From the NCBI GenBank assembly GCA_903919125.1, contig CAIXGS010000001.1, positions 1-53,038 on the forward strand: a DNA stretch of 53,038 bases. Reading direction: 5' to 3'. The notes beneath the pieces were generated by a model. It worked only from the letters and a program-made list of their open reading frames with translations, did not search any database and had not been told where the DNA came from. Origin of the DNA: an uncultured Spartobacteria bacterium. Its GTDB lineage: Bacteria; Verrucomicrobiota; Verrucomicrobiia; Chthoniobacterales; Chthoniobacteraceae. Each line of letters opens with the position of its first letter. Position 1 is the stretch's first letter. Below, one piece after another: positions 1 to 53,038 of this stretch. Made by a program: the position numbers and the translations under genes.

Positions 1-522
1 GCTGTCCACGCGGATCTCCCCCCCGGTTGCGCCTAAAATTCCGCCCTGCGTCGCGGACGAACCCACGTTGATAACAGCGCTACCGCCACCCAGCAAGATT
101 CCGGAACTCGGCCCGTAACTGATACTCATCCCGTTGGGCACAGTAAGCGAGCCGCCAGCAGCCAATTGCAAATTTGACAAAACACTGAGATTCACGTCCT
201 TGTCCTGAAAAGAACTGGTTCCGGAAAAAATGAGGCTGGTCAGAGAAAGCGTCCCACCAGTGACCGTCCCTGTCGCGAGGGTGATGCCGCTAGCAAACGA
301 TCCGCCAGCCGCAACTGTGAGGATCGTTCCGGACTGAGCAAGGTTCGTGACGCTGAGCGAGCCCGAAGTCACCGTGACTGTGGAGCTCGTGGCAGCGGTT
401 GTTTTTGGGAGGAGTCCGATGCATCCAGAGAAGAACAATAGGCCAACAAACAAGCGTTGGCCTGAGCGGATGAGCCTTTTGGAGTTTTGAAGCAATCCTT
501 TCATTCTATTGTAAGTCTGCAT
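1..522 (-). CDS. Secreted Gly/Ser/Thr-rich autotransporter-like protein, partial (3' end outside window)
   Basis: An open frame runs without a stop from an ATG at 522 to the left edge (174 codons). A basic N-terminus (KRLIRSGQR) leads into a hydrophobic stretch (LFVGLLFFSGCIGLL) and then Thr/Ala, as in a Sec signal peptide. The rest is rich in Gly, Ser, Thr and Val with short repeating segments such as LTVAAGGSFASGI and TGTVTGGTLSLTS, typical of beta-helical passenger domains and of the 'autotransporter-associated beta strand repeat' proteins common in Verrucomicrobiota. That family call is inference. An in-frame ATG at 504 is an alternative start and would also keep the signal peptide; neither start has a clear ribosome-binding site. 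The C-terminus (PEP-CTERM or autotransporter barrel) cannot be seen. Confidence 0.7.
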   Translation of the reverse strand, partial: MQTYNRMKGLLQNSKRLIRSGQRLFVGLLFFSGCIGLLPKTTAATSSTVTVTSGSLSVTNLAQSGTILTVAAGGSFASGITLATGTVTGGTLSLTSLIFSGTSSFQDKDVNLSVLSNLQLAAGGSLTVPNGMSISYGPSSGILLGGGSAVINVGSSATQGGILGATGGEIRVDS

Positions 523-909
523 AGTTGATGCACGGGTTTGTTTTCAGATTTGCAGTGCCAGCCAGAATTACAATCTATAGTTTGGTGGGCTGTAGGAAAA
601 TACATATGTGCTCAGGTTTGCCGGAGAGGAGCCACGGCCCGTGATATTCACAATCATCTTGCGCATTGCTGAAACAGATTTCCAGCACAGTGGTCTGACA
701 GTTCAGCGGATGAGCTTTAGGATGTTATCCTCTCACGCGATGATGCGCTTAGGTCGCCGAAGCGCGTAAAACCGAATGCCCTAAAGCAAAGTGAAACCTT
801 CCTAAAAGGTGGCGCTCGTTGTGATCTCTGTGTGAACTAATAATCTCTCCCGAAAAAGATCATCAAGGATCTAAGCGTCCGCGCTTTTGTTTCTCCCTCG
901 TTGAGTCGT
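523..909. other. Intergenic region, divergent promoters expected
   Basis: This stretch lies between the divergently read secreted protein (minus) and the PSD1 cytochrome gene (plus), so both promoters should be here. I see no gene-like frame, tRNA or repeat. The only structure noted is a short hairpin, GCGCTT (745-750) with AAGCGC (760-765), without a T tract on either strand. Confidence 0.5.
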
Positions 910-3900
910 ATGAACCGCCCCTTTCTCCCTGTCCCCTCCTTTCTCCTCGAAACCCTTTTGCTTCTTGGCGCATTGAGCATGCCCGCCATAAGTGCGCCAG
1001 TTGGCACAGCCCAAGTCCCCGATAAAATCGAGTTCAATCGCGACGTGCGGCCCATTCTCTCCGACAACTGCTTCAACTGTCACGGCCCCGACGCAGCCCA
1101 CCGGAAAGCGAAGCTGCGTCTCGATGTGCGCGAGGTTGCCATTGAGAAAAAAGCGTTCGTTCCGGGCGCTGTTGAGCAAAGTGAAATGCTCAAGCGTCTG
1201 GTCTCCACGGATCCAGACGAGCTCATGCCTCCCCCTAAATCTCATAAAAAGCTGACGCCTGAACAGAAGACGATCTTGCGACGTTGGGTGGAGCAGGGAG
1301 GGGAATATCAGCAGCATTGGGCCTATGAAATGCCCAAAAAAGCCCAGATTCCGCCCAGTGAAAATGGTGTCGATGCGCTGGTGCGTGCCAGGCAGAACGC
1401 ACTCCACTTGAAGTCGTCGCCTGAGGCGGATCGCCGGGTGCTGATCCGCCGTCTTTACGCGGACTTGCTTGGGCTCCCGCCCTCTTTTGGAGAGGTGGAA
1501 GCTTTCGTGTCAGACAAAAGCCCGGACGCTTATGCGAAGACTGTAGAGCGTCTTTTCAAGAATCCTCACTACGGGGAACGCATGGCCCAAGGCTGGCTAG
1601 ATGTGGTCCGGTTCGCCGACACCATCGGGTATCACAGTGATAACCCGCGAAACGTTTGGCCGTACCGCGATTGGGTGATCAAGGCGTTTAATGACAATAA
1701 ACGCTTCGATCGTTTCACCCTCGAACAGATCGCGGGCGACCTGCTGCCCGACGCCAATGAACAGACTAAGGTGGCGTCCGCTTTCAACCGTTTGCTTCTC
1801 TCGACTGAAGAGGGCGGTGCGCAGCCCAAGGATTACGAGCTCCGAATGCTCACGGATCGTGTGCGTGCGATCGGAGCCGCATGGTTGGGACAAACCGCGG
1901 GATGTGCCCAATGCCACGATCACAAATTTGATCCGATCACCTCAAAAGATTTCTATTCGCTGGGCGCCTTCTTCGCCGACATTAAAGAGCCCATTATTGG
2001 AAAACGCGAAGATGGCATGGCGCTTCCTTCTCCAGAGCAGGCCTCGAAGATCGCCTCGATGCAGGCCCGGGAGCGTGCCTTGCGTGCTGAGTTAGATGCG
2101 GACTCGCCGGCGCGTAGTGAACAGCAGCGGCGTTGGGAGGAAAGTCTTTCAGGCGGCGCGCTGGATGTCGATTGGACCGCGTTGCAGCCGGTCAAATTGT
2201 ACGGAGACAGGGGTTCTAAATTCACCCAAGACGCAAACGGTGTGGTGTCGGTAAGCGTCGACGGCAAAGCTGCGTCCGACACCTATTTTGTGACAGTGAC
2301 GACTCCGCCGGGTTTGACTAGCGGTTTCAAATTGGAGGCGATTTCTTCAGATGCCCTTCCTGGAAAGGGACCGGGCCTCTCCTCAAATGGGAACTTTGTG
2401 TTGAACCAATTGACGGTGAAGGAGGGGGACAAGGTGCTGAAAGTTTCCGAGGTCTCGGCCACTTATGAGCAGAAGGGATACCCCGCGAAGCTGGCTATTG
2501 ATCCGAAGTCGTCCAACGACCCAAAGAAAGGTTGGGCAAATCTGGGCAATGAACTCCGGGATGCAGCCTTGTATATTGAGTTGGAAAAGCCCGTGTCGGG
2601 TGAGCGGACTTTGACGGTGACGCTGCGCCAAATCGCAGGGGATCATCAGACCCTTGGGAAATTCCGACTTTTAGCAACGGCGGCCCCCAAGCCGATCCGC
2701 GCTCCTAGCGTTCAATTTCCAAAAGAACTTCTCCAGACGGTTTCCGTCCCAGTGGATAAACGTTCGGCCGCGCAGAAGGAAAAAATTTCAAAGCACTTCA
2801 GGGCCGTTGCTCCGGAGTTTGGGATTCTACGGGACACACTTGCAGATGCGATTGCGGAGAGAACTGAGTTTGAGAAGGCGCTTACGCACTGCCTCGTCTC
2901 GGTCAGTACGGAGGCCAAGCGCGTGGTGAGAATTCTTCCGAGGGGCAATTTTCTGGACGAAACTGGGCCGGTGGTAAAAGCGGCGTTCCCTCATTATTTG
3001 CCTCAGCCGAAGATCGAGGGCCGCGAACCCAATCGGCTTGATTTGGCTCAATGGCTTGTTTCACGGGATAACCCGCTTACGGCAAGGGCGGTGATGAACC
3101 GGCTTTGGAAACAATTTTTTGGGATTGGATTGAGCAAGGTGCTCGACGATCTGGGTGCCCAAGGAGAGCCCCCAGTCAACGCAGCACTGTTGGACTGGCT
3201 GGCCTGCGAGTTTATGGACAGTGGCTGGGATACGACTCACATGGTGCGTACGATTGTCAACAGTGCGACTTACAAGCAGGCCTCGACGGCTGCTCCCGAG
3301 TTGCTCGCGTTGGATCCGTACAATCGGGAGTTAGCCCGCCAAAGTGCGTTTCGATTGGACGCCGAGCTGGTGCGCGACAACGCTTTGTCCATTGCCGGGC
3401 TCTTGGTTCCCACAATCGGTGGCCCAAGTGCGAAGCCCTATCAGCCTGCGCGCTACTGGGAAAACCTGAACTTTCCGGCGCGGGAGTATGAGAACGACAA
3501 GAATGAGAATCAGTATCGCAGGGGGTTGTACACTTGGTGGCAGCGGAGTTTTTTACATCCGTCTCTAGTTGCGTTTGACGCCCCCAGTCGTGAAGAAAGT
3601 TGTGCGGAACGAAATCGCTCAAACATTCCGCAGCAGGCATTGGTTTTGTTGAATGATCCCACCTATGTGGAGGCTGCTCGCGCCTTTGCGGTACGGATTA
3701 TCACAGAGTCCAAGGGCGATTCCGCGCAAAGGCTCACTTGGGCGTTTGAGAACGCTTTGCAGCGCAAACCGCGTTCGGAAGAGGTGGCGACGTTGCTTGC
3801 ACTAATTCAAAAGCATGCGTCCATTTATCAAGATAATCCGTCTGCAGCCGAAGCGTTATTGGACACCGGAATGGCACCTCTGCCCGCTGGGTTGGATAAG

Positions 3901-3972
3901 CGGGACATTGCAGTATGGACCCATGTGGCCCGTGTCCTCCTCAACTTGCACGAAACAATCACCCGCGCCTAA
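910..3972 (+). CDS. PSD1 and DUF1549/DUF1553 domain c-type cytochrome-like protein
   Basis: The product is a 1020-residue exported protein with the planctomycete/verrucomicrobial 'PSD1' layout. Residues 1-30 form a signal peptide (LLETLLLLGALSMPAISA). A first heme-type motif, CFNCH, lies at residues 54-58 in the context PILSDNCFNCHGPD. A DUF1549 region (about 150-370) includes a second CxxCH, CAQCH (332-336), followed by DHKFDP. DUF1553 fills the C-terminal third, beginning near LDLAQWLVSRDNPLTARAV. The family is PVC-characteristic and is thought to bind heme in the periplasm; its biochemical role is unknown. The ATG at 910 is preferred over a TTG at 901, which lies three codons upstream. The DUF1501 gene follows after 4 nt, so the two are probably co-transcribed, as is usual for this pair. 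Confidence 0.93.
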   Translation: MNRPFLPVPSFLLETLLLLGALSMPAISAPVGTAQVPDKIEFNRDVRPILSDNCFNCHGPDAAHRKAKLRLDVREVAIEKKAFVPGAVEQSEMLKRLVSTDPDELMPPPKSHKKLTPEQKTILRRWVEQGGEYQQHWAYEMPKKAQIPPSENGVDALVRARQNALHLKSSPEADRRVLIRRLYADLLGLPPSFGEVEAFVSDKSPDAYAKTVERLFKNPHYGERMAQGWLDVVRFADTIGYHSDNPRNVWPYRDWVIKAFNDNKRFDRFTLEQIAGDLLPDANEQTKVASAFNRLLLSTEEGGAQPKDYELRMLTDRVRAIGAAWLGQTAGCAQCHDHKFDPITSKDFYSLGAFFADIKEPIIGKREDGMALPSPEQASKIASMQARERALRAELDADSPARSEQQRRWEESLSGGALDVDWTALQPVKLYGDRGSKFTQDANGVVSVSVDGKAASDTYFVTVTTPPGLTSGFKLEAISSDALPGKGPGLSSNGNFVLNQLTVKEGDKVLKVSEVSATYEQKGYPAKLAIDPKSSNDPKKGWANLGNELRDAALYIELEKPVSGERTLTVTLRQIAGDHQTLGKFRLLATAAPKPIRAPSVQFPKELLQTVSVPVDKRSAAQKEKISKHFRAVAPEFGILRDTLADAIAERTEFEKALTHCLVSVSTEAKRVVRILPRGNFLDETGPVVKAAFPHYLPQPKIEGREPNRLDLAQWLVSRDNPLTARAVMNRLWKQFFGIGLSKVLDDLGAQGEPPVNAALLDWLACEFMDSGWDTTHMVRTIVNSATYKQASTAAPELLALDPYNRELARQSAFRLDAELVRDNALSIAGLLVPTIGGPSAKPYQPARYWENLNFPAREYENDKNENQYRRGLYTWWQRSFLHPSLVAFDAPSREESCAERNRSNIPQQALVLLNDPTYVEAARAFAVRIITESKGDSAQRLTWAFENALQRKPRSEEVATLLALIQKHASIYQDNPSAAEALLDTGMAPLPAGLDKRDIAVWTHVARVLLNLHETITRA

Positions 3973-3976
3973 TTCC

Positions 3977-5395
3977 ATGAACACTTCCTGTTTCTCTCCT
4001 CAAAGTCGCCGCGCTTTCCTCGGCAGCACCACTCGTGGACTGGGTGCCGTGGCGTTGGCGTCTTTGGCGACTCCCTCCCTCGGGCACGCAGCTGCGATGC
4101 CGGGCGTTCTAGGAAAACTGCCGCTCCCCCAGAAGGCCAAGCGGGTCATTTGGCTCTCGATGGCTGGAGGGCCATCGCACTTGGAGACTTTCGATCCGAA
4201 ACCGAAACTTGCTGAAATGCACGGGCAGGCGATGCCGGAAAGTTTCACAAAGGGACAGCAACTGGCACAACTACAGGGGCAGAAATTGATCTGCTTTGGT
4301 CCTCAACACGAGTTTCAAAAATTTGGGAAAAATCAGACTGAGATTTGCGGTTTGTTTCCCCAGATTGGATCTGTTTTAGACGACATTTGTCTGGTGCGTT
4401 CGATGACGACCGACGCGATTAATCATGATCCCGCGCATATGTTTATGAACACGGGCTCTCAAATTGCGGGGCGTCCCAGCATGGGGTCTTGGGTGACGTA
4501 CGGTCTGGGAAGTGAAGCGGCGAATCTGCCGGGTTTTGTGGTGCTGACCTCGCTGGGGAAGGGCGGGCAAAACCAGCCCATCGCCGCGCGGCAATGGAGC
4601 AGCGGCTTTTTGCCGAGCCGTTATCAGGGCGTGCAGTTACGCTCCAAAGGGGATCCTGTGCTTTATTTGGGGAGCCCCGCTGGTGTGAGTATGGAACAGC
4701 AGGGGAGCGACGTGGATGCGATCAATGCGCTTAATCGGAATCATGCCTCTCTTGTGAATGATCCGGAGATTGCCACCCGCATCGCCCAATATGAGATGGC
4801 CTTTCAAATGCAGGCGAGCGTGCCTGATCTCATGGATGTGAGCGCGGAAGGGGCGAAGACTCTTGAACTTTACGGGTGTGTGCCGGGTGATGGCTCCTTC
4901 GCAGCAAATTGTCTGCTCGCAAGGCGTCTGGCAGAGCGTGGGGTGCGCTTCATTCAGCTTTACCATAGAGATTGGGATCATCACGGCGGAATCAAGGACG
5001 GGGTGGCCATCAAGGCGCAGGAAGTCGACCGGGCTTGCATGGCGCTGGTGAGCGATCTCAAACAGCGTGGGATGCTCGAAAGCACGTTGATTGTGTGGGC
5101 TGGAGAATTTGGGCGAACTCCGATGTCTCAGGGCGGCAGTGGGCGGGATCATCACAACAAGGCGATGTCCATCTGGCTTTCAGGCGCAGGGGTACGCGGT
5201 GGACAAGTTTATGGGGCAACCGATGAGCTAGGCTACGCTGCTACTGAAAACGTGGCCACAGTGCACGATCTGCACGCTACGATGCTGCATCAACTCGGGA
5301 TCCAACACGACGCATTTACAGTAAAATTCCAGGGTTTGGACGCGAAGCTTTCCGGCGTGGAAGGGGGTAAAGTGCTCAAGGACCTCCTTGTTTAA
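3977..5395 (+). CDS. DUF1501 domain-containing exported protein
   Basis: The 472-residue product begins with a twin-arginine-like leader (SRRAFLGSTTRGLG) and a hydrophobic Ala-rich stretch, so export by Tat is likely. The body matches the DUF1501 family, which has an alkaline-phosphatase/sulfatase-like fold: WLSMAGGPSHLETFDPKP near the N-terminus, RDWDHHGGIKDG in the middle and WAGEFGRTPM followed by GRDHHNKAMS later supply the His/Asp residues expected at a metal site. The open frame extends upstream to 3815, but that part lies inside the preceding gene. The ATG at 3977, 4 nt after the previous stop, restores the normal leader. DUF1501 and PSD1 proteins are habitual neighbours in PVC genomes. 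The substrate is unknown. Confidence 0.92.
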   Translation: MNTSCFSPQSRRAFLGSTTRGLGAVALASLATPSLGHAAAMPGVLGKLPLPQKAKRVIWLSMAGGPSHLETFDPKPKLAEMHGQAMPESFTKGQQLAQLQGQKLICFGPQHEFQKFGKNQTEICGLFPQIGSVLDDICLVRSMTTDAINHDPAHMFMNTGSQIAGRPSMGSWVTYGLGSEAANLPGFVVLTSLGKGGQNQPIAARQWSSGFLPSRYQGVQLRSKGDPVLYLGSPAGVSMEQQGSDVDAINALNRNHASLVNDPEIATRIAQYEMAFQMQASVPDLMDVSAEGAKTLELYGCVPGDGSFAANCLLARRLAERGVRFIQLYHRDWDHHGGIKDGVAIKAQEVDRACMALVSDLKQRGMLESTLIVWAGEFGRTPMSQGGSGRDHHNKAMSIWLSGAGVRGGQVYGATDELGYAATENVATVHDLHATMLHQLGIQHDAFTVKFQGLDAKLSGVEGGKVLKDLLV

Positions 5396-5440
5396 GTGGT
5401 ATTTCCCCCACTGCTGCCCCGTTGGGATTCAATCGGTGGG

Positions 5441-5459
5441 CGCAGCCAAGGAAGCTGCG
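5441..5459. terminator. GC-rich hairpin between converging genes (possible bidirectional terminator)
   Basis: CGCAGC (5441-5446) pairs with GCTGCG (5454-5459) across a 7-nt loop, in the 71-nt gap between the DUF1501 gene and the converging ExbD-like gene. There is no adjacent T tract, so intrinsic termination is only a possibility. Confidence 0.3.
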
Positions 5460-5466
5460 TCTTACC

Positions 5467-6660
5467 TTAATCCACTGCGGCCTTGGGCGCAGCAATGACC
5501 ACCGGCGGTGGGCCGGGCGGTTTGGGAGGAGGACCGCCAGGTGCAGGTGGTGGCGGCGTGTATTCCACCAGATAATCCGTGGGTATGTTGTGCGTGTAGG
5601 TTGGCTTGTCTGAAATATCCCAGCCCACAGGAATTTGCTCCCGGTCCACTATGTCGCGGGCCGCTAAATAGGTGGCTATGGAATCCCTTCCGACATGAAA
5701 CCATACGACGGACTTTGGGTCCTGCTTAATTGCACGTAATTGAGAGCGGAATGCCGAGCTTTGAGCTACAGCCTCTCCGATGGTTTCTCCAGCATCGGGC
5801 TTGGAGGTAAGCCGCATTTGGATGTTGGGCGAGTTTGGGGCCTGTACGACTTCCACCAGCATATCACTATTTACGTCACGAGGTCTGGATTTACGCAGGT
5901 TGAAGAATTTGTTGAAGTAGGCGGCCATTTTCGGCCCGTCGAAGTAAACTTTACGCACTGGGACGCTCAGCCCGCTGGGGCCTTTTTTCGTCAACGGTTT
6001 GCCATCTGGGCCTTTCATGGATTCCTTTCTGATGAAAAAAGAAGGATCCTCCTTTTTGAGTTGTTCCTCAACAATGTCGAAGATTTCTTCGTTTCTCACG
6101 AACATGAGCCTGTTTTGAGTGACAATGACCCGTTGCAATTGTGCACCGTCAGGCATTGCTTTGGAGCTGGGTAGACGGACTACGATTCCCGGCGGAGGTT
6201 GGTATCGGGGGGTGGTATCAAGTTTCTTTTTGAGGTTGTCGACCTCTGTCAGGAGTTGGTCGATGGTGAGCTTGCGCTGCGCTCGCTCCTTGCGTATGTC
6301 CTCCAACTGCTTGAGCAACTGGGCGAGATCTACCATCACTACAGGACTTTTCTCCTGCTGAGCCTCCAGTTGCTTCAGGGCCTCTAGGATTTTTTTTAGT
6401 TCAGCCTCCAACTTGGCGATCTCAGCAGCAACTTCAGCTGGATCCCGCTTGGTATCGAATTCCGCCATGGCGGCTTTCAGTTTATCGTGCTCCTCGATTG
6501 AAACGACTGGCAGGTCGGAGAGCACCTTTTCCACGGACTTCGCCAACCCGATGCCAATCATCACCAAAACGATGATGAGCACGCCCACGACGTTGGTCAT
6601 CGTGTCCATGAGGGCGACAAACGGGAGTTCTTCTTCGTGTGGTTTAGCTCGGCGTGCCAT
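5467..6660 (-). CDS. ExbD/MotB-like inner-membrane protein with coiled coil (subunit B2)
   Basis: The 397-residue protein has one transmembrane helix near its N-terminus (about residues 14-40). The helix contains an acidic residue (FVALMDTMTNVV, Asp18) at the place where ExbD, TolR and MotB carry their proton-binding Asp. A Glu/Lys-rich coiled coil follows (about 50-150), then a mixed alpha/beta region that is probably periplasmic, and a Pro-rich tail (YTPPPPAPGGPPPKPPG). It lacks an OmpA-like peptidoglycan-binding domain. It is the last gene of a three-gene minus-strand operon and starts 16 nt after the preceding ExbD-like gene. The family assignment comes from topology and the Asp. The cargo of this motor-like complex is unknown. 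Confidence 0.85.
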   Translation of the reverse strand: MARRAKPHEEELPFVALMDTMTNVVGVLIIVLVMIGIGLAKSVEKVLSDLPVVSIEEHDKLKAAMAEFDTKRDPAEVAAEIAKLEAELKKILEALKQLEAQQEKSPVVMVDLAQLLKQLEDIRKERAQRKLTIDQLLTEVDNLKKKLDTTPRYQPPPGIVVRLPSSKAMPDGAQLQRVIVTQNRLMFVRNEEIFDIVEEQLKKEDPSFFIRKESMKGPDGKPLTKKGPSGLSVPVRKVYFDGPKMAAYFNKFFNLRKSRPRDVNSDMLVEVVQAPNSPNIQMRLTSKPDAGETIGEAVAQSSAFRSQLRAIKQDPKSVVWFHVGRDSIATYLAARDIVDREQIPVGWDISDKPTYTHNIPTDYLVEYTPPPPAPGGPPPKPPGPPPVVIAAPKAAVD

Positions 6661-6676
6661 GGGGAATCAGGAGGCT

Positions 6677-7714
6677 TTAAGGTTTTGGAGGCGCGGCGGG
6701 AGGTGGCTGTGGGGCGGCGGGCTGATTCGGAGGTGCCATTGGGGTGCCTGGCGCGGGTGCCGGCATTCCCGCAGGAGGCGGAGTTCCAGGGGGCATCGCT
6801 GGTGTGGGTGTCGGGGTCGGTGCCGGGGCGGGCGCCGTCGGGGGCTTTGGCGGCGGAGGAGGGGCAGGCAAATTCCCTAACAATTTTCCAAATAGGCGCA
6901 TATCCAAGTCGCCCCGGCCCGGCACAGGCAGCTTGCCAATCTGCTCCACCTTGTAGCCGTACGTGGACTGGGCCCAACCCGCGCCTAAGTTGTAGGCCCG
7001 CATGCCATCGTCGCGCAGCAAGAAGATAATCTTACTCTGGGGAACCTTTTTCACCTCTTTGAGAAACGAGTTAAAGGCCGCGTCTGCAACAATGACCTCT
7101 GGAACTGCGCTCACCACAGACCTATCCTTCTCGTTCCAAAAAAACGTTAGCTTGTCCCCAGAGGCGTCCACGAAGAATACCGCCGTTCCGGGTGCCAATC
7201 CAGAGCCGCCGGGATTGACCACCACGGGGGCATCCTTTTTCTCAGGGGGTTGAATTTTCGCGATTTCAGCCAACAACTCCTGAACTTTTTTTCTTAAATC
7301 CGGCTCCTGTGCAGTCAAGCCTCGGATCTCGACCATCAAATCCTCCAACTCCTTCTGCAGTTTGCTGGCTGAGTCTCTGTTCTTTTCCTTGTTCGCCTCG
7401 GAGTTAGTCAGGAGATCCTTGAGCTTGTCCGCATCCTGCTGCTTCGCGCTACGCTCTTGCTGGAGTTCTTTGAGCTTTTGCAGTTTTTCTGCCAGTCCAG
7501 CATATTTAGCCTCAATCGCTTTTTGGGCCTTGAGCAATCGTAGATGCTCTTCCGCGCGCTGGACATCCTCCCGAGTGCGTCCATTAATGCGCTGGGTTTG
7601 GGCAATGACCAGTACCACGATGATGAGGACCAGTACCCCGATTAAGGAACAAAGGATGTCGAGGAACGGGATCATCAGGATCTCGTCGCTGCGATGCCTT
7701 GGTCTTTTATTCAT
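6677..7714 (-). CDS. ExbD/MotB-like inner-membrane protein with coiled coil (subunit B1)
   Basis: The 345-residue protein shares the plan of its downstream neighbour but is clearly diverged. It has a short basic N-terminus, a single transmembrane helix with an Asp near its start (IPFLDILCSLIGVLVLIIVV, Asp19), a long charged coiled coil (about 50-150, many Lys, Glu and Gln), a small folded region (about 165-270), and a Pro/Ala-rich tail (about 285-345) with PAPAPTPTPTPA-like runs. Asp19 matches the ion-coupling residue of the ExbD/TolR/MotB families. The gene begins 47 nt after the MotA/ExbB-like gene. Two non-identical B subunits suggest a heteromeric stator-like complex; that is inference. 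Confidence 0.85.
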   Translation of the reverse strand: MNKRPRHRSDEILMIPFLDILCSLIGVLVLIIVVLVIAQTQRINGRTREDVQRAEEHLRLLKAQKAIEAKYAGLAEKLQKLKELQQERSAKQQDADKLKDLLTNSEANKEKNRDSASKLQKELEDLMVEIRGLTAQEPDLRKKVQELLAEIAKIQPPEKKDAPVVVNPGGSGLAPGTAVFFVDASGDKLTFFWNEKDRSVVSAVPEVIVADAAFNSFLKEVKKVPQSKIIFLLRDDGMRAYNLGAGWAQSTYGYKVEQIGKLPVPGRGDLDMRLFGKLLGNLPAPPPPPKPPTAPAPAPTPTPTPAMPPGTPPPAGMPAPAPGTPMAPPNQPAAPQPPPAAPPKP

Positions 7715-7761
7715 GAAAAGTTCAACCTATCGGAAATCGAAAAACAGGATGCCGAATCGGA

Positions 7762-9471
7762 TTAGCCCCTGCTGAACCAGCCCTTTTTCTCTACTTGTTG
7801 AACCACAACTTGTTTGGAGCCGAGTTGTTCAAGGACAGTGTTCAGGCTGCGAATCCCTGAATCCAAGCTGGAGACAGTCTTCTGGGTCAATTCAAGCGAA
7901 GCGCTTATGGACTTTTCCACCCCCTCGGATAGGGCCGCGACTTTTTCGGCGAATAGCTTTACGGATTCTGCCTGCGCGGCTTTCACCGTCTGTTGATAGT
8001 CTTTGGAAACCGATTCAATTTTGGCCAGATGCTCGCCTAGACCAGCCACCGCCCGCTGGGTCGTTTCTGAAGAAGTTTTCAGGCTGGACTCCATTCCAGT
8101 CGAAAGCGCCCCAATCTTCTCCGCGAACTCCGTGAGGACAGTATTCTGGCCGTTTGCGATAGTTTCGTAAACGCCAGTGGAAGACTGTTCCAAATGGGTC
8201 AAACTCTCGGTAAAGTGCTGTAGAGCAGACTCCTGATGGTGCCGCACTAAGTCCATGTGTTCCTGTGCACGCACATCCAAGGCGCTCATCTGCTCAGCTA
8301 GGTGTTGAACTGCTGCCTGTTGGTATTGTTCATTGCGGCCTTCGAGATTGTCAGCGTAAGTTAACATTTTCTCCGAGAGGGTGTTTAAATGTGTTAAAAA
8401 CTCCTGCTGAGCCCCAGTGAGCGCATGGACAACCGCGTCCGCCACCGCACCTAAACTTTGTAAATCCGAGTCGGCATGCTCCTTTTTGGCGGCGGCTCCG
8501 TCCGCGAGTCGGGGGAGCAGCACTTCATTACAGTAGGCATCAATATCGTTGAGTGCCTCCTCCTCATGCTTGGCGAGCGAGTTGAGGGGGAAGTTCAAAA
8601 ATACGGCGAAAATTAACCCGAGCAAGGTGGCGTCGAAGGCCGTGCCTAGACCGCTGGTCACGTTGTTAATGGAGCCTACAATTTTGCTCACGTCTTCCAC
8701 GTTGGAAAAGCTCATGCCGCTGATGGCCCCTGAGAGACCTATCACGGTACCAATGAACCCTAGGAGCGGAATCGCCCAAAGAAATGCCCGCACCACAATG
8801 TAGCTGCCCATGATGCGGGAGCCGTCAATTGCGGACTGGCTGGCCATGAGCATGCTGACATCTGCTACATTCTGGCGCACCTCGAAAAATTCCAACGCTT
8901 TGCGCATTCGGTTCACCATGAGGCTATCCCGTAAGCGTTCTGGGAGGCCGTAGACGTGGTCGATGAAGGTGCTTACGTTGCCTGCGTTAATCTCATTGCC
9001 CAACGCTCGGGGGAGAACGTCCAGTAGCATGGCTCGCTTCTGGTGCTTGAGTTTGAGCATTTTAAGATACAAAATTGCCGCTGCCCACGCGAAGAAAAGC
9101 GTATTGGTAAAACTGACTTCGAAGTGTTTGTAAAACAAGTTTGCGAGAACTTCTCCCGTGGTGAACGCGCTGGAGACTTTGTCCGGCGGGGCCTTGAAAA
9201 AGTAGATAATCGCAAACCAGATGAGCGTGATTCCCATCCCGATCCCAAAGCTGTGCATCCCGTTGGGGTTGGTTGGATCCTGCTCTTTCCACACCAATCT
9301 GGTGGACCGCTCATGATGGGCGCCCTCCCCCGCCTCATTTTCGAGGTGATCCTCTTCAATGGCGTTTGGAATTTGGAGCCGAGTGTCACAGCCCGGGCAT
9401 TTGACGATCTGTCCGGCCATTTGGGGCTCGGCCATGAGCTGCATGGTACACGTGGGACAATTAAAGTTCAT
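7762..9471 (-). CDS. MotA/TolQ/ExbB-type proton channel with N-terminal zinc ribbon and long coiled-coil tail
   Basis: The 569-residue protein has an N-terminal zinc ribbon (C5xxC8 and C25xxC28), followed by about 40 polar residues. Four transmembrane helices lie near 75-93, 119-138, 227-250 and 277-299. The third carries the family signature PLLGFIGTVIGL and the fourth reads LGTAFDATLLGLIFAVF, both typical of the MotA/TolQ/ExbB channel domain. Residues about 300-569 are a Gln/Glu/Ser-rich cytoplasmic tail predicted to be coiled coil, ending in KKGWFSRG. Canonical ExbB and TolQ lack such a tail; tailed MotA-like subunits are known, for example, in ZorA of Zorya defence systems. It leads an operon with two ExbD-like genes. 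No Zorya effector genes are nearby, so the role is unassigned. Confidence 0.88.
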   Translation of the reverse strand: MNFNCPTCTMQLMAEPQMAGQIVKCPGCDTRLQIPNAIEEDHLENEAGEGAHHERSTRLVWKEQDPTNPNGMHSFGIGMGITLIWFAIIYFFKAPPDKVSSAFTTGEVLANLFYKHFEVSFTNTLFFAWAAAILYLKMLKLKHQKRAMLLDVLPRALGNEINAGNVSTFIDHVYGLPERLRDSLMVNRMRKALEFFEVRQNVADVSMLMASQSAIDGSRIMGSYIVVRAFLWAIPLLGFIGTVIGLSGAISGMSFSNVEDVSKIVGSINNVTSGLGTAFDATLLGLIFAVFLNFPLNSLAKHEEEALNDIDAYCNEVLLPRLADGAAAKKEHADSDLQSLGAVADAVVHALTGAQQEFLTHLNTLSEKMLTYADNLEGRNEQYQQAAVQHLAEQMSALDVRAQEHMDLVRHHQESALQHFTESLTHLEQSSTGVYETIANGQNTVLTEFAEKIGALSTGMESSLKTSSETTQRAVAGLGEHLAKIESVSKDYQQTVKAAQAESVKLFAEKVAALSEGVEKSISASLELTQKTVSSLDSGIRSLNTVLEQLGSKQVVVQQVEKKGWFSRG

Positions 9472-10018
9472 AGGGCGGTAGTGTGTTCTGGCAGGAAATT
9501 TCAGAGGACGAGGAAACTCCAGTTCTCAAACGTTTAAAACAGACCTTGCGCAGTGCGTTTTCAGAGGACGCTTTAGGTGCTATGAAACTCCAAGATGATC
9601 TCTGAGAGAAACTGCCCTAAGTATGAGAAGCTTCCGACGAAATAACGGCTGCGTGATTAACTCTTCTAAAGAGCCTGTTTTTAAAACGAGGGGGAACTGC
9701 GTACTCCGGAATTAGCTAGTTGAGCGATTAACTTAAAACAAGTTTAAAATCCATCACAAGCCCCGACTTCGGGTTGCCGCCAACAGTCGAAATGCTCACG
9801 CCGCGAAGACTCCTGAAAATAACCTATTTTAGACGCGAGTTCGTGAAATAGGGCTGCGGACATCGTGATCAAAAGAGCTTTGAAGTGTGGCGGGTGACGA
9901 AGCTGAATGCAGAAGGAGTTTCTTGATCTTTAACGATGGAAACACAAAAAAAATCCATGCTTGTTCACCTTTTGCTTGTCTGTATGCCACTCCAATAAGT
10001 TTGAATGAGTTCTTACTA
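9472..10018. other. Intergenic region, no gene seen
   Basis: This 547-nt stretch separates the divergent channel operon (minus) from phosphofructokinase (plus). It contains an 11-nt direct repeat, TTCAGAGGACG, at 9499-9509 and 9560-9570, each followed within about 20 nt by GAAACTCCA. It also holds two small hairpins (9661-9673 and 9762-9773). The open frame of phosphofructokinase continues upstream to a GTG at 9887, but 9887-10018 shows no family similarity and is treated here as untranslated leader. Confidence 0.45.
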
Positions 10019-11320
10019 ATGGAAACGAACATTCAAAACCTTGGCGAGTGCTCCTTCGTTTCCCCCCTGACTCATTCATCTTTCGAGGTGACCTTCCGCT
10101 CTGACTCCGAACGTGTTCTGTTTGACCATCTGCGTAATGAAGGTAGCCCGGCTACTTCTGGCGCGCAGAACAATAGCGAAATTGGCTTCGAACTCGCCGG
10201 TCCGAGGGAAAATCTCTTCTTTGATCCGAGTAAAACAACCGCCGCGGTAGTCACTTGCGGAGGGTTGTGTCCTGGGCTCAATGACATAGTGCGTGGCATC
10301 GTGACCCAGTGCCACACGCGGTACGGCGTGACTCGTACTTTTGGTTTCCGTTATGGGTATGAAGGGATGATTTCACGGTATGGTCTGACGCCAATGACTT
10401 TGCGTCCGGAATCCGTGTCGCAGATTCATAACTTCGGCGGCTCGATATTGGGAACTTCTCGCGGGCAGCAGGACATTGGGGAAATGGTGGATTTGCTCGA
10501 GGAGATGGACGTCGACATTTTGTTTGTGGTGGGTGGGGATGGCACATTGCGAGGCGCTTCTGCGTTGTCGGCTGAATGTAAGAGCCGCGGGTTGAGGAAG
10601 GCGGTGGTGGGGATTCCCAAGACTATCGACAACGACATCATGTATTTGGACAAGAGCTTCGGCTTTGAAACGGCGTTTGCGATGGCCGTTCAAGCGGTGC
10701 GCTCGGCTTATGTGGAGGCGACTGGAGCGATCAATGGGATTGGGTTGTTGAAGTTAATGGGGCGTGATTCTGGGTTCATCGCTTGTTACGCAGCTCTGGC
10801 GGGTAGCAATGTGGATTTCGTGCTGATTCCCGAGGTGCACTTCGAGCTGGAGGGTTCCGGCGGGCTCATAGAGGCGCTGCATTATCGGGTGGCAAAGCGG
10901 CGCAGCGCTGTGGTGGTCGTTTCCGAGGGAGCGGGGCAGCATCTCGTGCCGCATTCCAGCGCCACGGATGCCAGCGGTAACAAAGTTTATGGGGATATCG
11001 GGCTATTTTTACGCGACAAAATCACCCAGTCTTTCCGTCAGCGCAGAATCGCCTCGTCGGTAAAGTACATAGATCCGAGCTACATGATTCGCAGTGTTCC
11101 GGCTAATGCGCAGGACAACGTGTATTGTTCACAGTTAGCGCAGCACGCGGTTCATGCGGCCATGGCTGGGAAAACAGGGATGCTCGTGGGCCGCTGGCAC
11201 GGGGCATTCGTTCATTTGCCGCTGGACATGGTGACCAATGGGCGTCGCAAGGTGGATCCGCAGGGGGAATTATGGAATTCCGTGTTGGAAAGTACAGGGC
11301 AACCCGCGCGCCTTTACTAA
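10019..11320 (+). CDS. pfkA: ATP-dependent 6-phosphofructokinase (trypanosome/plant-like long form)
   Basis: The enzyme phosphorylates fructose 6-phosphate to the 1,6-bisphosphate in glycolysis. In the 433-residue reading from the ATG at 10019, visible motifs are TCGGLCPGLND (about 79-89), GGDGT (172-176), GIPKTIDND (198-206) and MGRDSGF (247-253). The Gly of GGDGT is what ATP-using enzymes carry where PPi-dependent ones have Asp. The Lys of PKTIDND is shared by PPi-dependent enzymes and by the long ATP-dependent group of trypanosomes, plants and spirochaetes. The Gly-plus-Lys combination therefore points to an ATP-dependent long-type enzyme. An in-frame GTG at 9887 would add 44 residues without similarity, so the ATG is preferred. 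The gene stands alone. Confidence 0.9.
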   Translation: METNIQNLGECSFVSPLTHSSFEVTFRSDSERVLFDHLRNEGSPATSGAQNNSEIGFELAGPRENLFFDPSKTTAAVVTCGGLCPGLNDIVRGIVTQCHTRYGVTRTFGFRYGYEGMISRYGLTPMTLRPESVSQIHNFGGSILGTSRGQQDIGEMVDLLEEMDVDILFVVGGDGTLRGASALSAECKSRGLRKAVVGIPKTIDNDIMYLDKSFGFETAFAMAVQAVRSAYVEATGAINGIGLLKLMGRDSGFIACYAALAGSNVDFVLIPEVHFELEGSGGLIEALHYRVAKRRSAVVVVSEGAGQHLVPHSSATDASGNKVYGDIGLFLRDKITQSFRQRRIASSVKYIDPSYMIRSVPANAQDNVYCSQLAQHAVHAAMAGKTGMLVGRWHGAFVHLPLDMVTNGRRKVDPQGELWNSVLESTGQPARLY

Positions 11321-11361
11321 CCCTAAGGGGCTGAATTTTTACGCGTAATCCTTAGCAATCT

Positions 11362-11994
11362 TCAAACGCAGGTATTGCGAGGGGGACAGCGCAGTGCGGC
11401 TATGGCCTCCATCACGGTGTTGCTCACCCGCTTGTATACGACGCGAGGATCGCCTTCGCAGTCTTTTGCCGTGAAGCGCAACACATCCCCCACTACCAGT
11501 GTTACAGGAGTGAAGCGCACAGATTTGGAGTTGCGTGGAAAGGCGTCGAAGGCGCCGAATATGCGCAAGGGAACGACTGGGGCAAGTGTTTTAGCGACAA
11601 CCATTCCTACCCCGGCCTGAGCGGGTTGCAGCTCACCGTCCGAAGTGCGTGTGCCTTCGGGGAAGATGACCGCCGCCTCTCCCTGCTTGACGACGCGGAT
11701 CATCGCTTTGAGTGCACCGATGTCCGAACCGGACTGGTCGTACGGGATGACATGGAGTGGCGGGAGCAGTCGCCCCAGCACTGGGACGTCGAAGAGGGAC
11801 TTGCGAGCGAGGTAACAAACCTCTCGATCGCACGCAATTCCCGCAAGCGGCGGATCAATGAAGCTTTGGTGGTTCATCGCCAGAAGCAGGCCGCCTTCCT
11901 TGGGAATGGCTTCGCGGTTGTAAACGCGGAAGTCAAAGCAAAGGTGCGCTACCGTTCGGGTGATGTAGTAGGTGGCTTGGTAGACGAGTCCCAT
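11362..11994 (-). CDS. plsC: 1-acyl-sn-glycerol-3-phosphate acyltransferase family protein
   Basis: A 210-residue PlsC-family acyltransferase that converts lysophosphatidic acid to phosphatidic acid at the inner membrane. The catalytic HX4D motif is present as H42-QSFI-D47 (AMNHQSFIDPP), and the second family block as FPEGTR (111-116). Length is normal for a short bacterial PlsC. The gene follows cmk after about 50 nt on the same strand and ends the tyrA-aroA-cmk-plsC cluster; cmk next to plsC is a recurrent bacterial arrangement. It converges on phosphofructokinase with about 40 nt between the stops. Confidence 0.9.
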   Translation of the reverse strand: MGLVYQATYYITRTVAHLCFDFRVYNREAIPKEGGLLLAMNHQSFIDPPLAGIACDREVCYLARKSLFDVPVLGRLLPPLHVIPYDQSGSDIGALKAMIRVVKQGEAAVIFPEGTRTSDGELQPAQAGVGMVVAKTLAPVVPLRIFGAFDAFPRNSKSVRFTPVTLVVGDVLRFTAKDCEGDPRVVYKRVSNTVMEAIAALRCPPRNTCV

Positions 11995-12044
11995 AATTCT
12001 GGGGCGTGTGTGAAAGAAAGCGAACTTGCCCTTTGGTGGTACGG

Positions 12045-12701
12045 TCAGGCGCTCGGTGGTCTGATTCCAGCAGCTTGCAGACGCGAAAAAATTTCGTCCA
12101 CGACTTCGTTTAAGCTCATGTGCGAAGTGTCTATGCGTTGCGCATCCGAGGCGATGAGTAGGGGCGACTCTTTCCGAGTTTTGTCCATCGCGTCGCGTTG
12201 GTTGACGGAATCCTCCAAACCTTGCCCAGCCCGGCGCGCTGCGCGAACTTCGGCGGAAGCGTCGACGTAAAACTTATAGGGAGTTTCGGGAAAAACGACG
12301 GTCCCGATGTCACGTCCTTCCATGACTAGCGGTTGGTTGAGGGCGCAGTCGCGCTGCAAGCTCACCAAGCGACGGCGTACTTCTTGCAGTGTGGCAATTT
12401 GCGAGACCGCGGCGTTGACTTCAGGACTGACCAGGGCGTCTGCGGGATCCTCGCCGTTGACGAGAAAGGAGGAAGAGCCGTCTCTCTTCACGCATTCGAA
12501 GGCGGCTTGCTGCATGAGGTGTTCCACGGCGGCGGCGTCTCCCACATCGACGCCGAGGCGTAGCGCGAGCCAAGTCACGGCGCGGTACATTGCTCCAGTG
12601 TTGACGTAGAGATAGCCGAGTCGTGAGGCGAGGGCCTTGGAGACGCTGCTTTTGCCTGAGGCCGCCGGACCGTCAATGGCGATGACTGTGTGATGTTGCA
12701 T
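12045..12701 (-). CDS. cmk: Cytidylate kinase
   Basis: The 218-residue product is a (d)CMP kinase. It has the P-loop GPAASGKSS (11-19) right after the first beta strand (IAID), the typical VNTGAMYRAVTWLA segment (about 34-47) of the NMP-binding region, and MEGRDIGTVVFPETPYKFY, a CMP kinase hallmark. It supplies CDP for nucleic acid and phospholipid synthesis. It starts 31 nt after aroA and is followed by plsC on the same strand, so it is likely part of one operon. The function call is secure. Confidence 0.95.
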   Translation of the reverse strand: MQHHTVIAIDGPAASGKSSVSKALASRLGYLYVNTGAMYRAVTWLALRLGVDVGDAAAVEHLMQQAAFECVKRDGSSSFLVNGEDPADALVSPEVNAAVSQIATLQEVRRRLVSLQRDCALNQPLVMEGRDIGTVVFPETPYKFYVDASAEVRAARRAGQGLEDSVNQRDAMDKTRKESPLLIASDAQRIDTSHMSLNEVVDEIFSRLQAAGIRPPSA

Positions 12702-12732
12702 GAACGATAAAAATCAGGAGCCGATGCGGGTG

Positions 12733-14073
12733 TTAAACTTCGATGGCCTCTTCAGGTTCTTGGCTGATTACCAGAGGGTCGGCTCCGAGGCGGTGTGCGA
12801 GTACCTTTTGAAGCACTTCATAGAAGCCGGGATACGAGGTGTTGACGCATTCGGTTCCTGTGATGACGGTCTCAGAGTCTGCGAAAAGTCCGGCGATGGC
12901 AAAGGCCATAGCAATTCGGTGATCGCCGAGGCTGTCCAATGTCGCTCCCTGAAGCGATTTGCGCCCTGTAATTTCGAGACCATCAGGATGCTCGACCACA
13001 TTCACTCCCATGGCTTTTAGGTGTGAGGCGATGGCTGCTAGGCGATCGGTTTCCTTGACGCGCAACTCTGCGGCATCGGCGATAATTGTCGTGCCCTCGG
13101 CCAGCGCCGCTGCCACCGCGAGGATGGGGAGTTCATCGATCACGTTGGGGATTTCCTTGCCCTCAATGCGGGTGGCCTTCAGCGCTGCACCCTCGATCTC
13201 CAGCGTGCCGATGGGTTCTCCCAGATTGCTGTGCTCAAATTCGCGCACACGCGCCCCCATGCGGGTTAAAATTCCCAGCAACCCAGTGCGGCTCGGATTG
13301 AGGCCAACCTGCTTGAGGCGCAATCTCCACCCGGGCCGTACTGCCGCCGCCACAATCCAGAACGCAGCGCTGGAAATGTCGCCGGGGACGCGGAAATCGC
13401 GGGGCTGGGGCCGCTGACCGCCCTCGACACTGGCCCGCAATCCGCTCCTTTTCACTGAGATGCCGAAGTATTCGAACATACGTTCCGTGTGATCGCGGCT
13501 GAGGTTCGGTTCGCTGACGGAGGTGGAGCCCTCCGCGAAGAGGCCCGCTAGCAGGATTGCGCTTTTCACTTGGGCGCTTGCCACTGGGGAGACGTAATCG
13601 ATGGCTTTGAGTGAACCGCCGTGCACCTTCAGGGGCGGACGGTCCGGGCGGGTTTCCGCTTCGATGTGGGCACCCATTCGAGCGAGCGGTTCGATGACGC
13701 GCTTCATCGGGCGCTTCGAGAGCGAGGCGTCGCCCACGAGACGGCTTTCAAAGGGCTGCGCGGCGAGTAAACCGGAGAGCAGGCGCATGGTGGTGCCCGA
13801 ATTGCCGCAGTCCAAGTCTCCGGCTGGGGCGTGAAATTTGCCGCTGGTTCCGTGGATGACTAGCGTCGTGGGGGCCAGACGCTCTATGTTTACACCAAGG
13901 GCGCGAAAGGCTTCCATCGTGGATAGGCAATCTTCGCCGGGAAGAAATCCACGTATGACGCAAGAACCTTGCGCAAGAGAGGCGAGCATCACAGCGCGAT
14001 GGGAAATGCTTTTGTCCCCCGGAACTTCTAGTTCGCAGTGGAGGGTTTGAGCTTTGTGTATGTGCCAATCCAT
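12733..14073 (-). CDS. aroA: 3-phosphoshikimate 1-carboxyvinyltransferase (EPSP synthase)
   Basis: The 446-residue enzyme transfers enolpyruvate from PEP to shikimate 3-phosphate, the sixth step of the shikimate pathway. Visible motifs are the substrate-binding PGDKSISHRAVML (about 18-30, Lys21), GNSGTTMRLLSG (90-101), and KRPMKR (120-125). Near the C-terminus come LRVKETDRLAA (shikimate-site Lys-Glu) and DHRIAMAFAIAGL. The SGTTMRLLSG block is closer to class II than to class I (E. coli-like) enzymes, a comparison made from memory. The gene lies 36 nt after tyrA and 31 nt before cmk, giving an aromatic amino acid cluster. Confidence 0.95.
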   Translation of the reverse strand: MDWHIHKAQTLHCELEVPGDKSISHRAVMLASLAQGSCVIRGFLPGEDCLSTMEAFRALGVNIERLAPTTLVIHGTSGKFHAPAGDLDCGNSGTTMRLLSGLLAAQPFESRLVGDASLSKRPMKRVIEPLARMGAHIEAETRPDRPPLKVHGGSLKAIDYVSPVASAQVKSAILLAGLFAEGSTSVSEPNLSRDHTERMFEYFGISVKRSGLRASVEGGQRPQPRDFRVPGDISSAAFWIVAAAVRPGWRLRLKQVGLNPSRTGLLGILTRMGARVREFEHSNLGEPIGTLEIEGAALKATRIEGKEIPNVIDELPILAVAAALAEGTTIIADAAELRVKETDRLAAIASHLKAMGVNVVEHPDGLEITGRKSLQGATLDSLGDHRIAMAFAIAGLFADSETVITGTECVNTSYPGFYEVLQKVLAHRLGADPLVISQEPEEAIEV

Positions 14074-14109
14074 AAGGTAAAAAGGGGTATCTAGAAGTGT
14101 TGAGCGGGT

Positions 14110-14991
14110 TTACGCTTCTGCGTGTGGCTTGGCCGTACAGGGCTGCAGAACGTCGCGCTGGATTTTCGCTTCGGCCAGAAATTTTTCGAGGTGCATTTCT
14201 GAAGTCGAGCCGCCCGTTTCCAGCACAGATGCGGTGTGTTGTAAGATGTCAATCAGCGTGCGGAGGCTTCCGGCAACCGCAGCACGGTTACTTTGTAGAA
14301 TCTCCGACCACATTGCAGGCAAACCGGCTGCGACGCGTGTGGTATCTCGGAAGCCGGGTCCACAAAACTCGAAGGCTTCTGGGAGTATGCTGCTCACAGT
14401 GTTAACAAGTGCGGCGGCGGTTAAATGTGGCAGGTGGCTAATCAGCGCGCAGACTTCGTCGTGAACTGGCGGGGGCAGGGTGCGCAGTCGGCAGCCGAGT
14501 CTTTCCCAAAAGGCGCGTGCCAGGGACTCCGCTCGGGGATTGGTGACGCCTTCCTCAGGAGTGAGGATGCACACGGCGTTTTGGAACAAATCCGCCCTTG
14601 CGGCTGCGAGGCCCGCTTTTTCGGAGCCGGCCATGGGATGGCTCCCAATGAAAAGTGCCCGGTTTTTTAGAAGGGGGGTGAGGGCAGCGCACACGGGAGT
14701 TTTGACGCTACCGACGTCCGTGACCAAGGCGTCTGAAGCGAGAAAGGGAAGCAGTTCACGAACCAGTGGTTCCATGGCGCCCACAGGAACGCACAACAGC
14801 ACGAGGTTCGCTCCGGAAATCACTTTCGAGAGGGTGCTTGAGACGATGGGAGCGATGTCCAGCGCACGCGCTTGCTCGACTGCTTCAGGGCGCCGTGCCC
14901 AGAGGCGGATCTCTGTGTCCGGCGCGTTTCGCAACGCCAATGCCACGGAACCGCCTAGCAGCCCTGGACCTAAAATCGCGATGCGGTTCAT
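14110..14991 (-). CDS. tyrA: Prephenate dehydrogenase
   Basis: The 293-residue enzyme oxidatively decarboxylates prephenate (or arogenate) for tyrosine synthesis. The dinucleotide fold starts at once (GPGLLGG, 8-14), which makes the ATG at 14991 the natural start. The upstream extension of the open frame to 15189 is proline-rich and overlaps the preceding lipoprotein gene. Catalytic-region motifs are TDVGSVK (91-97) and GSHPMAGSEKAG (116-127, His118). There is no ACT regulatory domain. The start codon comes one base after the T tract of an intrinsic terminator, and the likely Shine-Dalgarno (GAGGG) lies in the hairpin's 3' arm. This suggests attenuation or translational control of the tyrA-aroA-cmk-plsC unit. 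Confidence 0.93.
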   Translation of the reverse strand: MNRIAILGPGLLGGSVALALRNAPDTEIRLWARRPEAVEQARALDIAPIVSSTLSKVISGANLVLLCVPVGAMEPLVRELLPFLASDALVTDVGSVKTPVCAALTPLLKNRALFIGSHPMAGSEKAGLAAARADLFQNAVCILTPEEGVTNPRAESLARAFWERLGCRLRTLPPPVHDEVCALISHLPHLTAAALVNTVSSILPEAFEFCGPGFRDTTRVAAGLPAMWSEILQSNRAAVAGSLRTLIDILQHTASVLETGGSTSEMHLEKFLAEAKIQRDVLQPCTAKPHAEA

Positions 14992-14992
14992 G

Positions 14993-15033
14993 AAAAAACC
15001 CTCGGCAGAGCGGAGTGCCCGCAGTGCCGAGGG
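14993..15033 (-). terminator. Strong intrinsic terminator/attenuator abutting the tyrA start codon
   Basis: Read on the minus strand, CCCTCGGCA pairs with TGCCGAGGG (9 bp; plus positions 15025-15033 and 14999-15007). A 2x2 internal loop, an inner GCGG/CCGC stem and a 5-nt loop complete the hairpin, and six Ts (14998-14993) follow. One C then separates the T tract from the tyrA ATG. It lies between the upstream lipoprotein gene and tyrA. The 3' arm contains GAGGG at 7-nt spacing from the ATG, so the fold would hide the ribosome-binding site as well as stop transcription. Confidence 0.8.
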
Positions 15034-15042
15034 AGTAAACTT

Positions 15043-15074
15043 GGGGTGGGTGAAAGGGGCGCGGGGTGGAGGGG
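15043..15074 (+). other. G-quadruplex-capable G-tract cluster (pyrimidine-rich on the transcribed side)
   Basis: Five runs of 3-4 Gs (15043-15046, 15048-15050, 15056-15059, 15063-15066, 15071-15074) with loops of 1-6 nt meet the usual G3+N1-7 quadruplex pattern on the plus strand. On the minus strand, which is the direction of the neighbouring genes, the RNA would be C-rich and G-poor, resembling a Rho-utilisation segment, directly before the tyrA terminator. Confidence 0.4.
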
Positions 15075-15083
15075 TGAACGCAA

Positions 15084-15545
15084 TTAGGGGACTAACATAA
15101 TTCGACCGGAAATCGGATCTTTGACTTCTGTGCCAGGAGGAATGCCGGTTGCATCGAGAATCTTGTTGTCGTAGGGGCTGCGGATCCAACCTGGTTTTCC
15201 GGGAACTTTTTTGGCGTACTCAGGGGCCGCAGCCTTTTTGGGCGGTTCCGGAGGGGGTTGCGGCGGGGGAGTGGGGGGCAAAGAAGGGGCGGGAGTGGGA
15301 GTCTGGGGCGGTTCGCCTGGAGGTCTGCGTGAGGCAGTGCCAAGGTCGCCGGGGGGCTGGAAGTCTTGTGGTGGCTCAGCGGCACTTTCCACTGGGGGGA
15401 GGTCTTCAGGAACCGAGGGACCGGTCGGAGGCCGGAAGCCTGCGCGTTTAGCGGGGATGTAATCGTCGTTTTGGGCGCATCCGATGAAGCCCACACAAAG
15501 GAGGAGCGCGAAACTGGGGGCTGCGATGCCAATTTTAAATTTCAT
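15084..15545 (-). CDS. Proline-rich lipoprotein, unknown function
   Basis: From the ATG at 15545 the product is 153 residues. A hydrophobic signal ends in a lipobox-like VGFIGC (Cys23), so a lipoprotein is likely. A Pro-rich linker (about 35-105, runs such as PPTPPPQPPPEPPKK) leads to a short C-terminal module with GWIRSPYDNKI and IPPGTEVKDPISGR. I recognise similar 'RSPY...PPGTEV..P.SG' endings from other verrucomicrobial lipoproteins, but no function is known. The open frame extends upstream to 15596, but that would put 17 residues before the signal peptide, so the internal ATG is preferred. It precedes tyrA on the same strand, separated by the strong terminator. Confidence 0.75.
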   Translation of the reverse strand: MKFKIGIAAPSFALLLCVGFIGCAQNDDYIPAKRAGFRPPTGPSVPEDLPPVESAAEPPQDFQPPGDLGTASRRPPGEPPQTPTPAPSLPPTPPPQPPPEPPKKAAAPEYAKKVPGKPGWIRSPYDNKILDATGIPPGTEVKDPISGRIMLVP

Positions 15546-15639
15546 CAAGGGTGATTCTAAACTATGAATGGCGCGTTGGGCAACCCTTGCTAACACACAA
15601 AAAACAGGCGCCCTTTCGTGGCCTTCAGGGGGTGCTCGG

Positions 15640-16908
15640 TTAGGTGCTAGGCTTGCGGCGGTAGGCGGTCACGTTGGTGTGAAAATGCATGTCGTACAGA
15701 GCCTTTACTTTGTCGAGCTGCATGAGCACCCAGGGTTGCAGCGGGGAGCGGCCGTTTTTGGTAAAAACGACATCATCGGCGATGTAGGCGCACGAGTGGT
15801 AGGCATCTCCAGTTTGGGTGTCGGTGAAAAAGAGAACGTCGCCCAATTCATAAGGGGGGGCAACGGGGGTAAAGTTGGCGAGCGTGTAAGAAGTGGCCTT
15901 GGCTGGTTCACAAAGTCTCTCAAAGGGTTCGGCATTGAAGAAGTTCAAGGCCGTCCAGTGGCAGTCGGGCATGTATCCGGAAAAAGAAGTTTTCGGGTTG
16001 TGGTAGGTGTAAAGTATCTTTCGCGCATTGGCTGGTAGCAGGTGGAGCAGGTCGGTCTGAGCTGAGTTTTCTTGCCTCAGCACGGCCTCCAAAAATGGCA
16101 AAGTATCCTGCGCGCTGAAGGGTTTACTCCAATACTGTACCGCTTCTTTTTTGGCTGTCGGTTCAAACATCACCTTTGCCATAAGGGTCGGGGTGCGACT
16201 GAAGGCGCGTAAAATTTCTAGCCGCTCTTTTTCTGTTTCGGCAAAACCGAGCACCGCTGGGGTGTCGGCAAAAAGTAGCGTTGAACCGAGTTTATAAGAC
16301 ACTTTTTCGGTGAAGGAGAGCACCGCTTCGCTCACTTCAAACCCTTGAAACCAGGACCGTACTGAGCCGGTGTAAATAAGTTCCGGCTCCAGATGGTAGA
16401 AGTTCTGTTCCCAACGAGATAATGTAGAGTACAGCTTCGCGCGGGACGATGCTGGCAATTCCAGTAATTGGGCGGACGATGGGTAAAGGTTGATTCCGTC
16501 GGGCTCTATGAGCCAGGAGTCTTCTGCGCAAAGTGCAGTTTCCAGACCTTGGGGGAGATGGAGTTCGCCGAGAAAATCTTTCACGCCTTGCGCGTCCATG
16601 CCGCCAAAAAACCAGCGTGTTTTTGCGGAGTGCGGCTGGTTGGCGAGAACAATGTCCTCTGGGGCTTGGATAAAAGTCTCGAAGTACTCGAGCTGCCCCC
16701 AAGGCCCTGTTCGAGAGAGTATTACTTCCGGCGGCTTTGGGTCTTTAGGGACCGAGCTCTGCACTGACTCCTTAGCGTCCTTTAACGAAACAAGCGGACT
16801 GAAGGGAGGCAGCGTCATGTGGGCTGCCTCTGCTGGCATGGTCGCTGCCAGAAGCGTGAGCGCGAGTATGTTGCTGTTGCGTAAAAATTTATTGAAGGGA
16901 ATGATCAC
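15640..16908 (-). CDS. Secreted protein with NlpC/P60-like C-terminal region
   Basis: The 422-residue reading starts at a GTG (16908) and gives a signal peptide (FLRNSNILALTLLAATMPAEA). The frame stays open to an ATG at 16974, but those extra residues (including SSILHPSSF) look like translated intergenic sequence. The central part is unrecognised. The C-terminal 110 residues resemble an NlpC/P60-type cysteine peptidase fold: Cys316 in MPDCHWTALNFF, then GDVLFFTDT, and His371 in AYHSCAYIADDVVFTKNG, giving a plausible Cys-His pair on a beta-barrel core. A role in envelope or peptidoglycan turnover would be inference. No operon partner is clear. Confidence is high that it is a gene and moderate for the domain. 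Confidence 0.72.
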   Translation of the reverse strand: MIIPFNKFLRNSNILALTLLAATMPAEAAHMTLPPFSPLVSLKDAKESVQSSVPKDPKPPEVILSRTGPWGQLEYFETFIQAPEDIVLANQPHSAKTRWFFGGMDAQGVKDFLGELHLPQGLETALCAEDSWLIEPDGINLYPSSAQLLELPASSRAKLYSTLSRWEQNFYHLEPELIYTGSVRSWFQGFEVSEAVLSFTEKVSYKLGSTLLFADTPAVLGFAETEKERLEILRAFSRTPTLMAKVMFEPTAKKEAVQYWSKPFSAQDTLPFLEAVLRQENSAQTDLLHLLPANARKILYTYHNPKTSFSGYMPDCHWTALNFFNAEPFERLCEPAKATSYTLANFTPVAPPYELGDVLFFTDTQTGDAYHSCAYIADDVVFTKNGRSPLQPWVLMQLDKVKALYDMHFHTNVTAYRRKPST

Positions 16909-17085
16909 GAAGCTGGAGGGGTGGAGGATAGAGGACGTGCGCGGGTTCCCACTCAGCAGGTTCTTGGGACGCACTTCGCTCCTTCGAGACCCCCTTCTGG
17001 AGGCGTTTTGCTGGGTTTCCGAAACATACAGTCTAAAGCCTGATACCGCCTGATAAATTAGAGAAACTTATATCCAGCTGTGAAT

Positions 17086-17104
17086 CTGCCCTGTTTTTGG
17101 GCAG
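17086..17104. terminator. GC-rich hairpin downstream of the photolyase gene
   Basis: CTGCCC (17086-17091) pairs with GGGCAG (17099-17104) across a 7-nt loop, about 60 nt past the photolyase stop. On the minus strand it has no T tract, so it is at best a weak terminator. Confidence 0.3.
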
Positions 17105-17163
17105 TTCAGTTTCATTTTATCTGGCGAAACAACGGCCCCGAACGGCCAGAGTTTGTCCTGAGC

Positions 17164-18579
17164 TTACTCGGCCGTTTGGCTGGAGCTTAAATGGCGCTTG
17201 TAAGTGAAAAGCGCTATATCCCGCTCCCGAGCGTGATCCACCATCGGCAGCGGATAATTGTCCGTCAAGCGAAGGCCCGGGGTGGGCGGTTTGTGCAGAA
17301 GTGCCGAAGGAAGGTGCGCCAGTTCTGGAATCCACCGTTTGATGTAAGTACCTACTGCGTCGAAGCGCAGGCTCTGAGTCCACGGATTTTGAATGCGAAA
17401 ATAGGGGGCTGCATCGGTGCCCGTGCCAGCGCTCCATTGCCAACCGCCGTTGTTGGAAGCGATTTCTCCATCTAAAAGGCGCTGCATGAACCAGCGTTCG
17501 CCCATGCGCCAATCCAAATGAAGGTCTTTGGTGAGAAACATCGCGACGATCATCCGCACTCGGTTGTGCATGAAACCGGTTTGGAAAAGCTGGCGCATGC
17601 CCGCATCAACGATTGGGAAGCCGGTTTGGCCCGCGCTCCAGAGGTCGAAAGCGGCTGTATCGTGGGACCAAGGCATTCCTCGGTAGGCGGGACTGTATTC
17701 CAAATCCAACACCTCCGGCTTGTTCCAAAGCACCTGGAAGTAAAACTCCCTCCAACAAAGCTCGTTGATGTACACCTGCGCAGATCGCGCCTCATCTGCT
17801 TTGGCACCGCTCGCGCCAACTTCTAGCGCAGCGAATACCTCGCGAATAGAGAGCAGCCCGAAGCGCAAGTCTTGAGAAATACGGGAAGTGCCTTCTTCCG
17901 AGGGAATATCGCGGGTTTGCGCGTATTTCAGAAAACCGTTTTCCACAAACTTGCTTAACCGATTTCGCGCCGCAGCTTCCCCTGCTTCAGGAAGCTCAAC
18001 GTTCTCCGCTTGTAGGTTCCAATGGGCAAGCGTCGGCAAGGGCAGCGATTCCAAGGGTCCGAACGCTCTGAGCTGAGTCACGGTTGGGCCGGGTTGCTGC
18101 TTTGGAAGCTTTGCCCAAGCTCTGGAGTACGGGGTGAACACTCGAAAGGCCGAGCCAGAGCCCGTCAAAACCTCGTTTCGTTCATGGAGCGCGTGGTCTT
18201 TGAAGCAGAAAAACGCCACCCCCAACGGCTCCAGTGCCGCCTTCAATTGTGCTTCGATCGCCTGTCCAAAGGGATCCGGATCGCGGTTGGTGTATACTGC
18301 TTTTGCACCGGTTTGCTGAACCAGTTTTACAAGTGCGGAGACTGCGTCACCCTCTCGGATAAGGAGTCGGCTACCCGCTTTTAGAAGGGCTTCGTGCAGG
18401 GAGCGAAGGCATTCCACGAGAAATTGTTGCCGAGGGGCGCCTGTCCATTGGTGGCCATTCTTCCAGAGACTGGTGATATACACGGGAATCACTTGCTCGT
18501 GGGCCGCAAGTGCAGCGTTGAGGGCGGTGTTATCGGAGAGCCGCAAGTCGCGGCGGAACCAATGGATGGCGTGGCTCAT
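17164..18579 (-). CDS. phrB: Deoxyribodipyrimidine photolyase
   Basis: The 471-residue product belongs to the cryptochrome/photolyase family and repairs cyclobutane pyrimidine dimers with light. The N-terminal alpha/beta antenna domain opens with IHWFRRDLRLSDNTAL, a family signature. The FAD-binding helical domain contains ELCWREFYFQVL, then SAGQTGFPIVDAGMRQL and TGFMHNRVRMIVAMFLTKDL, and further on LLDGEIASNNGGWQWSAGTG, matching the FAD and DNA-lesion contacts of class I CPD photolyases. Length is as expected (about 470). The run NNGGWQW retains the Asn and Trp residues typical of active photolyases rather than of signalling cryptochromes. The gene appears to be transcribed alone. Confidence 0.95.
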   Translation of the reverse strand: MSHAIHWFRRDLRLSDNTALNAALAAHEQVIPVYITSLWKNGHQWTGAPRQQFLVECLRSLHEALLKAGSRLLIREGDAVSALVKLVQQTGAKAVYTNRDPDPFGQAIEAQLKAALEPLGVAFFCFKDHALHERNEVLTGSGSAFRVFTPYSRAWAKLPKQQPGPTVTQLRAFGPLESLPLPTLAHWNLQAENVELPEAGEAAARNRLSKFVENGFLKYAQTRDIPSEEGTSRISQDLRFGLLSIREVFAALEVGASGAKADEARSAQVYINELCWREFYFQVLWNKPEVLDLEYSPAYRGMPWSHDTAAFDLWSAGQTGFPIVDAGMRQLFQTGFMHNRVRMIVAMFLTKDLHLDWRMGERWFMQRLLDGEIASNNGGWQWSAGTGTDAAPYFRIQNPWTQSLRFDAVGTYIKRWIPELAHLPSALLHKPPTPGLRLTDNYPLPMVDHARERDIALFTYKRHLSSSQTAE

Positions 18580-18721
18580 GGGGTAGGCTTGGGGTAATGC
18601 CAGACACTGTTTAGCGCGGAATCAGCTCAGAGTGCGTTTGGTAACCCCTTTGGGTGACGGCTGGATCCGCACGCAAGCACCGAGGCACCGAGGGAAATTC
18701 GAGGCTTTCAGTCTAGGTGGG

Positions 18722-19543
18722 CTATCTAAGGGCGGCTAGGCAGCGTTCCATGTAGCGAATACTGTCCAGCGCGAGGCATTCAGGGCCAGGCGTGTAGTCG
18801 AAAACTTCCACCGAGACCCAGCCTGCGTAATGAATATCACGCAGGGTTTGGAGGATAGGCTTAAAGTCAACGTCGCCCATGCCTGGACCTCGACGGTTAG
18901 GGTCGTTGGCGTGAAAATGTGCAAGGGAAGCGGCGTGTTTACGTATAATGTCGCACACGGGCGTCGGTTCGGTGGACATTGCCTTCACATCGAGGTGGAG
19001 TTTCACGTGAGGGGAATCCAGTTGTCTGAGCAGCTCTACACCGAGATCGGCTGTGTTCAGGAAGTCGCCCTCCTCCGGCCCAAGTGGTTCAAGGGCAATG
19101 GTCACCCCGCATTCTTCAAGCGTGGGTAGCACTTTTCGTAGCGTATCCGCCGCAAGTCGCATTCCTTCCTCATGCGAGATGCCAGGGAGCAGGTTGCGCT
19201 GTTTGGGCGAGCCCAACACCATCACGTGGCCTCCGAAGTCGCGACACATTCGCGTCAGCTCGCAAAGGTACGCCCCCGTGGTTGCCCGAACCGCGGGATC
19301 GGGCGTTGTCAGATAGAAGCCCTCGGTTTTTGCCAGTAACCAGTGTAGCCCGATAATTTCCAGCCCCGCGTCCCCAGCTGTTTTACGGATGGCTACCCTT
19401 TGGGCCGCAGAAACGTCGGTGGCGTAGTCGGCGAGGGTAAAGGGCGCGATTTCAATTCCCGTGTACCCGCAAGCGCGGGAAAAGGCGCAGGCTTTTTCGA
19501 AGGGCCAGTCTTGGAATGTCTCGTTGCAGATGGCAAATTTCAT
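18722..19543 (-). CDS. Sugar phosphate isomerase/epimerase family protein (xylose-isomerase-like TIM barrel)
   Basis: The 273-residue product reads as an AP-endonuclease-2/xylose-isomerase-like TIM barrel. FAICNETFQDWPFEKAC opens the first strand; CGYTGIEIAPF carries a conserved Glu; TIALEPLGPEE, VKLHLDVKAMSTE, LAHFHANDPNRRGPG and GWVSVEVFDYTPG supply the Glu, Asp, His and Glu residues that bind a divalent metal in this fold. Members isomerise or epimerise sugars and related polyols; the substrate cannot be deduced. The OsmC gene lies immediately upstream (13 nt) on the same strand, so the two may be co-transcribed. Confidence 0.88.
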   Translation of the reverse strand: MKFAICNETFQDWPFEKACAFSRACGYTGIEIAPFTLADYATDVSAAQRVAIRKTAGDAGLEIIGLHWLLAKTEGFYLTTPDPAVRATTGAYLCELTRMCRDFGGHVMVLGSPKQRNLLPGISHEEGMRLAADTLRKVLPTLEECGVTIALEPLGPEEGDFLNTADLGVELLRQLDSPHVKLHLDVKAMSTEPTPVCDIIRKHAASLAHFHANDPNRRGPGMGDVDFKPILQTLRDIHYAGWVSVEVFDYTPGPECLALDSIRYMERCLAALR

Positions 19544-19555
19544 CGTAAAAGGTGG

Positions 19556-19987
19556 CTAAGAGTCGGTAGCGGCGGGCACCCCCGACCAAAGAAAGTGGAT
19601 GGGTTTTTCCATCTCAGGATGCAGGCTGGCATGGACTGGGCAGCTTAAAATAGCGCGCTCAATCGCCTCCCGATGCGGGCTGTCCGCGGCGAGTGGAATG
19701 CGCATTTCCGTAGTAAGCTTGGCGATGCGGCGTACAGGTTGGGCCGTCATTTCCTTTTGTACGACGGCGGAGGCGCCGGCCACGGAGATCTGATGCTTCT
19801 GCGCGTAAATCCCTAAAATCGTGAGCACACAAGAACCCAGCGCCGCGCCGACGAGGTCCGTAGGGGAAAATAACTCTCCTTTGCCGCAGTTGTCGACGGG
19901 CGCGTCGGTGAAAATGGAGCTATGGGATGGACCGTGTGTGGCTTCGGTGCGTAGGGCTCCGCGGTAGACGACGTCGACTTGAACCAT
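19556..19987 (-). CDS. OsmC family protein
   Basis: The 143-residue protein has the OsmC/Ohr layout: an N-terminal beta domain (MVQVDVVYRGALRTEATHG), the GKGELFSPTDLVGAALGSC segment with the first Cys, and a second Cys in LSCPVHASL. These two cysteines are the peroxidatic and resolving pair in OsmC/Ohr organic-hydroperoxide reductases. The sequence is nearer to the broad OsmC (YhfA-like) branch than to Ohr, so the exact substrate is open. It sits between the zinc-ribbon coiled-coil gene (16 nt upstream) and the sugar isomerase gene (13 nt downstream), all on the minus strand. Confidence 0.9.
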   Translation of the reverse strand: MVQVDVVYRGALRTEATHGPSHSSIFTDAPVDNCGKGELFSPTDLVGAALGSCVLTILGIYAQKHQISVAGASAVVQKEMTAQPVRRIAKLTTEMRIPLAADSPHREAIERAILSCPVHASLHPEMEKPIHFLWSGVPAATDS

Positions 19988-20002
19988 GAGATAATCAGAT
20001 AG

Positions 20003-20707
20003 TTAGTTGCGGCTGGGGTACAACAGGCGGTTGCACTGCTCGCATTGCACAATCGACTTGGACGCTTTGGTTGCGGCAACTGTCGAGGCCGTCACTTTCA
20101 TATGGCAGCCCGAGCACACTTCGTTGTGCAACTCCACGACCGCCACGTTTTTGGTGGTAAAAAGTCGGTTGTAATCGTCCAGCAGATCTTCGTCTATTCC
20201 TTCGGTATACTGGGACCGCGTTCTGTCCAACTCAGTGAGTTGAAGCTTGAGGTTTTGGTCCTTGGTTTCGAGGTCGGCTATCTGGCGTTGTACAAGCGTC
20301 GCAGCATCGGTCGCTGCCTTTTCTGCCGCCGCCACCTCAGGCTTCGCGGCTTCGAGCACTTCCATCAGCTCCAGTTGGCGGTCCTCCAAGCCCGCGATTT
20401 CCTTTTGGACGTGCGCAATGGAATGGTTCAACGCGGTGAACTCCTCGTTCTTGCGCGTCTGCATCTTTTGCGTCTCGTACTTTGTAATCTGCTCACGCCG
20501 ACTGCGTATTTCTGTTTCCAGCCGAGCGTGCTCTATTTCTGCAGCGCGTTGTTTGGCTTTGGAATCGCTTGCCTGTTGGCGGGCAGAAGCGAGTTTTGCC
20601 TCCAGAGCCTTTCGTTCTAGGGGAACATTTTTGAGCTCCGTTCGGAACTGGCGGGTTTTCTTGTCGCGATCTTGCAGGAGTAGTAGGCGTTCAATATCGG
20701 GGAACAT
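20003..20707 (-). CDS. Coiled-coil protein with C-terminal C4 zinc ribbon (DUF164/CdsZ-like)
   Basis: The 234-residue protein starts with a long antiparallel-type coiled coil (about 10-175; Lys/Glu/Arg-rich, with TRKNEEFTALNHSI typical of the family). It ends with a zinc ribbon, CSGCHMKV plus CEQCNRLLY. This is the widespread 'C4-type zinc ribbon' family (formerly DUF164). Members have been linked to secretion (CdsZ in chlamydiae) and to RNA- or ribosome-related roles, but the general function is unsettled. It heads the small run zinc ribbon, OsmC, sugar isomerase on the minus strand. Confidence 0.88.
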   Translation of the reverse strand: MFPDIERLLLLQDRDKKTRQFRTELKNVPLERKALEAKLASARQQASDSKAKQRAAEIEHARLETEIRSRREQITKYETQKMQTRKNEEFTALNHSIAHVQKEIAGLEDRQLELMEVLEAAKPEVAAAEKAATDAATLVQRQIADLETKDQNLKLQLTELDRTRSQYTEGIDEDLLDDYNRLFTTKNVAVVELHNEVCSGCHMKVTASTVAATKASKSIVQCEQCNRLLYPSRN

Positions 20708-20786
20708 CGTGTGGAGATTCTCTGTGGTGATCGTCGAATGTGCAACATCAGCTGTTGACCGTCTGATTCTGGTTTGGTGGCTATTG

Positions 20787-21746
20787 TTAAAACAGCATGG
20801 ATTCCTCTGGTGGCTTGGTTTGCTGCACCGAAGTCGCCTGAATGATGGCCGCGCGTTTGCCGTTTTCCACAGGGAACGTCGCCTTGCCGACGATCCGCAC
20901 CCAAGTCATTTCGGGCAACTCGGGCAGGGGAGAGGTTTCTACTAGGGTCGCTACGGGGCGCGCGTCGGCGGCGCAACAAGTCATGAACATACGCACGGCT
21001 TTGAAGCGATTTTCTGCTCCGCCAGGTGCAGCCTTTTGGGGCATCATTTGGGCGATTAACTGGACGGTGCGCCCCTCGAAGTCTTTGCGCAGTTGGGAGT
21101 CTTGCACGGCGTAAAGCATGTCCAGAACTTCGACAATCACGAAGCCTTCAGGCGTTTTCTGGAGGTATTCGGGAATGGCGGTCTCACTTGGAGTGGTGGA
21201 GGAGTCATTCGTCGCCGCTGTGACTGGTTCGGCAGGAGGCGCGCTTACCACAGGGGGTGGAGAAACGGGGGCTGCGTCTTGGTTTAGGACGGGCGCCGTG
21301 GGCGAGGCGTTGGTGGTGGAGCTCTCGAGGGGCGTTGCCGGCTTGTTTGCGAGTGGCGTTGCCTTTGGCGGTTGGCGTACTCCAAGGCCGGTAGCATCGG
21401 TGACTACCCCGCGTTGTTCAAATGCCTGTTTGCTGAAATGCTCGGGTGAAAGCCATGCGGCGATGCTCACCGGCAGTACTAAAATGAGAAAACTCAACCA
21501 GCGGCCGCTTTTGGACCGGGAAAGTGGATGGGTGCACGTCGCATCTGCGCAGCACTCGGGCGGCACCGGTTTGGAGGCGATTAACAAGGCGATGGCGGCG
21601 AGTACAAAGCCTGCAATCATGACTCCCGGCCTGAATGACGGGTGCAAAAATGCAGTGAGCCTACCGGTAAAGTAAGTCCCCAGGAGTACGGCACTCCAGA
21701 CTGCCAGAGTCATTGAGGGAATCCAACGGGTGAAGAGAGAGGTCAT
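20787..21746 (-). CDS. DUF1980/TIGR03943-type membrane protein (YcgQ-like)
   Basis: The 319-residue product from the ATG at 21746 has hydrophobic segments near residues 8-30, 38-55 and 80-100, a Pro/Ala/Thr-rich linker (about 120-200), and a C-terminal beta-rich domain with IVEVLDMLYAVQD, FEGRTVQLIAQM and FMTCCAADARPVATLV. Paired Cys residues in the last block and in ECCADATC suggest metal or disulfide chemistry. This matches the DUF1980 family, which is usually encoded beside a DUF318/UPF0718 permease, as here. The open frame runs upstream to 21887, but that would overlap the permease gene and has no signal features, so the internal start is used. The transport role is inferred from the pairing. 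Confidence 0.82.
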   Translation of the reverse strand: MTSLFTRWIPSMTLAVWSAVLLGTYFTGRLTAFLHPSFRPGVMIAGFVLAAIALLIASKPVPPECCADATCTHPLSRSKSGRWLSFLILVLPVSIAAWLSPEHFSKQAFEQRGVVTDATGLGVRQPPKATPLANKPATPLESSTTNASPTAPVLNQDAAPVSPPPVVSAPPAEPVTAATNDSSTTPSETAIPEYLQKTPEGFVIVEVLDMLYAVQDSQLRKDFEGRTVQLIAQMMPQKAAPGGAENRFKAVRMFMTCCAADARPVATLVETSPLPELPEMTWVRIVGKATFPVENGKRAAIIQATSVQQTKPPEESMLF

Positions 21747-21870
21747 AGCTGGAGCAAGTTGGAGCAATTCAGTGGACGGGATGGAAGGGCGGGATTTTAA
21801 AAAAGGAGCGGAGTAGAACAGGGGAGAACCGTTCAGTTGGAGTGTCCCTAGAGAGTGTTTAATGGAAGTG

Positions 21871-22824
21871 TCAAAATCCAAGCGCATTGAGTCGCCAACA
21901 AATCAGGGCGATTCCTACAAAAAGTGACAGCCCCAATAAGATGACGACCTTCCTTTTGAAAATAAGCCCGTAAAGCCAGTACAGCTTAAGGTCAAACATC
22001 GCACCAAATACCAAAAACGCCAGTTTCGCTGTCATGGGAAATGAGGGAAAACTGGTGGCTGCAATAAAGGCGTCGGTAGTGGAGCAAAGCGCGAGGGCGA
22101 TGGCCATTAGCATCAGGGAAATGATGGCCAAAAGGGGGTTGGATGCCAGGGGTTCAAGCACGGAACGTTGGACGGCGGTCCCTAACAGGCTGGTGATGGC
22201 GGCCCCGATGATGAAAAATACCGCCACATCCAAAAAGTCCGTGGCTGCGGAGTAAATTGCTTTTTGAAGGCGGCTCCCAAGGCTGCTCTCTAGGCTTTGT
22301 TGCGCCTCAGAAAACGAGGCGATGCGCAATCCTTCCCTCCCTTGGGCTGGAACCGCTTCCGGAGTGATGCCGGTTTGCATGATGGATTGAGCGGGGATTT
22401 GCTGGAGGATAAGGCCGACGATAACGGCGATCAGAAATCCCAGCCCCAGGCGCAGGCACGTCATTTCCAAGGGGTGTTGTCCGCGAAATGCCGCGTAAGT
22501 GCTGAGCGCCACAATCGGGCTGACAATCGGTGCCCCAAGCATGTAGGAAACCGCGCAACCCACCGGCAAGCCCTTGCGCAAAAATCGGCGGATCACCACC
22601 ACGCTCCCGCATTCGCACATCGGAAAAAGCAGCCCCAGCCCTGCACTGATAATGACGGCGGAGACTGGGTTGCGGGGGAGGATGCGAGAGAGGCGTTCGG
22701 GGGAGACAAAGGCGTCGACTACCCCGGAAATGAGTGAGCCCAGCAGAAGAAACGGAATGCCTTCGAGCAGGACGCTGAGGAAGGCGACGGCGAAATCACC
22801 TGGATTAAACAAAAACCAATTCAT
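21871..22824 (-). CDS. Permease, DUF318/UPF0718 (ArsP/YraQ-like) family
   Basis: The 317-residue integral membrane protein has about eight hydrophobic helices. Family features include EGIPFLLLGSLISGVVDAF near the N-terminus, a PMCECGSVVVIRRFL motif (Cys pair) after the second helix, GCAVSYMLGAPIVSPIVAL, and near the end LCSTTDAFIAATSFPSFP, where a Cys sits in a membrane segment. The family includes ArsP-type efflux permeases and YcgR/YraQ proteins. Substrate specificity cannot be read here; no ars genes are nearby. The DUF1980 gene directly downstream is the normal partner. Confidence 0.88.
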   Translation of the reverse strand: MNWFLFNPGDFAVAFLSVLLEGIPFLLLGSLISGVVDAFVSPERLSRILPRNPVSAVIISAGLGLLFPMCECGSVVVIRRFLRKGLPVGCAVSYMLGAPIVSPIVALSTYAAFRGQHPLEMTCLRLGLGFLIAVIVGLILQQIPAQSIMQTGITPEAVPAQGREGLRIASFSEAQQSLESSLGSRLQKAIYSAATDFLDVAVFFIIGAAITSLLGTAVQRSVLEPLASNPLLAIISLMLMAIALALCSTTDAFIAATSFPSFPMTAKLAFLVFGAMFDLKLYWLYGLIFKRKVVILLGLSLFVGIALICWRLNALGF

Positions 22825-22872
22825 GGGGTGTTTGGGGAAGAGAGTCGGAGAAGGCTCCTTTTGAGATGGTTA

Positions 22873-23415
22873 CTAAAGCCGTAACATGACGGCGTCGATG
22901 CTGGTAAAATGATTGAAGCCTGAAACGTGCTGGGTGGGAATCCATGTTTGTCGCTGGAAGGGAACTGGAATGAGCTCGTCGACGACTTGGCCGGGGCCTC
23001 CGTCTTTTCCCTTCACGCGTGTGACTCGCCTTTGCATGCGGGTTTCCCAACGAGTCTCCCAATGCTGTGGAACATCGTAGGCGAAGGGTTCCGCCCAATC
23101 TTGAACGTTGCGTAACCAGATTGCATCGGCGCCGACACGTCGGGCATTGTACACGGCGCTTTTGAGAACAAAGGAGCGGCCTTCCAGTGTTTTGAACTGA
23201 TAAGTGCCAATGGCGCGACTTTTGGGCGGTGGGCGATTGAGTATCGGTATGGTGAAGTCCGCGGGTTTCGGCGGAAATTGTTCTGTCGTGTTGGCCGCGT
23301 AATACATCTCTGTGGGCCGCATCCTCATGCGCTCCAGCGCAGCGCATCCGCTCAACCCAAGGAGCGCCACCCCTAGGATGAATGTCGTGCGAATGGTTTT
23401 GGAAAAGGGGCGCAT
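22873..23415 (-). CDS. Putative lipoprotein, unknown function
   Basis: The 180-residue product has a signal ending in the lipobox LLGLSGC (about residues 18-24), so export and lipid anchoring are likely. The mature part contains FPPKPADFTIPILNRPPPKS, then RAIGTYQFKTLEGRSF and LKSAVYNARRVGADAIWLR. That last pattern (secondary structure plus 'A...GADAI') is seen in small periplasmic proteins with the YbjQ/DUF4156-like fold, but the resemblance is weak and no function is claimed. It lies 48 nt from the permease gene and 46 nt from the HAD gene, on the same strand as both. Confidence 0.75.
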   Translation of the reverse strand: MRPFSKTIRTTFILGVALLGLSGCAALERMRMRPTEMYYAANTTEQFPPKPADFTIPILNRPPPKSRAIGTYQFKTLEGRSFVLKSAVYNARRVGADAIWLRNVQDWAEPFAYDVPQHWETRWETRMQRRVTRVKGKDGGPGQVVDELIPVPFQRQTWIPTQHVSGFNHFTSIDAVMLRL

Positions 23416-23461
23416 TGAAAAAAGAGTGCGGCGGGAACGGGGAAGGGGAGGGTTCGACGTG

Positions 23462-24349
23462 CTAGACGGCGTGCTGGGGAGCTCTCACGGTCGCTTCTTC
23501 GAGTTCTCTAGCCCTCGATTCGACAATCCGGTTCCCGATTTCGCTCACCATTTGCTCCAAAATCAGCCGCAAATGGCTCCCAGCTCGAAAGTCTGCCGGC
23601 GCTATATGGCGGACTCGGTCCGCGTGGGCGGAAAGTTGGTAGCACTTGCGGAAGGAGTTGCGGCTGGGGTCTTCGGGGTTGTAGACGGCGATTGCGTTGC
23701 CGCCATGTTGCCTCACAACAGTGAAGCAAGGGACATCAGTCGGGCCGTCTCCAATGTAAATCATGTTGTGGAACGGTACGGGTCTGATTCCCGGCGGCAT
23801 ATGGTCGTTCACATCTTGTGACATCGAAAGCAGTCCCTTGTTAATGCGAAAGAGATACTGAGTTTTCTGAGTATGCGAGATGACGCGTTTGGGGAACGTG
23901 ATGCAACCCGCTTCGTCTTCAGCAAATTCGCATCCGAAAATACCGTTCACGTAAGGCGCAAGGCGGCTGCCTTCTATGAGAATTTTCAACCCACTAGAAA
24001 TAATGTAATGCTCCACGCGAATGCCGTGTGCTTCGTGCTGGGCGGGCACCAAGCCTTTGGAGAACTCTTCAAACATCTGGGGCAGGCCAGGGTAAAAGCG
24101 CAGGCTGCCTCCAAGGGTTTTGAGTCGGGCATTGGTTGGGCGATCCATTCCCAAGCAGTCCAAAAGCACTTTCATGTAGGCTAACTCGTTGTCGTAGCCT
24201 TCCTCACGCACCAATTCCTGTGCCCGCCTCCAGAAGGCCCTCGAATCAATCCCGAACGCAGGGAAGAGCACTTCTTCCTGCATGTAGTTCGGGCTCAGGG
24301 TTTGATCGTAGTCGTAAACGATGGCGATAACGTTTTGTGGGACAGACAT
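23462..24349 (-). CDS. HAD-superfamily phosphatase-like protein
   Basis: The 295-residue protein has the haloacid dehalogenase motifs: I, VYDYDQTL with nucleophile Asp13 and acid/base Asp15; II, YIISSGLK with Ser/Thr; and IV, YIGDGPTDVPCF with two acidic residues for Mg2+. Motif III Lys may be in FPKRVISHT. The region between motifs I and II is a helical cap (about 25-120). This form, with DYDQTL and GDGPTDV, resembles phosphoserine-phosphatase-like HADs, but length and details do not allow a substrate call. It is flanked at short distance by an epimerase gene upstream and a lipoprotein gene downstream. Confidence 0.85.
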   Translation of the reverse strand: MSVPQNVIAIVYDYDQTLSPNYMQEEVLFPAFGIDSRAFWRRAQELVREEGYDNELAYMKVLLDCLGMDRPTNARLKTLGGSLRFYPGLPQMFEEFSKGLVPAQHEAHGIRVEHYIISSGLKILIEGSRLAPYVNGIFGCEFAEDEAGCITFPKRVISHTQKTQYLFRINKGLLSMSQDVNDHMPPGIRPVPFHNMIYIGDGPTDVPCFTVVRQHGGNAIAVYNPEDPSRNSFRKCYQLSAHADRVRHIAPADFRAGSHLRLILEQMVSEIGNRIVESRARELEEATVRAPQHAV

Positions 24350-24424
24350 AAAAGCGGGATGGTAAGGGGTGGCGAGGGAAGCTTTGGATTCGTACGGGAA
24401 GAAGGACGCGAATGCAGCGGAGTT

Positions 24425-25306
24425 TTAGAGCAGATCAGCAAGCGCGCCCGCAAGCTCGGGGAATCTGAATGGAAAACCTTGCTCGGTGGCAACTCCGGGG
24501 AGCACCCGTTTGCTCCCGAGCAGTTCGTTGGAGAACTCTCCCAACCAGCGCAGGGCGAAAGCCGGCACGGGTATGAGGGCGGGGCGGTGCAACCGAGCGG
24601 CTAGCGCTTGGGTGAACTCGGAGTTGCGAACTGGCCAAGGAGCGGTGCCGTTGACGGGCCCACGTACCTCGCGGTTTTCGATGCAAAACAAAATCATGCG
24701 GGCAAGGTCGTCGATGTGAATCCACGACATCCATTGGGTGCCGGGCCCCAAGCGGCCGCCGAGTCCCAGTCGAAAGGCGCGCGCCATCAAGGGCAGTGCC
24801 CCGCCTTGCTTGGCTAGCACGATCCCTGTGCGTAGGAGCACCACCCTGTCAGCCTTCGCCTGAAGCGCCTCGTGCTCCCAGCTCTTCCCAGTTTGCGCAA
24901 GAAATCCCTCTCCCAAAGCCGAATTTTCTAGCACTGGTAGGTCCCCTGCATCCTGATAAATTCCTATGGCTGAGGCGCTCACTAGTACCTCCAGCGGCTG
25001 CTTCATCTGGGCAATCGCCTCGGTCAGTCGCCGAGTTCCTTCCACGCGGCTTTCGGCGATGCGGCGTTTCTTAGCCGCCGTCCAAACCCCCAAGACGCTT
25101 TCTCCTGCCAAATGCACCAGAGCGTCGCAACCTTCCACATCGGGGGTGCTCTCAGTGCTGAAGGGGCGCATTTCGCAACCGGGAATCGCTCGCAGCGGGT
25201 TGCGTGGGTTGCGCGAAAAGGCGATGACTTCGTGCCCCCGCCGCAGGGCGAGATCGCTCAGGTGGCGGCCAATGACGCCGCTAGCCCCTGTGATGCCGAT
25301 GTTCAT
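24425..25306 (-). CDS. TIGR01777 family NAD(P)-binding epimerase-like protein (YfcH/SDR39U1-like)
   Basis: The 293-residue protein begins with the nucleotide-binding motif GITGASGVIG (3-12). It contains CDALVHLAGESVLG and VSASAIGIYQDAG, where the Tyr and following residues mark an atypical short-chain dehydrogenase, then MSWIHIDDLARMILF and GPVNGTAPWPVRNSEF, hallmarks of the TIGR01777/YfcH family. A DUF1731-like C-terminal segment is present (LGEFSNELLGSKRVLP). The physiological reaction is unknown; bacterial members have been linked to cell-division or DNA-damage phenotypes without a defined chemistry. It follows the glnK terminator. Confidence 0.9.
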   Translation of the reverse strand: MNIGITGASGVIGRHLSDLALRRGHEVIAFSRNPRNPLRAIPGCEMRPFSTESTPDVEGCDALVHLAGESVLGVWTAAKKRRIAESRVEGTRRLTEAIAQMKQPLEVLVSASAIGIYQDAGDLPVLENSALGEGFLAQTGKSWEHEALQAKADRVVLLRTGIVLAKQGGALPLMARAFRLGLGGRLGPGTQWMSWIHIDDLARMILFCIENREVRGPVNGTAPWPVRNSEFTQALAARLHRPALIPVPAFALRWLGEFSNELLGSKRVLPGVATEQGFPFRFPELAGALADLL

Positions 25307-25351
25307 ACCCCTACGGTAGCCTAGGAAGCCAGTTTGGGAAAGGCCGCATCC

Positions 25352-25390
25352 AAAAAGTAAGGCGCCCGCCCCTTGCGAGACGAGCGCCCT
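25352..25390 (-). terminator. Intrinsic terminator downstream of glnK
   Basis: On the minus strand, AGGGCGC pairs with GCGCCTT. An inner CGTCTC/GGGGCG stem continues across a T/G mismatch and is closed by a GCAA (GNRA) tetraloop. ACTTTTT follows. It begins about 20 nt after the glnK stop and ends the amt-glnK unit. Confidence 0.8.
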
Positions 25391-25410
25391 GCTCCCTGTA
25401 TCTGTCGTTT

Positions 25411-25779
<369 letters not shown>

Positions 25780-25824
25780 TTATCACATCACAGAAGCGGC
25801 ATGTTACAAGCCGGTGAATTAACC

Positions 25825-27432
25825 TTAGATCAGATAGCCTTCTTCTCCGTGTTCACTGATGTCCAACCCTGCGTCTTCCACTTCGGGAGTCGGGCGCAGA
25901 CCGATCACTGCCTTCAGCACAAAGGCGATAATGGCCGTAGCGACAACCGAAAACACCAGAGTTAGCGCGATTGCCTGGCACTGCACCCCTGCCAACCCGC
26001 CGTTGGTCACAAAATCAGCCAGTCCATTGCCGGGTTCAGCCGCTGTTTTAGCCGCCGTTACCGCTGTATCCAGATTGGCGTTGACCGACTTGGTCGCCAA
26101 CAATCCCGTGAGCAACGCGCCCAAGGTCCCGCCCACGGCATGCACGCCAAAGGTGTCCAAAGCGTCGTCGTACCCAAGAATTCCTTTGATGTGCATCACG
26201 AAAATGTAAGGCACCACTGCCGCCAATACCCCAATGAGAACCGCTCCAGTGCTGTCAACGAACCCGCATGCAGGGGTGATCACGACCAACCCAGCAACAG
26301 CGCCCGAGCAGAAGCCCAGAATCGAAGCGTGGCCGCGCAAGATGCGTTCCATTAGTGCCCAAACAAAGGAGGCCGTAGCCGCCGCGAGGGTCGTGGTGGT
26401 GAAGGCGTTTGCAGCGATCCCGTCGGCTGCGAGAGCCGATCCCGCATTAAAGCCGTACCATCCCACCCAGAGCATTCCGGTGCCCACCATACACAGCACC
26501 ATCGAGTGGGGAGCCATGCGATCCTTCCCGAATCCGGTACGTTTCCCCAAAATCATGCACAAGATCAGCGCACTCCAACCCGAAGTCATGTGCACCACCG
26601 TGCCGCCAGCAAAGTCGATCGCGGGGATCGCTGCGTCTTTGTTCCAGACTCCGTTCATGAGACCCGTCACACCCCAAATCATGTGCGCCATAGGGAAGTA
26701 AACGACGAACATCCACGCGCCAATGAAGAGCATGATGGCAGAGAATTTCATGCGTTCAGCGATCGCGCCCACAATCAACGCTGGGGTGATAATCGCGAAC
26801 ATCATCTGGTACATCGCAAACACGTTGTGCGAGATCCAGTATGAGTAATCCGTGTTAGGGGCGGAATCTACTCCTTTCAAAAAGAAGTACTCCGAGCCCC
26901 CAAGATACGGACTGTTGAAGCTCTTCCCGAAGACCAGACTGTAGCCGAACGCCCACCACAGCAGGGTGACCATTCCTGCGCAGCCGAGGCACTGGGCCAG
27001 TACGCTGAGCACGTTCTTTTTGCGCACCAGGCCACCGTAGAATAGCGCTAGACCGGGGAGCGTCATAAAGAGCACCAGTGCTGCCGAAGTCATCATCCAG
27101 GCGTTATGGCCCGGCCCGGCGATTCCAAGGGTTTTTTGGCTTTGTATGAAGCCTTCAGGGAAGGCGCTCTCCTCAACCCCCTCGTCATTTTTCTTTTTGA
27201 CCTTCAAACTTTTGAAGGCTTCCTCTGGGTTGGTGTTTTGGAGGTAAGACTCGAGCGCGTTGATGCGCATTTCGAGGGACGCCTCTGGCGCGCTCGCCGC
27301 CGGCGCTGCCTCCGTTGTGGCGGCAGGGGGTGGCGTTGGTTCAGTTTGCTGTGCGTTGAGCGTTGAGGGAGAAAAAAGGCACGTCATTAGGCCGAAGGCC
27401 AAAGTCGCCGCTAATCTTGGGATTTTGATCAT
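25825..27432 (-). CDS. amt: Ammonium transporter
   Basis: The 535-residue protein is an Amt/MEP/Rh channel. It has a cleavable signal peptide (residues about 1-27, AATLAFGLMTCLFSPSTLNA), an unusually long polar N-terminal extension (about 28-110, Ala/Pro/Glu-rich), then 11 hydrophobic helices. The twin-His pore residues are present in GGTVVHMTSGW and FGVHAVGGTLGALLTG, as is the family signature around DFAGGTVVH. The cytoplasmic tail ends in DAGLDISEHGEEGYLI, where PII binds in homologues. It is paired with glnK downstream. A candidate sigma-54 promoter lies about 110 nt upstream, consistent with nitrogen control. Confidence 0.95.
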   Translation of the reverse strand: MIKIPRLAATLAFGLMTCLFSPSTLNAQQTEPTPPPAATTEAAPAASAPEASLEMRINALESYLQNTNPEEAFKSLKVKKKNDEGVEESAFPEGFIQSQKTLGIAGPGHNAWMMTSAALVLFMTLPGLALFYGGLVRKKNVLSVLAQCLGCAGMVTLLWWAFGYSLVFGKSFNSPYLGGSEYFFLKGVDSAPNTDYSYWISHNVFAMYQMMFAIITPALIVGAIAERMKFSAIMLFIGAWMFVVYFPMAHMIWGVTGLMNGVWNKDAAIPAIDFAGGTVVHMTSGWSALILCMILGKRTGFGKDRMAPHSMVLCMVGTGMLWVGWYGFNAGSALAADGIAANAFTTTTLAAATASFVWALMERILRGHASILGFCSGAVAGLVVITPACGFVDSTGAVLIGVLAAVVPYIFVMHIKGILGYDDALDTFGVHAVGGTLGALLTGLLATKSVNANLDTAVTAAKTAAEPGNGLADFVTNGGLAGVQCQAIALTLVFSVVATAIIAFVLKAVIGLRPTPEVEDAGLDISEHGEEGYLI

Positions 27433-27538
27433 AGTAGGGTTGTTTTGGATGGGGTGAGCAGGCCGTCTCTGTATTGGGAATGTCTGCCACCGATTTTGCG
27501 AAGGTGTTGTTGAAGCAACTTTGCAGACCCAAGATTTA

Positions 27539-27553
27539 GCTAGCTGCGTGCCA
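27539..27553 (-). promoter_or_regulatory. Candidate sigma-54 (-24/-12) promoter of amt-glnK
   Basis: On the minus strand the sequence TGGCACGCAGCTAGC fits the RpoN consensus TGGCACR-N4-TTGC with one mismatch (TAGC for TTGC) and keeps the essential GG-N10-GC spacing. Transcription would start near 27527, leaving a leader of about 95 nt before the amt ATG. amt-glnK operons are classic sigma-54/NtrC targets. This is inference from sequence only. Confidence 0.45.
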
Positions 27554-27630
27554 AGGTGTGTAACTGTATTGTAATGAAGCTTAAGTGAAGTTGGTCTTCA
27601 AATGCCCGTCCCTTGAGGTCTGGTTGATAA

Positions 27631-27661
27631 GGCGCAATTGTCTATAATTTGACAAAGCGCC
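27631..27661. promoter_or_regulatory. Palindromic element upstream of the amt promoter (possible activator site)
   Basis: GGCGC (27631-27635) and GCGCC (27657-27661) flank TTGTC (27638-27642) and GACAA (27651-27655), a two-tier inverted repeat around an 8-nt AT-rich centre. Its centre is about 120 nt upstream of the predicted sigma-54 start, the distance expected for an enhancer-binding activator. It does not match the textbook NtrC site. Confidence 0.4.
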
Positions 27662-27839
27662 GTTCAGTTTCGCGTGTTGCGTATTTGCTGTGGTCAAAAC
27701 TAAACACCCTGCAAGAAAAGCAACAGCCTTATGGATGTTGCGATGGTCTGGGCGAGCTTCTTCCCCGCAATCCGTAGGTTTGCGCTATTCCAGAAAATGC
27801 AGGGTGGAGGTGCTTTTAACCCTTGGCGCGCCGAGCCTT

Positions 27840-30800
27840 CTATCGGGTTGCCTCTTGGTACCCTTGCGGAAGGGGCGCCTGACTCTTTTGGATTAAGTAC
27901 GCGATTAAGTCGCGGCGTTGCGTAGGGCTCATGGCCTCCAGCAAGCCCTCGGGCATCAGCGAGACGGGGAGTTCTTCTACGCGCGTAATTTCGCTCCGCT
28001 CCAAAGTCAGTTGTTCGGTCATGGTCTGCACCGCGAGGGTGCGTTCTGTTTTGTTGCGCACCATTCCATTGAGCACACGGCCATCCTTGAGATGGAGAAT
28101 GGTCATGCGGAAATCCGCGCTCACCACGGCGCTGGGGTCGGCTATGTTTTCGAGTAAGTAGTCGAGGTTGTCGCGGCCCGCGCCCGTCAAATCCGGCCCT
28201 ATCTTTCCGCCTTCGCCGTACATAAGGTGGCAGGCTCCACAGATGCCGCTAAATACTAGGCGCCCCTGACTGCGATCTCCTTTGGCGAGCGCCTCCGGTC
28301 CCAGTTCCTCTTTGTACTTTGCGATGAGCGCTTTTTTATCAGCGTCGGACTCTCGCAAATCGCCCCAAACCGTCGCCAGTTGCGCGTTGAGTGCCACGTC
28401 ATTGAAGCTTCGGATTTGGCGCACAGTGAAGGCGGAGAGATCCGTACGCGGGATTTTTCCGTTTTCCATTGCAGTGAGCAACGCGCCGACGAACGACGCT
28501 CTGGAAACCATGGTTGCGATGAGTTGCGGCCTCTCGGAGCCATGGAACGAAGAGTACGCTTTCGCCAAAAGTGTGCCGATTTGCGGTTCCTCAAATAGCG
28601 AGAGTCCGCGCGCGGCGAGCGGGTTGAGAAAGCGCACGGAAAGCAGCTTCTCGCAAACGGAGCGCAGTTCCGGCGCACCGCTGGAGATGAGGGTTTGCAA
28701 GGCAGCCTTGCGCGACTCGAGTTCTGCGGTGCCGTCAAGGGCGAGTGCCGCGACTTCTTTGAGTGCCCTGCCGTCGCCGAAAACCACACTGAGCTCGCGA
28801 ACTCCTTCGCGCAACGCAGGGTCGCCCGACGCGCTCAAGCTCGCAGCGATCGCATCCCAAGCGAGAGGTTTTGGAGCCTTGCGCCAGCCTGTGAGGCCTT
28901 GGGACAATCCTTTTAGGATGTCGGACTGAAATTCCCGCGACGCATTCAAGGTGAATTCCAACAGAGAGTTGAGATGCCCCGGTGTTTTCTCAATATCCTC
29001 CGCCAGCCGCCGGGCAATGCATTGCCGGGTAAGCGGCAGCGCGCAATGCTGGGCGATCTTTACCAAACCGCCTGGATCCTCAACTCCCAAGCCGATCAAG
29101 CCATACCACACCAGTAAGGGTTGATTGTGATCCGTCGCATCCTCCGTTCGGGCGACAAGTTCGGACGCCAGCGCCACTCGCTCTCTGGATGGAAGCCGCT
29201 GCAACATGGACGCGAGGGCCAGTCGCACTAGTCCGGAGGCATCGGTTCGCGCCATCTCCACAAAAGTTGGCAAGAAGGCTTGCACCTCGTTCGCGTGATC
29301 CGTTCCTTTGGGGCGTTGAGAGGTTATGGTGTCGAGGGGCCAACTGTCCGAAAGTAGCCGTATGGCCCAAGTACGCACGTGTTCATCTGGGTGGCTCAAT
29401 TTGGTCCGCAAAAATGCAGCGTCCGTGGCACTCATGGCGTAAAGCGTCCACAATCCGCGCAACGCGAGCACGGGGTCGGCATTTTCGCTGAGCACTCGCA
29501 AGCGCCGCGGCGCTTCCTGGAGAGGCTTCCCGTTGTGAGCGCGTTCCACGAGCACACGGCGGGCTTGCTGTTGGAACCACGCATTGGGGTGCAGGTGTAA
29601 TTGCACCAAGGCCTCTTCCGACAAACCGCTCACGTCCAGTCCTGAAACGGTCTTGGGTTCGCCGTATTGGATTTTGAAAATACGTCCGCTAGTGCGGTGG
29701 ACGCCGTTGCGCTCGTGACATTCTCCAGTGTCACTCCAGTCAATCGCAAAAACGCCCCCATCCGGCCCGCAACTGAGGTCTAACCCGCGAAACCACTTGT
29801 CTCCTGCTAAAAGGAAATCCTCACCGTGATGTCCGACGTAGCCCGTGCCTTGGCGCTCCAAAAGCTCCTGATTTGCGCGGAGTCCATGCATGTTGAAGGT
29901 GAAAAGCCTGTCATGAAATGCAGTTGGCCAATTGTCTCCCTGATAAATAAGCGCTCCAATGTGGGCGTGGCCGCCTCCAAATGCGTTTGCCGCACCATCG
30001 CGGGATTTGGTCCAGTTTTGGGCGGTGTCGAAGTGAAAGTGATCGGCGTGCTGGTCTATGAGCGAATACACATGAGGATTGGGATCCACGGTGCTCGATC
30101 GAACGTAATGCGCGCCGGTCATGCTGTGCCAGAGGTGGCCGTTGACCGTGTTGATGAAGAACAGCTCGCCGTGTTTGTCCCAGTCATGTCCCCAGGGATT
30201 GGTGGTGCCGGCATTGAGCGCTTCAAAAACTTTGCGCTTCGGATGGTAACGCCACATGCCGCCGCGCAGAGGGATGCGTTCGCCCGCCGGGGTGCCAGGT
30301 GCGCCGATGTCGCCGGGAGCAGTTCCTCCGCAGCGCCCGTAGAGCCAGCCGTCCGGTCCCCAGCGCAGACCATTGGCGAAATTATGGTAGCTCTCCGGTG
30401 GAATGGTGAACCCGTCCAGAACGACTTGTGCAGCGCCTGAGGGCTTTTCAGCTTGCGCGGTCGTAGGGATGAAAAGCAGTTGGGGCGGGCACATCGCCCA
30501 AACGCCTTCTCCTCCGACCTCGATGCTCGTGAGCATTTGTAATTCGTCAGAGAACACCGTTCTTTTAGTGAAGGCACCCGTTCCGTTGGGATCTTCGAAA
30601 ATCAAAATCCGATCCCGAAGGCTCATGTCAAATTTACGCGGAGCCTCGGCAAAAGTGTAGTTTTCAGCGATCCAAAGGCGGCCTTTTGCGTCCCAAGTCA
30701 TGGCAATGGGATTTTGCACATCGGGCTCGCTGGCAAACACCTTGGCCGTAAATCCGGCTGGAAGGGTGAACGCGCCAGCGGCTTGGGCAGCGGGCATCGG

Positions 30801-30953
30801 TCCTGTGAGATCGGGCTCCGTATTGTAGAGCGCGGGAAAAGGGGACGCCAGAGTTGAGGGGTCCCAACTGGATACGCAAAGCGCGGCGCAGAGCAGGATT
30901 GCCGATGAAAGACGTCTTAGCGGGAAGTGATAGATGGGGGTCATCGGATTCAT
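27840..30953 (-). CDS. PVC-type membrane-bound dehydrogenase/heme-binding protein (TIGR02604 and TIGR02603 domains)
   Basis: The 1037-residue exported protein has a signal peptide (about 12-37, LSSAILLCAALCVSS). A beta-propeller 'membrane-bound dehydrogenase' domain (TIGR02604-like, about 45-430) carries MTWDAKGRLWIAENYTF, GLRWGPDGWLYGRCGGTAPG, NPWGHDWDKHGELFFIN and LSCGPDGGVFAIDWSDTGECH. An alpha-helical HEAT-like middle (about 440-860) precedes a C-terminal heme domain (TIGR02603-like) with CGACH at 905-909 followed by GPDLTGAGRDNLDYLLENI. The family is abundant in Planctomycetota and Verrucomicrobiota and is presumed periplasmic; the substrate is unknown. An ATG three codons further in is an alternative start. 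No partner gene is adjacent. Confidence 0.92.
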   Translation of the reverse strand: MNPMTPIYHFPLRRLSSAILLCAALCVSSWDPSTLASPFPALYNTEPDLTGPMPAAQAAGAFTLPAGFTAKVFASEPDVQNPIAMTWDAKGRLWIAENYTFAEAPRKFDMSLRDRILIFEDPNGTGAFTKRTVFSDELQMLTSIEVGGEGVWAMCPPQLLFIPTTAQAEKPSGAAQVVLDGFTIPPESYHNFANGLRWGPDGWLYGRCGGTAPGDIGAPGTPAGERIPLRGGMWRYHPKRKVFEALNAGTTNPWGHDWDKHGELFFINTVNGHLWHSMTGAHYVRSSTVDPNPHVYSLIDQHADHFHFDTAQNWTKSRDGAANAFGGGHAHIGALIYQGDNWPTAFHDRLFTFNMHGLRANQELLERQGTGYVGHHGEDFLLAGDKWFRGLDLSCGPDGGVFAIDWSDTGECHERNGVHRTSGRIFKIQYGEPKTVSGLDVSGLSEEALVQLHLHPNAWFQQQARRVLVERAHNGKPLQEAPRRLRVLSENADPVLALRGLWTLYAMSATDAAFLRTKLSHPDEHVRTWAIRLLSDSWPLDTITSQRPKGTDHANEVQAFLPTFVEMARTDASGLVRLALASMLQRLPSRERVALASELVARTEDATDHNQPLLVWYGLIGLGVEDPGGLVKIAQHCALPLTRQCIARRLAEDIEKTPGHLNSLLEFTLNASREFQSDILKGLSQGLTGWRKAPKPLAWDAIAASLSASGDPALREGVRELSVVFGDGRALKEVAALALDGTAELESRKAALQTLISSGAPELRSVCEKLLSVRFLNPLAARGLSLFEEPQIGTLLAKAYSSFHGSERPQLIATMVSRASFVGALLTAMENGKIPRTDLSAFTVRQIRSFNDVALNAQLATVWGDLRESDADKKALIAKYKEELGPEALAKGDRSQGRLVFSGICGACHLMYGEGGKIGPDLTGAGRDNLDYLLENIADPSAVVSADFRMTILHLKDGRVLNGMVRNKTERTLAVQTMTEQLTLERSEITRVEELPVSLMPEGLLEAMSPTQRRDLIAYLIQKSQAPLPQGYQEATR

Positions 30954-31212
30954 TTTGGAAACGTGTGCGCGCTTGGTTAGTCGTTATTCCTGTTGTTTGT
31001 GAACGTGCAGTCAACCAACCTTTGGTCTCGGTTCTAAGGGAATCCTTATTTCCGCACAGTCTCAGCGGCCAAAATACAATGGATCATGCGGAGGAGTGTT
31101 TTTAAGACGTTTTCTTATCACTGAATTCACTCCAAACTTAAAAATTATATCCTTCGAATAAGAATGATTTGCAAACTCGCACGAAGGTTAGCGGTGCCTT
31201 CTTTACAATTTT

Positions 31213-32103
31213 ATGGACGCAAAAATCGGATTTGTCGGACTCGGTCGAATGGGCGCAAACATGGCGCGCCGTCTCAAGGATTGTGGTTTCGCCATCGCTG
31301 CGGTTTACGACCTCAACCAAGAGACTGCAGTGAGTCTCGCTGAGGAGCTCGGTGCCGTTGCAAGCCCGACTCTCGCCGGCGTAACGGCCCTCTCGGACGT
31401 CGTGATCACCGTCGTGACGGATGACGCAGCCATGCGAGCGATTTTCGGTGGGCTCGGCGACAGTCTGCTGTGCGGGGCGCAAGGGCGGACTTTTATTAAT
31501 TGCGCGACGGTTTCTCCGGCGGTGCATCTCGAAGTCGAGGCTTCGGCGGAAAAGGCGGGGGCCTACGCCATCGAAGGGTGTATGGCCAGTAGCATCACTC
31601 AGGCGCGCGAGGGTTCCCTTTATTTAATGGTGGGCGGGAGAAAGGCGGTTTTTGAGTCAGTAAAAGCGATCCTCGAGAAGTTGAGTACGAGCGTGCGTTA
31701 TGTTGGCCAAGCGGGGGAGGCCGCGAAGTTGAAGGCGCTGGTCAACATGGTCATGAACATTAACACGGCTGGACTCGCTGAAGGTTTGGGACTCGCCTCC
31801 GCGCTCGGTCTGGATTTGTCCATGGTGCGGGAGGTGTTTTCTCAAACGGGCGCCGCTTCACGGGTTCTCGAAACCGACGGGGAAGACATGCAGAGTCGGG
31901 ATCACGCGTGCTTTTTTAGTGCTGCGCATGCCGCCAAGGACAGTGCCATTGCGCTCCAACTTGGCGAGGCTGCGGGCCTGCAGTTGCCACTGGCTACAGC
32001 CACCAAAGCACAATTCCAGCGCATGGTGGACGCAGGGTTGGGCGAACTTGATAAATCAGGGATTGCAGAACTGACTTTTCGCGAACGCTTTCCCTCGAAA
32101 TAA
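31213..32103 (+). CDS. NAD(P)-dependent oxidoreductase of the 3-hydroxyisobutyrate dehydrogenase family
   Basis: The 296-residue protein has the Rossmann motif GLGRMG (9-14) in IGFVGLGRMGANMARRL, a beta-hydroxyacid dehydrogenase substrate block (about 117-127), and the catalytic Lys in AGEAAKLKALVNMVMN. Lys174-x3-Asn178 fits the K-x3-N pattern of the family. Related enzymes reduce 2-hydroxy-3-oxopropionate or oxidise 3-hydroxyisobutyrate, or act on succinic semialdehyde; the substrate is not resolved. The gene is divergent from the large heme-binding gene, with about 260 nt for both promoters. Confidence 0.93.
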   Translation: MDAKIGFVGLGRMGANMARRLKDCGFAIAAVYDLNQETAVSLAEELGAVASPTLAGVTALSDVVITVVTDDAAMRAIFGGLGDSLLCGAQGRTFINCATVSPAVHLEVEASAEKAGAYAIEGCMASSITQAREGSLYLMVGGRKAVFESVKAILEKLSTSVRYVGQAGEAAKLKALVNMVMNINTAGLAEGLGLASALGLDLSMVREVFSQTGAASRVLETDGEDMQSRDHACFFSAAHAAKDSAIALQLGEAAGLQLPLATATKAQFQRMVDAGLGELDKSGIAELTFRERFPSK

Positions 32104-32160
32104 CGAGCTTGCTGGCGAAACCCCGGCTCTGTTCTTCAGGCTTCTGCGCGGGGTGTCCGC

Positions 32161-32811
32161 TTACGGCGACTCGTCCGCTAAATTCAATTTTCGAGCCGGT
32201 GCGTTGCGTTCGAGGGTGGCCTGCGCAATGGGCGGGCGGCGAATTCCTGCAATTTCGGTGTCGCGGTAATGCAGCAGTTTGGAGGCGGCTTCTAAGGCGC
32301 GTGCGAGTTGCTCGACTGTTTCGGGGGAGCCGTTTTCAAGGGCGTTTTGGTGTAGCGTCAAAAACGCGGTTCGTGCTTCTTCCGCTTTCGCCGCCCAGCG
32401 CTCGGGATTTGAGTCGAGGAGACGCAACGCGAAAGCCGTGTAGTAGAGGGCGGTGGCACGGACGGTTTGCGTTTCGGTTTGCAGCGCCTTGGGCAGGGAA
32501 GCCGTAGATTGCTTTGCAAGGAGACGTTCCAATTGGTCGGCTGCTGCCGGAGCGTCACCTGTGTGAATATCCACGCGTGCCTTTGCGACATCCAGACGCG
32601 CCCTGAGTGGGAAGTCGGCTGGATGGGCGACGCGGAGTGCTTTGACGTAAAGGGCCTCTGCTTTCGCGAAACGGCCTTCCACTTCCGCGAGGTACCCGTT
32701 TGTTTCCACTGCGGCGGCGTTCTCTGCGAAGAGCAGTTTTTGACCCACTGAAAAATGGAATATCAGTGCCAGCAGTGGGACAACGCACCAGAGTAATTCT
32801 GACTTTTTCAT
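32161..32811 (-). CDS. Membrane-anchored helical-repeat (TPR-like) protein
   Basis: The 216-residue product has one N-terminal hydrophobic helix (about 7-26, LLWCVVPLLALIFHFSVG) as signal or anchor. The rest is strongly helical with TPR-like spacing, for example YLAEVEGRFAKAEALYVKAL and DAPAAADQLERLLAK. No catalytic motif is visible. Its ATG overlaps the stop of the upstream gene by 4 nt, indicating translational coupling, and it ends the operon of PQQ propeller, FHA-kinase, membrane protein and this gene. TPR proteins commonly act as scaffolds, so an accessory role in a kinase-linked envelope process is inference. Confidence 0.75.
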   Translation of the reverse strand: MKKSELLWCVVPLLALIFHFSVGQKLLFAENAAAVETNGYLAEVEGRFAKAEALYVKALRVAHPADFPLRARLDVAKARVDIHTGDAPAAADQLERLLAKQSTASLPKALQTETQTVRATALYYTAFALRLLDSNPERWAAKAEEARTAFLTLHQNALENGSPETVEQLARALEAASKLLHYRDTEIAGIRRPPIAQATLERNAPARKLNLADESP

Positions 32812-33818
32812 GCGTGTGCCAGTAAACTTCTCTCACTCTGAGCCGCTCTGAGTGCATCCGCAGCGAGTTCAGGCAAATCTTTCATATCCAATTGCATGTA
32901 GGGCTCCAAGGTGTCGCTAATCGCCTCCGCGCTAATGGCTGCCGCTGGTTGGTAGAGCCATTGCTCCACCGTTCGCAGCAATTCTCCAGCTTCCTCGTGA
33001 TCTAAAATACGTCGGAGCTGCTCGGCATCGTCCAAGTGATCCAGCTCCAGCTTTTTGCCCCAGTACAAAAACAGAATATGCTCCATGAGCGCCTTTTCCT
33101 TTGTGGAAATGGTCTTGAGCGCAGCCTTTTGGACCAAAGGACGCAATACGTCTGAAAGTTTTTTCTGGTGAGCTGCCTGGCCTTTTCCTGCATCGGCGGC
33201 GTCCTGCGTGGCTTCGTCTTGGAGGTGTGCCCCGTCCGCCTGCCCTGTTCGAAGGAGTTTGCGCTGCCGCATCAGCCAGACGCCCCAGCCCAGCCAAAGT
33301 GCTCCGAGCAGTCCGACTGTTTTGGAATAGGGAAACACTTTTGGCGGTGCGCTGGCGGTCATATCGCCAAAGTCATACAGTGCACCCTCAGGAATGGCAG
33401 AGCGCACGCCGACTGATGTTACTGGTTCGCTCAGACGTTCGGTAGCAGATTTCTGCAGGTAATCGGTGAGGTTGAATATGCCGCTTTCCATTCCCGCGTA
33501 AGCGAGGTGGTAGAGAAAGGAGCCGTCTTCCTTCGGTTCGATCTTCTCGATATGGACCCACATTGGGGCGGAGTCGTCGTCTGGCGTGGCCGTATAATCG
33601 GGGCGATTCAGGCTAATGGTGATGTGGGCGGGGGCGCCAACACTGGGCTCATTTTTTTGAAATTTGAGGGCGGAATGTCTGCTCGTTGGGTGCAGAAAAC
33701 GGGCGGCAAAAGTCACCACTAAAATCAGTGCGCAAAGAAGCAACGCACCAAAGACGATCCGTTTGATTCGGAAACGCTGGGGTGTCGAGAAAAGGGGTGA
33801 TTTGAGCGTTTGCGTCAC
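32808..33818 (-). CDS. Two-helix membrane protein, unknown function
   Basis: The 336-residue product has a transmembrane helix near 22-42 (VFGALLLCALILVVTFAARF), an exported beta-rich region (about 45-165), and a second helix near 170-188 (VGLLGALWLGWGVWLM). A charged, helical cytoplasmic tail (about 190-336) follows, rich in Ala, Glu, Lys and Leu. The arrangement of an outer Ig-like or beta region, one helix and an inner helical domain is reminiscent of BatD-like proteins, but I cannot assign it. It lies 54 nt after the FHA-kinase gene and overlaps the next gene by 4 nt. Confidence 0.75.
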   Translation of the reverse strand: MTQTLKSPLFSTPQRFRIKRIVFGALLLCALILVVTFAARFLHPTSRHSALKFQKNEPSVGAPAHITISLNRPDYTATPDDDSAPMWVHIEKIEPKEDGSFLYHLAYAGMESGIFNLTDYLQKSATERLSEPVTSVGVRSAIPEGALYDFGDMTASAPPKVFPYSKTVGLLGALWLGWGVWLMRQRKLLRTGQADGAHLQDEATQDAADAGKGQAAHQKKLSDVLRPLVQKAALKTISTKEKALMEHILFLYWGKKLELDHLDDAEQLRRILDHEEAGELLRTVEQWLYQPAAAISAEAISDTLEPYMQLDMKDLPELAADALRAAQSERSLLAHA

Positions 33819-33872
33819 AGGTTGGCGGAAAGTTTGAGCGAGGGAATCTGTGGATAGTGGAATCCAGAATAC

Positions 33873-35666
33873 TTAGGGTGCTGAGGAAGTGGCGTTCTCA
33901 GAGTGGCTGAGATGATTGGCTTTTTGAGTGGCGGCTTCTGCTTCCGCTGCGCGTCCGAGCCTTTGTAAAATCAGAGCCCGCAACCGCAGGTATTCAGCAC
34001 TTTTAGGAGCGACTTCGATTGCGAAATCCACCTTTTCTAGGGCTTCCTCAGAGCGATTTGCGTGAAATTGTGTCTTCGCGCTTTCAAAGAATAGCGGTGC
34101 TGCCTTTCCCAGACGCGAAAGTGCCCTAGAAGAACGATCTACTTCGCGAAAGAGTTGGACGGTAAACGCACCAGTGAGGAGCACCGCCAAGCTTGCTGCG
34201 ATGGAAATGGTCTTGTGCCGTTTGATGAACAAGTAAAGGAGCTTGAGAATCCCAGCGTGTTCGGCGGTGGTGGCGAAGCCGTTTTGATAAGCCGTGATAT
34301 CCTTCTGTAGGGCTGCCACGGTGGGATAACGGTTTTCAGGTTCATGGGACATCGCCTTGAGCACGACCGCCTCTAAGGATGCGGGAATTTTCCCTGCAGG
34401 AAGATGCGGCAGGGCTCCGGTGGATTCATCGTCGCTCTCAGACGTGGGTACAGCAACGGTCTGGGAATCCGGCGCTGAGTGGCGTTGTTTATTCCGTACG
34501 GCTACTTTTGGGGTGAGAATGTCGCCACTGATCACCTTTTGCAGGAGGTGTTCCGCGGTGTCCGCAATCACAGGGGGTTGGAGAGTGAGGGTGTGGTAAA
34601 GAATGGCTCCCAGAGAATAAATGTCGGCTCGTTCGTCCAGCACCTCCATGTTCCCTGATGCCTGTTCAGGCGGCATGTACTGGGGGGTGCCTAAAATGGC
34701 GCCCGTCATCGTGTTGGCGTCGGCCCGATAATCGATGCCATCCTGCAACTCTTCGCCATCAGCGGACGTGGCTTCCTCGGGGGAGGTGGCTTGCTCCGTC
34801 GGTCCGATTTTTTTGGCCAAGCCCCAGTCCATGACCAAGACCTCGCCGAAGTCCCCAAGCATAATGTTGTCCGGCTTGAGATCCCTGTGGATTACACTCT
34901 GGCTGTGGGCGAAGCGAATGGCATCGCACACTTTCTGAAAAACGGTCAGAAGCGCAGGAAGAGTATGCGTTCGCACGGCGCCTTCTTCCCCGCGGGAGAG
35001 GTCTCTGAGTGCTTGATGTAACGTGGCACCTCGCACCAGTTTCATGGTGTAAAATGGCTGCCCGTGTTCGTCGGATCCCAGCGTGTGGACGGGTATAATG
35101 TTGGGATGCTCCAACTGCCCCGTGATACGCGCCTCGTGGATAAACCTCAAAACGTCTCCAGTGGAATCTCCTCGCAACACCACTTTCATGGCCACCTGCC
35201 GCTGAATCGAGGAGTCCTCGGCTTGCAGCACCGCCCCCATGCCGCCACGCCCCAATAACTGCCCCACCTGATATCCCCCGTGTTGGAAAGTCACATCCTC
35301 GGGCAGCGATTCGAAAACGAGGGATTGCGCGGGCGCAAGTGAACCTCCTTGCTCGATATCCGCACAGATCTTGCCCAGTTTCAACGATACCGTCCCTAGC
35401 AAAATTCGTTGCCCATGCCAGATTTGAGTCCGGCCCGAGATCTGGCCTCCGTTGACGCTTGTGCCGTTAAAGCTGCCTAGATCCTCCAAAAACAAGTTGC
35501 TGAAATTAATCGTCAGGCGCGCATGCTTTCTGGACACCGTGTTTGAGGGGATGCACAGATCACAGGCAGGGCTGCGTCCAAGCGTGTATTCCCCAGGCTG
35601 CAACGTGCGCCGGAGTAATTCCTGACCTTCAGAGGAGATGATTAACTCTGTCTCGGGTACGAGCAT
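33873..35666 (-). CDS. FHA-domain serine/threonine protein kinase with transmembrane and TPR-like C-terminus
   Basis: The 597-residue protein joins an FHA phosphothreonine-binding domain (about 20-97: GRSPACDL, SRKHARL, LGSFNGTSVNG) to a Hanks-type kinase (about 131-460). Kinase landmarks are GRGGMGAV (139-146), VAMK with Lys161, Glu178, HRDLKPDNIM (260-269), DWG (280-282) in place of DFG, and GTPQYMPPEQ (326-335). An acidic insert (about 288-322) precedes the activation segment. A transmembrane helix lies near 490-510 (ISIAASLAVLLTGAFTVQLF), followed by helical TPR-like repeats. DWG is common in bacterial kinases of this group and does not imply inactivity. It begins 4 nt after the PQQ-propeller gene, so the two are coupled. 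Its targets are unknown. Confidence 0.92.
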   Translation of the reverse strand: MLVPETELIISSEGQELLRRTLQPGEYTLGRSPACDLCIPSNTVSRKHARLTINFSNLFLEDLGSFNGTSVNGGQISGRTQIWHGQRILLGTVSLKLGKICADIEQGGSLAPAQSLVFESLPEDVTFQHGGYQVGQLLGRGGMGAVLQAEDSSIQRQVAMKVVLRGDSTGDVLRFIHEARITGQLEHPNIIPVHTLGSDEHGQPFYTMKLVRGATLHQALRDLSRGEEGAVRTHTLPALLTVFQKVCDAIRFAHSQSVIHRDLKPDNIMLGDFGEVLVMDWGLAKKIGPTEQATSPEEATSADGEELQDGIDYRADANTMTGAILGTPQYMPPEQASGNMEVLDERADIYSLGAILYHTLTLQPPVIADTAEHLLQKVISGDILTPKVAVRNKQRHSAPDSQTVAVPTSESDDESTGALPHLPAGKIPASLEAVVLKAMSHEPENRYPTVAALQKDITAYQNGFATTAEHAGILKLLYLFIKRHKTISIAASLAVLLTGAFTVQLFREVDRSSRALSRLGKAAPLFFESAKTQFHANRSEEALEKVDFAIEVAPKSAEYLRLRALILQRLGRAAEAEAATQKANHLSHSENATSSAP

Positions 35667-35670
35667 GATG

Positions 35671-37092
35671 TTATTCGGAGCGGAGTGGAGGAGCGTCTTT
35701 TTTCCAATCTAAACTAATTAAAAGCGCTTCGTCCCGAAGGTAAAGCCGACCGTTGGAAAGTACCGGCCCAGTCCAACACGGGTAACTCATTCCCGGCACT
35801 TGCCAATGGCCTTGTTCGATCAATGTCTCACCGTTTGGCTCCAACAACCCAAGCTGGCCGCTTTCTCCGAGCACAATTAATTTTCCATCCGCCAAAATCA
35901 TAGAACCGCGCCCGTAAACCTCCGGTGGCTTTTCGCCTTCCCTCAATTTGGAATGCCCTGCGTTGGGCCAGCCCTCGTATCGGTCCCATTGCAAAGCGCC
36001 GTCACTCCAGCGCACACAACGCAGTCGCGCATCAGGCTCGTTGCGACCGCTCAGTGCAAAAATAAAACCGCCTGTGAGCACCGGTCGGCTCCAGTGCATT
36101 TCTAACGTCGCCTCCCTCCAAACTTCCTCAACACTCTTGCCGTCTGGGTGCACCCTCAGCATCACAGAGCCCAGCTTGAAATACGCTGAAGAAAGCAGGA
36201 CGCAATCGCCCTGAACTAGCGGCGTCATCGCGTTGACCGAGGAGTCCTGACGCGCGCGAAACCAGAACGCGAATCGGCGCTTTCCCGTGGCGGGATCCAG
36301 TGAGAGCAACCCCTGCCGCGTGCAGCACAAGAGGTGACGTTCTCCGTGAATCGTCGCCAGCACCGGCGAACAGTAACTGGCCTGCTTTTGAAACGCTGGA
36401 TCCGACTCGTTCCATTGTACAAGACGCTCTCCCGGCCAGCCAACCATTCGCTCGCCGTTCCATGTTTGCGCCCCGCCACTTTCCCAAAGCGTCTTGCCGG
36501 TGAGCGCGTCAAGGGCCACCACTCCGGCATCTGGCTGGCCACCAACCATCACCAGTAGCCGGTCGCCATCGAGAATCGGAGTGCTGCCCACACCGAAAAA
36601 AGCCTCCGGCACGTTGAACTCCTTTTGGCAATCCCGCCTCCAAACCACGCTGCCATCCTCCAATTTCAGGCACAATAGTACTCCTTCCGCTCCAAAGGTG
36701 TAACAGAGCGTGTCCGTGAGTAGGGGAGTGCACCGCGGCCCGTTGTTGTACCCGAAGGGATCCACGAAGCGACTCCCGTAGGCGTGCTTCCACAGCGGCG
36801 CACCGTCAGACGCATTCATCGCCTCGACGATTTCCTCCCCCCCGATGCGATGGTGCAGCACCAGCTTGCTACCCCGAACGCTTGGCGCACTGTAGCCTGT
36901 CCCCACTTTTTTGCGCCAAAGCTCGGGAACACCTTCTTTGGGCAATGTTTGTCTTAAGGAGGTTTCGGTAGAGCAATTGTCCCTCGTTGGCCCCAGAAAC
37001 TCAGCCCAGTCGCCCGCAAAAGTCGATCCGTGGCTTAAAGCGATCGAAGCCGCAACGAAAACATTCTTTAAGCTGATGCGCCACTTGTACAT
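35671..37092 (-). CDS. PQQ-like beta-propeller exported protein
   Basis: The 473-residue product has a signal peptide (about 10-27, VFVAASIALSHGSTFAG) and a body of repeated beta-propeller blades. Blade motifs recur as EDGSVVWRRDCQKEF, DALTGKTLWESGG, DPATGKRRFAF and DGALQWDRYEG, the PQQ-like repeat pattern. It begins DWAEFLGPTRDN, a form very common in PVC proteins annotated 'outer membrane protein assembly factor BamB/PQQ-binding-like'. There is no sign of a catalytic PQQ dehydrogenase site. It is the first gene of the kinase operon (4-nt spacing). Secretion and a sensing or substrate-recognition role are inference. Confidence 0.9.
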   Translation of the reverse strand: MYKWRISLKNVFVAASIALSHGSTFAGDWAEFLGPTRDNCSTETSLRQTLPKEGVPELWRKKVGTGYSAPSVRGSKLVLHHRIGGEEIVEAMNASDGAPLWKHAYGSRFVDPFGYNNGPRCTPLLTDTLCYTFGAEGVLLCLKLEDGSVVWRRDCQKEFNVPEAFFGVGSTPILDGDRLLVMVGGQPDAGVVALDALTGKTLWESGGAQTWNGERMVGWPGERLVQWNESDPAFQKQASYCSPVLATIHGERHLLCCTRQGLLSLDPATGKRRFAFWFRARQDSSVNAMTPLVQGDCVLLSSAYFKLGSVMLRVHPDGKSVEEVWREATLEMHWSRPVLTGGFIFALSGRNEPDARLRCVRWSDGALQWDRYEGWPNAGHSKLREGEKPPEVYGRGSMILADGKLIVLGESGQLGLLEPNGETLIEQGHWQVPGMSYPCWTGPVLSNGRLYLRDEALLISLDWKKDAPPLRSE

Positions 37093-37180
37093 GAATGATT
37101 AAGACTAGGCTTTAAAGCTGATGCACTACCTCACCACTGACAAGACTTGAGATTGTGCATTCTGCAAGGGAAAGTCAGCC

Positions 37181-37537
37181 ATGGAATGTTTTCCCAATCC
37201 GGTGCCACCCGAGTTCTTTGAGCGAGCGGGTCTGATGCACGCGCGCCGTCACGTTTTTGTGTGTATCGGGCCGGAATGTTGCTCCTCAGCGGAGGGGGAG
37301 TTGCTTTGGGAGGTGATTAAAAAGCGGGTAAAGCAGTCCGGAGTTGCCGCGATGCGTACCAAGGCGGCGTGTTTTCGGATTTGTGCGGGTGGCCCTTGGT
37401 TGGCCGTTTACCCAGAGGGGGTTTGGTATGGGGGCGTCACGCCGGAGCGCTTTGAGGTGATTTTACAACAGCACCTGTTGGGCGACTCTGTGGTCGATGA
37501 ATGGGTCGCTGCACGCTGCCCTGCGGCGGGGGTGTGA
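37181..37537 (+). CDS. Thioredoxin-like [2Fe-2S] ferredoxin-domain protein
   Basis: The 118-residue protein has Cys residues at 28, 33/34, 64 and 68 in FVCIGPECC and ACFRICAGGPWLAVYPEG. This fits the C-x4-C ... C-x3-C pattern of thioredoxin-like 2Fe-2S ferredoxins. The fold ends with WYGGVTPERFEVILQQHL, typical of the family. Such proteins carry electrons or act in cluster delivery; no redox partner is encoded next to it. A second ATG (residue 19, MHARRHVFV) just before the core is a possible start. The gene converges on the secreted hypothetical, with 11 nt between stops. Confidence 0.85.
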   Translation: MECFPNPVPPEFFERAGLMHARRHVFVCIGPECCSSAEGELLWEVIKKRVKQSGVAAMRTKAACFRICAGGPWLAVYPEGVWYGGVTPERFEVILQQHLLGDSVVDEWVAARCPAAGV

Positions 37538-37548
37538 GCCGGATCGCT

Positions 37549-38349
37549 TTATCGTTGGGGAACAGATTTAAAAATACGTCCGGCGATTTGTTCGAAATCA
37601 TTGGGAGTGAGTATTTTCGCATCTTCAGTGGTGTTCCAAATTGAGCTGGGAAGTTCTGCCGAAAACTCCACCTGATCCACCCGCACAACCGCTGAGCCCA
37701 TAGGGGTGCTCATTCCGGCGCGCACTGGGATGCCCGTCAGATTCAGCCACAACCGTAACGCCCAGTTCTGGGCCTCGGGGGGGAGTAATCGGTCGAGTGC
37801 AGGTTGCATTCGTACGTCCATCACTCGGCAAGGTGTTCCTTCCAAGGGAGATGACCCTTTATCTTGCACCTCTAAAAGAACGGGTAGCAGCGCAAGCTGT
37901 TTTCCAGTAAAGGGCAGTGCGATGGGCTGGAAGACTTTGCGTTGGCCACCAGAGGGTAGGCCTTCCAGAAGTGGCCGCAGCGCAGACTCTGGGGCTGCCC
38001 AGGCGTGTTGGGCGTTGCGACAGGCTGTAATCTGCGTATCGCCCACAGGGAAGCTGAGGCGCATCCGGAGTGGCGGTTGGACGGCGAAGTCGAATACTGG
38101 CATCTGGTCCGCTGGAAATTGCTTTTTTCCAACGGATTCCACGCGCCCTTGGAGGCGAAAGGCGCGCGCTGTTCCCGCCGGTTGCGTGGAGAGAACGTCT
38201 AAAAACGGCATCAGTGCCGCCTCTGTTTGCTGTTCTGCGGTTGCTCCAAGAGCGGAAGGTGCGCTCAAAATCAGTGATCTGCTGCAAATGAGCAAAGTGC
38301 ACACTAGAAACAAACGTAAAGTTGAGGCAGTATTCGTAATGAGTTTCAC
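37549..38349 (-). CDS. Secreted protein of unknown function
   Basis: The 266-residue product starts with a signal peptide (LRLFLVCTLLICSRSLILSAP). The mature part is beta-rich and Pro-containing, with ALMPFLDVLSTQPAG near the N-terminus, followed by FRLQGRVESVG and PLRMRLSFPVGDTQITACRN, and a final VRVDQVEFSAELP. The alternating strand pattern and the phrase about a precursor (..FRLQGRVES..) resemble LolA/LppX-type lipid-binding periplasmic proteins, but that is only an impression. No function is claimed. It is divergent from the exbB gene, with about 140 nt between starts. Confidence 0.72.
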   Translation of the reverse strand: MKLITNTASTLRLFLVCTLLICSRSLILSAPSALGATAEQQTEAALMPFLDVLSTQPAGTARAFRLQGRVESVGKKQFPADQMPVFDFAVQPPLRMRLSFPVGDTQITACRNAQHAWAAPESALRPLLEGLPSGGQRKVFQPIALPFTGKQLALLPVLLEVQDKGSSPLEGTPCRVMDVRMQPALDRLLPPEAQNWALRLWLNLTGIPVRAGMSTPMGSAVVRVDQVEFSAELPSSIWNTTEDAKILTPNDFEQIAGRIFKSVPQR

Positions 38350-38491
38350 AAGGTTTGAATTTGAACCGTTAGATACCTTGCACTAACGAAACTTTGTCGC
38401 AAGGCGGCAACGCTGTTCTCTCATGCTGACACCCATAATTTAATTTCGTTAACGTCGCCCGCCCCGCCGCCTTTTTAATGCCGCCCTTCTA

Positions 38492-39274
38492 ATGCTCGCG
38501 AACTTTGTCTTCACCCATCTGCCGGTGCTTCATCCAATTCTTGCCAACAGCGACGGCGGCTTGGTGTTTGCTTTTCAGCAATCGACCCTCCCAGGCAAAC
38601 TCGTGCTCGGGGTGCTGTTTGTCGGCTCCGTATTTTCTTGGTCTGTGATGCTCAGCAAAATGCTCATGCTGCGCGTCGCTAAAAGGCAGAGGGAACTGTT
38701 TCTCGAGCTCTTTCGCAGGGATCGCCAGCCCATGAGTGTTTTTTCCGAAGGGCTTTCATTCGAAGGAACCCCTGCATTCACTGTCTATCAGGCTGGTTGC
38801 CAAGAGCTTGCTTATCAGTTATTGGGTTCCAGCGAGGTAGACGAAAGTTTTGCTCTCCGCCTCGAATCTGCCAAGCCCCTCACTCCCTCTCAAATGCGCG
38901 TGGTGGCTGTCGCCATGGAGCGCGCAGTGGGGGAGTCTGCGTTAAATCTCGAGTCGCAAATGATTATTCTCGCCACAGCCGTGAGTGGCGCTCCCTTCGT
39001 CGGCTTGTTAGGCACCGTTTGGGGGGTGATGGAAACCTTTGCAGACGTCGCAAAAGCCGGCTCTGCGAGTCTCGCTGCCATGGCTCCCGGCGTCTCCGCC
39101 GCGCTTATTACCACAGTAACCGGTCTCCTTGTCGCGATTCCCGCCATGTTCGGCTACAATTATCTCGTGACCACTGTTCGTGGTATGATTGTGGAAGTGG
39201 ATAACTTCGCCGCAGAACTCATTAGCGCAATGGAGCACCGCTACGTTTCGCACCGCTCCGACAATTCCCACTAA
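38492..39274 (+). CDS. exbB: MotA/TolQ/ExbB proton channel family protein
   Basis: The 260-residue inner-membrane protein has three hydrophobic helices: about 30-55 (GKLVLGVLFVGSVFSW), 160-185 (GAPFVGLLGTVWGVMETF) and 200-225 (GVSAALITTVTGLLVAIPAMF). The Gly-Thr pairs in the last two are the TolQ/ExbB signature. It forms the proton channel that energises TonB or TolA. exbD starts 40 nt later and tonB follows. Its ordinary length and lack of a cytoplasmic tail contrast with the channel protein encoded at 7762-9471. Whether the set is ExbBD-TonB or TolQRA cannot be settled from the window, since no tolB or pal follows. Confidence 0.92.
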   Translation: MLANFVFTHLPVLHPILANSDGGLVFAFQQSTLPGKLVLGVLFVGSVFSWSVMLSKMLMLRVAKRQRELFLELFRRDRQPMSVFSEGLSFEGTPAFTVYQAGCQELAYQLLGSSEVDESFALRLESAKPLTPSQMRVVAVAMERAVGESALNLESQMIILATAVSGAPFVGLLGTVWGVMETFADVAKAGSASLAAMAPGVSAALITTVTGLLVAIPAMFGYNYLVTTVRGMIVEVDNFAAELISAMEHRYVSHRSDNSH

Positions 39275-39314
39275 GCGTCGGTAAGCCGTCTTCATCACCT
39301 CACCTCATTTTCTC

Positions 39315-39731
39315 ATGCGCCGTTTTTCTGACAAGCACAGCATGCACACGCTTAACGAGTTGAACGTGACCCCACTGCTGGATCTTGCGTTCGTGCTCCT
39401 GCTTATTTTCATGATCACTACGCCCCTCATGGAAAATAGCACCGAGCTTATCCTTCCTTCGGGCCGCAAGGAGAGCGCTTCGGTTGATCCCAACAGCGTG
39501 CTGAACATTTCAATCCACCGAGACAACCGCCTTTTGCTCAACACAGAGGTGATCGATCTGCTGGATCTTCCCGCAAGGCTCGCCGCCTTACACGCCGCCA
39601 AGCCCGAACTTGCAGTACTCGTGCGCTCGCATAAGGAACTTCCCATCCAACGGCTTATGGAGGTTCTCGATGCCGTTAAGTCTGCGCAAATCACAAAGGT
39701 CGGATTGGCCAAAATCGCGGAGGGGCAGTAA
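39315..39731 (+). CDS. exbD: ExbD/TolR family biopolymer transport protein
   Basis: The 138-residue protein has one transmembrane helix near 20-40 carrying the essential Asp (NVTPLLDLAFVLLLIFMITT). A periplasmic domain follows, with ESASVDPNSVLNISIHRDNR, LPARLAALHAAKPELAVLVRS and IQRLMEVLDAVKSAQITKVGLA, the standard ExbD/TolR fold. It couples proton flow through the ExbB channel to motion of TonB/TolA. Length is normal. It lies between exbB (40 nt) and the tonB-like gene (17 nt), so the three form an operon. Confidence 0.93.
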   Translation: MRRFSDKHSMHTLNELNVTPLLDLAFVLLLIFMITTPLMENSTELILPSGRKESASVDPNSVLNISIHRDNRLLLNTEVIDLLDLPARLAALHAAKPELAVLVRSHKELPIQRLMEVLDAVKSAQITKVGLAKIAEGQ

Positions 39732-39748
39732 TTCCCCTCAGTCCATCG

Positions 39749-40975
39749 ATGACGGCCGACTCGTTTTTTCGTCGAAATCTTCTCGCTGTCGCTCTGCTTC
39801 ATGTGCTGGGGCTCGGGGCCTTCTGGTTTTTTTCTCAGACGCACAAGACGCCAAAGGCACCTGAGGTCTTGTGGTTAGATGGCCCAGCAGCAGGGGGAAG
39901 CTCTGGAGCGGAGGCTGGGCCAACCCCGAGTGGTGGCCAGAAAGCGCCCTCCCCAGTACCGGAAGAATCGTTGCCGGATGTGCCAGCCCCTGTTCCCAAG
40001 CCTGAACCACAAAAGCCTGAGCCTGAGCCTGTAGCACCCCCAGTCAAGGCGTCTCAGAAAGAAGTCGCACCGGTACCAGTCACAGAGCCGACTCCGAAGG
40101 ACGAGCCTACTAGCGCTATTGTACTGCAAGCTGCCAAGCCAGCGCCCAAACCCGTGCCGAAACCTGAGGTAAAGCCCGTGCCCAAACCCGTACCTAAGCC
40201 TGAGGTAAAGCCCGTGCCCAAGCCTGAACCGAAGCCCGAGGTAAAGCCTGTGCCCAAACCTGAGCCGAAGCCTGAGGTAAAACCCGTGCCCAAGCCTGAG
40301 CCGAAGCCTGAGGTAAAACCCGTGCCGAAACCTGAGCCGAAGCCTGAGGTAAAGCCCGTGCCCAAGCCTGAGCCGAAGCCCGCCCCCAAGTCTGAATCTA
40401 GACCCGAGGTGAAGCCCACGGCCAAACCCGAAGCGTCCCCACCCAAGGTCGTGGTTCCCAACGGGAAGGGTGACTCCGCAGCGCCCCCTGCCGTTCAGGT
40501 GGTGCGTGCTGAAGTCCTCCGTGCGGAAGTTGTCAGGCCAGGAAATGGCAGCGGAACTTCCGGAGACGGGTCCGCTGGATCCGCTCAGGGCCGCTTTGGA
40601 GGGGGCGCTTTAGGCAACCGTGCCGGTTCCGGTGGTTCGGGCAACGGCACGGCGAATGGCAGGGCTGCTGGTGGACCAAGTGCTTCTGAACTAGGACGCT
40701 ACAATCAGATGATTCATGAGCGTTTTTACGGCGTTTGGGAGCAACCCATCTCAGTGGTGCGTTCTAACCAGAACTTCGTTACCATTTTAAAAATTCGCAT
40801 CCGCAAGGACGGGTCTATTATCGGCAGTGAAATAGTTACTCCCTCGGGTAATCCTGCCATGGATGAATCTGTTCAACGAGCGGCGGAAAAAGTGCAGCGC
40901 ATTGAGGCGCTCCCGACTGGAATGATTGCGGACCCTTACGAGGTGCGCATTGCATTTAAACTCGACCAAGGTTGA
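39749..40975 (+). CDS. tonB: Energy transducer TonB/TolA-like protein with long Lys-Pro spacer
   Basis: The 408-residue product has an N-terminal membrane helix (about 11-32, [18 protein letters not shown]). A long Pro/Lys/Glu/Val spacer (about 75-235) contains six copies of a 12-residue unit ([12 protein letters not shown] type). A Gly/Ser-rich stretch and a C-terminal TonB/TolA domain follow (about 310-408: [41 protein letters not shown]). The spacer should span the periplasm. It is the third gene after exbB and exbD. Its last 20 nt overlap the converging gene at 40956. Naming as TonB rather than TolA is provisional. Confidence 0.9.
40166..40381 (+). repeat. 36-bp tandem repeat in the tonB spacer (6 copies)
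   Basis: GAGGTAAA recurs at 40166, 40202, 40238, 40274, 40310 and 40346, exactly 36 nt apart. The unit encodes [12 protein letters not shown] with a few synonymous changes between copies. The exact spacing and near-identity suggest recent unit duplication, so spacer length is likely to vary between strains. Confidence 0.95.
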
Positions 40976-42218
40976 CGCTTGCCTTGCCAGCCCGAGGGTC
41001 AAACTTTTCTCCAAACGAGTTTCCGGGTTTCTGGGCTGCCCCGACTTTTTTGAGGAAAAACGTCCTCGAAACAACCCCTTCTGGGCAAATCTCGTTACGC
41101 ACCCTGCATTGAAATGCAAGCATCGAGTCAGCGGGCTCCAGGGCGACCTCTAGCGATGGAGTGTTGCAACCCTCTAGGGGAATGGAATCTCCCTTGGATT
41201 CGTCCCACGCCTCCCATTGAAATTGAAGAGGCGTGGCTCCAGTCGCAACAACCTCCATCTTCACGGTTTCGCCGACAGGGGCGCGGAGTACGATTGGAGT
41301 CGTTGAGTCAAAGATGGGTGTCCCTTTGGGCTGTAATTTGGATTTTATGCCCGACTCCATCTCTAAAGGCAAAGTCTGTTGCTGCGCAGGAGTCGCCGCC
41401 GTCCGCTTTGGTGGAGCGTAGGTCTGCGCAAAAATGGGGCTCGCTAAGGTAGGTTCCTTGGAGAGCGTAACCTTGTCAGCAATTAGCTCTGTTGCATCGG
41501 TTTTGGGCTCTTGTGAAAGCGCTGCGTCATCCTGCTTTGTCGGTGCTCCTGCGGGGGAGGTTGCGGTTGCATCAGCAGTAACTTCGACATCTGGGCGAGT
41601 TGCTGACTGTGGTTCCCCGAGAATATCCTTTCCGCTAGTCTCCTCACTTTTAATCGCGGCCGCCCCTCGTGCGTATGCCTGTTTGATGCTGGAGTGGAAG
41701 TCCGGTCGAGGAGGTGCCTTGTAGGGTTGTGCGGGTAAGGGTTGGGTGAGATGTATTCGCCTCAATGCCAGCGCGTCGTTCGGGGAGGACTCTGTGCTGA
41801 TTTCGACAGGGGTGCTCTGCCGAGAGGCATCCATTTGCTTTGCCTCTCGGATAGACTTTGCAATTTTGGCCAAACTTGCAGCCCGCTCGGTAGTCAAATG
41901 CCGCCTGAAATTCAGGCACTCCGCCTGTGTGACGGGTGCCGTCCACTGGAACTGAGCCAAGCCCGAAAACGACTGCCAATAAGGATTTTCCGGCCAGCGA
42001 CTGAGTACCTCGCTTTCCGATAGGCCGGTGATTTCGCTTAGGATAATCAGGGATGCGAGGATCCAGATTTTCCCAGCGCTTAATCCCTCTTGGGTTGCCT
42101 CAGGAAATAAACCGACCACTTCCGCCCAATCCAATTCCCGCGTCACCTTTGCTAAAGGGCGGTTCGGATCGATAAAATCTAGAAGCTTCGGTTTCACTAG
42201 ACCGGAAACGTACACCAT
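40956..42218 (-). CDS. IS5-type transposase N-terminal domain fused to Ig-like domain (no catalytic domain)
   Basis: The 420-residue protein (ATG at 42218; an upstream ATG at 42287 would add 23 residues and run close to the divergent bioA start) has three parts. Residues about 10-115 match the DUF772-like N-terminal domain of IS5-family transposases: LLDFIDPNRPLAKVTRELDW, LIILSEITGLSESEVLSRW, ENPYWQSFSG, then a helix ending FRRHLTTE. Residues about 120-300 are a low-complexity linker. The C-terminus (about 310-405) is an Ig-like beta sandwich (GETVKMEVVATGATPLQFQW, MLAFQCRVRNEICPEG). The DDE catalytic domain is missing, and there are no flanking terminal repeats in view, so this looks like a repurposed fragment rather than an active element. 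It has no signal peptide. Function is unknown. Confidence 0.75.
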   Translation of the reverse strand: MVYVSGLVKPKLLDFIDPNRPLAKVTRELDWAEVVGLFPEATQEGLSAGKIWILASLIILSEITGLSESEVLSRWPENPYWQSFSGLAQFQWTAPVTQAECLNFRRHLTTERAASLAKIAKSIREAKQMDASRQSTPVEISTESSPNDALALRRIHLTQPLPAQPYKAPPRPDFHSSIKQAYARGAAAIKSEETSGKDILGEPQSATRPDVEVTADATATSPAGAPTKQDDAALSQEPKTDATELIADKVTLSKEPTLASPIFAQTYAPPKRTAATPAQQQTLPLEMESGIKSKLQPKGTPIFDSTTPIVLRAPVGETVKMEVVATGATPLQFQWEAWDESKGDSIPLEGCNTPSLEVALEPADSMLAFQCRVRNEICPEGVVSRTFFLKKVGAAQKPGNSFGEKFDPRAGKASVNLGRV

Positions 42219-42304
42219 TGCGGCAAATCTTGGAAATACGGAGAAAGTCGATTTTATCCCCACGCCTTCTTGCTGGATTCCTGACAACCCATCACGCTTT
42301 TCCC

Positions 42305-43618
42305 ATGGCTTCTGCCCCTAAATTTCCTTCAGTGGAAACCTTGTCTTCGGCTCAGGGAAATCCTCTTGATTGGGATAGGACCCATGTCTGGCACCCCTTT
42401 ACCCAAATGCAGGAATGGTGCGCCACCGATCCTCTTTGTCTAGTGGAGGCTCAGGGGGCGCGCCTCTGTGATTCGGAGGGGAACTGGTACATTGATGGAA
42501 ATGCCTCGATCTGGACCAATATTCATGGCCACCGACATCCTCGCCTCGATTCCGCCCTCCAAAAACAGCTCGCTCGCTTTGCCCATACTTCGTTTTTAGG
42601 CTTTACTCATCCCTTGGCCGCTCAACTTTGCGCAGAGCTTTGCGCCCTCTGGCCGCCAAACACACTCACCCGCGCATTTCTTTCCGACAACGGCTCCACG
42701 GCCATCGAGGTCGCGTTGAAAATGGCTGCCCAATACTGGCAAATGCTCCAACAGCCTCAGCGCCGACGTCTTGTTGCATTTCACGGCGCCTATCATGGAG
42801 ATACTATGGGCGCCTCCAGTCTTTGCGGCGTCCCGCTATTCACCGAACGCTTTAGCGCTTGGCAATTCCCCGTAGAGCTCGTTGATTCGGCGGAGGCTCT
42901 TGAGAAACTCCCAGCCGAAGAAATCGCCGCTGTGGTCATTGAGCCCCTCGTTCAAGGTGCAAACCAAATGCGACTCTGGCCTGCGGGACTGCTCTCTTCT
43001 GTTCGCGCCTGGTGTGATCGGTTTGGGGTGTTACTCATAGCCGACGAGGTGATGACCGGCTTTGGGCGCACAGGCACCCTCTTTGCGTGTGAACAGGAGT
43101 CTGTAGTTCCCGATTTTGTCGCTCTTGCAAAGGGCCTCACTGGAGGGTATATGCCACTGGCAGCCACACTTACAACTGAGAATGTTTTTCGAGCGTTTCT
43201 TGGTGGGCCGGAACGCACCTTGTATTATGGCCACTCGTATTGTGGCCATGCGCTGGCCTGTGCCGTGGCGCTGGAAAACCTCGCGATTTTTCGTGAAGAA
43301 GGGGTGTTAACCCGCCTTCAAAATCAAATTGTGCTACTGAAAATGCTTTTGGAAAAGGAGTTAAAACCCTTGCCGAATGTCTACGAAGTGCGTCATATCG
43401 GGTTTCTCGCAGGCATCGAATTGCGTCACCCAGACGGCGCTCCCTTCGCGCCGGAGCTCGGGATGGGGACGAAGGTTTGTCGCGCAGCGAGGGGATTTGG
43501 ACTATTGACCCGTCCGATTCGCGACACTGTCGTCTTGATGCCGCCCTACTGCATCACCGATGCTCAACTCGCGCACGCTGTAGGCGCAATCGCGGCTGCT
43601 TTGCGATCCTGTTGTTAG
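42305..43618 (+). CDS. bioA: Adenosylmethionine-8-amino-7-oxononanoate aminotransferase
   Basis: The 437-residue PLP enzyme converts KAPA to DAPA in biotin synthesis. Motifs: WDRTHVWHPFTQMQEW near the N-terminus (BioA-type), GNWYIDGNASIWTNIHGH, FLSDNGSTAIEVALKMA, FHGAYHGDTMGASSLCG, and the PLP Lys in ALAKGLTGGYMPLAATL. The WHPFTQM and SxWxNxHGH features favour BioA over other class III aminotransferases. The frame is open to 42218, but the ATG at 42305 gives the normal N-terminus. bioF is encoded about 4.4 kb away on the opposite strand, and no bioB or bioD is in the window. It is divergent from the IS5-domain/Ig gene. Confidence 0.92.
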   Translation: MASAPKFPSVETLSSAQGNPLDWDRTHVWHPFTQMQEWCATDPLCLVEAQGARLCDSEGNWYIDGNASIWTNIHGHRHPRLDSALQKQLARFAHTSFLGFTHPLAAQLCAELCALWPPNTLTRAFLSDNGSTAIEVALKMAAQYWQMLQQPQRRRLVAFHGAYHGDTMGASSLCGVPLFTERFSAWQFPVELVDSAEALEKLPAEEIAAVVIEPLVQGANQMRLWPAGLLSSVRAWCDRFGVLLIADEVMTGFGRTGTLFACEQESVVPDFVALAKGLTGGYMPLAATLTTENVFRAFLGGPERTLYYGHSYCGHALACAVALENLAIFREEGVLTRLQNQIVLLKMLLEKELKPLPNVYEVRHIGFLAGIELRHPDGAPFAPELGMGTKVCRAARGFGLLTRPIRDTVVLMPPYCITDAQLAHAVGAIAAALRSCC

Positions 43619-43775
43619 GCGCATTTCAATAGGAAAGGTTGTCTTAGGCGCTAGATTGCGTATTTCGTTAAAATATCTCTCTCAAAGCTGTTGTTCTTCG
43701 CCATGTTCAATCCAGCCCAAAGTGGAGTTCCAAACTTTCTCCCAACTTTTTTATTAACCGTTATCATCGACCTTC

Positions 43776-44504
43776 ATGGACCGTTGGACAGGACTCAAAT
43801 CACAGGCGCGCGCAGCGCTTTCACAACGCAACTACGGAGCAGCTAGTCTCTTGGAGCGGCTGGGTTCCACGGGCGTGACCTCCGTCGAACTGCTCAACGC
43901 CGAGCGTTCCTCGCTGGAGGCAGGGTGGATTCCCGGCGTTGAATTCGTGCCGCGCCGAGTCTTCCGGCAACGGCATCGCGGCTTTTTTGGAGAGTTTGTG
44001 AGGGAAGGGACGGGGATCACAGGCAATCTTGCGCTATGGCCCAGACAATGGGCTTCCGCGCGTATGTTTGCCGGCACAGCGAAGGGCTTTCATATACACC
44101 CACCTTATATTCCTGCGGGGCAGCAACCTGCGGCGTGGTTTGAGCACCTGTACGGAAAAATTCCAGCGCCCGTCGCTCAGCGTCCTTACGACAAGGAGCA
44201 GTGGGACGTGATGTTTTTTGTTCAGGGTAACGTTGAAATGCTCCTTGTAGACGAGCGCATAGGTTTGGAGCGGAGGATTATGCGTTTTATTTTAGAAGGG
44301 GATGACAGCGCGGCGCCGCAGCACGCAGGAGTGGTGATTCCAGCTGGGGTTGCTCACGCCTTGCGCGTTGAGGGTGCGCTGGATGCGATCATGGTGTACG
44401 GAACTTCCACCGTGTTTGACCCCGACGCGGAAGGTCGCCTCGCTGACGATGTGGAGCGCGCCCCGCTCCCAGTCGAGTGGCAGGCGTATCTCGATAATGC
44501 GTAA
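43776..44504 (+). CDS. RmlC-like cupin, dTDP-4-dehydrorhamnose 3,5-epimerase-like
   Basis: The 242-residue protein has an RmlC-type jelly-roll. GVEFVPRRVFRQRHRGFFGE starts the barrel, AKGFHIHPPYIPAG carries His residues corresponding to the epimerase active-site region, and YDKEQWDVMFFVQGNVEMLLVDER plus GVVIPAGVAHALRVEG complete the core. Known RmlC enzymes are about 180 residues; this one has about 45 extra N-terminal residues with no recognisable motif. A role in nucleotide-sugar chemistry is likely, but the substrate is uncertain, and no rmlA, B or D genes are nearby. Confidence 0.82.
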   Translation: MDRWTGLKSQARAALSQRNYGAASLLERLGSTGVTSVELLNAERSSLEAGWIPGVEFVPRRVFRQRHRGFFGEFVREGTGITGNLALWPRQWASARMFAGTAKGFHIHPPYIPAGQQPAAWFEHLYGKIPAPVAQRPYDKEQWDVMFFVQGNVEMLLVDERIGLERRIMRFILEGDDSAAPQHAGVVIPAGVAHALRVEGALDAIMVYGTSTVFDPDAEGRLADDVERAPLPVEWQAYLDNA

Positions 44505-44543
44505 GTAAGAACAGCGGCCCCGCTCATTATAAAAATATTGCGC

Positions 44544-44789
44544 ATGCCTATTTACGAATATGAACCGTGCTCGGGCGAATGCCGGGTTTGCAAAAGTGGA
44601 TTCACTTTGACTCGTCCGTTGAGTGCTCCGCCCGTGGTGAACTGTCCGCTCTGTCGGCAACCGGTGCGCAAACTCATTAGCGCCGTGTCCTCGCCTAAAA
44701 TCACCAAACCTCTTTCTGTTTCAGCTGCGAAAAACGCTGGATTTAAAATATTCAAGAAAGTCGGCAGTGGCGAATACGAGCGGCAGTAG
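44544..44789 (+). CDS. FmdB-like zinc-ribbon small protein
   Basis: The 81-residue protein begins MPIYEYE, as FmdB-family zinc ribbons do, and has two Cys pairs: GECRVCKSG and VNCPLCRQPV. The pairs are set as in a small zinc ribbon, here with an extra GE insertion near the first. A basic Ser/Lys-rich C-terminus follows (SSPKITKPLSVSAAK). The ATG at 44544 is preferred over a TTG at 44538 because the family starts with MPxYxY. Family members are putative regulators with no settled function. It lies downstream of the RmlC-like gene after 39 nt on the same strand. Confidence 0.85.
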   Translation: MPIYEYEPCSGECRVCKSGFTLTRPLSAPPVVNCPLCRQPVRKLISAVSSPKITKPLSVSAAKNAGFKIFKKVGSGEYERQ

Positions 44790-44839
44790 CCATTTGAGCG
44801 GTCAGGTTCGGATGTCGCCTCGTTGCCTGATTAGGCGTC

Positions 44840-46033
44840 TTATCTCTCTACCAATTCGGTGCTTACATTAACCATCCGTGTATGGTTAAGCGTAAAGCGG
44901 CCCACGATCTTTGTGCCTCCTGGAATCGTGCAAACCAGTTGCGGCAAACCGCCGTCTTGGTACTCCAAGGAAAAAGTGCAGTTCCGCTGCTGCAACGAAA
45001 CGGCTAGCCTCTGCATACGTGTATAAAGTGCTGGAGGAAGCCAGTCTGTGGGATCGGTCTTGAGGCTTTGTGCGTCGCACTCGATAAAGTTTTGGAAGTC
45101 GCTGAACACCATCCCTCGACCGTAGCCTCGCCCGAGGAAGCTGCTCAGCCCTGCAACTGCCGCGCGCGCTTCCTGATCTAACGAGGAGTTCAAGGGGAGC
45201 GTCAGCCAGAACTCGCGCCATTTAGATTCAAAACCCTTCGAGCTTCCGAATGTTTCTGTCCACGCCTTTTCTTTTGAAGAGCCGCGTGCCAAGGACTGAA
45301 GAAAGCGCAGAAATGGCACCCGGTATTTTCCCTCCTCGGCGTTGGCAAGGAAGTGCACCATCGCCCAAGCTTGGTCATAATTCTCGCCTTCCAGTTTGGC
45401 GTTCCAGGACTCCTGGCTCATTGTCATCATTTTTGAAATGCTCACAAAGCGCCCGCTATTCAAGCCCTGCGCCACCTGTTGGGCGCGTCTCAGCGGGATG
45501 ACACCGCTCACCATACCATCTCCGGTAAAAATGGCCTCCTCGAAGTAGCTGGCGAGTCCCTCATTGAGCCACGGCGGAAGACTGTAGCGTATCACCGTTG
45601 CCGCAAATTGATGAAAGCCTTCGTGTTGCATCACGCGCCAAGTCCGCTCACTAATCGCCTCATCCGCGTCGCGCTTCACTATGAGAAAAAGAGCTTCTCC
45701 GGTGAAAACCCCAGCGCTATCCGGATCAAAGCCGAATCGGCGATAGTCCCCCGCCTTTGAAAACAGGACGAGGGGCATGCGCTGGCGGGTTTTGATCACA
45801 AAAAGCTTTTCCAGGCGCGCCTGGTACTCTGTCGCCATTTTTTCCATCCGCAAGATGGCCTCCGATGCCTCGTCGCTCGAAACATCCGTGTAGAGGCTGT
45901 AGAAAGGCGAGTCGTATCGTTTGAAGTCGGCGCTTAATAGTTGAGGCAGGACCTCGGTGAGCGGCACCTTCACTGACGCAACGCTTTCTAGAGCGAAGGT
46001 GAGCGTCATTAAGATGAGTAATAGGTAACGCAT
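44840..46033 (-). CDS. Exported DUF1570-type metallopeptidase-like protein
   Basis: The 397-residue product has a signal peptide (LLLILMTLTFALESVAS). The core has the zincin motif HEGFH (137-141: RVMQHEGFHQFAATV) and a downstream Glu in LPPWLNEGLASYFEE (Glu158), giving the HExxH...E pattern of gluzincin-like peptidases. Helices around AWAMVHFLANAEEGKY and VPFLRFLQSLARG fit the DUF1570 fold (also called peptidase-MA-like). Members are common in PVC bacteria; proteolysis has rarely been demonstrated. It is divergent from the lysS gene and converges on the FmdB-like gene (50 nt apart). Confidence 0.85.
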   Translation of the reverse strand: MRYLLLILMTLTFALESVASVKVPLTEVLPQLLSADFKRYDSPFYSLYTDVSSDEASEAILRMEKMATEYQARLEKLFVIKTRQRMPLVLFSKAGDYRRFGFDPDSAGVFTGEALFLIVKRDADEAISERTWRVMQHEGFHQFAATVIRYSLPPWLNEGLASYFEEAIFTGDGMVSGVIPLRRAQQVAQGLNSGRFVSISKMMTMSQESWNAKLEGENYDQAWAMVHFLANAEEGKYRVPFLRFLQSLARGSSKEKAWTETFGSSKGFESKWREFWLTLPLNSSLDQEARAAVAGLSSFLGRGYGRGMVFSDFQNFIECDAQSLKTDPTDWLPPALYTRMQRLAVSLQQRNCTFSLEYQDGGLPQLVCTIPGGTKIVGRFTLNHTRMVNVSTELVER

Positions 46034-46219
46034 GAAGACTTTCCTCAGAGTTTCGTTTATTAGTGCTTAAAATGCTAGCTTGGAGAGAGTCCTGTTCCAG
46101 CCCGCTGTGTATCTGAGAATTCGTTCCGGAGTCACGCTCATCCTGATTGAAAAAAACCTCGCTTCAATTCATCGCGGAGGTGGTGTTTTAGCCGCACTTT
46201 TGTTTCCCTATTGGGTTCT

Positions 46220-47992
46220 ATGTTTTGGTGCGAAGAAGTTGCCGCTCAGTGTCACGGTCCGCAGATTATTAATGATTCAAAAACGCCCTCAGGCCGCGTC
46301 CATGTCGGGGCGCTGCGAGGCGTGCTTATTCATGACGCAATTTTCCGAACACTTCGCGCCAAAGGGATAGAAGCCAAATATTTGTTCGGCGTGGATGATT
46401 ATGATCCTCTAGATGAGATTCCTGCGGGGAAGGATGAGCATTTCTCCCAGTACCTCGGCCAGCCTCTTTGCAACGTTCCTGCTCCCGACGGTTCGGATGC
46501 TACCGATATGGCGGAGCATTACATGGGAGAATTCTGGGGCGTATTTCGCGAGCTTGGTGTTGAGGTCGAGCCTTACCGGATGCGGGATATTTATCGCTCG
46601 GGCCGTTTTAACAACGCCATCGACACGATCTTGCGCCACGCCGACGTCGTGCGTCGCGTTTATAAAGAGGTGTCGAATTCGGACCGGCCGCCGACTTGGT
46701 ATCCCTTTCAGGTCGTGTGCGAAAACTGCGGCCGTATTGGCACCACGGAAGTATTCGCTTATGCCGATGGTAAAGTCAGTTATCGGTGTCGTGAGGATTT
46801 GGTGAAGTGGGCTCGCGGGTGTGGAAATCAAGGGAGCGTATCGCCTTTTGATGGTCGGGGGAAGTTGCCGTGGAAATTAGAGTGGGTTGCAAAGTGGATC
46901 ACGTTCCCCGTCACCATCGAGGGCGCAGGAAAAGATCATTCGACCAAAGGCGGCTCGCGCGATGTGGCCTCCGCTTGCTTGCGTGCCATATTCGCCAAGG
47001 AGCCCCCGGCGAATGTTCCTTACGAGTTTTTTTTAGTGGGTGGCGCCAAGATGTCGTCCTCGCGGGGGCTTGGTGCGAGCGCAAGAGACATGGCTGATTT
47101 GCTCCCGCCAGAGGTTCTTAGATTTCTGATGATTCGAACCAAGCCGAATTCGCCCGTGAACTTCGACGTAAACGAGGATGGTATCGTCAAGCTGTTTAAC
47201 GAGTTCGATCGTTATCACACGCGCGTGACCCGAGATAAAAATGCGACTCCCGACGAGACCCTTGTTTATCAGCTCGCTGAGACTAGGCCGAAAGGCGATT
47301 GTTTCCTTCCCAACTTTCAGCTATTGAGCACTTTGGCTCAGATGCCTCATCTCAATCCGATGCTCGAGATACAAAAACGACACGGTGCGCCGCTCACGGA
47401 AACAGAGTGTAACGCGTTGGAGCGCAGGCTCAAATCGGCGGCATTCTGGGTTGAGCATTACGCCAAGGAGGAGGAGAAAACTCGCTTACAGGAGTCCCTT
47501 CCTGCAAGTCACGTGACTTTGTCAGCGACGCAATGTGCTTTTCTACAACGACTTGGTGGTGCGCTGGCAAATGTCGTCTGGGAGGATGATCAACTCCAGG
47601 CAACCGTCTTCGAGACCGCGCGCCTCACTCCGATAGAACAGCCTCTCGCGTTTAAGGCCATTTACCGCGTGCTGCTGGACAAGGATGCAGGCCCCAAGGC
47701 TGGTAATCTATTCGCTTATTTAGAGCGTGCTTTCCTTCAAAAACGCTTCTTGGAAGTGCCTTTGGACAAAGCTGTTTTCTGGAAGGAGACAGCACTGACT
47801 CAGGAGCAGCTCGTCGAGTGGATGGTTCTGCAAAAGCCGAAAATCGCTTCTTATGAACACGCCATTCAAAGTGCCGAATGCGGTCATGTCCTCGAATTGA
47901 CTGTGACAATGCTGGACGGCAAGAAGCATATGCGCCGTGTTTGGCTTCCCGAATCAGCGGAAAGTACGAGCGTCTTAAGTGCTTTGGTTTAG
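46220..47992 (+). CDS. lysS: Lysyl-tRNA synthetase, class I (archaeal/spirochaete type)
   Basis: The 590-residue enzyme charges tRNA-Lys. It is a class I LysRS, not the usual class II form: it shows the HIGH-like RVHVGALRG (26-34), the KMSKS-like KMSSS (277-281), and Cys residues (167, 170, 190, 201) suitable for a zinc site. Motifs such as NDSKTPSGRVHVG and EGAGKDHSTKGGSRDVA are class I LysRS hallmarks. The ATG at 46220 places the first strand correctly; a TTG at 46211 adds only three residues. Its 3' end overlaps the converging bioF by 18 nt. Class I LysRS occurs in archaea, spirochaetes, alphaproteobacteria and scattered other bacteria. Confidence 0.93.
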   Translation: MFWCEEVAAQCHGPQIINDSKTPSGRVHVGALRGVLIHDAIFRTLRAKGIEAKYLFGVDDYDPLDEIPAGKDEHFSQYLGQPLCNVPAPDGSDATDMAEHYMGEFWGVFRELGVEVEPYRMRDIYRSGRFNNAIDTILRHADVVRRVYKEVSNSDRPPTWYPFQVVCENCGRIGTTEVFAYADGKVSYRCREDLVKWARGCGNQGSVSPFDGRGKLPWKLEWVAKWITFPVTIEGAGKDHSTKGGSRDVASACLRAIFAKEPPANVPYEFFLVGGAKMSSSRGLGASARDMADLLPPEVLRFLMIRTKPNSPVNFDVNEDGIVKLFNEFDRYHTRVTRDKNATPDETLVYQLAETRPKGDCFLPNFQLLSTLAQMPHLNPMLEIQKRHGAPLTETECNALERRLKSAAFWVEHYAKEEEKTRLQESLPASHVTLSATQCAFLQRLGGALANVVWEDDQLQATVFETARLTPIEQPLAFKAIYRVLLDKDAGPKAGNLFAYLERAFLQKRFLEVPLDKAVFWKETALTQEQLVEWMVLQKPKIASYEHAIQSAECGHVLELTVTMLDGKKHMRRVWLPESAESTSVLSALV

Positions 47993-49162
47993 GCTAATTC
48001 TCTGGAGAGCGCACCCCAGCGATTCGATCGCCTTTTGGGAGTGCGCCGCACTGAGCGTCACTCTTAAGCGTGCGGTACCTTTTGGGACTGTTGGGTAGCG
48101 AATCGCGGGTACCCAAAAGCCCAGATCTCCAGCACTCGAGGCAGTCTGCAGTGCTTCACTGGCGGATAATGCCGCCTCATTTTCACCCACGATTAGCGGC
48201 ACAATCGCGCTTTGTGGCTGATGTGAAAGGTTCGCGCACATGTGAAAGTGACGGATATTACTCCATAAGAGATGTCTGCGCTGTGCTGCCGCCTCGGTGC
48301 CCATCCAACGTACAGCCGCCGCGCCTACCGCCGCTTGGGCTGGGGGAGGCGCTGTTGAGAACATGAAACTGCGCGCCTTGTTCGTGAGCCACTCCACCAA
48401 GGTTTGGCTTCCGCATACGTAACCGCCTGCACAACCTAATGCCTTGCTAAGTGTTCCCATGTGAATCTCAATCCGATCGGAAAGTCCCTTCGCGTCAGAG
48501 AGACCCGCCCCGTTTTCCCCATGCACTCCAACGGCGTGCGCCTCGTCCAAAAGAAGCCATGCGCCGTAACGTTCCTTGAGTTCGATTATCTCTCTTATAG
48601 GCGCACAATCGCCGTCCATACTGAAGACGCTTTCCGTCGCGATAATAATCCTCCCACGCGGATGTTTGTTCCGCGCCCAGCGCAGATGACTTTCCAAACG
48701 ATCCAAGTTGTTATGCGGAAAAATGCGGAGTGTCGCCCCCGAAAGTCGCGCGCCGTCAATGATGCACGCGTGACAAAGCTTGTCCAAAATTACAATATCC
48801 CCCGCGCCTGCTAGCGCCCCTAGTACGCCCAGCGCCGTCGCGTATCCGCTTGAAAATGCCAACGCAGCCTCACTCTGCTTCCACCTCGCGAGTTCGAATT
48901 CCAGTTCGCTGTGAGGCGCGAGCGTTCCGCTAATTAATCGGGATGCACCGGCACCGGTTCCGTATTGCGCAATAGCGGTGATGGCTGCTTCCGCCAAGAA
49001 TGGCTCCGTCGCTAGCCCGAGATAATCGTTGCTCGAAAAGTTTTGCAACCGAACATCACCCACACTGACTTCAGGCCCTTGTCTCGAGGATAAGGGGCGC
49101 AACACCCGTTTTGATCCTGATTCTTCCAGCTCCGAAAGTGAAGTCGCAAGCTGTTTGTTCAT
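47975..49162 (-). CDS. bioF: 8-amino-7-oxononanoate synthase
   Basis: The 395-residue PLP enzyme condenses pimeloyl-ACP (or CoA) with alanine in biotin synthesis. Motifs of the alpha-oxoamine synthase family are FSSNDYLGL near the N-terminus, GTGAGASRLISG, LDEAHAVGVHGENGAG (Asp and His at the cofactor), and the PLP Lys in GTLSKALGCAGGYVCG. AONS and KBL (2-amino-3-ketobutyrate CoA ligase) are close; the absence of a neighbouring tdh and the presence of bioA in the window favour BioF. It overlaps lysS tail to tail (18 nt). The dacA-like gene lies 5 nt upstream on the same strand. Confidence 0.9.
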   Translation of the reverse strand: MNKQLATSLSELEESGSKRVLRPLSSRQGPEVSVGDVRLQNFSSNDYLGLATEPFLAEAAITAIAQYGTGAGASRLISGTLAPHSELEFELARWKQSEAALAFSSGYATALGVLGALAGAGDIVILDKLCHACIIDGARLSGATLRIFPHNNLDRLESHLRWARNKHPRGRIIIATESVFSMDGDCAPIREIIELKERYGAWLLLDEAHAVGVHGENGAGLSDAKGLSDRIEIHMGTLSKALGCAGGYVCGSQTLVEWLTNKARSFMFSTAPPPAQAAVGAAAVRWMGTEAAAQRRHLLWSNIRHFHMCANLSHQPQSAIVPLIVGENEAALSASEALQTASSAGDLGFWVPAIRYPTVPKGTARLRVTLSAAHSQKAIESLGCALQRISLNQST

Positions 49163-49167
49163 ATGGG

Positions 49168-50115
49168 TTAAGGGCTACTAGCTGTCCGTGGGTCTTCTCC
49201 AAGGCCCCATTGTAAAAGTTTCTGGGAATCACTCCAAACGAACGCTTTCTCAGCTCCAAGGACGACAGAAATCACGTCTTTAGAATTATTGTTGGCGCTT
49301 GAAACGAGGCAAAATTTTGCAGCCGCAGTGTACCCAGTTTTCATTCCATTACAGGATCTCAAACTTGAGAGGACTCTGTTGGTATTGTGGAATTCGCTGA
49401 TATGGCCGTCCGGATGTTGCCAGCGTAATTCTTTGAGGCAAACAATGTCGCGTATCGCTTTCTGCTTGTATGCGGCGGTTGCCAGTTTTGCCATGTCGCG
49501 TGCAGTCGAGTGCTGTCCTTCAGCGGGCAAGCCGTTGGGATTGACGAAATGTGTGTTAGACATGCCAAGCTTTGCCGCCTTTGCATTCATCTTTTTAGCG
49601 AACGCCTCAATGCTTCCAGCGTTGTCCCTTGCCAAGGCCCGTGCCACGTCGTTCATACTTTTTACTAAAAGGATCCGCAGCAAATCTCCTCTCCGGTAAG
49701 TCTCACCAGGCTCTATGTCCAATTTAGAAGGCTCCGCAAGGGTGTCGACCCTCTCGATCTTCACGATATGATCCGGGTCTCCCGCCTCAGCCACTAGTAA
49801 CGCGGTCATGAGCTTCTGTGTACTCGCCACTGCCCGGCGTGCATCTGGATTCACAGCGTGTAAAACCTTACCAGTTCGTGCGTCAATAAGAATGGCGGAG
49901 ATGGCGTGTACTCTCGGCGGACCGCCCGGTTTAACTGGCCCGTCATCATCCTCTTCAGGAGCTGCGGTTTGAACCGGCTTCCGTGGGGGGGATGATTTTG
50001 AGGCCGCTTTAGATGTAGCCGCCAAAGGCTGCTTCTCGGTAGCGCAGGCCGCGAGAGGGAGCAGCCCCGCGGCGATGAGGCCGAGACGAAGCATTGGGTG
50101 ATGAAAACGGCTCAT
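49168..50115 (-). CDS. D-alanyl-D-alanine carboxypeptidase family lipoprotein (S11 serine peptidase)
   Basis: The 315-residue product from the ATG at 50115 has a lipobox-like LLPLAAC (Cys24), so it is probably a lipoprotein. A Pro/Ser/Lys-rich linker (about 28-68) leads to an S11-type transpeptidase domain with all three active-site motifs: STQK (98-101), SMN (153-155) and KTG (259-261). It trims D-Ala from peptidoglycan stem peptides. The C-terminal PBP5-type domain is absent. The open frame extends to 50166, but those residues precede the signal. It lies just before bioF (5 nt), so the two may share a transcript. Confidence 0.9.
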   Translation of the reverse strand: MSRFHHPMLRLGLIAAGLLPLAACATEKQPLAATSKAASKSSPPRKPVQTAAPEEDDDGPVKPGGPPRVHAISAILIDARTGKVLHAVNPDARRAVASTQKLMTALLVAEAGDPDHIVKIERVDTLAEPSKLDIEPGETYRRGDLLRILLVKSMNDVARALARDNAGSIEAFAKKMNAKAAKLGMSNTHFVNPNGLPAEGQHSTARDMAKLATAAYKQKAIRDIVCLKELRWQHPDGHISEFHNTNRVLSSLRSCNGMKTGYTAAAKFCLVSSANNNSKDVISVVLGAEKAFVWSDSQKLLQWGLGEDPRTASSP

Positions 50116-50249
50116 AGGAAGTGAGGATAGATTCTGACAATGTGTCTCAAAAGTCGGTTCTGTCACGCTGAGCGTGATAAAATTATAGTGCCCCGTGGCA
50201 GCTCGGCAGCAAGTAAGGCGGCATCTTCCAAAGTGCTCGGCTTAAATGC

Positions 50250-50921
50250 TTAAAGCTCTTGTTGTAAATCAGTTTGCATCGAGCCCCGCAGCGTGTGCAG
50301 TGTTTCAGGGTCCTTATAGTGCCTCCTTAGTCCGCTATCAGACAACGCTCCCGCGGGTACGTGGTTAATGAACTCGGCAAATGACTTGTCAGTCCCGCCG
50401 CGCTGTAGTTCCACGCCCTTTTTCGTTTCCCAGAACTCGGCCTCAATCTTTTCAAGCGCTCGTGATGCCTCCTCTGGAGCTAGATCTTCTCGGCGCCCTA
50501 GTACCCAAACGAGTTCAGGATCCTCGGGGAGAACCACCGGAAAACACACAAATGGCGCTTTCACCGGCTCCGGTTCAGCCAAGGCGGGATCAACCTTGAC
50601 CCGATTTTTCACCACGCGGTCTGGCAGGTCTATGGCTACTTGAATGCTTCCACCTGTTTCACCCGGAGATATTTCGACATTATCTGCCCCGAACTGGTTC
50701 ACCAATTCTTGCTGAAAGTCTGCCATCGTTTCCGGCTTAATATCGGGGAGGCCCCCTTCTTCGCAGAACTTTTCGAAGGATTGCAGGCTTTTAATAAGTC
50801 GAACTTCCTTCGCGACTTCTGCATAAATAGCCGTAGCTAGATGTGGGTCGTTGGTGGCCTTTGGAAGGACTTTTTCCAGTAATGCGAGAAATTGAGTTTC
50901 GTTAAGAGCCTTTGTTTTCAT
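50250..50921 (-). CDS. Conserved-looking protein of unknown function
   Basis: The 223-residue product has no signal peptide or membrane helix. It starts MKTKALNETQFLALLEKVLPK and is helical up to about residue 85 (SLQSFEKFCEEGGLPDIKPE, MADFQQELVNQFG). A beta segment follows (NVEISPGETGGSIQVAIDLPD), then FVCFPVVLPEDPELVWVLGRRE and a helical tail ending QTDLQQEL. No known motif was found. It reads like a genuine gene because codon use matches its neighbours and no other frame competes. It stands between the carboxypeptidase (135 nt) and lysC genes on the same strand. Function is not inferred. Confidence 0.7.
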   Translation of the reverse strand: MKTKALNETQFLALLEKVLPKATNDPHLATAIYAEVAKEVRLIKSLQSFEKFCEEGGLPDIKPETMADFQQELVNQFGADNVEISPGETGGSIQVAIDLPDRVVKNRVKVDPALAEPEPVKAPFVCFPVVLPEDPELVWVLGRREDLAPEEASRALEKIEAEFWETKKGVELQRGGTDKSFAEFINHVPAGALSDSGLRRHYKDPETLHTLRGSMQTDLQQEL

Positions 50922-51089
50922 TAAAATAAATACCTTTTGCGTAGCGGTTTAGGGGAGTTAATCTTCGAATTGGGCAGCCGCGTGTTGCTCAGGTCCGCTC
51001 TCGCAGTCCGCTCAGTTCTCCCAAGATCTCAACGTTGACTGCAGAAGCTTTTCAACTCTCCCTTCGGTCGGTTCCGCGGAGCGGGGGTA

Positions 51090-52307
51090 TCACTGTGCCC
51101 CTAATTGGAACGCTTCGTGTACGAGGTTTGCCGCCTCCACAATGCGTTCCTCAGCAATAATCACCGCCGTTTTAATTTCGCTCGTGGATATCATCTGAAT
51201 GTTGATCCCGCCCGCGCCCAACGCTTCAAACAACTTGGCTGCCACTCCTGAGTGAGACCGCATCCCAATTCCCACAATGGAAAGTTTTGCGATTCCGTCC
51301 TGTGCCTTAAATCCGGTCGCCGATACCGCGTTTACTATCGGATCCAAAGCCGCTTTGACCTTCCCTAACTCGTCCTTCGCCAGCGTAAATGAAATATCCG
51401 TAGAACCATCCGCACTCACGTTTTGAACGATCATGTCGATGATCACGTTTGCGTCAGCAAGCACTCGGAATATCGTGGCGGCTGCTCCGGGGCGGTCTGG
51501 AACGTGCGTGATCGTCACCTTAGCCTGATTCTTTTCAATGCTCACGCCGCGCACAACGACTGACTCCATGCTGTCTGTTTCTTCTTTCACAATTGTTCCT
51601 GGGTTGTTGTTGAAACTGGAGCGCACCTCAAAAGTAACGCTGAATTTTTTTGCAAATTCCACAGAGCGGCTCTGCATCACTTTCGCGCCACTTGATGCCA
51701 TCTCAAGCATCTCGTCATAAGAAATTTCCGAAATCTTGGAAGCAGACTTAACCACCCTAGGATCACAGGTATAAACTCCGTCTACATCTGTGAAAATTTG
51801 ACACAAGTCGGCTTTAACCGCCGCCGCGATTGCGATCGCGGTGAGATCTGACCCGCCCCGCCCCAATGTGGTGATGCTTCCGTCCAGAGACTCTCCTTGG
51901 AATCCCGCTATCACCACAATGTTACCATCCCTCAGTGCCTCGTTCACACGCTCCGGTGAGATTGTGGAAATCTTTGCCCGGGTGTGAACTTCGCTTGTTA
52001 CGATTCCCGCTTGGGCGCCGGTTAATGAGACCGCTTTCTGCCCTAAAGCGTTGATCGCCATTGCCGTAAGGGCGATCGTGGTCTGTTCTCCTGTTGCAAG
52101 AAGAACATCCATTTCACGCTCGCTCGGTGCCGTCGAAACCTCTTTTGCCAGTTTTATCAGCCCATCAGTCACTCCGCTCATCGCAGAGACCACCACCACC
52201 ACCTGATTTCCAAGTCGTTGGGTCTCAATGACCCGCTCGGCTACCTTACGGATCCGCTCGGGGTTTCCTACAGAAGTGCCGCCATACTTTTGAACAATCA
52301 GTGCCAT
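51090..52307 (-). CDS. lysC: Aspartate kinase
   Basis: The 405-residue enzyme phosphorylates aspartate, the first step to lysine, threonine and methionine. The catalytic N-terminal half has VQKYGGTSVGNPERI (5-19), VVVVSAMSGVTDGL, LATGEQTTIALTAMAI, FQGESLDGSITTLGRGGSD and DVDGVYTCDPR. The C-terminal half has two ACT domains (VTITHVPDRPGAAATIFR and LSIVGIGMRSHSGVAAKLF) that mediate feedback control. It is a monofunctional enzyme of normal length. The open frame continues upstream to 52397 but the family N-terminus is at the ATG 52307. About 170 nt separate it from the unknown gene at 50250. I saw no lysine riboswitch in its leader. Confidence 0.95.
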   Translation of the reverse strand: MALIVQKYGGTSVGNPERIRKVAERVIETQRLGNQVVVVVSAMSGVTDGLIKLAKEVSTAPSEREMDVLLATGEQTTIALTAMAINALGQKAVSLTGAQAGIVTSEVHTRAKISTISPERVNEALRDGNIVVIAGFQGESLDGSITTLGRGGSDLTAIAIAAAVKADLCQIFTDVDGVYTCDPRVVKSASKISEISYDEMLEMASSGAKVMQSRSVEFAKKFSVTFEVRSSFNNNPGTIVKEETDSMESVVVRGVSIEKNQAKVTITHVPDRPGAAATIFRVLADANVIIDMIVQNVSADGSTDISFTLAKDELGKVKAALDPIVNAVSATGFKAQDGIAKLSIVGIGMRSHSGVAAKLFEALGAGGINIQMISTSEIKTAVIIAEERIVEAANLVHEAFQLGAQ

Positions 52308-52984
52308 GAGAAAGGAGGGCAAACATTCGTTCGACGTTAGTGTGTTGTAAACGGGATTTTTGTGGCCTGACTGCTTGTTTTTGATCCCGTGAATCATCCA
52401 AAGGCACTCTTTGTTGAGAATCCAACTCCAAAAATAAACCCTAACCTACTGATTTACAGTTTTTTGGTGGATGGAGGTCGTCGGCATTTGGCCACTTTTG
52501 GCTTACCTGATTTCTGATTCGGCGCCATCAATCTCTTCACTGTTTTCTTCGCTCCCACCGGCGCGGGTATCTGCTCGCAGACCTGCTGCGACGCTCTCGC
52601 AAGGCTGAAAATTTGGGTCTGTCTGGGGCTGATTAATTCCCTTATAAGATTTTGTAAATTAATTAAAAATAGATACTTAGTGAAGCTAACTAGTTTTAAA
52701 GATACGATGCTGGTAGCGAAACCTACCAAAAAAATTTCACCACTCTATTGACGCCTCACCGAAAGTCGCTACAGTGCCCAACCCGCCGAGAAATCGGCTC
52801 GAGCTGCTTCGGCAGCTTCGCTCTTTGAAAGTCTGGTTCCTAAGCTCAGCGTTGGTGGGCGTCATTCACGACATTCGGTTTGTGTAAACAAGCCAACCGT
52901 CTGGTGACTCGGCCCGCAACTACACGATGTGTTTCATCATAAGTTATGGTGAACAAGACGATGTGACGCGCTCGAAGCAAAGGA
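52308..52984. other. Long intergenic region with AT-rich stretch and structured-RNA candidate
   Basis: The 677-nt region between lysC (minus) and the truncated gene at the right edge has no firmly supported coding sequence. On the minus strand, 52454-52528 could encode a 24-residue basic peptide (MAPNQKSGKPKVAK...), preceded by an AAGAG Shine-Dalgarno-like sequence; this is too weak to call. 52620-52740 is AT-rich, and a hairpin GGTAG (52712-52716)/CTACC (52722-52726) lies in it. 52749-52894 folds into several tetraloop hairpins, listed separately. Confidence 0.45.
52749..52864 (+). ncRNA. Candidate structured RNA closed by an 11-bp stem, with GNRA and UUCG tetraloop hairpins
   Basis: On the plus strand TGACGCC (52749-52755) plus CACC (52757-52760) pairs with GGTG (52854-52857) plus GGCGTCA (52858-52864), leaving one bulged T. 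CGCT (52767-52770) can pair with AGCG (52848-52851) just inside. Within the closed loop are GCCGA-GAAA-TCGGC (52785-52798) and AGCTGC-TTCG-GCAGCT (52802-52817). A further hairpin with a GUAA loop follows at 52877-52894. The tetraloops are the stable forms on this strand only. I cannot match it to tmRNA, 6S, SRP, RNase P, 5S or a known riboswitch. Function is unknown. Confidence 0.5.
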
Positions 52985-53038
52985 ATGGCTGAAGATAATA
53001 ATTTTAGAGGCTACTGGTACAACAGTAGTGCTCAAAAA
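52985..53038 (+). CDS. Start of an unidentified gene, cut by the window edge
   Basis: An ATG at 52985, preceded by AAAGGA, opens a frame of 18 codons to the right edge (MAEDNNFRGYWYNSSAQK). The FRGYWYNSS segment is aromatic-rich and vaguely like the start of GYF-type domains, but this is too short to classify. It lies about 120 nt downstream of the structured RNA candidate on the same strand. Confidence 0.35.
   Translation, partial: MAEDNNFRGYWYNSSAQK

Follow-up and report, generated by a model that had tools for sequence, protein, structure and literature searches.

TldR proteins descended from TnpB, and to our knowledge the well-documented domesticated bacterial transposases are few and lie mostly outside the DDE class (RAYT and TnpB-derived proteins). 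One account calls TnpAREP/RAYT the first prokaryotic domesticated transposase (PMC8266576), and TldR proteins are RNA-guided transcription factors (PMC13418256). Here we describe a gene of an uncultured Spartobacteria bacterium (GCA_903919125.1, CAIXGS010000001.1; the window, by which we mean the whole stretch of DNA analysed, is 53,038 nt long) that is, in all probability, a domesticated host gene derived from the N-terminal domain of an IS5 transposase. Like TnpAREP/RAYT, it would be a transposase-derived gene kept by a bacterial chromosome; however, RAYT belongs to the HUH enzymes, has IS200 transposases as relatives, still carries its catalytic part and is associated with REP repeats, whereas here only a non-catalytic IS5 domain is present. 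Like TldR, it would be a protein of transposon origin that has lost its catalytic activity and been taken into service by the host or, in the TldR case, its phages, but it belongs to another protein family, and no RNA partner is indicated for it. With the IS5-family transposases themselves (NF033578/PF05598) the window protein shares the N-terminal 125 or so residues, including a W..NPYWQ.FSG core; in contrast to them it lacks a DDE domain, a search around its gene gave no flanking inverted repeats, it is present as a single copy, it is fused to an Ig-like domain, it has lost two invariant arginines, and its NF033578 score of 68.7 bits falls below the family cut-off of 275. In its Ig-like sandwich it resembles the bacterial Ig_3/I-set-like domains in giant open reading frames (ORFs) of the same genus, but here a single such domain stands behind a transposase domain and no signal peptide is apparent by eye. 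In the open-licence literature we found no description linking DUF772, the Pfam name of the N-terminal domain, to domestication; the works that name DUF772 were unrelated by title.

Reading frame and domain architecture

Positions 40956-42218 of the window form one long ORF on the minus strand with a 420-aa translation (the numbering used below), while the plus strand across the same interval is stop-rich and holds short frames only. The gene probably starts at a GTG at 42197 and runs to a stop codon at 40956-40958 (40956..42197, minus strand; 413 aa), an assignment based on orthologue starts and on purifying selection. We place the start here rather than at the ATG at 42218 adopted by the initial annotation because the codon aligned with the GTG is the first codon of the orthologues, and because the ATG overlaps a TGGTGTA element (42211..42217, minus strand) kept upstream of them. 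This element precedes the start codon by about 20 nt and could be a promoter or regulatory site; it occurs (as TGGTATA in one case) 20-21 nt upstream of the start in seven of nine orthologues, and since TGGTGTA is found six times in the window against 2.4 expected, the motif alone is not rare. The GC and GC3 of the gene are those of its neighbours. At its 3' end it overlaps tonB (plus strand, stop at 40975) tail to tail by 20 nt (40956-40975); at several orthologous loci the two genes are separated by a gap.

From N- to C-terminus the protein comprises an IS5-like N-domain, a segment bearing a conserved motif, a linker of variable sequence, and an Ig-like sandwich followed by a short conserved tail. 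The N-terminal phrases on which the IS5 assignment had originally rested (FIDPNRPL, GLSESEVLSRW and ENPYWQSFSG) are all present in the translation, and the profile search bears the assignment out: NF033578 (transpos_IS5_1) matches residues 9-135 with E=5.2e-19 over profile positions 6-132 of 419, and matches the orthologues with E=9e-16 to 6e-17. Pfam DUF772 (PF05598) gives E=3.9e-4 and 20.8 bits, just under its cut-off of 23.1, and three orthologues pass the gathering score (24.5, 23.6 and 23.3 bits). The corresponding IS5 N-terminal (DUF772-type) domain (41814..42194, minus strand), when modelled alone with AlphaFold2 from 28 sequences, is predicted to be helical (pLDDT 88.7, pTM 0.82). The match to the profile breaks off at the point at which a transposase would pass into its catalytic part, and a tblastn search that used two DDE domains as queries found none in the window, in agreement with the earlier view that the DDE domain is gone. 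Transposon-like ends had likewise been reported as not in view, and we found no flanking inverted repeats and only one internal palindrome of at least 12 nt in 40700-42500, a search that short or degenerate ends could escape.

Behind the N-domain, in an otherwise disordered region, lies a conserved short motif around YKAPPRPDFHSSIKQAYA (41661..41741, minus strand; residues 160-186), in the alignment of which Y166, K167, A168, P169, R171, K179 and Y182 are invariant in nine orthologues and whose dN/dS is 0.06-0.13. It is followed by a variable linker rich in A, P, E and K (41331..41660, minus strand; residues 187-296) that is predicted to be disordered (pLDDT about 30) and is only 17-19% identical between clades. 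The Ig-like beta-sandwich domain (41043..41330, minus strand; residues 297-392) rests on structure prediction and comparison. AlphaFold2, run on a nine-sequence alignment, predicts a compact beta sandwich over residues 301-391 with pLDDT of about 85. Foldseek returned 93 PDB matches at E<=0.001, and those listed were mostly Ig domains or Ig-like phage capsid proteins; VIA gave Z scores of 9-11 (best 10.9) over 82-97 residues, mostly with Ig or Ig-like domains. Pfam gave no Ig match in the window protein and only sub-threshold Ig_3/I-set matches in the orthologues (best Ig_3 E=0.007, 17.2 bits against 30). Thus, the Ig-like sandwich proposed at the outset stands on AlphaFold2 and Foldseek, with the Pfam profiles staying below threshold. 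The tail carries the motif NSFGEKFDP (40996..41021, minus strand), in which N400, S401, F402, G403 and E404 are invariant in nine orthologues. Both YKAPPRPDF..S.KQAYA and NSFGEK, lying in unstructured parts, look like binding motifs. The DNA pattern for NSFGEKFDP is confined to this gene in the four genomes searched, the YKAPxRP pattern has one further match each in G000 and G009, and a search through these two short motifs found no partner.

Conservation, selection and origin

A full-length, uninterrupted orthologue with the same fusion is present in nine of the 12 genomes of the genus, whose members live in freshwater (46-79% identity to the window protein over the alignment), which is what the search for orthologues in Verrucomicrobiota had been proposed to look for. 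In addition, G006 encodes a divergent DUF772+Ig protein at another locus, so that the fusion occurs in ten genomes; G002 has a divergent Ig-only protein at another locus, and G008 has neither kind of homologue. The G006 gene (L031:7330-8292, minus strand) lies between a flagellin-like gene and a feoB-like gene, an arrangement seen in that genome only, and we regard the flagellin-like neighbour as chance. The initial annotation correctly placed the window gene between the tonB operon and bioA, and the usual neighbourhood of the orthologues is exbB-exbD-tonB and/or bioA: the gene and tonB are arranged tail to tail in G000, G009, G001, G003, G005, G007 and G011, and has bioA on its other side in G000, G009, G003, G007 and G004. 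In G006 and G008 bioA comes immediately after tonB and nothing is encoded between the two; the G002 contig breaks off inside tonB, which leaves this slot out of view. Because the neighbours vary among orthologues, there is no tight coupling to tonB or to bioA, and the gene appears to form a transcription unit of its own. Since three of the 12 genomes have no syntenic gene, it is dispensable for the genus; these three group together with support of 92 in a tree of seven neighbouring proteins, which is unrooted and has missing data.

Outside the genus, no full-length relative was found in samples that covered the family (40 genomes), the class (384) and the phylum (387). A scan of 84,980 GTDB species with two peptide patterns, which could miss distant relatives, returned full-length relatives only in records with contigs of the genus genomes, and these records are metagenome-assembled genomes labelled mostly Chthoniobacteraceae or Spartobacteria. 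A viral origin was rejected, with no relative in the viral_contigs scan and no match in PHROGs, and so was a defence-system protein, with no PADLOC match.

The dN/dS test that had been suggested as a check points to purifying selection. Among close pairs within clades, where dS is measurable, NG86 estimates are 0.03-0.09 for the N-domain and 0.04-0.10 for the Ig domain, and 0.16-0.37 for the linker, which is thus looser than both folded domains; several pairs have dS values close to or past saturation, which makes single values rough. Even so, the frames are intact and both folded domains are clearly constrained. The initial annotation allowed that the ORF might be a broken transposase copy, which would have decayed and become joined to a different frame by chance. 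The domain indeed covers no more than the first third of a transposase, with low Pfam scores, but the low dN/dS in both domains, the full-length frames intact in nine genomes, the conserved location and the recurrence of the same fusion in ten genomes rule out a broken copy, and we give this explanation a negligible probability. Rather, the same-fusion orthologues, the conserved neighbourhood, the purifying selection, the single clade described below and the lack of transposon features strongly favour the domestication that had been proposed.

A tree built from 28 N-domains unites the G006 protein with the nine orthologues in a single clade (98/98), in which the G006 branch is long and its placement less sure; one domestication and one fusion therefore suffice. 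The host gene would have arisen a single time, no later than the ancestor of the genus, when the N-terminal domain of a transposase of the NF033578 type was joined to an Ig-like domain and the DDE part was lost. The N-domain is only 24-28% identical to the nearest IS5 transposases, and the capture is therefore old. A possible source of the Ig-like part is offered by the giant ORFs of the same genus (1000-13000 residues), in which the family profile matches Ig-like stretches at E of about 1e-4. One of these ORFs, on G004:C1 (L023, L084), stays open over 13,322 codons and has Ig-like stretches matching the profile at about that level.

DNA contact or protein contact

The N-domain has its core in common with the sampled transposases (W31, W75, N78-P79-Y80-W81-Q82, G86, F90 and P95). 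However, two arginines that are invariant in 11 sampled transposases and in stand-alone Bacteroidota proteins (see below) are replaced in all nine orthologues (W52; H/F/Y107), whereas R105 of the FRR motif is kept. In IS5 transposases these arginines may contact DNA, and their loss here is only suggestive of a domain whose transposon-end recognition was lost and whose fold was kept for another contact. Of the proposal that the transposase domain had been domesticated as a DNA-binding module, the domestication stands, while nothing measured supports DNA binding, which is still conceivable: two arginines are lost, the net charge is near zero and the fold searches matched no DNA-binding fold. Of these points, we discarded net charge as a criterion, because the N-domain of real transposases of the same type is likewise near neutral or acidic and charge does not discriminate. 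The Foldseek search against the PDB gave no match at E<=0.001, and no PDB chain matched convincingly by sequence; the best VIA match (Z 4.6), to a sigma-factor helical region, was taken as noise, and we do not claim that the N-domain fold is new.

We tentatively read the protein as an adaptor and not as a DNA-bound regulator, although we hold this part of the reading at somewhat below even. The protein would be cytoplasmic, no signal peptide being apparent, and two-headed: the helical IS5 module would be a head for binding or dimerisation and would have given up the recognition of transposon ends, a disordered tether carrying the YKAPPRPDF motif would space the two heads, and the Ig-like head with its NSFGEK tail would hold a partner protein. 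Taken as a whole, a domesticated DDE-less IS5 module within a cytoplasmic two-headed adaptor seems to us moderately likely, a grading that is a compromise between those for the host gene and for the adaptor. Against the adaptor stand the retained R105 and the fixed upstream place of TGGTGTA, and a DNA-linked role such as autoregulation is possible. These two features, together with descent from what is presumed to be the end-binding part of a transposase, speak for a domesticated regulator in which DUF772 would bind host sites (its own promoter, the bioA side or the tonB side) and the Ig-like domain and motifs would recruit or sense. We consider such a regulator rather doubtful, since the two arginines are lost, no DNA-binding fold was matched, and the neighbours vary, so that there is no fixed regulatory target.

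An IS5-type transposase N-terminus lies elsewhere in the window's own genome (L002:1402-1911, plus strand), truncated where contig C34 of G000 stops. Truncated transposases can block transposition, and a DDE-less N-domain might repress transposition by binding IS5 ends or by joining an IS5 transposase, given that IS5_1-type transposase sequences occur in relatives and one, incomplete, in this genome. Nevertheless, the low identity of the N-domain to the IS5 transposases found, the loss of the invariant arginines and the fact that most genomes of the genus gave no IS5 of the NF033578 type in our search make a repressor very improbable.

DDE-less DUF772 genes in other bacteria

A second type of DDE-less gene is found in Bacteroidota, where a stand-alone 156-aa DUF772 protein matches NF033578 with E=3.8e-39 over residues 12-131 only. 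One full-length copy is found in each of seven genomes out of eight, and the eighth is split over contigs (L053:5818-6285, plus strand; also L048, L050, L051, L054, L056 and L057), and one genome with the stand-alone gene also has a full-length 454-aa relative. Several of these genomes have the gene order rsmE, DUF772 gene, AmmeMemoRadiSam B/A, spermidine-synthase-like protein, radical SAM enzyme. No DDE domain was found near the gene, the one unsaturated pair gives a dN/dS of 0.04, and the three arginines invariant in transposases are kept; by these comparisons it is possibly an independent domestication. A third type, observed in two genomes of genus g246, which belongs to the same phylum as the window, is a DUF772 gene of 192-201 aa (L157:1318-1893, minus strand; L158:1378-1980, plus strand). 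Its proteins share a conserved acidic tail, DAESDELLLPLQ; the dN/dS of the gene is 0.22, and no DDE was found in the available flanks.

These two further DDE-less stand-alone genes make repeated domestication of DUF772 plausible. It is close to an even call, leaning slightly against, whether DUF772 is a reusable host module domesticated without DDE at least three times: as the Ig fusion in the genus of the window, as the stand-alone gene in the Bacteroidota rsmE-AmmeMemoRadiSam cluster and as the stand-alone gene with an acidic tail in g246. Overall, the window gene is, in all probability, a maintained gene in which a non-catalytic portion of a DDE-family transposase is coupled to an Ig-like domain, a kind of gene of which we found no description in the open-licence literature. 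Together with the stand-alone genes it makes a role of DUF772 apart from transposition directly testable; if the repeated domestication is true, DUF772 would have a general non-catalytic function not described in IS5 biology.
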